Source: Mucor racemosus
Taxonomy: Eukaryota; Mucoromycota; Mucoromycetes; Mucorales; Mucoraceae
Assembly (NCBI GenBank): GCA_027405735.1
Contig: JAPEHQ010000005.1
Coordinates: forward strand, 1,674,001 to 1,738,000
Reading direction: 5' to 3'
Length of the DNA stretch: 64,000 nucleotides
Shown here: positions 1 to 64,000 of the stretch, one piece after another
How the letters are laid out: every line of letters starts with the position of its first letter
Numbering within the stretch: position 1 is the first letter of the stretch
Program-made: the position numbers and the translations under genes
Notes under the pieces: model-generated
Seen by the model: only the letters and a program-made list of their open reading frames with translations
Told to the model about the DNA's origin: nothing
The model's database searches: none

Positions 1-1088
1 ATTACAATTTTCTAGTTTACTGTTGATAGTTTTTTGTTATTGCTTAAAAAAATTCATGACCCTATTATTATTATTACCATTTAAATTATAATTGTTAAAC
101 TGATTGATTCATACAGCAGTATATCATATTACTATTTCGATCGCATTGGTAGAGAAGATTATACAATTGATGTCTGCATTTAACACTGGTGGATTGGAAA
201 GTTGGTGTCTCTCTTTAGTTTGATGAATAATGCGTACTTTGGTTTTCCAGTATAATTCTAGGTTGCAGTGGAATTACATACTAAAAACGCTTGATAAAAA
301 TAAAACAACCTAAATTTCAAGTGTCGCTCATAAAATATGATGCCACTTGAAATGTGAACAACGAGAATAAACAAACGCTTCAATTGAACACAATAACAAA
401 CGCATGCTAAAAATATGAAATACCCTTTTTGAACCATACATGTCGTGTAGATGATAGCACCCTTGATCACGGCGCAATCAATTACAAAAATGACATATAT
501 ATATCAAAACAGGATTCTATCCAAATCAATAATGATAATAAACAAAGATATTAATTTAGTCAACTACTCATCTATATCGAAGTTGCACTATCAATATAAA
601 TAAGATTCAAGCATATAAAAACTACCCCTTAAAAATCAAGGTTACATAAAATAGATATAACAGAAATAAACAAAACAACCATTTCCCAAAAAGATCGATA
701 TTGTCACACTTGACATACAATCCCTTATGGTCAATGCTCTACACAATTTACCCCTTGAAATATCAAATCAATAACAATGTACTCAAAACTGGAAGATTAC
801 TAAATATATATCCATTCAAGTCTGATGGTATCCAAGTTCTCCAAATCACTATAAATACCCTCATACTTTTCAATTATTTTAACTCTTCAGAAATCTTTTG
901 TAATAAAAACTTTAGCTGATTATAATTGTATTTCTACTGCTTTTATTTTTATATTTTTTTTATTTTAGTAAATAATAACATCGTAATTTACTGCAAGTTC
1001 TTCTCAACGAATATGAATCCAAATGACCTGCCGTTGCAACGCCAGGTACTTCTAGCGCTGATCCACAGAATTGCAAGAGGTTTAGCCT
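1..1088. other. AT-rich intergenic sequence, no gene seen
   Basis: No exon-like stretch with a recognisable protein was found. The open frames here are short, AT-codon-rich and without family signatures. A slightly GC-richer patch at about 1008-1088 directly abuts the inverted LTR; it reads open on both strands but matches nothing I recognise. Confidence 0.5.
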
Positions 1089-1623
1089 TGTCGTATATTT
1101 TCAGGTTTGATAAATAATACTTAAAAAAGAATACAATCAAAAGAGAATGAGTAATGAATCGGTTATTCAACTGTATAATAATAAAAAAAAGATATCGTTC
1201 ATTTAGATATAAAAGTATGGTCTTTTATATTGATGTGACATTGTGATCCTGAGTTGCAATTTAAGGCACTATTGAACCATTAGATCTGTTTGATAGTAAT
1301 ATATGATGGATTGAAATGGATCAATCATGATTTAACTGTCCTTGCAGAGATTGAGAGTTGCTTTATTTCAATGCTGCGCTAATTGTGCTTGGATGTTGAT
1401 TTGATAGCTACTTGATTGATTAACCGCTGGAATGAAGTAATATGGTGTCATAATTGATGTCCAAGTGTTCTTGGTAATTACTGGATTAAACTTAGTACGC
1501 TAGGAGTTTCTTATATCTGATATCAAGACTTTGCACTTCAATACATGTCGTAGTCAATAGATTGTGAGATTTATAGATACTGTTGTAGAAGGTGATACAT
1601 ATGGTACTTGGTGGCATACAACA
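1089..1623 (-). mobile_element. Solo LTR, family A (inverted copy)
   Basis: This 535 bp block is the reverse complement of the 536 bp LTR at 45412-45947 and of the LTR at 63176-63940. On the plus strand it starts TGTCGTATAT and ends ATACAACA, so in its own orientation it is TGTTGTAT...ATACGACA, a TG...CA terminus. A TATAAAAG box lies inside, as expected of an LTR promoter. The flanking 5-mers (AGCCT left, TAGTA right) do not match, so the target duplication is lost or the copy was rearranged. No internal retrotransposon region is attached. Confidence 0.75.
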
Positions 1624-2000
1624 TAGTATATGATTCATATTTTTGCCAATGGTCACTCTTCCAAAAAAAAGCCGAACAATCTCCGGAAGCGGCCATCTAA
1701 TAATATTTTCAGGCTTTAAATTTTTAGAAAAAATTACCGGACAGCCCGGACCCGGTTGTTTAAATATTCCAAGCAGCTATAAGATGCAGGTATCGAAATT
1801 TTATACAAAAATTAAGGTTCGACTGTATTGCTATTAATTATTCAAAGGCTTATTTTAAGTAAAGCGTAAATACCACCTACAACATCATTATTAGCCTAAT
1901 AACGGGTTTAACTTGAAAAGTATAATATGATACAACCGGATTCAAAAAAAGTCCATAAAATCACAAATTTAAAGCATTTATATATAAAAGCACTACGGCC
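1624..2000 (+). repeat. Dispersed repeat F, copy 1
   Basis: Direct copy of 61813-62211, about 80-85% identical by eye. It contains an imperfect internal triplication around the motif GATGCGG / GAAGCGG, each followed by an AAATATT-like stretch, and a CCGGACAGYCCGG partial palindrome. No convincing protein is encoded. Its left edge coincides with the end of the inverted LTR. The class of element is unknown. Confidence 0.65.
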
Positions 2001-2320
2001 AATCTGTGCTGCACAAGATGATTTTGTTGTGTCCAGGCGGGCTGCACACCATAACCTGATGAGGTGTTGCCCCCACTGAATAATTGCTAAAAAGATAATA
2101 AGATGCACATGGGCACAACAAAAGAAACTGCACATGAGCATAACGAAAAGCCTGTGCGTGTAGAATTATAGATTCTGTCCGTGTGCATGACATTAATCCC
2201 ATGTGTGCATAATAGTAGAGTTTCCCATAAGCATATCATTATTCTTATTTGTGCATAACAATAAAATCTCACCATGAGCATAATAATGTGTTGATTGGGT
2301 GGGCACAAATTGGTTTGTAC
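2000..2320. repeat. Degenerate tandem array of a 22-29 bp motif
   Basis: Motifs of the type TGAGCATAAYRA or GTGCATAACA recur roughly every 22-29 bases through this stretch (near 2105, 2133, 2205, 2232, 2254, 2275 and 2322), with flanking CACATG or CCCATG. The copies are diverged. Short open frames on the minus strand are by-products of the repetition. Confidence 0.45.
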
Positions 2321-3186
2321 ATGAGCATCGTGCCGTTCTCAAAATTCCATTGCATTTTTTTACTGGAATGGGGTTTTAAATTACATTTTCTTTTATTAAT
2401 ATAGATTATGGACAATAATACAATTCAATGCGTTGTTGATGTAGAGATGTAGAGCAATACATGCAAGAGCTAATATATTTACGATTATTATTATCTGTAA
2501 ATATGTTTATAGCTATAATAATGTTTACAGCAACAATGGTTTTTGCTTGAGCATGAAATTAAATAACACTTACTGCTTAAATTTATATGCAAGCCAAATT
2601 TTAAGCTACAGTATAAACGCTACTTTTTTATCACTCATAATATTTAAACAGGCTAACCCTCTTTAATCTTATTATTTTAGTTTACTATTGTCAGCTGTAA
2701 AAAAAATTGGTTTCAAGTATAGCTACGATCAAAACTATGGTTATTAGACAAGACATTAGGTTATTCTTTTTTTGTTTCTATAATATTTGAAACTTTATTA
2801 CTTTTCTGGAAGATTTCATGGGATTGTAACTAGTTTTACTTTTTTATTGATTAGACATAAATATAATTGCCTTAGATCTGATCTGGTAATCAAGAAATAC
2901 ATTCAACAATACAGTAGTAAACAATGATATTTGATCTTGAAATGTGTTTAAATAAAAATATCAGTCTTTAATATAGACTGCTACATATATGAAAAACATT
3001 AGTTTCCTGTGTTGTTAGAATGCGTATCCAGATAAAACAAAAGAATACCATCTTGATAGTCTGATATGCCTTATCAAACGGTGAATATATCATTGGAAAA
3101 TATGAAAACAAAAAGAGAGAAACAACACACATAGAAAAGGGGTTTCAAGGCTTTACATTATTTAGCGCAATTAAAACCCTGTTAAA

Positions 3187-3387
3187 TTGCTCATTTCAGC
3201 CAATGTAAAAACAGCATCACAATGCATGAACTATATATTATTAAACAAACTAGGCAATATCTGTTATCATAGAAGCATGCATTTTTTTACCAGAAAACCC
3301 GTCTGTGGTATCATACATTCATTAAAAAATTACAAAAGCGAGCCGCAGAGCGACACCGTAATTGAGCATAATAGCAAGATTGAATAG
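3187..3387 (+). pseudogene. Conserved short ORF of repeat R1, copy 1
   Basis: An open frame of 66 codons with no AUG start. It matches the frame at 47033-47221 and the degraded equivalent near 44380-44555. Shared protein features are ISANVK near the start, a cysteine-containing LGNICY / IGNVCY segment, and IIHSL followed by a basic tail. The function was not recognised. It may be a remnant of an element-encoded protein or simply sequence preserved by recent copying. Confidence 0.35.
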
Positions 3388-4090
3388 CTAAGTCTACTAT
3401 GGTATATCTAAGTTTTAAATAAAAAAGCGTTTTTTTTTTTTTACTTTTCTTATATTTAACCATGTACGATCTGAAAATTCAGACTTTGTAGCGGACATTT
3501 TCGGGACTCATTTTTATCCTTACCAACACTCATGATTTTGATCAAAAAATAGAAAAATCAAATTTTGATACCAAAATCAACGTTTAAATATACTACATTG
3601 TGAGAGAAAATTGTAGCTATGAGTAATACACATTATATGAAAGCTTAATAATAAATGTTAAGTAATGAAACTTTGTATTTTTGCCCCAAAAACGGATTTT
3701 TGGTTAAGGGATTTTCATGTAATATTTTGCAATAAAAAAGGTTGTTATTTTTTATTGAGCAGATAGAGTACTAAAGTCTGTATATGTGCGTATTTTTTGT
3801 TTTTATAACTGGTAGTATAATTAACTCTAGATTTGCAAAACCAGAAAAAAAAATTTAAAAAATGTCAAAATTGATGATCTGGACAAGAATAATTTTCTAA
3901 ATTAATATTCCGCATATAAGCCTTGTAAGTCTTAAAAATAAGAGATTTTATAATACTTGAGAACTTTTTTAAGAATTTACGATGTTGTACCCACTCGATT
4001 CAAGCTTATTACTGTAAATATTTACATATTATGTTAATATTATGTAGTAGTTATTAGATGATAATATAGTCCTACTTGATAATTATTGCG

Positions 4091-4330
4091 CTAGAGGTGA
4101 TTCACATTAAGTTTTAGTGTTACGTCTCCAATATCATAAATATAACCATAACCATCACTGGAACCTATTATTGCCACCTTTTTACCCTCTTTGTCCCAAG
4201 CCCATTTATTCAATGCGTTACCAGAACCAACATAAGTACTTACAAATGGTTTCTAGGCATTTGCATTCAAATTCCATAAATTAAATTGGCTGGTTCTATC
4301 TAAAGTAGTATCAAACGTATCATCAGCCCG
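4091..4330 (-). pseudogene. Cytoplasmic dynein intermediate chain fragment (WD40 C-terminal part), copy 1
   Basis: Reading the minus strand gives FNLWNLNANA, an in-frame TAG, then KPFVSTYVGSGNALN, WAWDKEGKKVA and SSDGYGYIYDIGDV before a stop. The order of an LWNLN blade end, a GSGRALN linker, a GKKVA strand and a SDG.(I/V)YIYD(I/V)G strand is characteristic of the last WD40 blades of dynein intermediate chain (DYNC1I/nudI family). The internal stop and the lack of the rest of the gene make it a captured, non-functional fragment. It is part of repeat R1 and appears in all three copies. Confidence 0.7.
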
Positions 4331-5040
4331 CCTTATGGTAAATGTCAATCTAAAATCAGAAACATCCCACTATCCCACTGTCATTGTTATAAGCTATGAA
4401 AAGCTTGATTTTTAATAATACAGCAATTAAATAAAAAACAAAATGATACTAATAGCATATGGTGAGTATTTAACATCTAAGTAAGTTTGATAAAGTATGC
4501 TTTTAACCCCTTTTAAAAATCCTGAAGCAAACACAACGTCTTGGCCCTGTAATTTCTATCCATCAAAATGTTGCGATTTCCATTATACAATAAATGCACC
4601 ACCTTTTATCAACCTTGACCTCGATGTACATTGGGTGTCAGTTTTTTACCAGTTGTGTTTTCTCTAATTCATTAATATTCAGTCATATTGAACGATGATT
4701 TGTAGCATTGCTAAAAAAAAAAAAAAAAGAATACACGCTTCAAGAATTGTCCGCATATCAAATTATGCGATTTAGTAGCAATGATTGTACTTAATAACTA
4801 TGCTTTTTGAACCTATTGATGTTAATCAGAATGATTAGTTCTTTCATTTAAAAGTAAGCTTTGCTTTATACATTTACATTCACCAATTTTTCTGTTGTTA
4901 GATATCGACTTTCGACCAAAATGCGTTGATTATAACGTATATGGTGTAACAAAATGACTAAGCCTTGGATGCTTTTTTTGTTCGAAAAAAATATTATAAC
5001 ATGCCCTAACATTAACAGTTAATAATTCGTTTTAATAAAT

Positions 5041-5860
5041 TGGTGACACTTAAGAAGTGCTACGGTTGGAGTTGCATCGTTGTGTGCTACAATCACTTTC
5101 AAAGGAGTCGAAAAATTTATGTCTAGCAAGCTTCAATATAAAAAAAAGTTGTCAAGATTATATATAAATATATAAATATATATATATATACATGTGCACA
5201 TTAGTAACTAATGCGATGTTTTATTCAATTACTACCTCGCAGTTCAAATCTCAAGAAATATATAGAATCGAAAATACCATTGATTTGTCACAATGATAAA
5301 CCTGTTTTCTTTCAATGCAAAACCCAAAATTTCAAACTACTATAAATAATAACATGTCAAGAAAGTATGTTAATAGGTTTATATGTAAACGTATATGTGT
5401 CATAATTGTATAGACATTAATTACGCCTTTCTAATGCAACAAAATTATCATTTAATTTTTGAGAAAATGACAAACCTATACTATTTTCATAATGCTTGAA
5501 TTGATCAATCAAACAAATCACATTTGGAAAAAACCCTGATTACATACATTGGATTTAAAATGCCATTGTCCAGCAAATACATACATAGTAATGATGATTC
5601 ATTCAAGTCAATGATGCTCTCCTTATCTTGCTTGTGATATATAGAATACACACACACACACACACACAAAAAGGCTCTTATATGCAGATAATTGCATATA
5701 GACGCTATGCATTATGCTCCTATTTTTATTTAGTTCTTCCTTTCTTACTCACTCTCTTTTTTTTTTGTATGTATGTATATTATTATATACTCTTATATCA
5801 TGTATAATTATAACATCTTTCTTTTTTCTTTTCTTTGTTTTTTTTTAAAAAAATCAAAAG
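5041..5860. promoter_or_regulatory. Upstream region of the CLIP-170-like gene
   Basis: AT-rich intergenic DNA with a (CA)10 microsatellite at 5649-5668, (TA)-rich stretches near 5160-5190, and a long pyrimidine-rich tract from about 5725 to 5845 just before the start codon. The pyrimidine tract resembles fungal 5' UTR or core promoter sequence. No defined factor site was recognised. Confidence 0.4.
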
Positions 5861-8717
5861 ATGTCTCATCAATATCATCCTCATCATTATAATAGTAATA
5901 GTAAAATTGCTCGCCCGTCTTCCATTGCATTACCAGCATCAACTATTCAACCGACACAAACAATAACAAACAATGGCAACAAAAAGAAACAAATAAAACA
6001 ACCCGATTCTCGTTTATCAAAATCTCATTCAATGCATCGATTATTGTTACAAGATGAAGATATCGAAGAACCAATGCATCGTAGAGCATTATTAAGTCGT
6101 GCTACGACAACGCCAATGCCTCGACCATCTAGCCTGATTAAACGGTTTTCAGATCATACTGCAATGAAGAGATGTACATCATTAATGAATCCGCCTTTAA
6201 AGCAATCTATCTCAAACACTACAGATAACGATGGTGGCGACCTCGTTTATAACAACAATAAAAAAGAACAGCATGATTTCAGATTGGGCCAAAGAGTATG
6301 TGTCCCTAGCCATAATGTTGTTGGCACAGTAAAGTATTTTGGTGAAACAAAGTTCAAAGAAAAAGGTGTTTGGGTTGGCATCGAATTAGATTTACTAGGC
6401 ACTGGTAAAAATGATGGATCAATTCAGGGGTAAAAATCATATTGTATATAATTTAAATGTTTGAAATCAATTTTACAATGATAACTGATCCCTTTTCTCT
6501 CTCCCCCATCCACCCCCTTTTTTTTCATACTTTTTTCCCTCTCTTTATAGTGTTCGTTACTTCTCCTGTGCTCCTAATACTGGTCTTTTTATCTTGGCAA
6601 CCAAAGTAATTGGCCTTGAAGATAACCACAAAAAGAAAATTATACCTCGAATTAGCAAAACAACAGCAGTTGCTACAACAAAAAAGAGCCAATCTTCATC
6701 TACTAAAAGAAAAAGTATGATTATTACATCTTCAACCACAACAACAAGCAACAGTAGTACATCAACGACTACAGCCACCTCAAAATTAACCAGTACACCA
6801 AAAAGAAATCGATCTGCAACAACCACAAATGCTCCATTGAATCCAAGTAAATCAGCTCGTACATTGTCTAATCGTTCATCCAATGCTCCATTACCTACGC
6901 GTAGTACTCCATCTGGTACTACAAAAAAGACATCTACATCTACAAAAACGAGTAAACCTGCTCTCAAAAAGTCATCATCAATGAATACGAGTAGTGCAGA
7001 TTGCTATCATCGCCATAATCATCACTCACAACAGCATCAATTACAACAAACACAATCACAGCCGCAAAAACAAAAGAGACATAGCACAGATTTAGAATTA
7101 GAACGTGTACATGCATTACTTGAGAAATCAAGACAAGAGAAGCGAGCTCTTTCACAACAAATGGATGGTCAAGAAGCAGCTTGGGAACGTCTCGTCAGTG
7201 CTAAAGAAAGTTATGCTGTCCGTGTTCAAGAAAAAGATGATGAGATTGCTAGATTAAAACGACTTTTGGAAAACTCTAGCCAAGCAACACATGAGCTTGC
7301 TAAAATGTCCAGTGAACGAGATGCAGCACTTTCTAGAGCTTCCATGTCTGAAGCTATGGAGAAGCAACACAGCAAAGTTATTGAACGACTTGATTTACGA
7401 ATAAGAACAATGCAACAACAGCAAGAAACATTACAACAAAATCACGAGGCTACACAGCGTGATCATGCAGCACAAATGGATCAAGTTCGTAAACAATTAG
7501 CTGAGCGAGATGAAGCAGCTGCTATTGTTGAGCGTGAATGCAGTGAACTTGGCCAAGATCATGTTAAAACAATAAAATCATTCGAGGCTTCTATGAAACA
7601 GCGCGAGGAAGAATATGCAGCTACATTATTCAATAAAGATTCTCATATTGCCAAATTACAAAATATGGTTAACGATTTAATGTATCCTTCTACCGCTTCA
7701 CCTATCGTTGAAGATGATACTACAAGACATCGATTAGAAGCACAATTAGAACTCACTACATTTGAACTTGATAAAGAAAGAGAACTCATTAAAGCACAAG
7801 CATTAGATATTGATCAACTTAAAGATGAAATCAAGCGACTCCATCGAGTTTCAGTATGTTCCTCATCTGATTTTTACCAACTTCGATCTGAATTAGAGCA
7901 TGAAATTGAAGATAAACGACGAATCATGGAAGAAGCTAATGCTGCGTTAGAAATCCAAGCTAAATTGGAAGAAGAAAATGAACGTATCAAGTTGACAAAT
8001 GAAAAGACACGACGCGATTTAACTGATGTATTGCGAAAATTAGCAACTACAGAAAAAGAACGAGGATCTGCTGATTTAATTGCAAAGAATAATCAGCTTG
8101 AAGCAGACAACGAAAGACTTTATTTACAACAAAAGCAAACAGAACATGAATGTATGCGACTCATGGATGAATTACTTGCTATTGAAAAAGTTGAATCTAC
8201 ATCAGTAGAAGCCATCAATGATGATAAAATGTATCGGCGTGAAATTGAACAGCTAAAACTTCAAGTGAATCGAGAAGTTAGACGATATGAAGATTTAGAA
8301 CAAAGCAAAGAAATCAAAATTCATAAACTTTACAAGGAATTATCAGATTTAGAATCGCTCGTAGAAAATAAAGTATTTAACGAAACAGAATTGGAAGAAG
8401 CTATCGAATGCGAAAAACGTAAAGTAAGAATGTTGGAAGGCCGATTACGTGAAGTAGAAGAAGAAAAGAATAGAAGGTTACCAATACATGCACCTTTATC
8501 ACCAACATCTCCACAATATTCTTTATTTAATAGACAACATCAACAGAAAAGATCATCAACAGGATCATTTTCTTTAATGACAAGCATTAGCATGGACACT
8601 GTATCTGACCATGGTAACTTATTGGAAAGTGTATATTGTGAAATATGTGAAGAATATGGTCATGAAGTTATGACATGTAACGCACATAAACAAAAACCTG
8701 TGACAGATATAAATGAC

Positions 8718-8748
<31 letters not shown>

Positions 8749-8909
8749 GTAATAATTATGGCAGATCTTCTGTAAGTTATGATTACAAGTTTTATCAATA
8801 TATTATATATTCTAACATTTCTTGATTATTATAGTATTACTGTGTTAATTGTGATGTATTTGACACACATCCAACTGAAGATTGCCCAAATCAAGATGAA
8901 ACATTTTAG
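5861..8909 (+). CDS. CLIP-170-like microtubule plus-end tracking protein
   Basis: Predicted to bind growing microtubule ends and link them to cargo or cortex (CLIP1/Tip1/Bik1 family). Exons 5861-6429, 6551-8771 and 8835-8909 give 954 residues. A Ser/Thr-rich basic N-terminus precedes a single CAP-Gly domain at about residues 140-205, with the diagnostic GKNDGSIQG motif; intron 1 cuts the domain directly after it. A low-complexity basic linker follows, then a long coiled coil at about 370-850. The tail has an aspartate run (8716-8748) flanked by two zinc knuckles, YCEICEEYGHEVMTC and YYCVNCDVFDTHPTEDCP, the second in the last exon alone. Two C-terminal knuckles are the CLIP-170 signature. Human CLIP-170 has two CAP-Gly domains; here I see one. 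The start is the first in-frame ATG after a pyrimidine-rich leader. Confidence 0.92.
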
Positions 8910-9479
8910 ATTTCGAGTAATTAGTAATATATATATATAGAATTTATGTACATGTATATGTATTTGTGTATGTATATGTGTATTTCTTAAATCATTCCCT
9001 CCAAAAAACAAAACAAAAACGTATGTGTTAGCTAGCTATAAACGTATTTGACATACATATACATACATATCATGATTAAATAAACAGTTTTGACTATAAA
9101 ATACAATTGCAGATGCGATTTATTAAAGATTTTTTCTTCAGACATTGATTACAGTTCTTCCGCTGAAAAGTGTTTAAAGGGTTTTTACAGATGTTTTTTG
9201 AGAGATAAAAGCTTAAAACTATATTTAAGCATTATTAAATATATCTTTTACAAGCATGCATCTTTTACTTTACAAAACTATAGCTTAAATCAAGAAAATT
9301 ATACCATTAATTGCCTTCAAACAAGATAAAATCAACAATTTATGCTGCGACAAAAAAATACGGTTAAATTGCACAACATGATGCGCAAAATATGCACATT
9401 ATACTGAACTTGCATACATGTTCTGAAAGCAGCTGAAAATGTCTTTATATATATAGTATATCAATAAGGTATAGGTATG
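8910..9479. other. Convergent 3' intergenic region
   Basis: Lies between the stop of the CLIP-170-like gene (+) and the stop of the PPZ-like gene (-), so it should hold both 3' UTRs. AT-rich, with ATGTAC/TATGTA-rich repeats at 8930-9070. A 79-codon frame at 9090-9329 has no family signature and was not called. Confidence 0.5.
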
Positions 9480-10912
9480 TTATGTAGTAGTAGATGATGT
9501 CTGCACATCTTCGTGTTCTTCAGGTACAGTTGCAGGATCAATCATAGGAGGACTAATAAGGAGGTTAATATAAATGAATCATATTTATGATATTCATAGT
9601 TTTACCTTGGTCGACGACCTTTATTCTTTTGTGCTTCTTGTATTTTAGCAGCGGAAGGATGTTCCATTGGAGTCAATAATTCAAAACTGCATAATAATTC
9701 TTCATTAATACTCATAATAGCACCAAAATTATCAAATTCGCCACAATAATTTGGAGCACTAAATACAGTAACTAGTGTTCTTTCATTAAAGAATTGATAG
9801 CCATCTTCTACAACCATATGAGCTCTACACACTAGATCCAAATCATGTTTTGATAAAAATTCATTAACGATTTTTTTACCAAAACAATAAGAAACACCTC
9901 TTTCATTATCTTCCCATTCAATAGCAGTATCAGATGGATCAGACCAAAGTAGATCATTTAATAACCCATATTCAGGTACATCAGTTGGTCGCATAATATT
10001 TCGTACATCATCCATTGTATGCAGAGATGGACTAAGGCCACCATGAACACAAAATATTTTCCCTGCTACCAATGCTGCAATTGGTAGTGTATTAAATACA
10101 TCCACAAATGTTTTCCATACTTTTGTATTTGTTCTTCTTTTGCATTCATCATAAAATCCATAAACACGAGTTACATTTGCACATTCATGATTTCCTCGCA
10201 ATAAAAAGAAGTTTTCAGGATATTTAATCTTGAAGCAAAAAAGTAGTAATATAGTTTCTAAGCTTTGTTTTCCTCTATCCACATAATCACCCAAGAACAA
10301 ATAATTTGAATCAGGAGGAAAACCACCCTGTATTTTCAGGATTTAATAATGCGAAATGAAATCCTCCCTCTTTACGTTTTTTCGACTTACCATTTCAAAT
10401 AATCGTATTAAATCATGAAATTGACCATGGATATCACCCAATATTTTGACGGGTGGATTTAATTCTATCAAACTAGACTGGCTCAAAAATACTTCTTGTG
10501 CTGCTCGACATATAGCTACAATTTCTGAATTTCTAAAACAGATGGATTTCGTCACTTTATTCTTGACACCAACGTCCATTAAACGATTAATGCATTCATC
10601 AATATCTAAATTCCAGCCTATTGATCTAATAGATGTTGCTGTTAATTGATTTTGCGATGTAAAAGTGAGTTGATTTTCCGCTATTGGGCTATGCAACGGT
10701 GGAGATATAGGCTGTTGATTCATAAAAGCATTTTGTGCTGCTGGTATATTAGTTGGTTTGTTATTGCCATTACTACTTCTTTGAATACTTGAATTTACAA
10801 GAATGGAGTTTACAGATGTTGCTGTGGCATTGGATATTTCATTATCTGGTATTTCAGATCTAACAATACTTGGTCTATTATCTTTTCTCTTTTTCGAAAT
10901 GTTATTACCCAT
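9480..10912 (-). CDS. PPZ-type serine/threonine protein phosphatase (PP1-like catalytic domain)
   Basis: Metal-dependent phosphoprotein phosphatase of the PPP family. Exons 10912-10391, 10327-9606 and 9552-9480 give 438 residues. The protein starts [10 protein letters not shown], a good N-myristoylation signal, followed by a Ser/Asn-rich extension of about 100 residues. The catalytic domain carries [10 protein letters not shown] (159-168), GDYVDRG (about 187-193) and RGNHE. An N-myristoylated low-complexity extension fused to a PP1-like domain is the architecture of fungal Ppz1/Ppz2, which control K+/Na+ homeostasis and cell integrity. The extension is shorter than in yeast Ppz1. The last exon encodes a Thr/Ser-rich tail. 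A 27 bp poly(dA:dT) tract sits 12 bp upstream of the ATG. Plain PP1 is less likely because of the extension. Confidence 0.88.
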
Positions 10913-10923
10913 AGTTTCTATAG

Positions 10924-10924
<1 letters not shown>

Positions 10925-10951
<27 letters not shown>
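10925..10951. promoter_or_regulatory. Poly(dA:dT) tract in the PPZ-like promoter
   Basis: 27 consecutive A on the plus strand, 12 bp upstream of the PPZ-like start codon. Only 114 bp separate this gene from the stop of the next gene upstream. Such tracts are known to exclude nucleosomes in fungal promoters; the role here is inferred. Confidence 0.45.
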
Positions 10952-10954
<3 letters not shown>

Positions 10955-11026
10955 GGAGGGAAAATTTTTATTTATTCTGTGTGAATATTATATTAACAGT
11001 GTACTACAATGTTGCAATTATGTTGC

Positions 11027-13160
11027 TCACGTGTAGTTCTTTAGTTCTGATCTCTTCAAACAGTGACGAATAAGTGCCTTTGCCTTTTTAGTGGAATAAT
11101 ACATTTGCTTTGGAACTAATTCCTCCTGTTTGGCTACTCCCCTTTTCACTGCCATGGAGATACTTGTAGCTTGCAATTCATTTATATTAGTACGCCATAT
11201 TTGCTGTTTATCCAAAAATTCTTGTTTCAGTTCATTATCGTATAAATATCCAAATTTATCCATTAAAATTGGTCTAGTTTCTTTTTTTGAATCTGTGAAT
11301 TCTATACAGCGAAACATATAATCAAAAAAATAGCAGTTATCACAAATATATTGATCATGAATTGTTTGTATAATAGCTATAATTGACGATGGAACGTCAT
11401 TCATATCCTTTTCAAGTAGTTGCACAAGAACCTTATCCAGATTTGCTTCTTCACCGGATTTTAAGCAAAGGACCAATAAGGCCCAAAGCATTGAATACGA
11501 TGTTCTTGTACTAGATTTCCCTATTTCTAGCTTACGATTCCATATTTCAAATGCCTTATTACACATCATGACTATATTAGTTGGTGATCCTTTGCATTCA
11601 TACAGTATTGCGCATAAAATTGGCTCCAATACCCGATCGTCGCATAATAATTTATCAAAATGAAGTCGAACTAGCAAGTTGTAAATGCTCATTGATTTTG
11701 TATATCTTGCTTTTTTATCAATTACAATTTCAGGACTATTTGCTGCAATTGATAAAATATCATGTAGAAATCCGGGCGCTTCATTTTCGTCTGGATGTAG
11801 ATATTCAGAGCACATAAATCTTGAATAAACTGTCCATGCTCGATTTTCCCAAAATGTTCGTCTTGATATGTCGGCAATAGGGATTTGTCGAAAGGCAACC
11901 CAGCATAAATGCATAACAATACATGGCGTGGCATCATTTACTGCATCTCCCATAGCTTTATATACTTGCCAGCCATATTCAAATTGACTATTATTTACTG
12001 CAACAAATATCATTGTATTATCATTATCTGTGCTAATACGATCCACTTGTTGCTTTTTAGTTTCGATTTGCAATTGTGTCATGGCCCAATCCTTGACACC
12101 TTCTGCTTCTACTTGATCTTTGAGGGCTTCCATATTTTCTTTACGCAATTTTTCATAAGCCAATTTCCTATTGTGCCATTCTTCATCATTTCCGCTAAGA
12201 GCAGATTGATAAAACATCCATAATTTAAACTGATCTTGTTCAGTTATTTCACTCATTAACGGCATTTCCATTCGAATTGGTGGAAGATCATTGGGCGCTA
12301 TAGGGTTGGCTATTTCTAAATAGGGTTTACCGTAATCTGATAATAGTCCTTGTGCTTCTTGAATTTGTTTAGGGTCTTGCAAAAGATGCAGTAACACAGA
12401 GGTTCGGTAGCATGTTGTATCCCATTCTCTTCTTGGTAAAGCGTACATGGCTTGAAGTGCAAGTGATTTATGACCTTTCTCTACTAACATATTGACTACT
12501 GATAAATGAGCATCTCTCTGGATATAAAAAATGTATTAGTATCATTTATGCACATAACATAATCATTCCAGTTACCTCTAAAACATAGCCTGATTCTACT
12601 ACTTTGGTAAATAATCGCCATAAGACAGATTCTTGGATATTGGGTACTTTCCCATCTTTTTTTGACATTTCATCTACAATACAAGCGATATTTGGATCAC
12701 ACAAAGATTTGATAATCTGCGAGTATATTTTGGATACATCTCCTTCATCTTCGCCTTCTGTGCTTGTCATTTGTAAATGATCTAAAGCTTGCTGCAATAT
12801 TTGAATAGCATTTGAAACATTGTCATTTTCTAAAATTTCACTCATTACTTGTCTACCAAGCTGCACACTGTTTTTTCGCTTTGGTATATGATCATCATGA
12901 ACGGATGAAGTACGAGTATTAGTACTAGCGGTTAAACTGCTATCAGTTGAAGAACGATTAGCTTCGTAGTCTTGCTGCTGTTGCTGTTGCTGTTGCTGTT
13001 GTTGATTGTTTGTAATTTTTGGCGATTCCAGATTTTTGTCTTGATTACTTGAAAATAAACTAGACCAGCCTTCAAAGAAATTGCCAAAGATAGGTGGTGG
13101 TTCACTAAGATCATCATCAGGATGAAAACGAGGATAATTTTTACTTGTAGTCTTTGCCAT
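11027..13160 (-). CDS. Uncharacterised alpha-helical repeat protein (PPR/TPR-like)
   Basis: Exons 13160-12576 and 12517-11027, joined in phase 0, give 691 residues. I do not recognise the family. The first ~130 residues are low-complexity, with an 11-residue glutamine run near position 60 and Ser/Thr stretches. The rest is rich in amphipathic helices in pairs (for example ALQAMYALPRREWD, MHLCWVAFRQ, MLWALLVLCLKSGEEANLDK), the look of a PPR or TPR solenoid. No transmembrane segment or clear mitochondrial presequence is visible. The start is the ATG at 13160; the frame runs six codons further upstream but only from a TTG. The intron has a normal GTAACT donor and CAG acceptor. Confidence 0.75.
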
Positions 13161-13355
13161 GTCGAAATGAATACACAAAAGAGAAAGTAAACGTTGGTTC
13201 TAGACCTTATAAATGCTTCTATAAATTGGCCGGTCTCGAATTTCATTTGACATGTCTTGAAGATGTGATGAAATGACTAAATGTCAAAGAAGGGACCGAA
13301 AAATATAAATGAAACATGAATATCTATTAATAAAAACTACTTTAATCAATATTGT

Positions 13356-13527
13356 TTAAATATCCATACCATAGCTTCTCTCTGAATTGCTAAGAATATC
13401 TACCAGAATATACTCTACTAAATCAAATAATTGATTATGTTTCCTTGTAATGCTATCTTGAGTAAATGATACATTTGGCATGAATCGGACGTTGATTTCG
13501 AAATGTGATGCAGATCCTTATTATTGC
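13356..13527 (-). pseudogene. Possible terminal exon of an unrecognised gene
   Basis: The minus strand is open for about 55 codons to a TAA at 13356-13358, with balanced composition unlike the surrounding AT-rich DNA; it includes FEINVRFMPNVSFTQDS and LFDLVEYILVDIL. An acceptor-like TAATAAG lies at its upstream edge. It could be the last exon of a multi-exon gene whose other pieces lie near 14955-15190, or a decayed relic. No family recognised. Confidence 0.3.
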
Positions 13528-16052
13528 TGCTATGATTCTCGGATAGCTAATTTAGCGTACTATCCTCAAGTAATCAGCATTTGATATAGTGCGGATTACT
13601 ACAAGGGTATATATCAAATTTATAGTACCCACATAAATATTTAAATCTTGAAAATTAGTAAAAAAATCGGATTCGCGGTAGTTTATCACTTATTGCCATG
13701 GTTTTATTTTCAAAATTTTGATGATTAAAGAATTGTTTCTCTAAAATTTCATTATGTAGTATATATAACTTGTTAATTAAAAATTGATCTAATCATCGAG
13801 TTGAATACTAATATACTTTTTGTTTAGAAAGCTTCCGCGAAATATTTTGACTAATTGCTATAAATGTACATTTGCACATATAAATAATCGAATATTCAGG
13901 AGGCTATAACTCGAGGAAAAATCGGTTTCAAGGTCTGGTTTTTTGACAGAATGTGTTGTTTTGATCATGCTTTTACGTCTGTATACATTTTACACAAATG
14001 TTTTCTCAGATTTTTTTTATAAAAAAATTGGACCTTGCCCTTGCCATTGGTCGAGGAAAATTTGATAAGGAGACAAAAATTGTGATATCTCGATAAAAAA
14101 TGGTGCTACGAACGCGCTTGAATATTCAACATATAGGTATCGACTAGCTGGATATCATAGAGTACTATTGTTTGGACTTTACTGGCAGAAATATGCCTTT
14201 TTGTGATAAAAACCGTATTTATGATTTTCGCATTTATTGACTTTTTTTTGCAGAAAAATTTATAATTCAAGTACACCAGTCGATTTTCTATACAGTTACC
14301 TACCAAAAAGTATTAGAAAGTATGGGTTACCTACTATATAGTTTGTAGAGATATTTAAAAAACAAGTTATTTTTTGGAAAAATGAATCAAAATCAGATTC
14401 ATTTGATTTCGAAATATTTCATTCCCCGCCAATTGTTTCTATACCTAGCCATCCATCCAAGATGAATATATATCATCCAAGATGAATATAAATCATCCAA
14501 TTGAAAGCATAATCCTAAACAGTAAAAATGTATTATGGGTTTTCACATGCTTTTCAAGTATTGTGCAAAAATTATTTGTCCAAATACAGCAGAAATACGT
14601 ATAAATAAATTCTTTAAATCGTTACAAAAATATCAAATTGACTTTGCTTTTACTGTATTTCATCAATGTGTTGCTCTTTTATGCTATAATCTTCAAGTAA
14701 ACTGAATAAGATCATCATAAACCAGAATTATAAGTTGAAAATAATGATACAAACAATAAACTATTACAAAAAAATGCTTGAATAAGAACAAAGCAGGGAA
14801 ATGCATGCAATATTTATCTACTTTAAATTCAGACAAAATAAGAATAAAATTGCGATGAAAAACGTGAATGAGATTTAGAGATGATGGGAAGGGGATTAAG
14901 ACAGTATCAAATTAGTCTCAAGTATTATTTCAAAGAGCCAATCTGAATGAACTTACCTGTAATAATCTAAACTCTCGAAGAAGAAACTGTGTTTGTTACG
15001 GCGACTGTAATAAACTTCACATCATTTTCTTTAGAAGCTTCAGTATCCAAGCCCGAGATGTAGAGTATACAATACTATAATCTTTAGGAATTTGCACTTC
15101 TTGACCTGTAAAATAAGCAGAATGCTGTCTGAAAAATTAGTCTAGAACCAGTTAAAAATTGTACACCTTCAGTTGTTAACTCTAATGAAAAAAATATATC
15201 AATGATAAATAGAATAATTAAAAAAAATTTTTTTTCATCATTCCATTGATAATGCAAAGAAAAATGATAAATTGCGTTAGTCTATGATACAAATGTTTGA
15301 AAGCACAAGGCATGCTCTATATTTCATTTAATATTCCAAGAGTTGTTTAGGGTTGGGAAGAAATGATATCCCTGTCAATAATACATATTACATTGTGCTT
15401 TTTCAGTTTGGTTATTTTGGACGCGAGCTCAATTTAAATATTTATTATAAATAACTAGCATCTAGAAACAACACTTTATTCGTTCGAAGATTATTCACAA
15501 TTTGTACGAATTTGCATTCTCACTTTGTCTAGATTTCATTTTTACTTTGTCTCAATATACAACATAACTACAATCGCCCTGAAATGTCTGAATTTCAAGC
15601 GAAAATACTGTAATACAAACCGTATTAAACCAAATCATATATATTTGGATTGGATTCGTTCACAAACAAACAATTATATATGTTGAAATTTTACAAGCAA
15701 CTTTGAATCTTAATGAGCTTGAATTGAGTTTAATCTTAACGATCTTGCTTGCCAAAATCCTTGCCGAACCCAGGCAGTTTATAATACATATATTGTGTAT
15801 AAACCAAAGTATACTATTTCGCACGAACAGATTTGGATAACTGTAAATGATATGAAATCGGTTAGATTGGGAGTACATGTGCTCGATTTAATGCATTAAA
15901 ATTTATATGTGAATTTCATATTGAATATATTGAATGTTCGTATAATGCGTATCATGATATTTATCGCTTTGTTTTTAAGTACAATGTAGATAGCAAGTAA
16001 ATGATTTAATAATTTTAAAAAAGGGGTAGATTAAGTTATATAAACGATTAGA
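13528..16052. other. Long intergenic region with scattered coding-like patches
   Basis: No complete gene is visible. A coding-like patch on the minus strand at about 14955-15190 contains ELTTEGVQFLTG, a TTTTACAG acceptor, then QEVQIPKDYSIVYSTS, and a strong GTAAGT donor at about 14955; frames shift within it, so it may be a decayed gene. A short duplication of CATCCAAGATGAATATA occurs at about 14454-14494. The remainder is AT-rich with no recognised feature. Confidence 0.4.
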
Positions 16053-16971
16053 TTAAATTTTTGTTTTTGCTGTTGTTGTTGTTGTTGTTGTTGTAGCTGC
16101 TGATGCTGAAGAAATATGAAGATTGAGAATTGGTGGTAATAATACATTATAGAAATCTTCATCGTCATCATTGTTATCTTTGTCTGGTTTTATTATTTCA
16201 TTAGAAGATAGTGGAGCAGGTAACTGATGAGATGATAAGGAGGACATTGGATTTATCAAACGCAATCTTTCTAACCAACTTTCTGCTCGTTGTATTGTGT
16301 CATCAATTACTGTATGTATTGAACCCAACATATCACTAGATTCTTGACCAAAAGCTAGTAGACGAAGAGCAACATCCTCTTGCTTATACGAGTCATGGTT
16401 TGTTTGTTGTTGTATCACATCATCGTTTGAAGTATTTGTCTCATCATTTAGTGAAGCCTATATACAAAATGCACGATTAGTTGGTTACTTGGGGCATGAT
16501 ATTATTACATACCCATCTGCTTGGCAGATTTAATATAGTGCCTCGAATTGTTGCTTTAGCTTGGTATGGTAAAGCATTACTTGCATAACATGTAATTATA
16601 TCGATAACTTTTCTTAATGTGGATACCATATCCTTTTTAATCGAAGCTAAAATCATGGGCTGTTGTTGTTGATTTGGATTTGTAGCAAGCGATACTAAAA
16701 AGCCTCTGAGTAAACCCATTTGTTGTCCTAAATGTCGAATGGCATACTGTAACCAACTAACACAGTATCGCAAACATTTCATTGATTCTTCGCTAACAAT
16801 TGCAGCTGTAGAACCAGCTGCTGAGCCTGCCCCAACTACCAACTGCTGCCATGTAGAGCTATTATTTTGTGTAGCGGTAGCTGTGGTATATGGCTCAGTC
16901 AATCTCATAGAATGAGCAGTTTTATTATTATTAGCTGTGGTCGTAGTTGTTGATGTGGATGTATAATTCAT
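16053..16971 (-). CDS. Opi1-family transcriptional regulator
   Basis: Exons 16971-16513 and 16457-16053, joined in phase 0, give 287 residues. After a Thr/Asn-rich start come LRYCVSWLQYAIRHLGQQMG and LLRGFLVSL, then KVIDIITCYASNALP and ATIRGTILNLPSRW. This order (helical bundle, then a CYAS..LP segment ending in LPSRW) matches the Opi1 domain of fungal phospholipid-synthesis regulators. Yeast Opi1 binds phosphatidic acid at the ER and represses INO1-type genes when it enters the nucleus. The second exon is acidic and ends in a threonine run. Yeast Opi1 is longer and its leucine zipper is not evident here, so the exact role is uncertain. The intron donor GTATGT falls right after the LPSRW codons. 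Confidence 0.72.
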
Positions 16972-18899
16972 GAAAAGATTCTTGGATAAAAATCTCCAAA
17001 AGAGAAAAGGTTTAATAATCAGTTATTTTTTATAATACATTAATCACAATAATATTCCTTCTTCTTGTATTTTCACGTGTTTTTTTACCATTTGAAAAGC
17101 ATTTAAACAGCTTGATTTGGTACATGTGCTATCAATTTTGACACATGAAAAAAGGGGGCAGATAACACAGAAAAAAGCTTAATTTCTGAGAGTGATATAA
17201 ATAAATTGGATATTTCTTCATTTCTTTCCAGAGAATAAACGTATCATTTTATTACATTTAAAATACATTCATTATTTATTATTTAGCTCATATGATTGTA
17301 TGTAAGCAATATTGCATTGTCCCTTTTTTTGGGGGGAAGGGGGGAAAAGGAGTTTCTTATTAATGAAATAGTAAAACTAGTCAATTGATCTGGTCATGTA
17401 TTCAGGTAAATCGTGGCGCACCATACCAATAATATCATCTTTATAAATGAACACCCCAAATAAGTTTTTTGGTTGATCAAGTAAGCCCAATCATGCTCTC
17501 CACCTTCTCATTTCCGGCAAACCATAATTTAGTTTGCAAATTCTTTTATCTATTTGTCACTTTTTTCTTTAACATGACGATGAACATCTCATTTATAAAA
17601 ATGAGTAGTGATGAATTAATGTATTATAGCACACGTATTATTTAAAGGAGGTATTTCATTAGATAATATGTTGATAATATTGTATAAATACAACACAATC
17701 AATTGCAATTGTGTATTATATGCAGGAGCTTCGCCTCCTCCGTAAAGTACTTTTGTCGGCAGTAGTTTAAAATAAGGTTTTGAAGAATTTTAACGATGCA
17801 TCGATACATTAAAAAATATTGTGTTTATGATTGGAGATACTTTTTTCCATTATATATCAATAAAACTAATACACTTAAAAATAATATGAGAGAATTACGA
17901 CCAAAATATAAATAATACCGTGCTTTCCTATTTATGTTTTGGTACGCAGCGAAATATACTTATTCTGTAGCCATTTCTTACAGAATACAATTTTAAAATT
18001 GAAGCTATATATAATTAAATAGCTTTATTTTATTAAAGAATGTTAGAAAATTCAAAAGTTTCTAATTTTAATCACTGATATATCATATGTACATATCCAT
18101 CAATTCGAAAAGTTTTCAAAGCCATAATCACCAAATTAAGGATGCAGTTTATACTATAAATTTTGTATTAATAAATGATTAAAGTGTTAACGACCTCTGA
18201 TACTCTTAGTATATATATATATATAGAAATGCGTTGCTCAATGACAGGTTGCCTTACTTATTCTAACAAACAGCATCAACCCTTCTTTATGGTATATCGT
18301 TTATTGTAATATCATGAAATGTGCAAAATATTTAGCATTAATTTGCATTATTTTGTGGGATTGTATGTGGAATATGTACACATTTATCCACTATATTGAT
18401 CTCCATTTCATCTGATTCTCAATTAAAGTACAGCTGACATGAATAGACATTTCACTACTAAATGATATATGCTGATTCATACTAATATAAATTTTCTACC
18501 AAGCTTCTATCCTAGCAACTTATAGTTAAAGACCAATCAACCTACTGTGGATTTAATCACACCATTATGATCAAGGACCCATGAATTCTATGAATACACC
18601 GATTGGTTACTACCAAGATTTATATCTGACAAGGGGTGTTATTGGCTATGTATGGACCTAGGAATGCTTACCTAATCTCTCTGATGAAAACTATATAAAG
18701 AGGACATTTATTTATTACAAAAGTCCTCAAGTAGAATTTAACTTGATAATAAAACCCTAATGTTATCTAGTCGAATTCCTATTGTTTTTTTATACTTTTT
18801 TCCGTGAATAGCTCTGTCTGTTCCACATTGTAGTTTGTAGGATTTGAGGCATTAATTTTTTGTATTCACAACTTAGATCCAACTGAAAGTTAACTGTAT
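16972..18899. other. Intergenic region upstream of the Opi1-family gene
   Basis: Mostly AT-rich. It contains a G-rich run (GGGGGGAAGGGGGG) at about 17331-17344, a small GGAG-CTTCG-CTCC hairpin near 17725, and a decayed coding patch at 17386-17545 listed separately. At 18690-18780 a TATATAAAG box followed by repeated CTCAAGTAGAATTTAAC-like sequence could be part of another LTR, but no second copy lies in the window. Confidence 0.4.
17386..17545 (-). pseudogene. Decayed coding fragment, unknown family
   Basis: Two overlapping minus-strand frames look coding: QTKLWFAGNEKVESMIGL, then one base out of frame LDQPKNLFGVFIYKDD and IIGMVRHDLPEYM to a TAG near 17388. The join fits a single-base frameshift around 17487. 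The composition is protein-like, but there is no start codon and no upstream exon that I can place. Family not recognised. Confidence 0.3.
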
Positions 18900-19705
18900 T
18901 TTCTGTTTCAGCAAAAAATATTGATCTTTCGTCGAGATATTCAAGCTAATAGTTCACATAAAGCTTAAAATCTATAATATCTGGATTCCAAAATTGATTT
19001 TCGAAAAATAATCGAAAACGATTAAAAAGATAAAATTGTTCAATAGCTCATGAACTGCCAAGTAAGTAAATCTGGTGCATTATATAGGCTTTATACAGTT
19101 TTAGATTTTGCATCCACCTAAACAAAATTTAAACAAATGTTTTACCTTAAATGTTACATAAAATGCAATTGAAGTTTTGGAGGTTTTTTGAATATACACA
19201 TCACTTTTTATAAGCATATTTTAAATATAAGTAATGGAAACAATGTACACAAGAACAATCTATCAATCGAGCCATTGTTAAATCTTTTATCTGTATTGTT
19301 CGTGGAGAAAACGATATTTGTGCCCAAAAATTTTCAATTTCAGAATCTGGGATGAGGGTATGCAGGGGAAAAATTGAAGCAAGAAGCGTGGATATTTCTT
19401 TGTACATATTTTTAAAGATATCTCGACGAAAAATCAACATTTTTAAAAGAACTAAATTGGGCTTGATAGAACTCAAAGAGATCTATGACATGAAAATAAA
19501 AAAAATGTGCTGTTTAGTCTAAAGAATATTTTGTAATCTACTACAAAAAGGTCAAAAAAAGGGATTAAAAAAAAAAGTGCTCAGAATTTTTTTATATTTC
19601 AATGTGTTACAAAGCGCTTCAAAACAAGTAAGTTTAATTATTTGATATTATCAGTATAGCTTAATGTTTTACAGAGATATGAAGGCTTTAAGTTATTAAG
19701 TTTTA
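18900..19705 (+). repeat. Dispersed repeat E, copy 1, left part
   Basis: Matches 49900-50740 in the same orientation and, inverted, parts of 31270-32530 and 34000-35075. It begins with a TTTCGTCGAGATATTCAA motif and carries the inverse of that motif about 500 bp later (CTCGACGAAAAATCAAC near 19420), so a foldback pairing is possible. It contains the conserved open frame at 19352-19522. It is interrupted by the SINE at 19706-20141. Confidence 0.7.
19352..19522 (+). pseudogene. Conserved ORF remnant in repeat E, copy 1
   Basis: 56 codons starting MRVCRGKIEARS and including ISRRKINIFKRTKLG. The same frame occurs in the other three copies (MRVHKGKIDARN, MRVYKGKFEARS, MRVYKEKFEARN, each followed by an ISPRKINI segment). 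The frame also reads open upstream of the ATG for about 30 codons in three copies. Likely a relic of a protein once encoded by the element; family not recognised. Confidence 0.4.
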
Positions 19706-20141
19706 TTTTTTATAGGGTGTACCGTAGTGGGTATACATTATTTTTTATTTAACGATTGGCTTAATATTTATAAAACTCCTACGTAACGTGTATAAAGCAA
19801 AGTGTAATCAAACAAGGAAAAGGGACTAAGAGGCCAATCGAGTGGGCTCGAAGAGTTGAAGAATTTATCCGGAGTTCCTAACAGCGTACCCACCGGGGAA
19901 TACGCCGAAGAGTGCGAGATTGGGAAAGTTAGTTCGACCGGAGAGGGCTGCGTCCAGAGCAGAGCACATGATGCGGCTTCATTGTCATCGCAGTACGTCT
20001 GATAAACAACTAAACACCAAAACGGGAAAGACAGTATCCACACACTGCATACCAAAATTCTTGCTTCCAATGAGGTTCGAACAGAGGATCTTACGTTTGG
20101 CAAACGTATTTTCTACCATTCAGCCCAACCACCAGGGGCGT
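19706..20141 (-). mobile_element. tRNA-derived SINE (tRNA-Gly-like head)
   Basis: A 436 bp insert, clearly GC-richer than its surroundings, sits between perfect 14 bp direct repeats GTTATTAAGTTTTA (19692-19705 and 20142-20155). The repeat-E copy at 49900-51190 is uninterrupted at the matching point. Read on the minus strand from 20141, the insert begins with a tRNA-like unit: A-box-like TGGGCTGAATGGTAG (plus-strand 20113-20127), an anticodon arm TACGT-TTGCCAA-ACGTA with anticodon GCC (glycine), and B-box GTTCGAACC (20074-20082). The far end is A-rich (CTATAAAAAA), as expected for target-primed retrotransposition. An internal minus-strand open frame of 111 codons is not treated as a protein. 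Confidence 0.85.
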
Positions 20142-20530
20142 GTTATTAAGTTTTAGCAGTGAAATATCTGTAAAAATCTGAAACATTAGCACTAAAAACG
20201 TTATACCAACTGCAAAAAATAGGATATTTCCGGATACTAATTTTTAGATTAAAGTTGATCATCTCAGGTACATTGGCATATAATTTTTTCTTGATGCTAT
20301 TTAATGAAAAAAAAAAAAGTAGAACAGGGGTGAAAAATGTGATCCAGTTTTGAAGGAAAAAACAGTGAATTTTACATGTTTTTGAGTCTTTTGTGAGATA
20401 CAAAATAAATTTAGGAACAGATAACATAATACGATCAATTCGTATCTATTTGGCAGTGTCTAAAGTATAATATCCTGAAGATTATTCAATACAGGGTTAA
20501 ATATAGAAAAGGTGGAACGCTCCGCCACCA
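20142..20530 (+). repeat. Dispersed repeat E, copy 1, right part
   Basis: Continuation of repeat E after the SINE, matching about 50730-51080. It contains the shared TTTAGCAGTGAAATA start and the GGATATTTCCG motif, and ends around the GGACGCTTCG-like segment seen in copy 4 (here GGAACGCTCCG). Confidence 0.65.
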
Positions 20531-21105
20531 GAAATGAAGAACATTTTACAGTTTCTCAGTGAATCATCAAATGGATGTCCAAAATAAATTTTCTAGTCGC
20601 AAAAGTATCATTTACTCCTAAAAGTATAACTCTTAATGCTATTAATTAGCGATAGCAGCCAAGAATATGCAAATCAATCTTACTTTGACAGGATTTTTTT
20701 TTTAATGTGTAGACATCGTATAAATATGACAAGAAAGAGCAACATATGCTGGACATTTTCCATTATTATAAATAGTCATATTGGTTTACGTTTGTTTACA
20801 TTTTTAGAAACTGTAAAAATTAGGATTATTGTACAGCACGACACAATTGTCTCGACAGAGAAATTTCAGCCAGTCGACGAAATCTGACTACAAACAGTTT
20901 GATAATCATGACAAAAAGCGATAAAAAAACCAACAAGATTACATGCCATTTTGCTAGTTTATTTGAACCAAATACTATTATAAATAAATAAAAAGTGGTG
21001 GAGATACCTCAACACCGCTAATCATATGCTTCCTTATCTTGTCTTTTTCCATGTTCCTCCTCTTGATGAGTATCTTTATTCCTTGTCATGTTATTAAACA
21101 TCTAC
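20531..21105. other. Intergenic, 3' side of SMG1
   Basis: AT-rich, no gene seen. Holds the presumed 3' UTR of SMG1. Confidence 0.5.
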
Positions 21106-24100
21106 TTATACCCAACTAGTCCAACCTTCATACATCATACACAAATTATCCACTGATGTAGCTTGTTCTATTGATCTGACAACTTGCTCCGAAACACTCA
21201 TTTTATGCTGGACCCCAAAGTCAATCCCCTCAAGCTTTGATCTAATTCTTTTCATAATCTTTGTAACATGGTTATTTGACGCAGGTTTAATAACATCTAT
21301 AAATGGATAACATGTGAATATATTAAATTTAGCTTATAAAAATATAACGTACGTGGGCCCTGAGATGTTTGTTGGTGCGATGTTCTATCATCTTCAGTAA
21401 TGTTAGATTCTTCATCTTCCAAAGCATTTGATAAAGAGTTATTCTTGACATTATCAGGACCAAATTCTTCCAGTGTTCGTAATGCAGTAAAATAATCTTG
21501 CACAGATTTAGAAATGATACCAATAAATTCCTGTAATTGACTGTAACTCCATTCTGATTCATAATTTATCTTTTCATTCAATTGTTTATCAAATTTCTTG
21601 AGTTCAGTGTTGATAACTGTAATCGCATCCAAGGCTGTCTATTATCGGGGGATCAGTCAAATGAATATACAAGAAAATAAACAATAACCTACCTTTGCAC
21701 TATTTTGAGCTGGTCGTAATTCGTTATCTGCATCTGTTTCAATAATAATAATTGATTCTAAAAGAGGCGCAATACCCTCAACTGAAGATCGAGAATTTCT
21801 TACAAGTGAATATACATTGGTTAAATGAGACTTTACTTCACGAAGCAAATACACTGGAAGTCGTCCCATAAAAGTAGAGTCTTCGCCTTCAATTGTAGGA
21901 GATAACATTGAATCATGATCTAAACCATGCTCTTCATCGTCACTGCCATCTTCGGCATTCAATGTTTCTGCTTCGATAAGCATAGATTCTTGCCATTGAT
22001 GTAAATTGTGTCTCAATCCAGAAAGACTTCCTAAAATAATCTTGCGTTCCTTATCTTGTTCAGCTTGTTTCTTGATAACACGAGTAGCAACTAAACTGAG
22101 ATTTGCTTGCAATTCCATCATTTGTCTATGACCTGCTTCCATTGCCTCGCTTTCCCAATCAACTAAAGGGTCGTAAACAAAAGCATCTAATAAAGTAACC
22201 AATACTTCCTTATGATTTCGAAGTACACGTAATGTTTCCTCAGCAGCTGTTTTAAACTGTCCATCTGCACCTGTAATACCCAATGCGCCATACAGGTTTT
22301 GAGTTAAACGATAAGGCACTAACTCTGGTACACGAAGTCGTTTACCCTTTTCAAAGCAAACATTGTAATCGATATGAATCACCTCTCCAGAACGGAAATC
22401 GATCAACATGTTATCCAAATGTCGATCACCCAAACCAATGATATAACCAATCATGGAAGTAACTGCTAGCGAACGAGCAAATGAAGTACTCTTTTTAAAC
22501 CATTCTGTAGCACTAGAACTCGAATAGTAAAGCTCTTTTTGAAGCAAATCACCGGGAGTTTCCTTGACTAACTCAAGGTATACCTTTTTGAGTACTTCTT
22601 TAGGCCAGTATCTTCTGTTTGCGGTAACTCGTAGCCCAGCAGATTTAAGAATAGACGCAACCTTGGCAGTAAATTGTTCGGTAGGTCGTTGCAAAAGACT
22701 TTGCATGTAGGCCTCGTTTGGTTTATCATTACTTAAAAGCATATGTGCAGTGGATTCTCGTTTCTGCCATTTCTTGAATAATGCGAAAAATGGTGTAGCA
22801 TCGTTGACCCATTGAATCATACCTGAATGATCGCTTAGTGGGATAACAGCATATGTTCTAGCTCGCATGCCGCGAAGAGCAGTGGCTCCATTTTCGCTCA
22901 AAAGACCATTAGTAGTTGTAAGTAATTGCATAATACGCTCATCCAAATGAAGATCTTCAAGTCCTTTGAATAAATAAGAATACTTTTTACCATCTGTGCC
23001 CTTTAAATCAAGCTTCTTTGGTTTAGTTTTTGTGGGTAATACAATGACATTGGTACCAAATGAATCAATGAAACATGATTCCTCATTTTCATTTTGACCA
23101 GGAAGACCAATCGGTGTGTTCTTCATACTATGTAGATATGGTGAAACTTGAGAAAGCTCTAAAATTCGAACTTTATGGGTTTCCGCCATCAACTGACGAT
23201 GGAACTACATTAAACAAGTGCATTTAGTAAATGATTGAAATTTAATAATTTATCCTTACCTGTTGAAAGCATTCCCAACCTTGTCGATAGTTCTTCATTG
23301 AGGTAGGTTTTTGGAGTAGATTACACGCATGAATTAACTGTTTACCATAAGACTTCTGGAACCATTGTTCATGAGGGGTCGAAACAACTGAATCATGAGC
23401 TGTTTCCAACAAGAACTTATCAATTGAAGTGATTATAAACTTCATCAAACTATCATATAATTCCAAAAATTTGGTTTCTTGTTGAGCATGATCGATACCA
23501 GATTTTTGTAAACGTTCAGATTCTTGACCCAATTTTGTGAATTGTTGCATTACATCATATTGTAACGAAGCAATCTTGTTTAACCATCTTTCCTCTAGTA
23601 AAACTGTTATTTTCTCCAATTCTTCTGCCATACGTCTCGTTGAGACCCATAATAACTCATTTCTGTCCATCATGCGGTTTGCAATTGTGTCTAAGCTTTG
23701 TTTTGTATCACGATTAGTTTTGGAAGATGTAGAATTGACAATCACATCGTAAACAATCTCTCTAGGATATTCATCGCAAATACGACTAATCAATTTTCCA
23801 ATGATTTGACGTACAAAATCGTTGGGATGGTTCAATTGCGCAAATAATTGTGGGATCACTGGTTTCCATAATTCCACACGCACAATTTCAATATGTTCTG
23901 TAAACAATGATTGTAATGCTTCGCCATATTTTGTCAGTATTCTTAGTAAACGAAGAGTTGCAGTGATAACCATAGATGTAGAACTAATATTTGTATTGTT
24001 ATCAGACTGTTTGGCAGAAATAATTAGTATGTTACGTATAAGTAGTCAAGATAAAGAAAATGCTTACACGCTGTTGATCATGGATGTCTAATGAAAGATA

Positions 24101-27100
24101 ACGGAAATATGCTTGAGCAGAAGCGTAAAATCTACCAATGATCATTTGCTGCAATACATTTAAAGTACCAGCTATAATGGCTTGACCATTTGATTCCAAA
24201 AATGGGGTCGTTTGCTTCAGATCAGTATTTAATGCGTCGAAATCAGATAATTCTTTGTCACCCACAGCAGTTGAGTATTTCAGTAGTAATCCAAATACCA
24301 TCTATGTGCAGTTATATAAGTAGTTATTCAATCAAATGTGATATTGTATTACCTTTTCGATTTGCTTAGAGTCAATTGACTCGTCTTTTGCTTCATTCAA
24401 AACATTCTGAATCTTATTTCTAGCCCAAAGAACAGCAGGCATTGATAGATCGGTTTTTGTAATATCATCCAGGATACGCCAACCTTGCTTGTAGTAATGT
24501 GTCGCATATTCAAACCATGGTCTTCCATCAGTAGTATTGTTTTCAATTGATTTCTCAAGAGCATCATCAATAGATACTTCAACGGATGATTGCAAATCAG
24601 TAGCCTTTATCTTGATAAGACTAGAGTCTAACTGATGCAATAAACCTTCCACTTCATTATCAGGGCAATTTTTTAAATAACGAGCCACGTTTAAATAAGT
24701 CTTGCTTTTCAAATCTTCATATCCTGGAGCAGATGTTACATGTACCAATACACTGTTTGCAGTTTTCATAGCATGAGCATATTCACATTGAGCAAACAAG
24801 ATTTTTGTACGTTCATACAATGCCAAATATTCGGTATCGGGAATATGGACAGCCTTGTTGATCAAATTCTCTGCTAGTATAATGTTACCTTGGCGACGAG
24901 CAACTTTGGCAGCATGCAATTGTATAAAACCTAAACATTGGCTAACTTCAGCATTATCAAATGCGTTATTATATGTATATAATCTTTCAAAATAAGTAGA
25001 TAGTCTTGCCCAATGCTTTGTCTCGGGAGGTAAATGATGAAAGTTGGATACATTTCCAGATGTCATGTATAACCAATCTTTTGCACTAGCAATCAAGTTC
25101 TCCCAGTCAGATTGAAGTAGTTGTAGCTCAAGTAAACTGGAAATGTTGCTAAAGATACCATCTTTGAGTACTTGAAGTATTCTTCCAGCTAATCGAGTAG
25201 TTATACCAGTATGTAATGAAGTATCGGCTGATGAAGAAGAAGAAGACATTAACCAATGTCTAAATGTGTCTAATCGAGATAATTCAAGGCAAGATTCCAA
25301 TGGAGCATTTGTAACGAATGTTTTGACATTTTGAACGGCCTTCTTTTGTTCCTCAAGAGATGCTTGATTACCTGCATTGAATGTACGTAAACTTTCACAT
25401 ATAAAACCATCTATAACAGTAGAGTCATTATCAAGAGCCTTTTGTAGAGAATCATAATCTTCCAAGCAGGTATAAAAGTGGATAACTTGACGATCGAGCA
25501 TATCCAAAATCCCAAATTCATCTTGATTTACAAAAGACTTGAGAATAGTTAGAGTTTTAATAGCTGCTTCATCACGACCCTGTAGCATAAAAATTAACTA
25601 AATGTATGCATATTTAATAAATGTATGTAACTTACAGACGCAAATTGAGCTGCTACTTGAAACCATGTAACATTATTTGAATTAGAAGGCATTTTTTCTG
25701 AATCTTTAAAAGGCCCAACAAGACAATCAAAGCTCCAATTATCTTTGAAATCGTTCGAAATATGCTGGACTCTTCTAATGAGCTTTTTGTACCATGCTTG
25801 CATACCATAAATCAAGTCCATATACTTTTCTCGAACACACGCTTCGACTAAAGCGAGATATTAATCTTTTTTTTTTTTTTTCTAAATGAAAAATCATGCA
25901 TTCCATACCTAAATCACACAAATATCCATTCAGTTCCTTGAACCAGTTGGTAATACCTGTCGATGGTATATTTGATTCTAATTCTTTCAATATCTATTAA
26001 AGAGTTGCACAGGTTTAATATCAAATGTCGAATGATATTTGTGCCTGAAATCAAAAAGTGTAATACCTGAGTAGCATGTGTAATCAGTAAATGATCGTTT
26101 CTAACAATTTTAGCACCTGCAATTATAGATGGCCTGATCCTCAAAAAGTAATCATGGCAGGTCTTTTTGTTTGTTCTAAAGAATACCAAGCTAGATCGAG
26201 GGACAGCCGGCAATGAACCAGTAGCACAACCATCTGTAGCATTAGAAATCTGAAGTTCCAAGCGATCTAGTAGTAATAATAAATGTCGTAAAAAGTCTAC
26301 ATTTTTGTCACCATCACTATACATAAAAGTATTAGATTTATATATACTGTATAGAAAGCTGCATTGGTTTACCATTCTTTTAATTCAGCATTAGATACCA
26401 AGGTTTGGAGCATACGTTCAAATGCAGCAAATGTCTGTTGTGGTCCACCAAAAGGAGTTCGCAATCGAGACAGCATACAATATCTGGCTGATTCCCACAT
26501 TGCCCAATAGCATAATAATGGTTCGCTGTTATTTATCAAATCAACTATGCTACCAAGCTCCATTTCTTCATTTAATTCAGCAAATATATTTACATTTTTC
26601 ATGTTGTTTACGGTATCACAATGGTGCAATAAGCGTCTAGCCCATTCAGACGAATTTTCATCATCAATGACTATAGGCTGATTTTGGTCATCACTTGAGC
26701 CACCGAGTAAATGCTTTGACATGCCTAAATGTTTCATAACAATCTCATAATGAACTGGTCTAAATGAACCTGTATGAGGTGTTGCCATAATAATACTCTA
26801 TAAAAACACAATGTTAATTTATGGAGCAATGTCAATATCAAATAGTGAATGTACCTGAATAAATGCAGTTGTATAATCATCAAATTTATTGACTTCAGAT
26901 ATCATGAATGGGTTTAAAGAAGTCAACAAGTCTTTACTTGCTCGCTGTACTTTTCCGTGAGGATTGTTGATACTTCGCTGAACATGTTCAAGAATTAAAT
27001 CAATGATTTCAGCAGATCCAAATACTTGACAGTAATAAGTTACAAGCTTAAGAATGAGTTGTTTTGTATTGCTGTTTCGTTCAATACCTAATAAATAATA

Positions 27101-29500
27101 AGTATATAAAAGAACCAGTTGCAAATATTAGAAATGATCCTTACCAGCAGCATAAAGAAATCCAGCCATGACAGGTTTAAACAGTGCATGAATATCCAGA
27201 TGTAAGTTTTCAGTATCATATAATTCGATTAAAATAGCCTTTACAAAGCTGCATAAAGATTGGCATGTTTGTAAATTCAATTCTTTCCAATGATCTAGCA
27301 AATCAGCTACTAAACAAGTAATCATTTCAACCGCATATTCGTCTTCCAACATGTAATGTAGACTAATACGACATTTAGCATAAATATACAAGATGTTATA
27401 CTATCAAATTACCTTGCCCAATAGTTCTTTAATAACTGAAAGCATGAATCAAATATATCATTGCACTTGTTGTGCCAAGCGACACAAAGCATTTCTAATG
27501 AGATTAAAGAATTTTCAAATCGTAACATTGGCCATACAGCAGCTGTATCAAGTAAAAGATAATTGTAAAATAGGGTATCTTGAATTTGTTCATCGTCGAT
27601 TCTTTTTGCTGATTTCTCATCAGGTAATGAAAATGCAATTGAGCCTTCATTTTGCTCAATTAATGACACAGTACGTTGAAGCATTTCTTTTTCTTTAGTG
27701 GCTGTTGCATTTTCTTGTTGCTTGAGTAGATGCTGATAGCTATTTAACTTTTCAATGAGTTGATGATTAAGTTGGTTTCGAGTATTATCAGATACAGGTA
27801 CTCTTATAAGGGATCGTAAGAGCAAAAGTATTCCACTTTTTAATCGATTGTTATTTGGATATTGAGATTGCATCTTGTATAATGGCGATGAATTTGTGTT
27901 TAACAATTGATATACTATCTGCTGGTCAATATCTTGACCCCAATAGTTGATAAACTATTATGCATTTTGAGTCAATCACTGCATCAATTCAACATTTAAT
28001 ACAAAAACTTACGCGCAAGAGTAAATCAAAATATATCTGGCAATCCTCGATTGATGTGAATTCCTGCTGGTAATGATTTCCAAAGAGATAAAGGTATAAT
28101 TTGTATTGATATGCACGGTAATTTGTTGGTTTGTATGATATTAACAAAAGTAATGTATTATTGACCAATTGTTTCCATTGTTCTTTTGGATTTGCTTGTT
28201 GTGATTCAGTAGCTATAGAAAGAACGCCAGGAAGTAATTTACTGAATGATGCATCTAATGTCTGATAGTCATGATAGTTGCCTGTCAAATTAGCCATTAA
28301 AGGTAAAATTGTCTCCAAAATTGCATGAAAACAGCTACAATCATAGGGATTAATGCATGATACACACATAAACAATACCGTCAAATTACCTTAATAAACT
28401 AAGACATGCTACCCATTTTTTGGTTTGTGCTTCATCGGTTATATTTGTCAAATCTTGAACAATTGTTTGCATATCAGTCAGAAAATGATTCAACAATTCT
28501 GCCGCAAATGGTAAATAACTAGCCCAAAATAAACTGAATTTAGAGTATGAAGAAACAATGATTGCTCTTTTTGATTCTGATAAATCAGGGTCCATATTCC
28601 ATCCTACTAATAGATCAATGATATCCTACACAACATAGAAATGTCAATATTGCAAAAATAAGCAATAATTATGGATAATTTACATTGAATCTCTGTCCAA
28701 ATATATTCTGATAATTCTCTGAAAAATAAACAAGTATTTCTATCACAATAGGAAGATATTCTGATGTATCCATCGTATCTAAAAATGAAATTATGCCAGC
28801 TAATATCATTGGTGACATTTCCAACGTTTGCTTGTATGTAAATTGATCTGTTGCCGAATCCACTAAAATCTATTGTCTCTGGATGTCATTAAACCTGTAT
28901 AAATTATCATGATATAAACTTTGCCTGTTTCAATAACTTCAAAAGCCATTTCTTCCATTCTCTATCCTTATTTGCTTCATTGACAGATGTCTCCCAAATT
29001 GAAATTCTATCAAATATCCAGCTCAAAGCAAGATCTAATCTCGTATAACAAGCTAATCCTGATACGATTTTCAACATGGTGTTTCTTAAAGCAGGTGGTG
29101 CTTTAGAGAATTCTACAATACGTTTAAGTCCTTCATCATATACACAAATGTCTAATAACTGTTTCTGTTCCTGTCGAAATTCTAACGAGTCGGAAATAGT
29201 TCCTCTTGCATCTTCCAACATTTTCAAAAGCTGGTTCGCGTTGCCAATTCGACGTGAGAATAAGGAATCATCATCATCGCTGAATATACGTCTTAATAAT
29301 TGAATTGCTCGGGTTTCATTTGATGTAATTGATTCTATTGTACTGTTGGTTAATGATGAAATCTGGTATGTTAATCAGATTGTAAAAATACCATAGGATT
29401 TTTGTACTTGTCGCTGATTTTTATCTCTATTTGACCCTCTAGAATTGTTTCTAGTGTATCCGCCACTATTGTTAGAAGTATGATTTCTCTTTGAACTCAT
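21106..29500 (-). CDS. SMG1: SMG1-like phosphatidylinositol-3-kinase-related kinase (nonsense-mediated decay)
   Basis: SMG1 phosphorylates UPF1 during nonsense-mediated mRNA decay. Eighteen exons: 29500-29392, 29334-28925, 28869-28684, 28625-28390, 28334-28013, 27954-27413, 27362-27145, 27087-26855, 26797-26373, 26316-26067, 25993-25909, 25847-25636, 25579-24353, 24301-24068, 24006-23260, 23204-21693, 21638-21353, 21296-21106. They give 2474 residues in one continuous frame; human SMG1 is about 3660. A short Arg/Asn/Ser-rich start is followed by a long HEAT/FAT helical region. The kinase has VLPTKTKPKKLDLKG, catalytic GLGDRHLDNMLID (about 2069-2081), and HIDYNVCFEKGKRLRVPE. The FEKG..LRVPE activation segment points to SMG1 rather than TOR or ATR. 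The FATC tail ends MYEGWTSWV. Intron 2 uses a GC donor. The first intron's acceptor has an alternative (29363 region), so the first junction is the least certain. Confidence 0.93.
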
Positions 29501-29857
29501 CTTCTAGATTTCCAACAAGTGAGAAATTGATTGTAGAAACAATTAATGTAATATGCGAGGTAGATAAAGGGTTTATACGAGTCACATGACTTATGTAATG
29601 GAAGCATTGTCAAATGTGCGATCTCAAATCAATCTATTTTCATCAGTTTTCAATTACTTTATATCAAATAAAAATGAGGGAATGATCTAGACATGTTATG
29701 ATCTATTTGTATTATCTTTTTCAAGCTAATCAATAAAGAAAATATTGCGCGAAAATATTTTAAAACACTGTCTTACTTTTATCAAATGTTAACATCCAGC
29801 ATACAATTCTTATAAAGGACCAATTTTTTTTTATTTTAATATGTCGAAATAAACATT

Positions 29858-30818
29858 TTAATAGTATCCTCTGTCATCAGTATCACTCTCATCATCATCA
29901 CTAAGAGCAGCTGTGGCTCTTGATTGATAAATTGTCCTTTTTGGTTCTTTATTTCTATCGTCTTCCTCAGAGATTTTCTCGGCAGGAACAGCACCATATT
30001 GCGACAATACAGCACGAAGACCTATCATACAAAAGAATCAATCACAATTCCCTTCAAATACCAATTTTACTTACTCTTAGCTGTCATTTTCATGCCGCCA
30101 AATTGAATAGCACCAGCCAAGTTTGCCTTAATATCGCCTTCACCATAGACTAACAAAGCAGGTACATTGTGATCAGGGAAATTAGGTATACACATATCGG
30201 CCACAATACGAACAAACTTTGTTGCTTTGAATTGAAGGGCTAATTCTGTTAAACAACGGTTCATCAATTTACAAGCGGGGATACTATAACAATGTGTAAG
30301 CCAAGAATATTCCCTTTTCAATTACAAAAACTAAACTTACTAGTCTTTATACAAATGAACAACCACATAACATTCCTTGCTTGCTTCTGTTACTTCTCTA
30401 ATAAAATCAGGTTTGGAAATCTCCTTTACTTCGCCATATTTTTCCTTTGCAGCTTGTGCTTGCATTTCCATCATACGTTTATGTCTAAGCAGATAAACTA
30501 AGTATACATATATATTTTCAGAACTCCTTTTCGAAATACCTATATTCATTCAAAACTTGATCATCTTCTAAATCCTCCAGCTCGTCTAATTCGTCAAGAT
30601 CTTTATCTTCAAGACTATCTAACTTTGTTTGTCTGGCTCTGACCATATCCACAAAAGCGTCTTCGAGCTCATCGTCCTTCTTTTCATCTTTGGGAGGTAA
30701 GATTCCTTTGGCGCGTAAAATGTCATTCCTAAATACCAGTCGATTTAATGCATCTAATTACATATTTATACGAATGTTTTGTTTATTACCACTCGGTATC
30801 AGCGTTAGGATCGTCCAT
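29858..30818 (-). CDS. Phosducin-like protein 2 (Plp2/PDCL3-type CCT co-chaperone)
   Basis: Exons 30818-30790, 30728-30540, 30484-30341, 30283-30075 and 30021-29858 give 244 residues. The N-terminus MDDPNADTEW then NDILRAKGILPPK is the PhLP2 hallmark. An acidic helix-rich segment leads to a thioredoxin-like domain with HKRMMEMQAQAAKEKYGEV, VVVHLYKD, IPACKLMNRCL, ADMCIPNFPDHNVPALLVYG and AIQFGGMKMT. The tail is acidic (SDDDESDTDDRGYY). PhLP2 proteins assist the cytosolic chaperonin CCT in folding actin, tubulin and cell-cycle proteins, and yeast PLP2 is essential. The stop lies 358 bp from the SMG1 start codon, with both genes on the minus strand. Confidence 0.92.
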
Positions 30819-31269
30819 GTTATTAAATTATGTTCCTTGGAAAGCTATGGAAGAGCAATTTAGATGATACTGTCTCGACAGGAACCTAAAATTTCCTTGT
30901 CACAAGAACGTGTATGCAATTTTATAAAATTGAAATTTGACACTCCTTCCATCATGATAGTTATCTTCGGTCATTTCTAATCGTATTGTATATACTGTAT
31001 CCAGAGTTATATATGTATAATTGACACCTAGTATACTTAAATAAGCAGGGCAAACCTGCTAAAACTATTAATATTGATACTGATATCAGAAACGATACGA
31101 TAAAAAATTCAAAAAGTTGGTGAAAGGTGGTCAATTTGTTTAGCAAATTACCTTCAAACATTTGGCCAAACTAGCCTCACATTTCTGGGCAGTCTAGCTT
31201 CATACAAATGCACAATTTTTTTCAAAAATAGGCAATATTTTCAAAAATTCGGTAAATTGAGAGTGGAAG
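30819..31269. other. Upstream region of the PhLP2 gene
   Basis: AT-rich, no gene seen. Presumed promoter of the PhLP2-like gene. Confidence 0.45.
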
Positions 31270-32530
31270 CAGAGTACCTGGAGCTATACTCCCCAATAGA
31301 TATTCTTTTTGTAGATACCTACTCAAGTAAAAAATTGAATTTCCATAGCTTTTAATCTTCAAAATTGGAGCGTCCCACTTTTTTATAACTAACTTCATAT
31401 TAAAAGACTTTTGGGACATATCTTATACACTGCTAAATATATATGAATTGGTCGTGCTGTGTTACCTGTTTCTAAATTTATTTTATACCGCACGAAAGAC
31501 TCAAAAAAAAACACGTAAAATATATTGCTTTTTCCTTCAAAACTGAGTCTTACTTTTCAACCCTGCTCTACTTTTGTTTTCACTAAATAATACCAAGGAA
31601 AAATTATATGATAATGTACTTGAGATGTCCAACTTTAATTCAAAAACGTGTATCCGAAAATATCCTATTTTTTGCAGTTGTTATAAATTTTTCAGTGCTA
31701 ATCTTTCAGATTTTACACGTATTTCACTCTTTCACTATTAAAAGTTGAAACTTTGAGGCTTCATATCTCTACAAAAAATTAAGTTATACTGACATTTTTT
31801 AATAATAAAACTTACTTGTTTTGCAGCGCTCTATAACATATTTTAGTATAAAAAAATTATGAGCACTTTTGTTTTTTTTCATTTTTTTTTTGACATTTTT
31901 GTAGCAATTTTCAAAATATTTGTTATATTGAGCAGCATTCTTTTTTGCATTGTTGTCATCAAGCTCGTTGAGCTCTCTCGGACCCAATTTAGGTTTTTTT
32001 AAAATATTAATTTTTCGTGGAGATATCCTTAAAAATGCGTACAAAAATATACCTTCATTTCTAGCGTCTATTTTTCCCTTATGTACCCTCATCCTAAATT
32101 CTGAATCTGAAAATTTTTTTACAAAAATCTCATTTTCTCTATGAAAAATGCAGATAGAAGGTTCATCAATGACTCGATCGATAGATAATAATTTTCTACA
32201 TTGTGTCCATTACTTATATTTGAAATGTATCTATAAAAAATGATGCGTATCTTCAAAAAACCTCCAAAATTTCAATCGTATTTTACACAAAATTTAACGT
32301 GAAACATTTGTTTGATTTTTATTTAGATAGATGCAGAATCCAAAAATTTACGAAAACTATTTAATACACTAGGTGGACTTACTTTGCAGTTCATGAGCAT
32401 TTAAACAATTTTGTGTTTTAGATGATTTTCGATCGTTTTTTGCAAATCAAATTTTCAACTCAGTTGGAACAGACTGTAGGCTGTAATGTAAATTATTATT
32501 TTGATTTTCTCTATCAAAAGCCAATAGTTT
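31270..32530 (-). repeat. Dispersed repeat E, copy 2 (inverted)
   Basis: Reverse complement of the repeat at 49900-51190. It holds the conserved frame on the minus strand at 32092-31799 (97 codons, MRVHKGKIDARN then ISPRKINILKKPKLG), the longest intact version of the repeat-E frame. In this copy the frame extends upstream of the ATG through RENEIFVKKF. Confidence 0.7.
31799..32092 (-). pseudogene. Conserved ORF of repeat E, copy 2 (longest version)
   Basis: 97 codons from the first ATG. Basic, lysine-rich and predicted mostly helical (FLRISPRKINI, KLGPRELNELDD, then a Lys/Asn/Tyr-rich tail). No catalytic motif or family recognised. Kept because the frame is shared by four copies. Confidence 0.4.
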
Positions 32531-33999
32531 TCGTTGGAATAAAAAATACAGAGTAGCTTACAATTGGATCTATCTTATGAATACAAAAAACTAATATCTC
32601 AATTATGGAGTTTAAATTGTACCATCAATTTTAAATCAGTTTCAAGTGAATGTTAAGGCAATATTAGGTTAACGTTATGTCAATGCACTAACATTCTGGT
32701 ATTAACCCTTTTATTTTGGGACAGATACCAATAGCCACGAAGCGAAGGTATATTTCTTTTTAAAATTTGTGAGAAATAAGCTCAATATTAGATGAGAAAA
32801 TTCGAAACCTTTCTGAGAATCATCTAAAACCTATTTTTCACAACCGTAGAAACCCGACAACAAAAAACTCTAACTCGATGAATTTTGAATTTAATAATTT
32901 TCAATTTTGCATGATAGTAAGTACGCATGTTTTACAGAACTGTCTCGAATGGGAACTTTAACAAGCTACTGTGTGCTGAGAAAACCATCGGCAAAGCACG
33001 CCTATAATTTGCTGCGCATTTTTATTCAAATCTGCAATAAAATTGAAGTAATTTTATAAAAATGAAAAATAAAATAAAAAATAAAAGCGTTGATAAATAC
33101 AATTATAGTCTTTCCACGGTTTTATTGTGGTTAAAAGAAATCTGAAGAAAAAGAATGATATCTTCATAAAGTATGCTATATTTATAGGAATTGTAAAATA
33201 GTGGATGTTTGTGTGTTGATGCCTATTTTACAGGTGTCAATCATAATATCTTTTATTGACATTCTTTTATAAGATACTTGGTTGAGATGTTGATACTTTG
33301 TTTGATATAATAAAATATCATTAGATGGATGTTGATCTTTCAACATTCCAGTTATAATTTAAAATGCAACTGAGCTTATTTTCATGGGATGTGATTCCTT
33401 ATCTAGAATTACTGCAACTGCGATTTTATGAGCAGGAGTTTTGGAATATATTATTAATGCAAAATAAGTACAGCTTTATATCATAGGTGTCGTGTTGTAG
33501 AAGGTTGTATTTTGATCAGGAATACTTCCTTTTACAGGCACCAGCAATATAGAGTTTCCTCGTTATGCTTATTGGGATCTGATTGGAACTCAGTCCTTAT
33601 GGAGCGAGATTCAGGTACAAATCGAGATCAGTTATTTTTCTGAAATGACAATGGCGACTTTGGTCTATAAAAGGTGTCATTTCATTGCAAAATCAATGTG
33701 AAATTTGTTCTCAATGAATAGGAACCCAAATAAGCCCTAATTCCACAGAAAAAAGATAATATTACTGTCTATCTGCTGGTAAATAAATGCTCCAAGCTTC
33801 AGCTCCCATGGGTTACTGGTTATTCGTTATTGTGCATTCTGTAACTTTTTTTTTTTAAAAAAAACAAGTTTATTACCTGCTATTTACACCTACTAAGAAG
33901 GGCAGTAAGCAGACTCGTTCTCGATGAATTATTATAGATTGAAATGAGCTCCCATTGCAATGAATATATACCTTAGGCATTGTTAATTAGATATAAACT
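32531..33999. other. Intergenic, no gene seen
   Basis: AT-rich. Around 33490-33860 there is a somewhat GC-richer stretch with a CTATAAAAGG box (near 33665) that looks like an LTR promoter, but no second copy or terminal structure could be established in this window. Confidence 0.4.
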
Positions 34000-35075
34000 G
34001 GTTGCATTAAGCTACCTGTTTCCAAATTTACATTACATCACATAAAAGACTTGAAAAACGCGTAAAATACACATTTTTTCCTTAAAAACTGGATCCAACT
34101 TTTTATTCCTACTCTATTTTTTTTCACTAAATAATACCACGATAAGATAATACACTAATGTACCTGAGATGTTCACCTTTAATCCAAAAACAAGTATCCA
34201 GAAATATCCTACATTTTGCAGGTGGTATTAATTTTTCAGTGCTAATGTTTCAGATTTTTACGCGTAATTCATTGCTAAAAATCAAAAACTTTGAGGCTCG
34301 ATATCTTCAAGAAAAATTAAGCTATATTAACACTTTTTAATAATAAAACTTACTTGTTTTAAAGTACTTTATAACATATTTTAATATAAAAAAAATCTGA
34401 CCACCTTTATTTTATTTTTATTTTTTTGGCATTTTTGTAGTAGATTTCAAAATATTCGTTAAATTGAGTAGTATTTTTAATACATTTATATTATCGACCT
34501 CGTTGAGCTCTATTATAACCAATTTAAATTTTTCCAAAATATTGATTTTTCGTGGAGATATCCTTAAAAATGTGTACAAAGGAATACTTTCGCTTCTAGC
34601 TTCAAATTTTCCCTTATATACCCTCATCCGAAATTCTGAATTTGAATTTTTTTTGACAAAAATCTCATTTTCTCTACAAAAAATGTAGCTAAAAAGCTCA
34701 GTAATAGCTCGATCGATAGATAATGTTTGTGTGCATTATCTCCATTATTTGTATTAAAAATATACTTATAAAAAGTGGTGTGTATATTCAAAAAATCTCC
34801 AAAATTTCAATTGCATTTTACGTAAAATTTAATGTCAAATATCTGTTTAAATTTTATTTAGGTGGATACAGAATTTAAAACTGTATAAAAATTATTTAAT
34901 AAACCAGGTTTACTCACTTGGTAGTTCATGAGCAACTAAACGATTTTTTTTTATCATTTTTCGATCATTTTTCGATCAGTTTGGAAAATTGATTTTAGAA
35001 CCCAGCTACCATAAATTTCAAGCTGTACATGAACTATTAGTTTGAATATCTCGACGAAAAATCAACATTTAATAT
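34000..35075 (-). repeat. Dispersed repeat E, copy 3 (inverted)
   Basis: Reverse complement of repeat E, about 80% identical to copy 2 by eye. The minus-strand frame 34627-34418 (69 codons, MRVYKGKFEARS then ISPRKINI) is equivalent to the frames in the other copies. The paired motifs GATTTTTCGTGGAGATATCC (near 34543) and CTCGACGAAAAATCAAC (near 35052) again lie about 500 bp apart in inverse orientation. Confidence 0.7.
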
Positions 35076-36202
35076 TGATACAATGGGCTGAAATTAACTG
35101 TTATTGTATTTAGGATCTAAAGTTTAGTTTGTATTAATTCGCTGATTAATACTTTAAAGAAGAGAACGTCTACTTCAGGATGTTAGAAAGCTGTGTCTCA
35201 CGTTTAATAACCTAGTGAGTATAATCAATACTGTCCGTTTGATTTATTCGATGGGCCTGTCACTTGGCAGATCTTACGTTTCTAGAAACTAAGAATACTA
35301 AAGGCTTCAACTTGCTTCTTGCATAATGTAAATGTTGATATAAAACTCTACCATTTGATTTAGTATATTATGGTTTCAAAAATATGTAAAATTGGTAGAA
35401 ATATCAATGATGATAAAAACCAAGGAAATTTTACATTTTTAACATTATATCATATATTTAACAATAACAATTTTTGAGCAACAGCGCTAGACATTGGTAG
35501 CATTTAAAGCTATTGGATTTATGTATTATATGCCGTATAAAGCTAATCAAATATTGGATTAAATGGCAATCAATAAAATATAGAGGTACTATTGAGCCAG
35601 CATACCATACAAACTCCAACTTTTCTTTCGTGATAAAAATCTGACCAAAACCCAATAGCAGATATTCAAAATGTACTTCATGTTATGTGTATATTGTTTG
35701 CTGAAGAGTTTTGATTGTATTATTCGTTAAAAAAAGATGTTTAAGAATCGTCCAGAGAAACGTACATTTTAAAACAACAATTTCAAACTTTCTGGATCTA
35801 GCGATCTTATTTTTCAATAAACCAAATATTAATTCTAATGTATTATCAAGTTTTCTCACGTAGTTCTGCTTCTGATCTATTGATTTCACAATAGGAAAAT
35901 AGTAAGTCAATCTAAAAATAACCAAATGGTGCACAGATTCGTCATTTATGCATATATTTCATAGCGATTCAGAGATTAACAGTCTGTGCTTGGTATTTTT
36001 TTTTTTGAGGATGCCGACTTGTACGTAATGAGCACCTGCCATTAAATGCTTAAACCAGCCCGTTTACTACGGAAAAGATTGCAATCATTCCGCAGGTAAC
36101 AGTAGCTCGTCGCAGCAGCATAATGATTGATTGTATTTGAACTCAATTTTAGCAATGAAAATTTTATTTTGGACTTTGTTTCTTCAACTCTATCTTTTAC
36201 AA
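35076..36202. promoter_or_regulatory. Upstream region of TFB4
   Basis: Apart from the degenerate frame at 35458-35934 this is intergenic. A GC-richer stretch (36005-36120, with repeated GCAGCAGCA and CCGCAGGTAAC) precedes the first TFB4 exon. No specific factor site recognised. Confidence 0.35.
35458..35934 (-). pseudogene. Degenerate open frame of about 158 codons, one internal stop
   Basis: Two minus-strand frames, 35934-35683 and 35655-35458, are in the same phase and separated by a single TAA and eight further sense codons. The combined frame contains KQNYVRKLDNTLELIFGLL and FVWYAGSIVPLYFIDCHL. Its length in AT-rich DNA suggests a decayed gene or element protein; no family recognised and no ATG is certain. 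Confidence 0.3.
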
Positions 36203-37396
36203 ATGAAAGACGTGTCAGTAAGCGAAGGTGAATACCCCCATTGCATAAATTGATCTAAGCTTGGACGGATATTAAATCAAATACCATATAGATGATTCAA
36301 ATTTGTTAGTGATTATTATTGATACAAATCCATTTGCTTGGGAAGATTCTTCAAATGCGGAAGTTCCACTCACTCTTGAAAATGCACTGAGTCAAGTTCT
36401 TGTATTCATTAATGCACATTTAGCCTTGAAATATAATAATAAAGTTGTGGTTATAGCAAGCCATGTTGGACAAAGGTTTGTTGTATGCATCTTTGACAAG
36501 TGAGCAATTAGCTTACTAGAGATTTCTTTTTTCTTTTTTTTTTTAAAAAAAAAATAGCAAAATTCTATATCCTTTGGCAGACAATGAAGAAGCTACGACA
36601 AGCAACAATGGCAATAGAAGAAATGCCAACATGTATCCACACTTTCAAATTGTTACAGATCAAATTGTATCCAACCTCCAGAAATTACTTTCGAGTACAG
36701 ATGCTAGTTTTTTAAAAAAAGATATGGGAGCTTCACCAACTATCACAGGTGCTTTGTCAATGGCATTATGTTACATCAACCGTGTAACGAAATTAGATGA
36801 TGAAGCCCACATTAAACCGAGAATTTTAGTATTATCAGTATCTCCCGATTCAGCATATCAATATATCCCACTGATGAACTGTATTTTCTCGGCTCAAAAG
36901 GCTAGTATTCCACTGGATGTTTGTAAGATTTTTGGAGAAGAAACAGCATTTTTACAGCAAGCTTCCAACATTACAGGTGGAGTCTATGTTAAAATGGAAA
37001 ATCGACAAGCATTGTTAGAATATTTAATGATGGCATTTTTACCTGACAGATATTCTCGCAATTATCTCAATCTTCCAAGTCAAGATCAAGTAGATTTTCG
37101 GGCTGCATGCTTTTGTCATAAAAAGATTGTTGATATTGGATTTGTTTGTTCTGTTTGTTTATCAAGCAAGTATTTAATTGGAGATATTTAAGAAATGTTA
37201 TTAATTTATCAATGGTTTTAGTTTTCTGTAAATGGTCTCCTGTGTGCTCAACTTGCAAGTAAGTATTTTAATTATTATAACGTAAAGAATATACTGACGT
37301 TTTTCCTGGTAATTCCATAGAACCAAGTTTGCGTTTAGACCAATGGCGCCTCCTTCCTCTACTTCAAATTCATCGAGTAAATTAAAAAAAAATTAG
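36203..37396 (+). CDS. TFB4: TFIIH core subunit Tfb4/p34 (GTF2H3)
   Basis: Subunit of the TFIIH core needed for RNA polymerase II initiation and nucleotide excision repair; it binds the p44/Ssl1 subunit. Exons 36203-36227, 36292-36475, 36558-37165, 37222-37258 and 37321-37396 give 309 residues. The N-terminal von Willebrand-like fold shows LLVIIIDTNPFAW, KVVVIASHVGQ and KILYPLAD; later come ASPTITGALSMALCYINR, RILVLSVSPD and ITGGVYVKM. The C-terminus has the C4-type zinc finger, CFCHKKIVDIGFVCSVCLS, IFCKWSPVCSTC, ending in a basic tail. The start is a 25 bp first exon (MKDVSVSED). Intron 3 must use a GC donor (CAA|GCAAGT at 37166) to give CLSIFC. 115 bp separate the stop from the SEC62 ATG. 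Confidence 0.94.
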
Positions 37397-37511
37397 ATGT
37401 TTGTCCAAATTTGATTGGGTTAAATTTGTTTAATAAATATATCAAAAGGAAAGGGTTTTCATTTTGTTCATCCTTCTTTTTTCCCTTTCTCTATAAAACA
37501 TATATATAAAA

Positions 37512-38318
37512 ATGAGTCATCAACATGGACCTGGCTGTAATCATGGACCCGCAGGCGGTCAACAGCAAACTATTCAAGTAAATGATGCCAACAAGGCACC
37601 TGCAATCTATAAAAATACTTCCAATTATCTCAAGGATGAAAAGAAATCCGGTTTAAAAGCAAGACAAGGTGTATTCAATGGCAAAAGATTTGAGTATTTC
37701 AAAGGCAAAAGAGGTATTGATGCTATTTTAAAGGAAAATTATGCCAAAGTTACCAAAGGTGATAAGACACCTACAAACCGTGAAGAGGCTTTCAATGTAT
37801 TGAATGATTTGGGTAAATTTGGTTTCATTTTACGTGTTGACCGTGGTGAATCAATTGGTGGTAAGGGTTCTCCTCGTATCTTACAGCCAAATCCTGTTCA
37901 AGAAGTTAAAGAGGATGGCTATTATATGTGGATTTGGGAAGGCTCACAAGTCAAGTTATATATGGGTGCTGCTGCTTTAGTAGCTGTTGTATTGGCTGGT
38001 GTTCTCTTTCCTCTTTGGCCCAATTTCTTGAGATTGGGTGTTTGGTATCTCAGTATTGCTGTTCTTTGCTTGGTTGGTGTCTTTTTCGCAATTGCCATTG
38101 TTCGTCTTATTATTTATGTCATAACATATCCTGTTTTGCCTCGTGGATTCTGGATATTTCCTAATTTATTTGAGGATGTTGGTATTGTTGAGAGTTTCAT
38201 TCCCTTGTATGGATTTGACCCAGTCAAAGAGAAAAAGAGTAAAAAGGCATCTGTAGAGGCTAAGCCTGCAGCAGCAGCAACAGCAACAACAACAGCAACA
38301 GCAACAAAGGAAGAATAA
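37512..38318 (+). CDS. SEC62: ER protein translocation subunit Sec62
   Basis: Single-exon gene of 268 residues for the Sec62 subunit that assists post-translational import through the Sec61 channel. A His/Gly-rich start is followed by a cytosolic domain (SNYLKDEKKSGLKARQGVF, EYFKGKRGIDAI, FNVLNDLGKFGFILRVDRG). The motif GYYMWIWEG precedes two membrane segments, at about 150-172 (LYMGAAALVAVVLAGVLF) and 180-207 (LSIAVLCLVGVFFAIAIVRL), then RGFWIFPNLFEDVGIVESF. The tail is basic and Ala/Thr-rich (KKSKKASVEAK). The length is close to yeast Sec62 (283). An AAAA preceding the ATG fits a fungal start context. Confidence 0.95.
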   Translation: MSHQHGPGCNHGPAGGQQQTIQVNDANKAPAIYKNTSNYLKDEKKSGLKARQGVFNGKRFEYFKGKRGIDAILKENYAKVTKGDKTPTNREEAFNVLNDLGKFGFILRVDRGESIGGKGSPRILQPNPVQEVKEDGYYMWIWEGSQVKLYMGAAALVAVVLAGVLFPLWPNFLRLGVWYLSIAVLCLVGVFFAIAIVRLIIYVITYPVLPRGFWIFPNLFEDVGIVESFIPLYGFDPVKEKKSKKASVEAKPAAAATATTTATATKEE

Positions 38319-39718
38319 ATCTACACTTTTATCAATTCATTATTATCAAATACATTACATCAATCAAACTCTCTCCCAACATCTTTTTTCTCGTAAAAAA
38401 AAAACTATAATTTCTTCTCTTATGTGCAAATAAAAATTACATTAGCATACCCTGATTGAATATGTGAGATTAATGTTGGATTTGTGTCTTGAATAATGCA
38501 ATTTATGCATGTCAATGGTAAACAATGGGTCATGTATTTTGAGCAAATTCGTTATTCTTTTCTTAGAACGTCGTTATTCTAAAAAAAAAAAGGACAGCTA
38601 GTGATTCAAGATGATCATTTCCTATATAAAACCGTTTTTAATTTATAAAAGAAAAATATCTCAAGAAAGTCGGTGTGTCAAGAAAGTGAATTGGCACAAT
38701 TGATGCATTGCAGCCACTTTCTAAACATGAAAATAAATCCTTTGAAAATCTTCATGGTTGATTTTGTTTGAGAGACTGACTTCTTCTTAAAAACTATTAC
38801 TGCTACGCAAATCTATTCAGAATCTATTAATGATATTACCTTATAATACTTCAGTAGACAGTGTCTTGAAAAACATATATTGGGTATTGAAATTACTTGA
38901 CAGCAGAATTAGATGCGGTTTTCTTCGGTAAATTACGCACAAAATAACGCATTTTAATCTGAAAATCCAATGTTATTCAAAAAACGAAGTATTTATTAAA
39001 TGCATTAGCATACTGGCGCTGCATCTCCCAATTAAGGTGTATCTTTTAACACTTCTTTAATATTAAAATGACAATATAAATCCCCGTTTTGATAAAGATA
39101 TAAGCATATACTTTGATATGTGTCAATGGTTACCATAGCAACCAATTATTTTTTGACAGCTGAACCTCCTGATAACTACAATGCCATAGTAACGATCTAA
39201 TAGCTGCACTGCTTGATTAAAAATCTTCGATCTGGGGCATTTATTAGTTGAAAGGCAATTAGTATGTTGTACAAATTCTATGAGCATGCACCAGTCTCGA
39301 AATTAAAGCAATATTTAACCGCCACACAATTGCGACCTCCGAAACCTACCATTGTCATACATATAGTATAAGTCAGGAAAGGGATCCAGACCCAATGAAC
39401 ATGAAAGCTATCAAAGTATTGATAGCCTTGTTTCTTATTTCTATTTTAAAAACTAACTGCTGTCTCATTTACTATTATTTCATAAGGTTTATCATTGTTA
39501 AACTTGAGACTTCAATAGCAAATGAGAAGCATAAAATCATACAACTAAATGATATAAGAGAGAAAGAACGAGAATTATCAATCTCAGTCATATTTCAGCT
39601 GCTTGTCGACTCTACATTTTTTTTTCCTTTTCTTTTTTCCTTCTTTTTTCTTTTTCCCTTTGATATTCCTTTTAATCTATATTCTTTTATTCTGCTTTTA
39701 TTTTCAAAAATACATTAA
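38319..39718. promoter_or_regulatory. Intergenic region between SEC62 and VAC8
   Basis: No gene seen. The last 200 bp before the VAC8 ATG include a strong pyrimidine tract (about 39617-39670) typical of a leader or core promoter. An X-box-like site lies at 39129-39142 (separate entry). A 107-codon frame at 39395-39718 translates the pyrimidine tract and is not a gene. Confidence 0.45.
39129..39142. promoter_or_regulatory. X-box-like palindrome (possible RFX site)
   Basis: GTTACCATAGCAAC fits the RFX X-box consensus (GTNRCC, 0-3 spacer, RGYAAC) with both half sites intact. It lies about 590 bp upstream of VAC8 and about 810 bp downstream of SEC62. Fungal RFX proteins (Crt1/Sak1 family) bind such sites; binding here is inference. 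Confidence 0.35.
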
Positions 39719-41928
39719 ATGGGTAATTCGTGTAGTAGTTGTTGCTCAAACTGCTTTGGAAGTAAGAAGAAAAGATACATAATCGAGTTTTTGAATTAGT
39801 TTTTTAATAAATGAATGAATGTGTTTTGTAATTTATAGAGCGCAGTAGAACGGGACTTTATGAACCCTTATTACAAGAAAATGAGCGTGAGGCTATTGCA
39901 GAACTATTGCAATATCTTGAAAGTACAGTTTTGAAACAGTAGATTTCTTAAATTGGTTGCTAAATCAGCTTTTTTTAGATCGTAGTGATACCAACTTTTT
40001 TGAAGGAGAACCATTACAAGCACTTTCCACTTTAGCATATTCAGATAACGTAGACTTGCAAAGGTCAGCAGCACTCGCATTTGCAGAAATTACCGAGAAA
40101 GATGTTCGCCAAGTTGGCCGTGACACTTTGGACCCTATATTATTCTTATTGCAGTCTCATGATGTTGAAGTTCAACGAGCTGCAAGTGCTGCTCTGGGCA
40201 ATCTTGCTGTAAACAGTAAGTTGATTGATGAGGCAAAAAGTAAATACCATCAGTTTATTAAATCATTTTAGCTGAGAATAAGCTTCTTATTGTTAAACTC
40301 GGTGGACTTGATCAACTTGTACGTCAAATGGGATCTCCAAACGTTGAAGTTCAATGCAATGCAGTTGGTTGTATTACAAATCTTGCTACTCACGGTAAGT
40401 TTGCATCGTGTATGTCTCAATATATAATAATTTTTGTAAATCAATAGATGAAAATAAGACAAAAATTGCAAAATCTGATGCTTTGCGTTTGTTGGTCGAT
40501 TTAGCAAGATCTAAAGATCAAAGAGTACAAAGAAATGCTACAGGCGCCTTATTAAATATGACACACACACGTAAGACTTGATTGCTTATGTTATTTATAA
40601 GATACATCTTACGAATTCTTAATTTAATAGAGGAAAACAGACAACAGTTAGTAAATGCAGGTGCTATTCCTGTATTGATTAGTTTGCTCGGTTCACCAGA
40701 TGCAGATGTTCAATATTACTGTACAACAGCTTTATCCAACATTGCAGTAGATGGTAAATAACGTTGATTTTATATTTTGTGCATAAGCTTAAACCACAAA
40801 TACAATATAGGCGGCAACCGTAAGAAACTTGCTCAAACTGATTCACGGCTTGTTCAATATTTGATTGCTTTAATGGACACTAAAAGCTTAAAAGTACAAT
40901 GTCAAGCAGCTCTTGCTTTAAGAAATCTCGCATCGGACGGTAATATATATATATATATATATATACATATATGTAAACAAAATCAGCACATTATTAAATC
41001 CTTATACGCACTTTTTTTTTAGAAAAATATCAACTCGAAATTGTTCGCTGCAAAGGCCTTCCTCCACTCTTACGTCTATTAAAATCTTCCTTTCTACCAC
41101 TTATTTTATCTTCTGTTGCATGCATTCGTAATATATCCATTCATCCTGCTAACGAATCTCCTATCATTGATGGAGGTTTTGTGAATCCTCTCATTGAATT
41201 ATTGGCATACGATGACAATGAAGAAATCCAATGTCATGCTATTTCTACACTGCGAAATCTTGCTGCAAGTTCTGAACGTAATAAACGAGCAATTGTCGAA
41301 GCTGGTGCTGTTGAACGTATCAAGACATTAATTAACAAAGTCCCTGCTAGTGTTCAAACAGAAATGACTGCAGCTATTGCTGTGTTGGCTCTTAGCGATG
41401 ATTTAAAGCAAAGATTACTAAGTATGGGCATTTTGGAAGTTTTAGTAGAGTTGACTTCTAGCTCAAATATGGAAGTTGAGGGTAACTCTGCTGCCGCTAT
41501 TGGAAACCTTAGTTCAAAAGGTAAATATTATTTGGGCGCATTTTAGTTTCATAATATATCAACAACTTTATGTAGTTAAAGATTACACACCTTTTGTCAA
41601 AGCTTGGAATTTACCATTTGGTGGTCTTGAGAAATTCTTGATTCAATTTCTTTCGGAAGAACAAGATATTGCTTTCCAGCATATTGGTGTTTGGACTATT
41701 GAGCAGTTTTTGGATGGTGGAGATGAACGATTATTAAATTTGATAGCAAATTCTGATACAATTACAGATTCTATTAAGCGAATTATTAATGAAGGACAAA
41801 AGCCAAAGATGGAAATGGGAGAGGAAGATACTGACGATGGCGACATATTTGCTTTAGCTAAACGTGTTTACAATATTTTGCAACAAATTAGAGAATCTAA
41901 TAGCACAAGTCAAAAGAAACAACGTTAA
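39719..41928 (+). CDS. VAC8: Vacuolar armadillo-repeat protein Vac8
   Basis: Vac8 anchors the vacuole to actin cables via Vac17, supports homotypic vacuole fusion and forms nucleus-vacuole junctions. Nine exons: 39719-39761, 39839-39922, 39979-40215, 40272-40394, 40448-40570, 40631-40753, 40811-40939, 41023-41520, 41576-41928, giving 570 residues (yeast Vac8 is 578). The N-terminus [14 protein letters not shown] has a myristoylation glycine and a cysteine cluster for palmitoylation. Armadillo repeats carry the usual signatures: [114 protein letters not shown]. All eight introns are phase 1. The ATG is the only one compatible with the lipidation signal. Confidence 0.96.
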
Positions 41929-43110
41929 TCATTAACATCTTACTATCGATCATAACCAAATTTACTACCTTTTCTATTGTATTGTACTCACTTTCTCTCT
42001 CTTATTTTGTTGGTATTTTACAAATAAATAATTAAAAAATTGCCATCACTCACTTTTTCCTCATATCTGTCGAACATTTATTTGCGATGATAGTTTTAAT
42101 GTTTTAATGGTGTAAATGGAATTCAGCTACGCATTAAAAATTGATTTCAATTGCGCATTTGAATGAAAATAATATATGAACCACATTATGTTTTATGCAA
42201 ACATGAAAACCTTCAAATATCGAAATTCCCTCTGCTAGGGTAATTATACTGTGTGATTATTTATGATCAAAACATGATATATAAACAATCTACTTATTAA
42301 CCTCGATAATTGCCAATGCCATACATACTGGTTTTTACCAATTTAGCCCTAATTCTAATTTGAAATGATCTGCTGAGCTACAAAACCCGCTTGAAAAAAA
42401 GTGGGTGGTCTTTGCTTCTTACGATTTTTCCACTAAATCAACATGATGTTAAAACTATAGATACAGATACTGTTACAAATATAGTATATATTTTGAACTT
42501 TGCAGCCCATTTGGATAAATATTCATTAATTGCAAACATTTTTCCGGTTGCTTTATTTTGTTTAAGCAGAGGAAGAGATGGTTTTACTCAAAAATGTATG
42601 CTCTACTCCTTCAGAAATAGCTATTAGCTAATGAAAACAAGGTATGTTATTCGTATATTCACTGCACATTAGGTCCAACTTTAAAATTCGATTTTGAATC
42701 ACTACTTGGTTCTATAAAAAAATTCAAAGAATATCGGAAACAATTCATACAAAATAATTTAACAAATACGTGTTTTCATTTCCCCATTGTTAAAGCAACT
42801 CGGTGAGGCTGAGTATACAGTATTATAATTCCGGGGGTCAACACTAGAGGTACCTGTTATTATTGCAACGTGTAATGATCTATAATTTTGGACGAACAAC
42901 TAAATATAAAATATGAGACGATCTTTAATCGCTACAAAGAAAGCTCATCTAACTTCAACAAACCTTGAAAAAAGCTCGGCTGCATAAAAAAAAACTCGGT
43001 TAATTTTAAATAGTTACTGTTGCGTCCACAAGTATGTATACATCCCTTGGTTAAAATTACGACACAGTTTGATATGGTAAGTTCTACATTGCTGTGTATT
43101 ATGTTATAAA
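41929..43110. other. Intergenic, with a diverged copy of the GAGCCGAGC-type element
   Basis: Holds the VAC8 3' UTR and otherwise AT-rich DNA. At about 42865-43010 the sequence TGTAATGATCTATAATTTTGG and several AAGCTC or CTCGG motifs match the element at 62622-63165 in diluted form. No gene seen. Confidence 0.45.
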
Positions 43111-43509
43111 TGATATATCAGAAGTTTACCCAGATGTAGAAATCCAGGAACAACTATTGAAATATGAAATCCAACATGGCATAACATTTAGTAACTCCTA
43201 CTAAATGTCATACATAACCACTAGTATTAACAGCGACTATCAGGAACATTCAGGAACACTTGGCAACAATGAAACATAAGCAATCCTACATCTTATCCAA
43301 ATGATACAATCACAGATTCCCAATTCCAAAAATCCCATTGTATATGATTTGTTCCCAAATCATATCAAGTACCTCAATACCCGACAATTCATTAATAATA
43401 TTAATAATCATATAACTATCTAGAAAACATATAAATACAAAGCATCAATTAATTAATAAAATGTATCTTTTAGCAGAGTATTTTTATATTAGTATCTTTT
43501 GATATAACA
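43111..43509 (+). mobile_element. Solo LTR, family C, copy 1
   Basis: About 95% identical to the LTR at 62217-62608. Begins TGATATATCA and ends TTGATATAACA, with a CATATAAATAC TATA-like box near its 3' third. The flanking 5-mers (ATAAA left, TTGTA right) do not match. The right flank is the left end of repeat R1 copy 2. Confidence 0.72.
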
Positions 43510-45411
43510 TTGTACATGATGAGCATCGTGCCGTTCTCAAAATTCCTTCCATTTTTTACTGGAATAGGGTTTTAAATTATATTTGCTTTTATTAATATAG
43601 ATTATAGACAATACAATTCAATACGTTGTTGATGTAAAGCAATACATGCAAGAGCCAATATATTTACAATTACCATCATTTGTAAATATATTTATAGCTA
43701 TAATGTTTGCAGTAGCAATGGTTTTTGCTCGAGTATAAACTTAAATAATACTTACCGCTTAAATTTTTATGCAAGTAAAATCTAAGATTATAGATGTTAC
43801 TTTATCACTCGTAAAATTTAAACAAATTAACCTTCTTTAAACTTACTATTTTAGCTTACGATTATCAGCTGTAAAAAGATTTGTTTTCAAGTATAGCTAT
43901 GATCAAGACTATAGTCATTAGGCAAGACATTAGATTATTCTTTTTTTTGTTTTTATATCATTTGAAATTTTATCACTTTTCTGAAACATTTCGTGGGTTT
44001 GTAGCCAGTTCTAGCTTTTTTTCATTGCGTAGGTATATATATTATTATTATTACCTTCGAATTGATCTGGTAATCATCAAGAAATACGTCCAACAATACA
44101 GTACTAAACAATGATATTTGATCTTAGAATGCGGTTAGATGAAAATATCCGTCTCTAATAATATAACGATTGCTACCTATATTAAAAACATTAGTCCCTT
44201 AATATTAGCATGCGTATTCAAATAAAAGAAAAGAATACCAGCTTGATAGTCTGATATGCCTTATCAAGGGGTGAATAATATCCTTGGAATATGAAAACAA
44301 AAAGAGAGAAACAACACAGGTAGAAAAGGATTTTCCAAACTTTTCCATTATTCAGCGCAATTAAAACCCTGTTAAATTGCACATTTCAGTCAATGCAAAC
44401 GCAGCATTACAGCGCCTGAACTATAAACTAAGCAAAATAAGCAATATCTGTTACAATAATAGAAACATAAAATTTTCTACTAGAAAAACCGTCTGTCATA
44501 TCATACATTCATTAAAAAATTGCAAAAGCAAGTCCGTAGAACGACGCCGTAATTGAGCATAGCAAGATCGAACGACCAAGTCTCTTATACTATGGTACAG
44601 TATATATCTAAGTTTTAAATAAAAATGCGGTTTTTTTTTAACTTTTCTTATATTTAACCACGTACGGTCTGAAAATTCAGTTTTTGTAGCGGACATTTTC
44701 GAAGCTCATTTTATCCTTACCAACACTCATGATTTTGATCAAAAAACAGAAAAATCAAATTTTGATGCCAAAATCAACGTTTAAATATACTACATTGTGA
44801 GAGAAACTTGTAGCCATAACTAATACACATTTTATAAAAGCTTAATATTAAATGTTAAGTAATGAAAATCTGTAGTTTTGTCCCAAAAACGGTTTTTTGA
44901 TTAAAGGATTTTCATGTAATATTTTACAATAAAAATGTTTGTTATTTTTTATTGAGCAGATAGAGCGCTAAATGTTGTATAAGTGTATATTTTTTGTTTT
45001 TTTAATTGGTAGTATAATTAACTCTAGATTTGCAAAACCAAAAAAAAAATTTAAAAAATGTCAAAATTGATGATCTAAACAAAATTAATTTTCTAAATTA
45101 ATATTCCGCTTGTAAGCCTTGTACGTCTTAAAAATAAGAGATTTTATTATACTTGTGAACTTTTTCAAGAATTTACGATGCTGTACCCACTCGACTCAAG
45201 CTTATTACTGTAAATATTTACATATTATGTTAATATTATGTGGTAGTTATTAGATGATAATATAGCCCTACTTGATAATTATTGCGCTAGAGGTGATTTA
45301 CATTAAGTTTTAGTGTTACCTCTCCAATATCATAAATATAACCATAGCCATCACTGGAACCTATTATTGCCACCTTTTTACCCTCTTTGTCCCAAGCCCA
45401 TTTATTCAATG
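43510..45411 (+). repeat. Repeat R1, copy 2 (truncated on the right by an LTR)
   Basis: Collinear with 2321-4215. It stops inside the dynein fragment at the sequence TTTATTCAATG, where LTR family A begins. The segment from about 44517 to 45000 is identical to 47182-47665 of copy 3, while neighbouring parts are clearly diverged. Confidence 0.75.
45288..45411 (-). pseudogene. Dynein intermediate chain fragment, copy 2 (cut by LTR)
   Basis: Minus-strand translation gives NKWAWDKEGKKVA, SSDGYGYIYDIG and the same stop as copy 1. The upstream part (LWNLN blade) is missing because the LTR at 45412 interrupts the repeat. Confidence 0.65.
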
Positions 45412-45947
45412 TGTTGTATTCCACCTACTAGTATCATACATTATCACCTTCTACAGTATCAATACATCTTACAATCTATTGACTACGACATGTATTGAAG
45501 TGCAAGTCTTGATATCGGATATACGATATAAGAAACTCCTAGCGTATCAAGTTTAATCCAGTAATTACCAAGGACGCTTTGACCTCAATTATGGCACCAC
45601 ATTATTTCATCCCAGCAGTTAACCAATCAAGTAGCTATCAAATCAACATCCAAGCACATTTAGCGCAGCATTGAAACAAGACAACTCACAAGCTCTGCAA
45701 TAACGTTTAAATTATGATTGATCCATTTCAATCCATAGATTACTATCAAACAGATCCAATGGTTCAATAGTGCCTTAAATTACATCTCAGGATCTCAATG
45801 TCAAATCAATATAAAAGGCCATACTTTTACATCTAAATAAACGATATCTTGTTTTTATTACACAGTTGAAGAACTGATTAATTACTCATTCTTTTATAAT
45901 TGTATTCTTTTTTAAGTACTATTTATCAATCCTGAAAATATACGACA
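45412..45947 (+). mobile_element. Solo LTR, family A (536 bp)
   Basis: Starts TGTTGTATTCCACC and ends ATATACGACA, with a TATAAAAGGCC box near 45812. It is immediately followed at 45948-45976 by 29 bp that are the reverse complement of the LTR's own first 30 or so bases (ATGTATGATACTAGGTGG...), giving a false impression of a terminal-inverted-repeat element. Left flank belongs to R1 copy 2 and right flank to the start of R1 copy 3, and the flanking bases do not match each other. Confidence 0.78.
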
Positions 45948-45976
45948 TAATGTATGATACTAGGTGGAATACAACA
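45948..45976 (-). repeat. 29 bp inverted fragment of LTR-A 5' end
   Basis: TAATGTATGATACTAGG and GTGGAATACAACA match the reverse complement of 45412-45444 except for a 3 bp deletion. Absent from the other two LTR-A copies, which stop at ACGACA. Confidence 0.7.
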
Positions 45977-46529
45977 CATTTTCTTTTGTTAATATGGATT
46001 ATAATAGATAATACAATGCAATACATTGGTGATGTAGAGCAGCGCATGCAAGAGCCAATATATTTATGATTATCATCATCATTTGTAAATTATGTTTATA
46101 GCAGCTATGATAATGTTTACAGCAACAATGGTTTTTACTCGAGCAAAAACTTAAATAACACTTCTTACTGCTTAAATTTATATGCAAGCTAAATCTAAGA
46201 TTATAGATGTTACTTTATTACACGTAAAACTTAAACAAATTAACCTTGTTTAAACTTACTATTCCAGTTTACGATTGCCAGCTGTAGAAAGATTTGTTTT
46301 CAAATATAGCTACGATCAAAACTATGGTTATTAAGCAAGACATTGGAGTATTCTTTTTTTTTTTGTGTTTCTATATCATTTGAAATTTTATCACTTTTCT
46401 GGAACATTTCGTGAGTTTGTTGCCAGTTCTAGCTTTTCATGGAGCAGATATAAATACCATTGCCTTCGATTATTTGATCTGGTAATCAAGAAATACGTCC
46501 AACAATACAGTAGTAAATAGTGATATTTG

Positions 46530-46776
46530 TGTTATGTCAATATCATATCCTAGGTCGCACATTCAAGGTCGCAGTCAATATTCGGTATTATAGTAAATCA
46601 ACAGGCGTACACGTTGATTCACATGCGTCTTAGTAAATTGGTGTAATGTTCTTAGATAGTAATTCTGTGTAATAGTTATAATGAAAAGTATATAAATACA
46701 TCCTCTGGATGTATTGTTAATAAAAAAATGTAATATTTTGGCAAGATTATTTCTTAAAGACCGTTTTGACATTTCA
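46530..46776 (+). mobile_element. Solo LTR, family B, copy 1 (247 bp)
   Basis: Begins TGTTATGTCAATA and ends TTTTGACATTTCA, with a GTATATAAATACATCC TATA-like box. It interrupts R1 copy 3 at a site intact in copy 2 (GATATTTGATCTTAG). The 5 bp flanks are ATTTG and ATTAG, a target duplication with one mismatch. Confidence 0.75.
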
Positions 46777-47032
46777 ATTAGACCATAGAATGCAGTTAAA
46801 TGGAAACATCAATCACTAATATAACGACTGCTACCTATATTAAAAACATTAGTCCCTTATGTTAGAATACGTATTCAGATAAAAGAAAAGAATACCAACT
46901 TGATAGTCTGATATGCCTTATCAAATGGTGAATCATATCCTTGGAATATGAAAAAAACAAAAAAAGAGAAACACACGTAGAAGAGGATTTTCAAGGCTTT
47001 ACATTATTTAGCGCAATTAAGACCCTGCTAAA

Positions 47033-47221
47033 TTGCACATTTCAGCCAATGTAAAAGCAGCATTACAGCGCCTGAACTATAAACTAATAAGCAAAATAGG
47101 CAATGTCTGTTACAATAATAGAAACATACAATTTTCTAACGTTACCAGAAAAACCGCCTGTCATATCATACATTCATTAACAAATTGCAAAAGCAAGTCC
47201 GTAGAACGACGCCGTAATTGA
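47033..47221 (+). pseudogene. Conserved short ORF of repeat R1, copy 3
   Basis: 62 codons (reading ISANVKAALQRLNYKLI, IGNVCYNNRN and a C-terminal KSKSVERRRN). Same frame as 3187-3387. No AUG at its apparent start. Function not recognised. Confidence 0.35.
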
Positions 47222-47953
47222 GCATAGCAAGATCGAACGACCAAGTCTCTTATACTATGGTACAGTATATATCTAAGTTTTAAATAAAAATGCGGTTTTT
47301 TTTTAACTTTTCTTATATTTAACCACGTACGGTCTGAAAATTCAGTTTTTGTAGCGGACATTTTCGAAGCTCATTTTATCCTTACCAACACTCATGATTT
47401 TGATCAAAAAACAGAAAAATCAAATTTTGATGCCAAAATCAACGTTTAAATATACTACATTGTGAGAGAAACTTGTAGCCATAACTAATACACATTTTAT
47501 AAAAGCTTAATATTAAATGTTAAGTAATGAAAATCTGTAGTTTTGTCCCAAAAACGGTTTTTTGATTAAAGGATTTTCATGTAATATTTTACAATAAAAA
47601 TGTTTGTTATTTTTTATTGAGCAGATAGAGCGCTAAATGTTGTATAAGTGTATATTTTTTGTTTTTATAATTGGTAGTATAATTAACTCTAGATTTGCAA
47701 AACCAGAAAAAAAAATTTAAAAAATGTCAAAATTGATGATGATCTGGACAAGAATAATTTTCTAAATTAATATTCCGCTTGTAAGCCTTGTACGTCTTAA
47801 AAATAAGAGATTTTATAATACTTGTGAACTTTTTCAACAATTAATGATGCTGTAGCCACTTGAGTCAAGCTTATTACTGTAAATCTTTTTACACGTTAAT
47901 AATGTGTGGTAGTTTATTTAATGATAATATAGTCTTACTTAATAATTAATGCG

Positions 47954-48090
47954 CTAGAAGTAATTTACATTGAGATTTAGTGTTACCCCTTCAACATCAT
48001 AAACATAAACATGGCCATCACTGAGACCTATTGCCACCTTTTTACCCTCTTTGTCTCAAGCCAATTGATTCAACAATTTACCAGAACAAA
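47954..48090 (-). pseudogene. Dynein intermediate chain fragment, copy 3
   Basis: Minus-strand translation gives a TGA in place of a tryptophan codon, then DKEGKKVAIG, LSDGHVYVYDV and a stop. This copy keeps the AIG.SDGHVYVYDV form typical of dynein intermediate chain more closely than copy 1, which has an extra codon (AIIGSS). Confidence 0.68.
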
Positions 48091-48339
48091 CTTACTTTTG
48101 ACTTATAAAAATTGATTTATAAGTAAAATCAATTAACAAGTGACAAGTAATAATTATGGTGTACCTTTGATAGTTGGTAGCGGTATACAAGACAACATGA
48201 CAACATCTTGTTTTCCTCTTCCTAGCTGCTGGCCACTAAATAGAAATAAATGCTTTTTAAAAACTAAATAGGCTAACATGAATTCATTCATTTATTCAAA
48301 TCAAGTCAATACTATACATACTTTCAGAATTACCAGTTT

Positions 48340-48990
48340 TTCTCCAGGTAGATATTGACTTTAGACCAAAAACACATTTATTATTACGTCGATAATAGAA
48401 CAAAAAGATTAAGTCTTGGACGCTTTTTTTGTTCGAGAAAGATATTATAACGTGCTTTAACATTAACAGTTAATAATTTATTTCCAAATAAGCAATAGGA
48501 AAAACATGTACTTGTAACTTCTACTTGATTTCAGTTTATAAAAAAATATTTTTTAGTCTTTTTGTTGTAGTTTTAAACGTAAATAAAAGAGCTGAGGAGG
48601 AAAGAGTAGGGAAGAAAAGAGATTTTGTGCGTTACAAACAACAGAAACTTACAAAGGCATAAATACTTTTAATGTTGCCAAACAGGTTATTGTCGTTGCT
48701 CCCAATTGGTCCCGAAAGAAGAACATGGGCAGAACTCTTTCAAACCCCAAATTTCAAATTGATATATCTCGTCAATAAGGCAATTCTGTTGAATCAGAGT
48801 AACTCACATCTGTTTTAACCATTAAATCTATCTACATTATTAATTATACAGTATTATGATTGATATACTTTAGTAAATTGACTAAAAAATCTTGATCTCA
48901 TTGTTCTGCTCATCTGGGCTGCCTGATTTGCACAAATTTTTTATTCTGCCCATCTTTGCATATCATTATGCCCATGGGAAGCATAACTCG
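48340..48990 (+). repeat. Right-hand R1 segment (repeat G), copy 1
   Basis: Direct copy of 60595-61270. A shared open frame reads WAELFQTPNFKLIYLVNKA here and WAKLFEIPNFKLIYLVNKI in the other copy, each followed by NQS.SHL and a stop. The family is not recognised. A short piece of the segment also ends R1 copy 1 (4885-5040). Confidence 0.6.
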
Positions 48991-49899
48991 GCCGTAGTGA
49001 AGATTCGTAATCATTTATTGGTGCATTTTGGCGATGCTTTTCTCGACACAGTAAGTTGTGAAGATTGCCCTTTTAGATCATTGTGGCAAAGGTGTATTAT
49101 ATGTGCATCTAATCTTATGTAATGTTAAAAGCTATTACAATTGAACTTCACGGAGATTGGTTTTTGCTGTCGGTTTTTTACGGTTGTAAAAAGTAAGTTT
49201 CAATTGTGTTTCTCAGATACACTTTGAACGTTTTCGCCCAATATTGATTGGAATTACGTAAAGCCTTCAAACAAGATGTACTTCTGCTCTATGGGCCATT
49301 ATAATATCTGTCTGAAAAAAGAAGAATTATTACCAGTGAAGTGAACTAAGCTAGATTCCCATCATAAAATACCTAAATTAAATGTCATCTCATTTGAAAC
49401 CATGCTATCAAAGATAAGACTATATAGTAAATAGACAATTGCATAAAGATAGCAAGGGTATAATACTCAAATAAGAGATGCTAAAATACTAAAGTAATGT
49501 GGGATATCCTAAATAAAAGATACAAAAAGTACATGCTTATCAAGTAGAACAAGTAAGGGCTGTTCTGAAAGCATGATTGACAAACTATATTTAAAACACC
49601 GTTATTGATCCACCAAATCAATAACCAAACAACCCAACATTTATACTCAAAATTAATGGAATCGTTGACAATTGCAATGCAATTGCAAGATAGTAAATAA
49701 TCACCAAATAATATAAATAGAGACGTAGAATAACCATTTTATTGCACATTATCCATATTTTAATAAAGAAGGATTTTAACAGTATTCTTTATCGCTTTTT
49801 ACACCCATATTTTACTGCAACCAGAATATAAAAAGTGCAAAAAGTTAAGCACCTATATTGAGATATTAATTTTTAGTATTATTCATACGATAGATACAA
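48991..49899. other. Intergenic, no gene seen
   Basis: AT-rich. The 76-codon frame at 48892-49122 begins inside repeat G and has no recognised relative. Confidence 0.4.
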
Positions 49900-51190
49900 T
49901 TGAAAATTACTCTACATTTTTTGTTTAAGAAAAAAATATTGATTTTTCGCCGCGATATTCAAACTAATAGTTCATATAAAGCTTGAACTTTATGGTAGCT
50001 GGGTTCTAAAATCAATTGTCCAAGCTGATCGAAAAATGATACAAAACACAAAATTGTTTAATAGTTCATGAACTGTAAAGTAAGTCGACTTAGCGTGCTA
50101 AATGGTTTTTGTACAGCTTTGGATTCTGCATCCATCTAAACAAAATTAAAAAAATGTTTGACATTAAATTTTACGTAAAATACAATTGAAATTTTGAAGG
50201 CTTTTTGAAGATACACATCACTTTTTATGATTATATTTTAAATATAAGTAATGGAGATGATGCGTAAAAAAATGATCTATCGATTGAGCTATTACTGAGC
50301 ATTTTAGCTGCATTTTCTGTAGAGAAAACGAACTTTTTATCGATTTTTTTTTCAAATTCAGAACTTAGGATGAGGGTATATAAGGAAAAATTTGAAGCTA
50401 GAAACGAAGGTATCTCTTTTTACACATTTTTGAAGATATCTCCACGAAAAATCAATATTTTTAAAAAAGCTAAATTGGGCCTGAGAGAGCTTAGCAAGTC
50501 CAATGACGTGAATGTAAAAAATAATGCTGTTCGTTTTAACGAATATTTTGAAATCTACAACAGAAATGCCAAAAAAATGAAAAAAAAATAAAAGTGCTCA
50601 GAATTTTTTTATATTCAAATATGTTAAAGAGCGCTTTAAAACAAGTAAGTTTTATTATTAAAAAGTGTTAGTATAGCTTAATTTTTTCCAGAGATATGAA
50701 GCCTCAAAGTTTTCAATCCATTAGCAGTGAAATACGCGTAAAAATTCTAAAACATTAGCACTGGAAAATTAATACCAACTGCAAAAAATAGGATATTTCC
50801 GAATACTTATTTTTAAATTAAAGCTGAACATCTCAGGTACATTGACATATAATTTTTTCTTGGTATTATTTAGTGAAAAAAAAAGTAGAGTAGCGATGAA
50901 AAGTGAGACCCAATTTTGTAGTACATTTTATGTGTTTTTGAGTTTTTGTGGGATGTAAAATAAATCTAAGAACAGGTAACATAATGCGTCCAGGTCATAT
51001 TTATTATGTGTTTGTCAAGGACTATCCTGAAAGCTTTTTAATCTAGGGTTAATTATAGAAAAAGTAGGACGCTTCGGTTTTGAAAACAAAAAGTCTTGAG
51101 AATTTGCTTTTTTTTTTGAAATACAACGTAGTATCTCGAGATGTACCCTGCATGAATATGGTAAAAAGCATTTTAACACTCATCTGAAAT
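49900..51190 (+). repeat. Dispersed repeat E, copy 4 (uninterrupted)
   Basis: Most complete direct-orientation copy, about 1.3 kb. It contains the motif pair CGCCGCGATATTC (near 49945) and GATATCTCCACGAAAAATC (near 50435) in inverse orientation, and the conserved frame at 50370-50591 (MRVYKEKFEARN then ISPRKINIFKKAKLG). The frame upstream of the ATG is broken by a frameshift and stops. It serves as the empty-site reference for the SINE insertion in copy 1. Confidence 0.7.
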
Positions 51191-51570
51191 TTGTAACATC
51201 TGCAAAATACTGCAACAAACATAAAGCTTTGAGTATAGAAACACAAAATATATAATCTAATTTACTTTCATGGATTAATACGATTGCGAATAAAAGGTAT
51301 ACCCCAAACATAATGATTATTACAAATGCCTATTAAATCAGGCTTTTTGTCTTTTGTTTATTCAGGCTGCAGTATGAACTACATATCAGGAGAGAATCGC
51401 TTATTTGCAAGGCCCTACTGGAAAGCTTCTTATCGCTCAATATATTAATGCGCATTTTTTGATAGGATATGTGCTCTATGCGCACGCATCATAAAAATTA
51501 TGATTTTCAATGTTTTATTGATCAATTATTTGAATGCACAATGCATTATGTTGAGGATATTTAACTCAAG

Positions 51571-51608
<38 letters not shown>

Positions 51609-52576
51609 TATGATTTTTTTAGTATTAAATAAAATGTCGCCATATTTGGCTACATAGCTATCCGTGCAGAATGCCAATACAATGCGCATAGTCTTATAAA
51701 GATTTTAGGCAGCGCCTAAATTATCATTTATCAGGAGAGAATTGTTAAACAATCAAGATATATAGAAACAGGAGCAAACATGCAAGTTGTATTATACAGA
51801 AATTTATTAGCTTTTAAACATGGCCAACAGAAAATAGCGGATATATATTAATACTATATTAGCATTTTTCATTTTAGCGTATAAATACTTCAGCATGTTG
51901 TCATTATTGACCTAACTAAGTGAGCGATTAAGAATTTTCAATCAAAATGGAAACAACTATACATACAACACAAGTGGATGGTTGATTGACCCTTTAATTT
52001 AAAGTTTACTTTTACGTAAGCATTATCTACTGGATCAATGCAAGATCTTGGTAAAAAAAAAAGGTAACAATGGGAAACCTTTTGCAATGTGGGACATGTA
52101 CCATATATCTACTGTTTCTTCTTTTTTCTGTTTTCTTGGTGGGTTCATATATAGAGAAAAGCAAATTCAGAAAACATGATGCCATAATGATGATCGGGTT
52201 TAAAAGTGAGTTAATATCTGGGGAAGAAAACATATAACACTAGTTGTCATTGTGTAGCTTGATTTCTTCATGTTGAAACATTTCAACAGCACAAATTGAA
52301 ATGTTGATATTGCTTCGAGATGTAAATCATGATAAGGATCTTTTTATTTATATACCATGCAATTGCCCACACATTTTCTATTTTCCCTTGTGAAACATGT
52401 AATGCGCGACCTGGTTTTCATTTTAATCTCCATTGGAAGACTATTATGAATACACAAAAAGGAAGAAGATCCTTTTGAGATTAATATTTTTGCAAGTTCT
52501 ATACTAAGTTTGGGACCGTGCGGATGATGTAAGAGATGAGCAAATGTTATTGTGTAACTTTCTTACTGATGTTATC

Positions 52577-52609
<33 letters not shown>

Positions 52610-52932
52610 GAAAAAGTTGATTCAGACTATCAACATGAATTGTTTTTTCCTTGAAAAAGAATGAGTGTTTTTTCGCATGATAATTATTTTGTATCGGTTA
52701 TAAATCCCAGTTTCGGAAAGTGCAAATAAAATAAAGGAAACAGAGAAAGCGAGATTTCCTTAGTGTTTCTTGCGGAGTGTTGGATGATGATGGCCAAAAG
52801 GGAACTTTTTTTTTTTCCATTTTCCTGTATAGAACATATAAAATGGCCCTCATTTTTTTCCCAATTGCCTTTTTTTTCTCTCTCTTTTTTCTTTAAACTA
52901 ATCTTTATTGATTTTATTTTAACCCTACAAAA
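51191..52932. promoter_or_regulatory. Intergenic region upstream of UGP1
   Basis: No gene seen. Contains homopolymer tracts T32 at 51574-51605 and A26 at 52577-52602, and a long pyrimidine tract at about 52806-52900 leading to the UGP1 start, consistent with a strongly expressed fungal promoter and leader. A 112-codon minus-strand frame at 52684-53022 mirrors the pyrimidine tract and is not a gene. Confidence 0.45.
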
Positions 52933-54761
<1,829 letters not shown>

Positions 54762-54957
54762 GCTCAAAAATTATTCCCACCTTTTTTTCATAACAAACAA
54801 ACAAACAAACACACACAAAACCGCTTCCTGTCTTTCCTTTTATATAATGTAATTTCATCATAACCTTCTGCATTTCTTTTTTGAAAAAAAAAAAAAAATA
54901 AAAACCAAATAAACAATTATTTGTCAAAATCAAAAAAACACAGGTTTTATTATCTGG
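54762..54957. other. Convergent 3' region between UGP1 and FYV7/TAP26
   Basis: 196 bp shared 3' space with (AAAC)n near 54791-54812 and an A14 run at about 54884-54897. AATAAA-like sequences occur on both strands (for example 54898-54903 and 54909-54914), suitable for polyadenylation. Confidence 0.45.
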
Positions 54958-55662
54958 TTAATCCATATTCTTTTGAATTTTCTCTAGTAAAACATCCATT
55001 TGTGATGCCATTTTAGGTTGGCCCTTCTTTGTTCTTGCCAACATTTTAGTTCTTTGCTCATTTCTTCCTTTATAATAATTGATGCGAGCTTTCTTTTCTT
55101 GTTTAAACTTCTTTTGACGTTCTTCCTTTTCATTTAATGATTCTTTTTTGAGCTTTTCACGTTCTTCTAATTGCGATTTAAATGGATTTGGTTTGAGTGA
55201 TTTTGTTGATCTTTGTTTTTTTCGGGATTGCTCTTCGTTATCGCTTTCTTCCTCTTCCTCTTCTGATGAAGATTTATCTAAATCAAATTCCTCTTCTTGT
55301 TCTTCTACATCTTCTCTTTCTAATTCAATCACATTTCCATCTTTATCAATCGTGCGCTCTGCACCAAAAATCTAATGGCAACTGTATTAACAAATGTAAT
55401 TCTTTTTCCCCGGGAAATAATCGTCATTTACCTCTTTAACATAATCTGGTGTTTCATCATTAGTATCTTTATTGAGTTCTTTGTAATATTGACTCTTTAC
55501 TTGAGCCTTGTGTATAAGATCATATTTTCTTTTCTGTTCTAAATGGCATCATTTGAATATTAATATCATGAAAATATACATTATCTCACTTTCAGTCTTA
55601 CGTTTTCTTTGTAAAGGTGTTAAAGGCTTTCTAGGCTTTTTTGTTTGAGGTTTAGGTGGCAT
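54958..55662 (-). CDS. Fyv7/TAP26-type rRNA-processing protein
   Basis: Exons 55662-55602, 55538-55432 and 55371-54958 give 193 residues. Highly charged: a Pro/Lys-rich start (MPPKPQTKKPRKPLTPLQRK), a region with QVKSQYYKEL, an acidic block (SSSEEEEEESDNEE), and a Lys/Glu-rich helix. It ends ARTKKGQPKMASQMDVLLEK. The KT(K/R)KGQP...LLEKIQ ending is the hallmark of the Fyv7/TAP26 family, which in yeast acts in 18S rRNA maturation within the small-subunit processome. Nucleolar location is inferred from the basic composition. The assignment rests mainly on the C-terminal motif. Confidence 0.75.
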
Positions 55663-55999
55663 ATTTTGATATCAATTGTAAGTGTATATGAAAGAAGAAA
55701 TTTTATAACTGCAATTAGTAAAAAAAAAAGTATGGAAAGCCAGTCGTTTCATGCGGCAATGGGCAGCCTATAAGCCACCAATAGATTTGACATATCAGTA
55801 GTGTTAACTTTTAGAGCATTTTTTTAAGCTAAAAACAACACAATTTGTTATAACATATATTATGTGAAAATAATCCTAAAATGCTACTCTTTATGGCTAA
55901 TTTTTTTTTTTTATTTTGTGTTTGATAAATTTGAAATTTTATATCATGAAACTTTTAGCTTAATTTTTTTTTTGGCATAGTTTATTTCATTAAAAAGGT

Positions 56000-57813
56000 T
56001 TAATCCAAACGGCCATTTTCAGCAGATAATAACTCGATATCTGCGAAATCAGTAGCCATACTTTTAGCATCATGTGTAATATATATCACATAGATAATCA
56101 ACGAAGATATAAACGAAGAAACCACAAAGATAATGTCTGACCAATGCTTAAAATAGTCAAATTCTACGGAATGTAGGGAGGACGAAATCAAATATCTGAG
56201 CATAAATGAGGATATTTAGTATTTTAAAATCAATCGAGTCAAACAACATACCTATATTCTGGTGGTAGGCTCATCTGCATCATTAAAACTGAACTCAAAA
56301 AGTACATACCCATCATATGGGCAACAAACAGTAAAATATTACTTGTAGAAAATGTCACTTTGAGCATGAATACTCGAAGAACTCGAGTTAAAAGCTTCAA
56401 AAACCCTCGCACAGATCCAAATACAATTATACCTGCAAACCAAAAGCTTAATTGTTGAGACCAGAATACAGGATCAATTTTGAAATCAACATTGTTCCTA
56501 TCTAAATGGCTCATCATTACTGATAACATTTTTGTGATGGGATCAGAACTACCGGAACGTTGTAGTAGGACATTAATTGAAGTCTATGCAATTTTTAGGA
56601 TATCATTATCATTCTTAAAATCTAGGAAACTTACTACAGTCAATTTATAGATACAGTAAATAGCAAAGATTTTATCTATCACACCCCAAATCTGACCCTT
56701 CCAGGTTTGTGAAAATCTACTCTTGGCTCTACCACGTTCTAATTCATCCAGATCAGATTTCATATTAACAACCAATCCTTGTAGTTGCTCAATCTCAGTC
56801 TGTAATAGCGTAATCTCTACACATTTGTAAATTAAAACCTTGTGATTACATACATGTATCCATATAAATACCACTATCTTCAGATCCTGTCATTGATGAT
56901 ATAATGCGAGTAAAAAACCCTTCATCCGATGTTGATGTCTTTTTTTTGCCTGTGATATCGTCCTGCTTCTGCATTTTCTCCAATAAAACTCTCTTTCCTT
57001 GGATCATGCCTTCTGTTTGCTGATAGGCATGTTCTGCAACTTTGAAATCTTGCTCACTGACATGTCTTTTATACGATGCCCATGTAGTAAAAGGAGTATT
57101 CACTACACCAAAGCCCGATAATACTGAAATGAGCGTTATTCCAATGACGCTAATACGAATGATGCCGAGTTCAATCCATGATGTGGTTGCTGTCATTAGA
57201 TTGCTTTTTATTTAGTATGAATGCGGAGATTTCATGGCATGATGAACGAATCCATTTTTTGGGATTTTCCGTACATTACCTATCGCTGTGTATTGCTTTA
57301 TTTGACTAAACAAGTATAGATAAATAGCCCAAAGTATTGATGTCAGATAAATTGACGATTTTACTCTCCAACCTATATCGTGTTAATCTTAAAACATGCA
57401 TTTTTCTAAAGAATAAACCAACCTCTAGTTGTATGAAGGAAAGCATAAAGTTGAAACCAAGGAATAACAACAATGACAAGCAACAGTAATAGGTCGAGAT
57501 TAAGTTTCCAATACTGTGAACGTGCACTATATTTCGTATGATTAATCAATTAGTTTTTCCTTGCTAAAATATACATGTAAACTTACGTATTTGAAAATAA
57601 GTTTACTATCTCACTAAAAACAAGTAAAAACAAAGTACAAGAGCTGCTTAGTGTCAATGAAAATAATAAATGCGGTATATACAATGGATGCTTGAACGCT
57701 ATCGGCGAAGGTGCTTTATAATCATTGAATAAAAGTTTAGCAACTTGTGTTGATCCTACAGTTAATAGTATAATCTGTATCGATATAAAGATAACAGTAT
57801 CAAAAGTGGCCAT
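56000..57813 (-). CDS. Golgi pH regulator-type membrane protein (GPHR/GPR89 family)
   Basis: Multi-pass membrane protein of the GPHR family, reported as an anion channel that helps acidify the Golgi and, in plants, as GTG proteins. Exons 57813-57587, 57526-57423, 57372-57280, 57189-56872, 56816-56635, 56583-56252 and 56195-56000 give 483 residues (human GPR89 is 455). The family core is clear: ISVIGITLISVLSGFGVVNT, PFTTWASYKRHVSEQDF, then a cytosolic coiled region (LLQTEIEQLQGLVVNMKSDL), IFAIYCIYKL and the C-terminal membrane helices with WSQQLSFWFAGIIVFGSVRG and LLFVAHMMGMYFLSSVLMMQ, then LPPEYR. About eight to nine membrane segments are visible. The donor of intron 4 is GTATTT at 56871; a nearby GTATGT would break the frame. 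The start codon is 138 bp from the DCUN1D stop, both on the minus strand. Confidence 0.93.
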
Positions 57814-57906
57814 TTATGTTTTTAAAGAAAAAGATAAAGAACAGGATTTAGTGTGAATATAGTATCATGAAAATGTTTTATTCTTAATTTGTCATAAATG
57901 CCACTG

Positions 57907-57933
57907 TTTTTTTTTTTTTTTTTTTTTTTTTTT
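57907..57933. promoter_or_regulatory. Poly(dA:dT) tract between GPHR and DCUN1D
   Basis: 27 consecutive T on the plus strand, 93 bp upstream of the GPHR start and 18 bp beyond the DCUN1D stop. It is a candidate nucleosome-free promoter element for GPHR in a 138 bp gap. Confidence 0.4.
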
Positions 57934-57951
57934 CTTGGTTTTAAAAAGTAT

Positions 57952-59086
57952 TTACATTGATTGTTGTTGTCTCCATTCTACAAAATCATCAAAAAGAACT
58001 GGCCCTAATTTTATAATATATGAATAAATGAGATTTACGACCTGTTGAAGAAACCTAAAGCTTACATGATGATGTGCTATCGTAATTTTGAAGATCTTCA
58101 GGTACTGCTTTACAAAAATCAAGTAAACTTGACCATTGATCTTTATTGATTACTTTGACAGGCTTTTTTTCCTGTAAAAGAAATCAATTGATTAGATATT
58201 GTTACAGGACAGCATAAAAGAAGCCTACCTGGATGAATTGTGTGAAGGATTTAGTGATAGGGTATTTGTGTTCTAACAAAATATGCCAAAGAGCAATTGC
58301 CATCTACACATGCTCAGATTAGAAAAATGTCATTTAATACGCTATTAATCTCATAACTTACCTCTACTTCCATACTCTTTTGACCTTTTGATTTTACATA
58401 ATTAAAAGTGAAAAGATATAATTGTTTGAATTGAATTGGGTCTTGAGAAACCTGCATTTCCCAATCGTGTAATACTGCTTTGAAATCTGTTGGAGTTGTA
58501 ACGCTTTTTGTATGTGTCAACATACTATGTGGATAGAAATGATGACTATTTGCCTTACCTAACAGCTTCCAATGTTTTGATCCATTCCTCTTTTGTAATA
58601 TAACCCATACTACTTGCTCCCATTTTCCATCCAACAATAATGGGATTTGCCTGTATATCAAAATAAATGTCAAAAGCTGTTATTTCCTTCCTTCCTATAT
58701 TCTCTCATCTATTTTGTTATAGTATACAAACATACACTTTCTAAAGAAATGCCTAAATCTTCAAAGAGCTTCTGACAGCCATCGGGTGGTATAACATTCG
58801 AATTATCTTTATCTGCATACTTTTGGAACCACTTTAAACGTTTATCTGAATCTGATTTTTGCTATTTCAATAATGTTGGTAATACGGTATATATTTCTTA
58901 TAGGGAAAAACTTACTTGAGCTACACTATATTGAATCAAATAAAAATCAATCAAAAGAGCCAAAATCGGAATATGTGTATCAAAAAAAAACTATTCTCTG
59001 ACTTACCTTTGTTTCTTTTTTTGTATCTTGACTTTTCTTGGTAATAGTGAAGATTCGCTCGAAGCAGCCTTACGTTTAGGTGGCAT
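57952..59086 (-). CDS. DCN1-like cullin neddylation factor (DCUN1D, no UBA domain)
   Basis: DCUN1 proteins act as co-E3s that promote NEDD8 transfer to cullins. Exons 59086-59007, 58925-58916 (10 bp), 58861-58736, 58650-58559, 58524-58362, 58303-58229, 58171-58066 and 58004-57952 give 234 residues. A basic, likely nuclear N-terminus (MPPKRKAASSESSLLPRKVK) replaces the UBA domain, as in human DCUN1D4/5. The PONY domain shows KRLKWFQKYAD, DGCQKLFEDLGI, MGYITKEEWIKTLEAV, QFKQLYLFTFNYVKSKGQKS, ALWHILLEHKYPITKSFTQF, INKDQWSSLLDF and finally WPVLFDDFVEW. The 10 bp exon is required: joining exon 1 straight to exon 3 gives a stop. A T22 tract lies at 59259-59280, upstream of the ATG. Confidence 0.92.
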
Positions 59087-60594
59087 AGTTGCTTTATGTT
59101 ATGTTTGTGTTTGTACGTTTTTGGAAAGAAAAAAGAAAAACTGTCTTGGAAGATCGAATTTGTACTGTAAAGTTCAAATACATTGCTCTCTACGCGCACC
59201 AAGAAAAGTCTTACTCGGATTTGCGGATCTTGATCAGAAAGTAGAAGTTTTTTTTTTCTTTTTTTTTTTTTTTTTTTTTTAGTTTCAAACATTACGAAAT
59301 TGATTAGATATTATAGCATTCTATGGCATACGGATTGTAGTTGTTGTTTCTAGATTTCCAGGATCCATCAAAGCTGCATCAAGTAAATAGGCTATGATTG
59401 TAAATCTAGCAAACCACATTTAATCTTCAATTCCCCTACTGCTTGTTATTAGGAAGCCGCGAATGGACACTAGCTATATTAAAACATGTAGTCAGTATCG
59501 AAATAAGAGTACTCCACTTTTCAGTGGATAACATCCCGAATAAAAAACTCGATACCATTCAAAGAATGCCCGATAATTGCCCTATAGAACTTTACTTAAT
59601 TTAATGAAAGCAGTGATTCAGAATTTATTCTCTAAAAATTGAGTAATTGAAACTTACAATTTGAATTTATCTCATTTGATACACTATGTCACAAAACATT
59701 TTAAGCATAGCCATATCTTCAAATAAATATTAATGGTCGATATCCATTCGGTATGATAAACTTTTCAAGAAAATCTGCATTTTTGATGTACAAACATGCA
59801 TTTAGTTTTTCGTAATATAGAAGCTATGGGTTCCCTCTATGGCAATTGATATATGTCATAAACCAAGACAATATATAACACATTTAAGTTACAAATGAAT
59901 GAAAAGAAAAATGCAATGCTATATTTGAGGTGCTACAGAATATTGGCAAAAGGGTTATTACGTTATTTCTATTCTTGTTGATTTTTCAGCGAGTATAAAG
60001 ACTTCAAAAGTGAAACATTTGGATCCCTAAACCTTATGATTATAAATTCTGTTTTTTTTTTTTTCATTTCATTTTTGTATATAGTTTTAACAATTTGGAG
60101 AATGTTCACTTTTTTTTTTACAAAGCTATCGCTAGAGATCAGTTAACCAAGTTTTCTGGGGCAAATTTGGCCGTTAAAAACGAATCTGCAGTTTATTTTA
60201 CTGTATCTATTAATTTCGTCAAGATTTTTGTGGTACACAATTTTCTGGAGTTTAGTATTATATACGCCTATGACAACCCTTCAATTCCATTATAAAGTCT
60301 TACTTGAAGGCATAAAAAAAGTTGTTGAACAAACTGTTCCGCACATTTTGATATATAATTTCAAATGTCAAGTCTAGTTTCAGCAATTTCAGAGGGCAAA
60401 ATAAGTTAAAAAAAAAACATGGATATTTGTACTGGTGATCAATTTTAGCAGAAACTTTTCCTGAAAGACAGTACCCATTCATTCAACATTGTCCCGGCTA
60501 CAAATTTTATTAAATAAAGCAAGGATGGTTACTATAGTGATTGTTTCATAAATTTGAATGATGCAGAAATGGCCAGCTTAAAAATTATAATCAC
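59087..60594. other. Upstream region of DCUN1D and AT-rich intergenic DNA
   Basis: Homopolymer T tracts at 59248-59280 lie within about 200 bp of the DCUN1D ATG. The rest is AT-rich; frames such as 60095-60295 carry no family signature and are not called. Confidence 0.4.
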
Positions 60595-61270
60595 CGATTT
60601 TTCTGCAGGTAGATATCGATTTTAGACCAAAAAAACATTGATTATAACGTAGATGATGGAACAAAATGACTAAGTCTTGGATGCTTTTTTTGTTCGAGAA
60701 AAATATTATAACGCGCTCTAACATTAACAGTTAATAACTCATTTCCGAATAAACAATAAGAAAAATATGTATTAGTACCTGCTACTTGATTTCAGTTTAT
60801 AAAAAATATTGGTCTTTTTGTTGTAATTTTAAACATAAATAAAAGAGCTGAGAAAGGAATGGGAAGAAAAAAGAAAAATAATTCTAAATCAGTCAATTTT
60901 GTGTGTTACAAACAGAAATTTACAAAGGCATAAATACTTTCAGTGTTGCCAAGCATGTTGTTGTCGCTGTCTCCATTTGGTCTTCGAAAGAAGAATATGG
61001 GCAAAACTCTTTGAAATCCCAAATTTCAAATTGATATATCTCGTCAATAAAATAACTCTGCTGAATCAGAGTACTTCCCATCTGCTTTAAACCATGCAAA
61101 TTATCTTCGTTGTTATTAATTATATTATGATTGATATACTTTAGTAACTTGACTAAAAAACCTTGGTCTCATTGCTCTGCTCATCTGGGCTGCCTGATCT
61201 GCACAAAACTTTTTATTCTTCCTATTCGTGCTGATCTTTATGCCCATGGGACGCATAGTCCGGCCGTAGG
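60595..61270 (+). repeat. Right-hand R1 segment (repeat G), copy 2
   Basis: Direct repeat of 48340-48990 without the rest of R1. Contains the conserved WAKLFEIPNFKLIYLVNK frame and the CCCATGGGACGCATAGTCCGGCCGTAG end (split here for brevity as CCCATGGGACGCATAG then TCCGGCCGTAG). It is followed by a G-rich patch (61270-61310) not seen in copy 1. Confidence 0.62.
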
Positions 61271-61812
61271 GTTAAAAAAATTGGGGCGGGAGGGGGAGAA
61301 TCAGGGCACAGTATTTATCAGGGAAGATGCAGCAAGCTTAAAGACTAACTAATTATACATTAGTTTATTTCAATATGAAAGTGATATTGTAAAAGAATTG
61401 TTATTATATACCTTACGTAGACAGCATTATATGGTTTGGCTAATACAAATCAAGCCAGTTGATATTCATGAAAACAATACAAATTATTTATCCACTGGGT
61501 ATTTCTTGAGGAAATTAAATCAACAATCGGGGCCCTTTGTCAGTTTTTAACATAGTGAAAAGTTTGTTAAGAAACATATATCGTAATTATTATATGGCTT
61601 TATGAACAAAAGACCTTCATGAATGAGATGAAGGCAACCTAATAAAATAGCGTAAAAATTATACTCAAAAGTAGAACTACTATAATACTTATTTTTTTCA
61701 ACTGGCATTAAAAATAAACACATTCAGGGGTTTATAAATGAGCCAAAAAATTCTGTGGGTTTAATTTCTTTTCTTTTATTTTCATTAAAAAAAGGTGTTT
61801 TTTTTTATTATA
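61271..61812. other. Intergenic, no gene seen
   Basis: Starts with a short G-rich patch (GGGGCGGGAGGGGGAGAATC near 61285-61304), unusual for this window. The remainder is AT-rich. Confidence 0.4.
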
Positions 61813-62211
61813 AATTGAATATATGATCCACATTTTTGTCAATGGCCGCTCTTCCAAAAAAAAAAAAAAATGCCGAACAATCTCCAGATGCGGCCATCTA
61901 ATAATATTTCCACACTGTAAATTTTTAGAAAAAATCACCGGACAGTCCGGATGCGGCTGTTTAAATATCTCAAGCAGCTGTGAGATGCGGGTATCGAAAT
62001 TTCATACAAAAATTATGGTTCAATTGTATGATTAATTAATTATTCGAAGACTTATTTTAAGTAAAAAAGTATAAAATACAACATACAACATACAACATTC
62101 GCCTAATAACGGGGTTAACTTGAAAAGTATATATAAGATGGTACAACCGAATTCGAAAAAAAGTCTACAAAACCACAAATTTTAAAGGATTTATAAAAGT
62201 AAAATATACAT
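61813..62211 (+). repeat. Dispersed repeat F, copy 2
   Basis: Direct copy of 1624-2000. Three successive GATGCGG motifs (in AGATGCGGCCAT, GGATGCGGCTGT, AGATGCGGGTAT) are spaced about 60-70 bp apart and better preserved than in copy 1. An A13 run is inserted where copy 1 has A8. The LTR-C target site lies at its right edge. Confidence 0.65.
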
Positions 62212-62216
62212 GTAGG

Positions 62217-62608
62217 TGATATATCATAAGTTTACCCAGATGTAGGAATCCAGGAACAACTATTGAAATCCAACATGGCATGACATTTAGTAACTCATAC
62301 TAAATGTCATACATAACCACTAGCATTAACAGCGACTATCAGGAACATTCAGGAACAATCCGTAGCAATGAAACATAAGCAATCCTACATCTTATTCAAA
62401 TGATACAATCACAGATTCCCAATTCCACAGATTCCATTGTATATGATTTGTTCCCAAATCATATCAAGTACCTCAATACCCGGCAATTCATTAATAATAT
62501 TGATAATCATATAACCATTTAGAAAACATATAAATACGAAGCATCAATGAATTAATAAAATGTATCTTTTAGCAGAGTATTTCTATATTAGTATCTTTTG
62601 ATATAACA
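62217..62608 (+). mobile_element. Solo LTR, family C, copy 2, with target duplication
   Basis: 392 bp, TGATATATCA...GATATAACA, flanked by perfect 5 bp duplications GTAGG (62212-62216 and 62609-62613). About 95% identical to 43111-43509. It is a solo LTR: no internal region or second LTR is adjacent. Confidence 0.85.
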
Positions 62609-62621
62609 GTAGGTATAAAAC

Positions 62622-63165
62622 ACGAGCCGAGCCTTGGACGAGCTTGACCAAAGCTCGCTGTAATGATCTGTAATTTTGGACTAACAACAAAGGTGGATAA
62701 TATGCTTATATATATTATTCTTGCTATTATAAATTGGTGATCACTGAATTGATGAAGGTTGGTGTTCTTATTTGTAAATTAGATATTTATTAGTGAATAA
62801 ATAAAAGTAAAGGGAGTGTAACAAGGCAGATAAATTTACAAGGGATCATGTAATGATTTCCTTGTAGTATTTATATAAGGAATGGGCAAGGTTTTGCATG
62901 AATGAAACTGAAATGTTTGACTCATTACACTCGCCACAACCAGCCGAGCTTTGTATCACTCGAACTCGAGCCGAGCTTTTGGCTTTTTTTTTAAAAAGCT
63001 CGTTTGAGAAAGACGAGCTTTTGACTTCTTTTCAAAACGTTCAAATTTAAATAATAATTAGTAAATGATATGACATTATTACTTTAGATAATTGTCAATT
63101 GACATTCATAATTTGCTTTATTTTAGATATTTGTCACTGGAAAGGTAAAATAAAGCTCGGCTCGT
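62622..63165. mobile_element. Element with GAGCCGAGC terminal inverted repeats
   Basis: Left end ACGAGCCGAGC (62622-62632) and right end GCTCGGCTCGT (63155-63165) are inverted repeats bounding 544 bp. Subterminal copies of the motif occur in both orientations (near 62640, 62655, 62942, 62970, 62995 and 63015), for example CTCGAGCCGAGCTTTTGG. Multiple subterminal motifs flanking a non-coding core are typical of hAT- or Mutator-like non-autonomous elements. No target duplication was identified and no transposase is present. Confidence 0.55.
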
Positions 63166-63175
63166 TTAAGATCAC

Positions 63176-63940
63176 TGTTGTATTCCACCGACTAGTATCA
63201 TACATTATCACTGTTATGTCAATACTCATCCTAGGTCTCACATCCAAGAAGGTCACAGTCTATAATTAGTGTTACAGTAAATCAATGCGGATTATTGACT
63301 TACATCATATTCTTAGATAGTAAAACCCTAGTAATAGTTATAATTAATATATATAAATACATCCAAAGGATGTATTGTTAATAAAAGTGTAATATTCTGG
63401 CAAGATTATTTATATAGACTCTTTTGACATTTCAATCACCTTCTACAGTATCAATACATCTTACAATCTATTGACTACGACATGTATTGAAGCGCAAGTC
63501 TTGATATCGGATATAAGATATAAGACACTCCTAGCGTATCAAGTTTAATCCAGTAATTACCAAGAACGCTTTGACCTCAATTATGGCACCACATTATTTC
63601 ATCCCAGCAGTTAACCAATCAAGTAGCTATCAAATCAACATCCAAGCATATTTAGCGCAGCATTGAAACAAGACAACTCACAAGCTCTGCAAGAACGGTT
63701 AAATTATGATTGATCCATTTCAATCCATAGATTACTATCAAACAGATCCAATGGTTCAATAGTGCCTTAAATTACATCTCAGGATCTCAATGTCAAATCA
63801 ATATAAAAGGCCATACTTTTATATCTAAATAAACGATATCTTGTTTTTATTATACAATTGAAGAACTGATTAATTACTCATTCTTTTATAATTGTATTCT
63901 TTTTTTAAGTTCTATTTATCAATCCTGAAAATATACGACA
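63176..63940 (+). mobile_element. Solo LTR, family A, with target duplication (contains nested LTR-B)
   Basis: Starts TGTTGTATTCCACC and ends ATATACGACA; 537 bp once the nested LTR and its duplication are removed, matching the 536 bp of the 45412 copy. Perfect 5 bp flanks ATCAC (63171-63175 and 63941-63945) mark a target duplication. The TATA-like box TATAAAAGG lies near 63803. Confidence 0.87.
63212..63434 (+). mobile_element. Solo LTR, family B, copy 2, nested in LTR-A
   Basis: 223 bp, TGTTATGTCAATA...TTTTGACATTTCA, inserted inside LTR-A between ATCAC duplications (63207-63211 and 63435-63439). The 45412 copy of LTR-A has a single ATCAC at this site and no insert, proving the insertion event. 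It contains an ATATATAAATACATCC promoter-like box. Confidence 0.87.
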
Positions 63941-63945
63941 ATCAC

Positions 63946-64000
63946 TACTTAAAATTGAGAAACCGCATTTGAAATGAAAATAAATCGAGGAAATACTAAG
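63946..64000. other. Window end, intergenic
   Basis: 55 bp of AT-rich sequence after the LTR target duplication. Nothing recognised. Confidence 0.5.

Follow-up and report, generated by a model that had tools for sequence, protein, structure and literature searches.

A recently active, probably tRNA-type SINE family of Mucor racemosus with an insertion hotspot in another repeat

The window analyzed here is a stretch of 64,000 nucleotides of Mucor racemosus (contig JAPEHQ010000005.1, positions 1,674,001 to 1,738,000). It contains a 436 bp block at 19706-20141, hereafter SINE-A, which is inserted in one copy of a longer repeat, E, and is bordered on both sides by perfect copies of the 14-bp sequence GTTATTAAGTTTTA, as had been claimed in an earlier note on this DNA. 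The following features were delimited.

19706..20141, minus strand: SINE-A copy, 5' end at 20141 and 3' A-tail at 19706
19692..19705, no strand assigned: target-site duplication at the 3' side of SINE-A, GTTATTAAGTTTTA
20142..20155, no strand assigned: target-site duplication at the 5' side of SINE-A, GTTATTAAGTTTTA
20116..20126 (20126-20116), minus strand: motif, A-box-like GGGCTGAATGG
20076..20083 (20083-20076), minus strand: motif, B-box-like TGTTCGAA
19706..19717, minus strand: 3' terminus CCCTATAAAAAA, in the form common to SINE-B, SINE-C and the expected 3' ends of one LINE lineage
18844..20524, plus strand: repeat E copy carrying SINE-A, split at 19705/20142
49857..51119, plus strand: repeat E copy, its site unoccupied (junction 50723/50724)

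The block is richer in GC than its surroundings (44% vs 31-33% in the neighbouring 2-kb bins), and it is indeed missing at the matching site of another E copy, where the empty junction is 50723/50724; both observations had been made from the letters of the window. Repeat E is present in the window at 18844-20524, 31323-32603, 33988-35070 and 49857-51119, and the last three copies co-align unbroken at the matching point. The minus strand of SINE-A carries two motifs, which we take to be A-box-like and B-box-like by the box consensus, spaced by 43 nt from start to start, as well as a 5-bp stem TACGT/ACGTA enclosing the loop TTGCCAA. Most other full copies of SINE-A start at the base matching 20139, vs 20141 in the window copy. 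Repeat E itself measures at least ~1.25 kb and is AT-rich throughout. It has no clear terminal repeats, and protein coding by E was rejected, its ten open frames having no Pfam family above cut-off. Imperfect inverted arms of 27-30 nt, ~477 nt apart, are found inside E. Also, a second long repeat family (1.3-1.9 kb, 85-92% identity) occupies 2315-4219, 43510-45415 and 46796-48094 of the window.

A search of the assembly (53.2 Mb, 54 contigs) showed that the unit is not unique, as the window SINE-A gave 26 matches, 21 of them long. Eighteen matches span 429-436 nt at 98-100% identity, and three (L019, L020 and L021; 369, 267 and 235 nt, 99%) are truncated at the 5' side, each with an intact 3' end and its own target duplication. 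The other five are limited to 77-150 nt of the 3' region (75-77% identity), and three of these (L024-L026) belong to the related family SINE-B. Eight of the 18 near-full copies (L006-L013) represent one insertion within a tandem array of a 2,117-bp unit on contig C1, and the oppositely oriented pair L002/L003 on C22 derives from a single insertion. With the array and the pair each collapsed to one event, the 21 long copies correspond to 13 insertion events. In the C1 array (C1:4199736-4214988, L006-L013), each of the eight 2,117-bp units carries SINE-A beside E, and SINE-A has become part of a satellite-like array.

Twelve of the 13 events show perfect target duplications of 11-16 bp, and all 12 differ, in line with the variable duplications of 10-20 bp that the earlier note had proposed to look for. 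No duplication of at least 8 nt was found for L018, and 1-4 additional bases separate the duplication from the SINE start in L004, L005, L006 and L019. Identity to the majority sequence ranges from 98.2 to 99.8% across the 13 events, and this supports recent activity of the family. Thus, the suggestion of an active or recently active SINE family is supported by dispersed near-identical copies, locus-specific duplications, 5' truncation, A-rich tails and a LINE lineage with the terminal letters at the expected position. Protein coding by SINE-A was rejected: the 114-aa open frame of two copies matched no Pfam family above cut-off (one gave 7tm_1 at 14 bits, for a cut-off of 30.5). An LTR element or TRIM, as well as a DNA transposon, were also rejected, as no terminal repeats were seen and the duplications are variable (11-16 bp), not constant and short. 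The anatomy is that of a tRNA-type SINE, namely a short (436 bp), dispersed (21 long copies), non-coding repeat with variable duplications and 5' truncation.

SINE-A is not the only short family with this terminus. A 22-mer of its 3' end, with at most 2 mismatches, occurs at 70 places of the genome (control, 0), which comprise 21 SINE-A and 49 SINE-B copies. Sixteen of the 49 SINE-B copies were read (L024-L026, L087-L099). A full SINE-B is ~400 nt long and aligns with SINE-A over its full length, with gaps in the middle part. Eight young copies (L087-L094) are 99.2-100% identical to their majority sequence and have tails of pure A; seven of them present duplications of 13-17 nt, of which some leading As may belong to the tail. 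A duplication of at least 8 nt was present in 11 of the 16 copies read and lacking in L024, L025, L089, L097 and L099. A third short element, SINE-C, adjoins L017 (C14) at the E site, ends in CCCTATAAAAAAA and contains the GGCTCTTGGTGCAG motif of SINE-B. The idea that its tail is that of a LINE was rejected, since it has two genome matches, none of them at C18. Two further loci, L022 (C1:3259209) and L023 (C6:177546), are possibly old relatives, with 75-77% identity to the SINE-A 3' region over 150 and 107 nt, respectively. They also look similar to each other further upstream and may represent another, ancient family; no endonuclease match was found near them, nor any reverse transcriptase (RT) match among the best 150 of 429 candidates.

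Eight of the 13 SINE-A events (L001, L002/3, L006-13, L014, L015, L016, L017 and L021) lie at one point of E and in one orientation, the left halves ending and the right halves starting at E positions 398-414. A ninth event in E, L018, occupies another position and is reversed. For insertion without regard to E, a simple binomial gives a probability of ~2e-28 that 8 of 13 events fall within one base of the site, even with 5000 E copies. Empty E sites were counted by an exact pattern, which occurs 562 times genome-wide (control, 0). The pattern of a filled site (CCCTAWAAAA, 5-30 nt, TTTGAGNCTTC) was found at 25 places (control, 0), corresponding to 14 SINE-A, 2 SINE-B, 1 SINE-C, 1 junction at C18:1071607-1071646 and 7 junctions without assigned element, for which no RT or endonuclease match lies just upstream among the matches listed. 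These seven junctions are located at C1:801603, C1:6677352, C4:2600640, C8:1421133, C9:1399482, C19:1002004 and C19:1008690. This pattern misses L001, L017 and L095, whose right flanks differ, and revealed no further SINE-B case among the 33 SINE-B places left unread. One more A-tail junction at the E site, devoid of CCCTAWAAAA, is located at C12:325060. Among the SINE-B copies read, 3 of 16 are at the E site (L025, L026 and L095), all of them old, and none of the eight young copies is. SINE-A outside E and young SINE-B have A/T-rich targets. Because of these dispersed insertions, the site preference is not absolute. Strict site specificity, as in R2 or in Tx1L, which reportedly inserts in Tx1D, was not observed, with 8 of 13 SINE-A events and 3 of 16 SINE-B copies at E and the others elsewhere.

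Upstream of the E-site junction on C18, at a distance of 1675 nt, is an RT domain (C18:1073321-1074127, among the best 150 of 429 candidates), which belongs to a 1507-aa frame that also holds an APE-type endonuclease (C18:1075037-1075828). Among the matches listed, five RT places resemble this LINE by their endonuclease (C5, C6, C7, C8 and C14). The endonuclease match in these LINEs covers 786-831 nt, vs 603-666 in most other LINE frames; their endonuclease-RT spacing is 904-916 nt, a value not distinctive by itself. In the C5, C6 and C7 members, the 12-mer CCCTAWAAAAAA follows the RT at a distance of 1721, 1669 and 1669 nt, respectively, and it was not found at the expected distance past the RT of the C8 relative. 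Of the 77 RT places listed on C1-C8, three alone are followed by CCCTAWAAAAAA on the same strand within 6 kb, all of them similar to the C18 LINE, and the 12-mer is absent from an upstream and opposite-strand control space three times larger around the RT places listed. As such the 12-mer is not rare genome-wide (178 places vs 152 for the control), and it is therefore by its placement, not its rarity, that one LINE lineage is linked to the SINE terminus.

Thus, four LINE frames have CCCTAWAAAA at nearly the same distance after their RT, in one case at an E site. These frames (1030-1507 aa, on C5, C6, C7 and C18) are the candidate partners, and the motif would represent their own 3' ends. Three of the four places are absent among the E-site junctions. 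The earlier note had proposed to look for a 3' end shared with a LINE; such an end was found as the terminal CCCTAWAAAA(AA), that is the last 10-12 nt, and the genome search with SINE-A gave no longer match at any LINE. A scan of 20 open frames of the extracted loci for LINE domains yielded one RT fragment (L046), and five pairs of LINE and tRNA gene within 7 kb were counted, for 2.5 expected. Another endonuclease LINE, mostly in 1124-aa frames, is arranged head to tail with a period of ~4,806 bp on C35 and C37 and near the contig ends of C8 (start) and C16, which suggests tandem LINE arrays, terminal or otherwise clustered.

Taken together, we consider with a probability of about 0.72 that SINE-A is a tRNA-type SINE carried by the C18-type LINE lineage, with an insertion hotspot in E. 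SINE-A would be composite and non-coding: a degenerate tRNA-like head would be followed by a middle part and a tail akin to those of SINE-B, and by the 3' end CCCTA(T)AAAAAA. It is probably transcribed by Pol III, and its RNA would be reverse-transcribed in trans by the APE-endonuclease LINE lineage ending in CCCTAWAAAA. The LINE enzyme would nick A/T-rich DNA, very often at one point of E, on the opposite strand. The first nick is best placed at 5'-..TTTTA^GCAG-3', because most E-site duplications begin with TAA, after a tail ending in As. Base pairing between the freed TTTTA end and the UAAAA of the RNA tail could prime cDNA synthesis; the 11-16-bp duplications would then result from a second, staggered cut, and the 5'-truncated copies from incomplete cDNA synthesis. 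The eight hotspot events are compatible with a preference at the level of the endonuclease, of pairing, or of both.

The carrier could instead be a different LINE for which an A-tail suffices, the E site being a TTTTA nick in accessible, dispensable DNA where the C18 LINE landed likewise. The A-rich tails, the A/T-rich targets of SINE-A outside E and of young SINE-B, and the position of three of the four matching LINE places away from detectable E sites agree with this account. We nevertheless regard it as unlikely, as, among the 77 RT places listed, a single LINE type has CCCTAWAAAAAA in the 6 kb downstream, and as one exact position of E was used 8 times though E is AT-rich throughout.

The head of SINE-A had been read in the earlier note as tRNA-Gly(GCC), from A and B boxes and an anticodon loop TTGCCAA on a 5 bp stem. 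The motifs and the stem are present, whereas the anticodon reading could not be confirmed. ARAGORN detected no tRNA in the 64-kb window nor in the SINE-B copies L026, L096 and L098, the Rfam tRNA model gave no match at E<=10 on the SINE-A heads of the window copy and L017, and a cloverleaf was absent from both heads folded. Gly(GCC) was not found among the 30 tRNA loci examined, and the identity deduced from this single loop is not established. The suggested covariance search was thus negative for SINE-A and barely positive for one of the five sister SINE-B copies scanned: the old copy L098 reached 29.3 bits for a cut-off of 29, over model positions 9-63 of 71, and the four others had no match at E<=1. 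A tRNA-derived head is likely, through the indirect evidence of SINE-B. That the head is not tRNA-derived, its box-like motifs having arisen by chance or convergence or from another Pol III RNA, would account for the negative ARAGORN and Rfam results on SINE-A, for the negative ARAGORN results on L026, L096 and L098, and for the lack of a cloverleaf in either fold; but the score of the old SINE-B copy and the alignment of the SINE-A and SINE-B heads make this origin unlikely.

Shared flanks would point to duplication of one insertion, and the flanks of the hotspot copies were compared in 21 pairs covering seven of the eight events (L017 was omitted, as a second element follows). Mean identity was 75.0% (range 61-83) for the left E flank (300 nt) and 81.9% (range 76-89) for the right one (400 nt), vs 98.8% (range 97.5-100) for SINE-A itself. 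The SINE insertions are thus much more recent than the E copies. No common duplications or near flanks were seen among the eight events. The flanks being diverged, the SINEs near-identical and each duplication private, the hotspot insertions are independent, although 8 of 13 events are at one E position. Segmental duplication and gene conversion are rejected on these grounds, and spread of one insertion between E copies, of which the C1 array (L006-L013) and the C22 pair (L002/L003) are two real cases, each already collapsed to one event, is highly improbable for the eight remaining events, which have eight different duplications, identical at both ends, E flanks differing by ~18-25% on average for ~1% in the SINEs, and a 5'-truncated member with its own duplication (L021).

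For the tRNA-type SINE presumably carried by the C18-type LINE lineage, we tentatively propose a wider scenario, which we hold to be somewhat less probable than its converse. A Mucor LINE lineage would have a sequence-specific endonuclease preference for one E site, and at least three short families (A, B and C) would use this landing site. The UAAAA tail matches the TAAAA of the target, and tail and site may have co-evolved; young SINE-B, with its pure A tails, would have escaped the site. Such a SINE-LINE set offers a natural hotspot that can be counted: the exact pattern gives 562 empty sites, and the filled ones comprise 13 identified events and 7 unassigned places. Questions that it would open to direct study are which target features the endonuclease recognises, whether integration is guided by pairing between tail and target, and by what route a SINE family abandons its hotspot.

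The host was rightly supposed to be an early-diverging fungus (Mucorales). The Sec62 protein encoded in the window shows 96% identity to a Mucor velutinosus protein and 100% to an unnamed one, and the ten best matches with an organism name, among at least 120 listed from 7,997 candidates scored, all come from Mucorales. To our knowledge, most of the SINEs described with a LINE partner come from animals, plants and Dikarya. In the accessible parts of the open-access literature, we found no characterised SINE family of Mucorales, nor a SINE with such a hotspot, which is a weak negative. The available text on the Rhizomucor miehei genome mentions SINEs in passing (PMC4023604). In Mucor, Grem-LINE1 is presented, in the accessible part of its description, as an L1-like, pericentric element with two ORFs (PMC7377519); like the LINEs reported here, it is a Mucor LINE with an RT domain, a comparison by description only, and the term 'sine' is absent from that part of the text (PMC7377519).

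The following comparisons concern the portions of the cited papers that were available. In Aspergillus fumigatus, AfuSINE2 is a tRNA-derived SINE with target duplications of 4-14 bp, one fungal SINE family shares its 3' region with a LINE, and Foxy and the Magnaporthe SINEs are cited as further tRNA-derived SINEs of filamentous fungi (PMC5063351). Like these, SINE-A is short and non-coding, with a box-like head and target duplications; unlike them, it belongs to another phylum, most of its insertions occupy a single position of a different repeat, and two related Mucor families have the tail and the site in common (PMC5063351). Target-specific APE LINEs are known in the Tx1 and R1 clades (PMC4640811). 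The Mucor elements resemble them by the APE endonuclease and the preference for one site in a repeated sequence, and by these features alone, whereas their site specificity is partial (PMC4640811). I-1_AF of A. fumigatus, a LINE of the Tad clade, is reported to insert either at random or at one precise position within another element (PMC5063351). Here also, a fungal LINE with an endonuclease is associated with dispersed insertions and a hotspot in another repeated element, but the hotspot of I-1_AF was reported for the LINE, whereas that of Mucor is used mainly by SINEs (PMC5063351).
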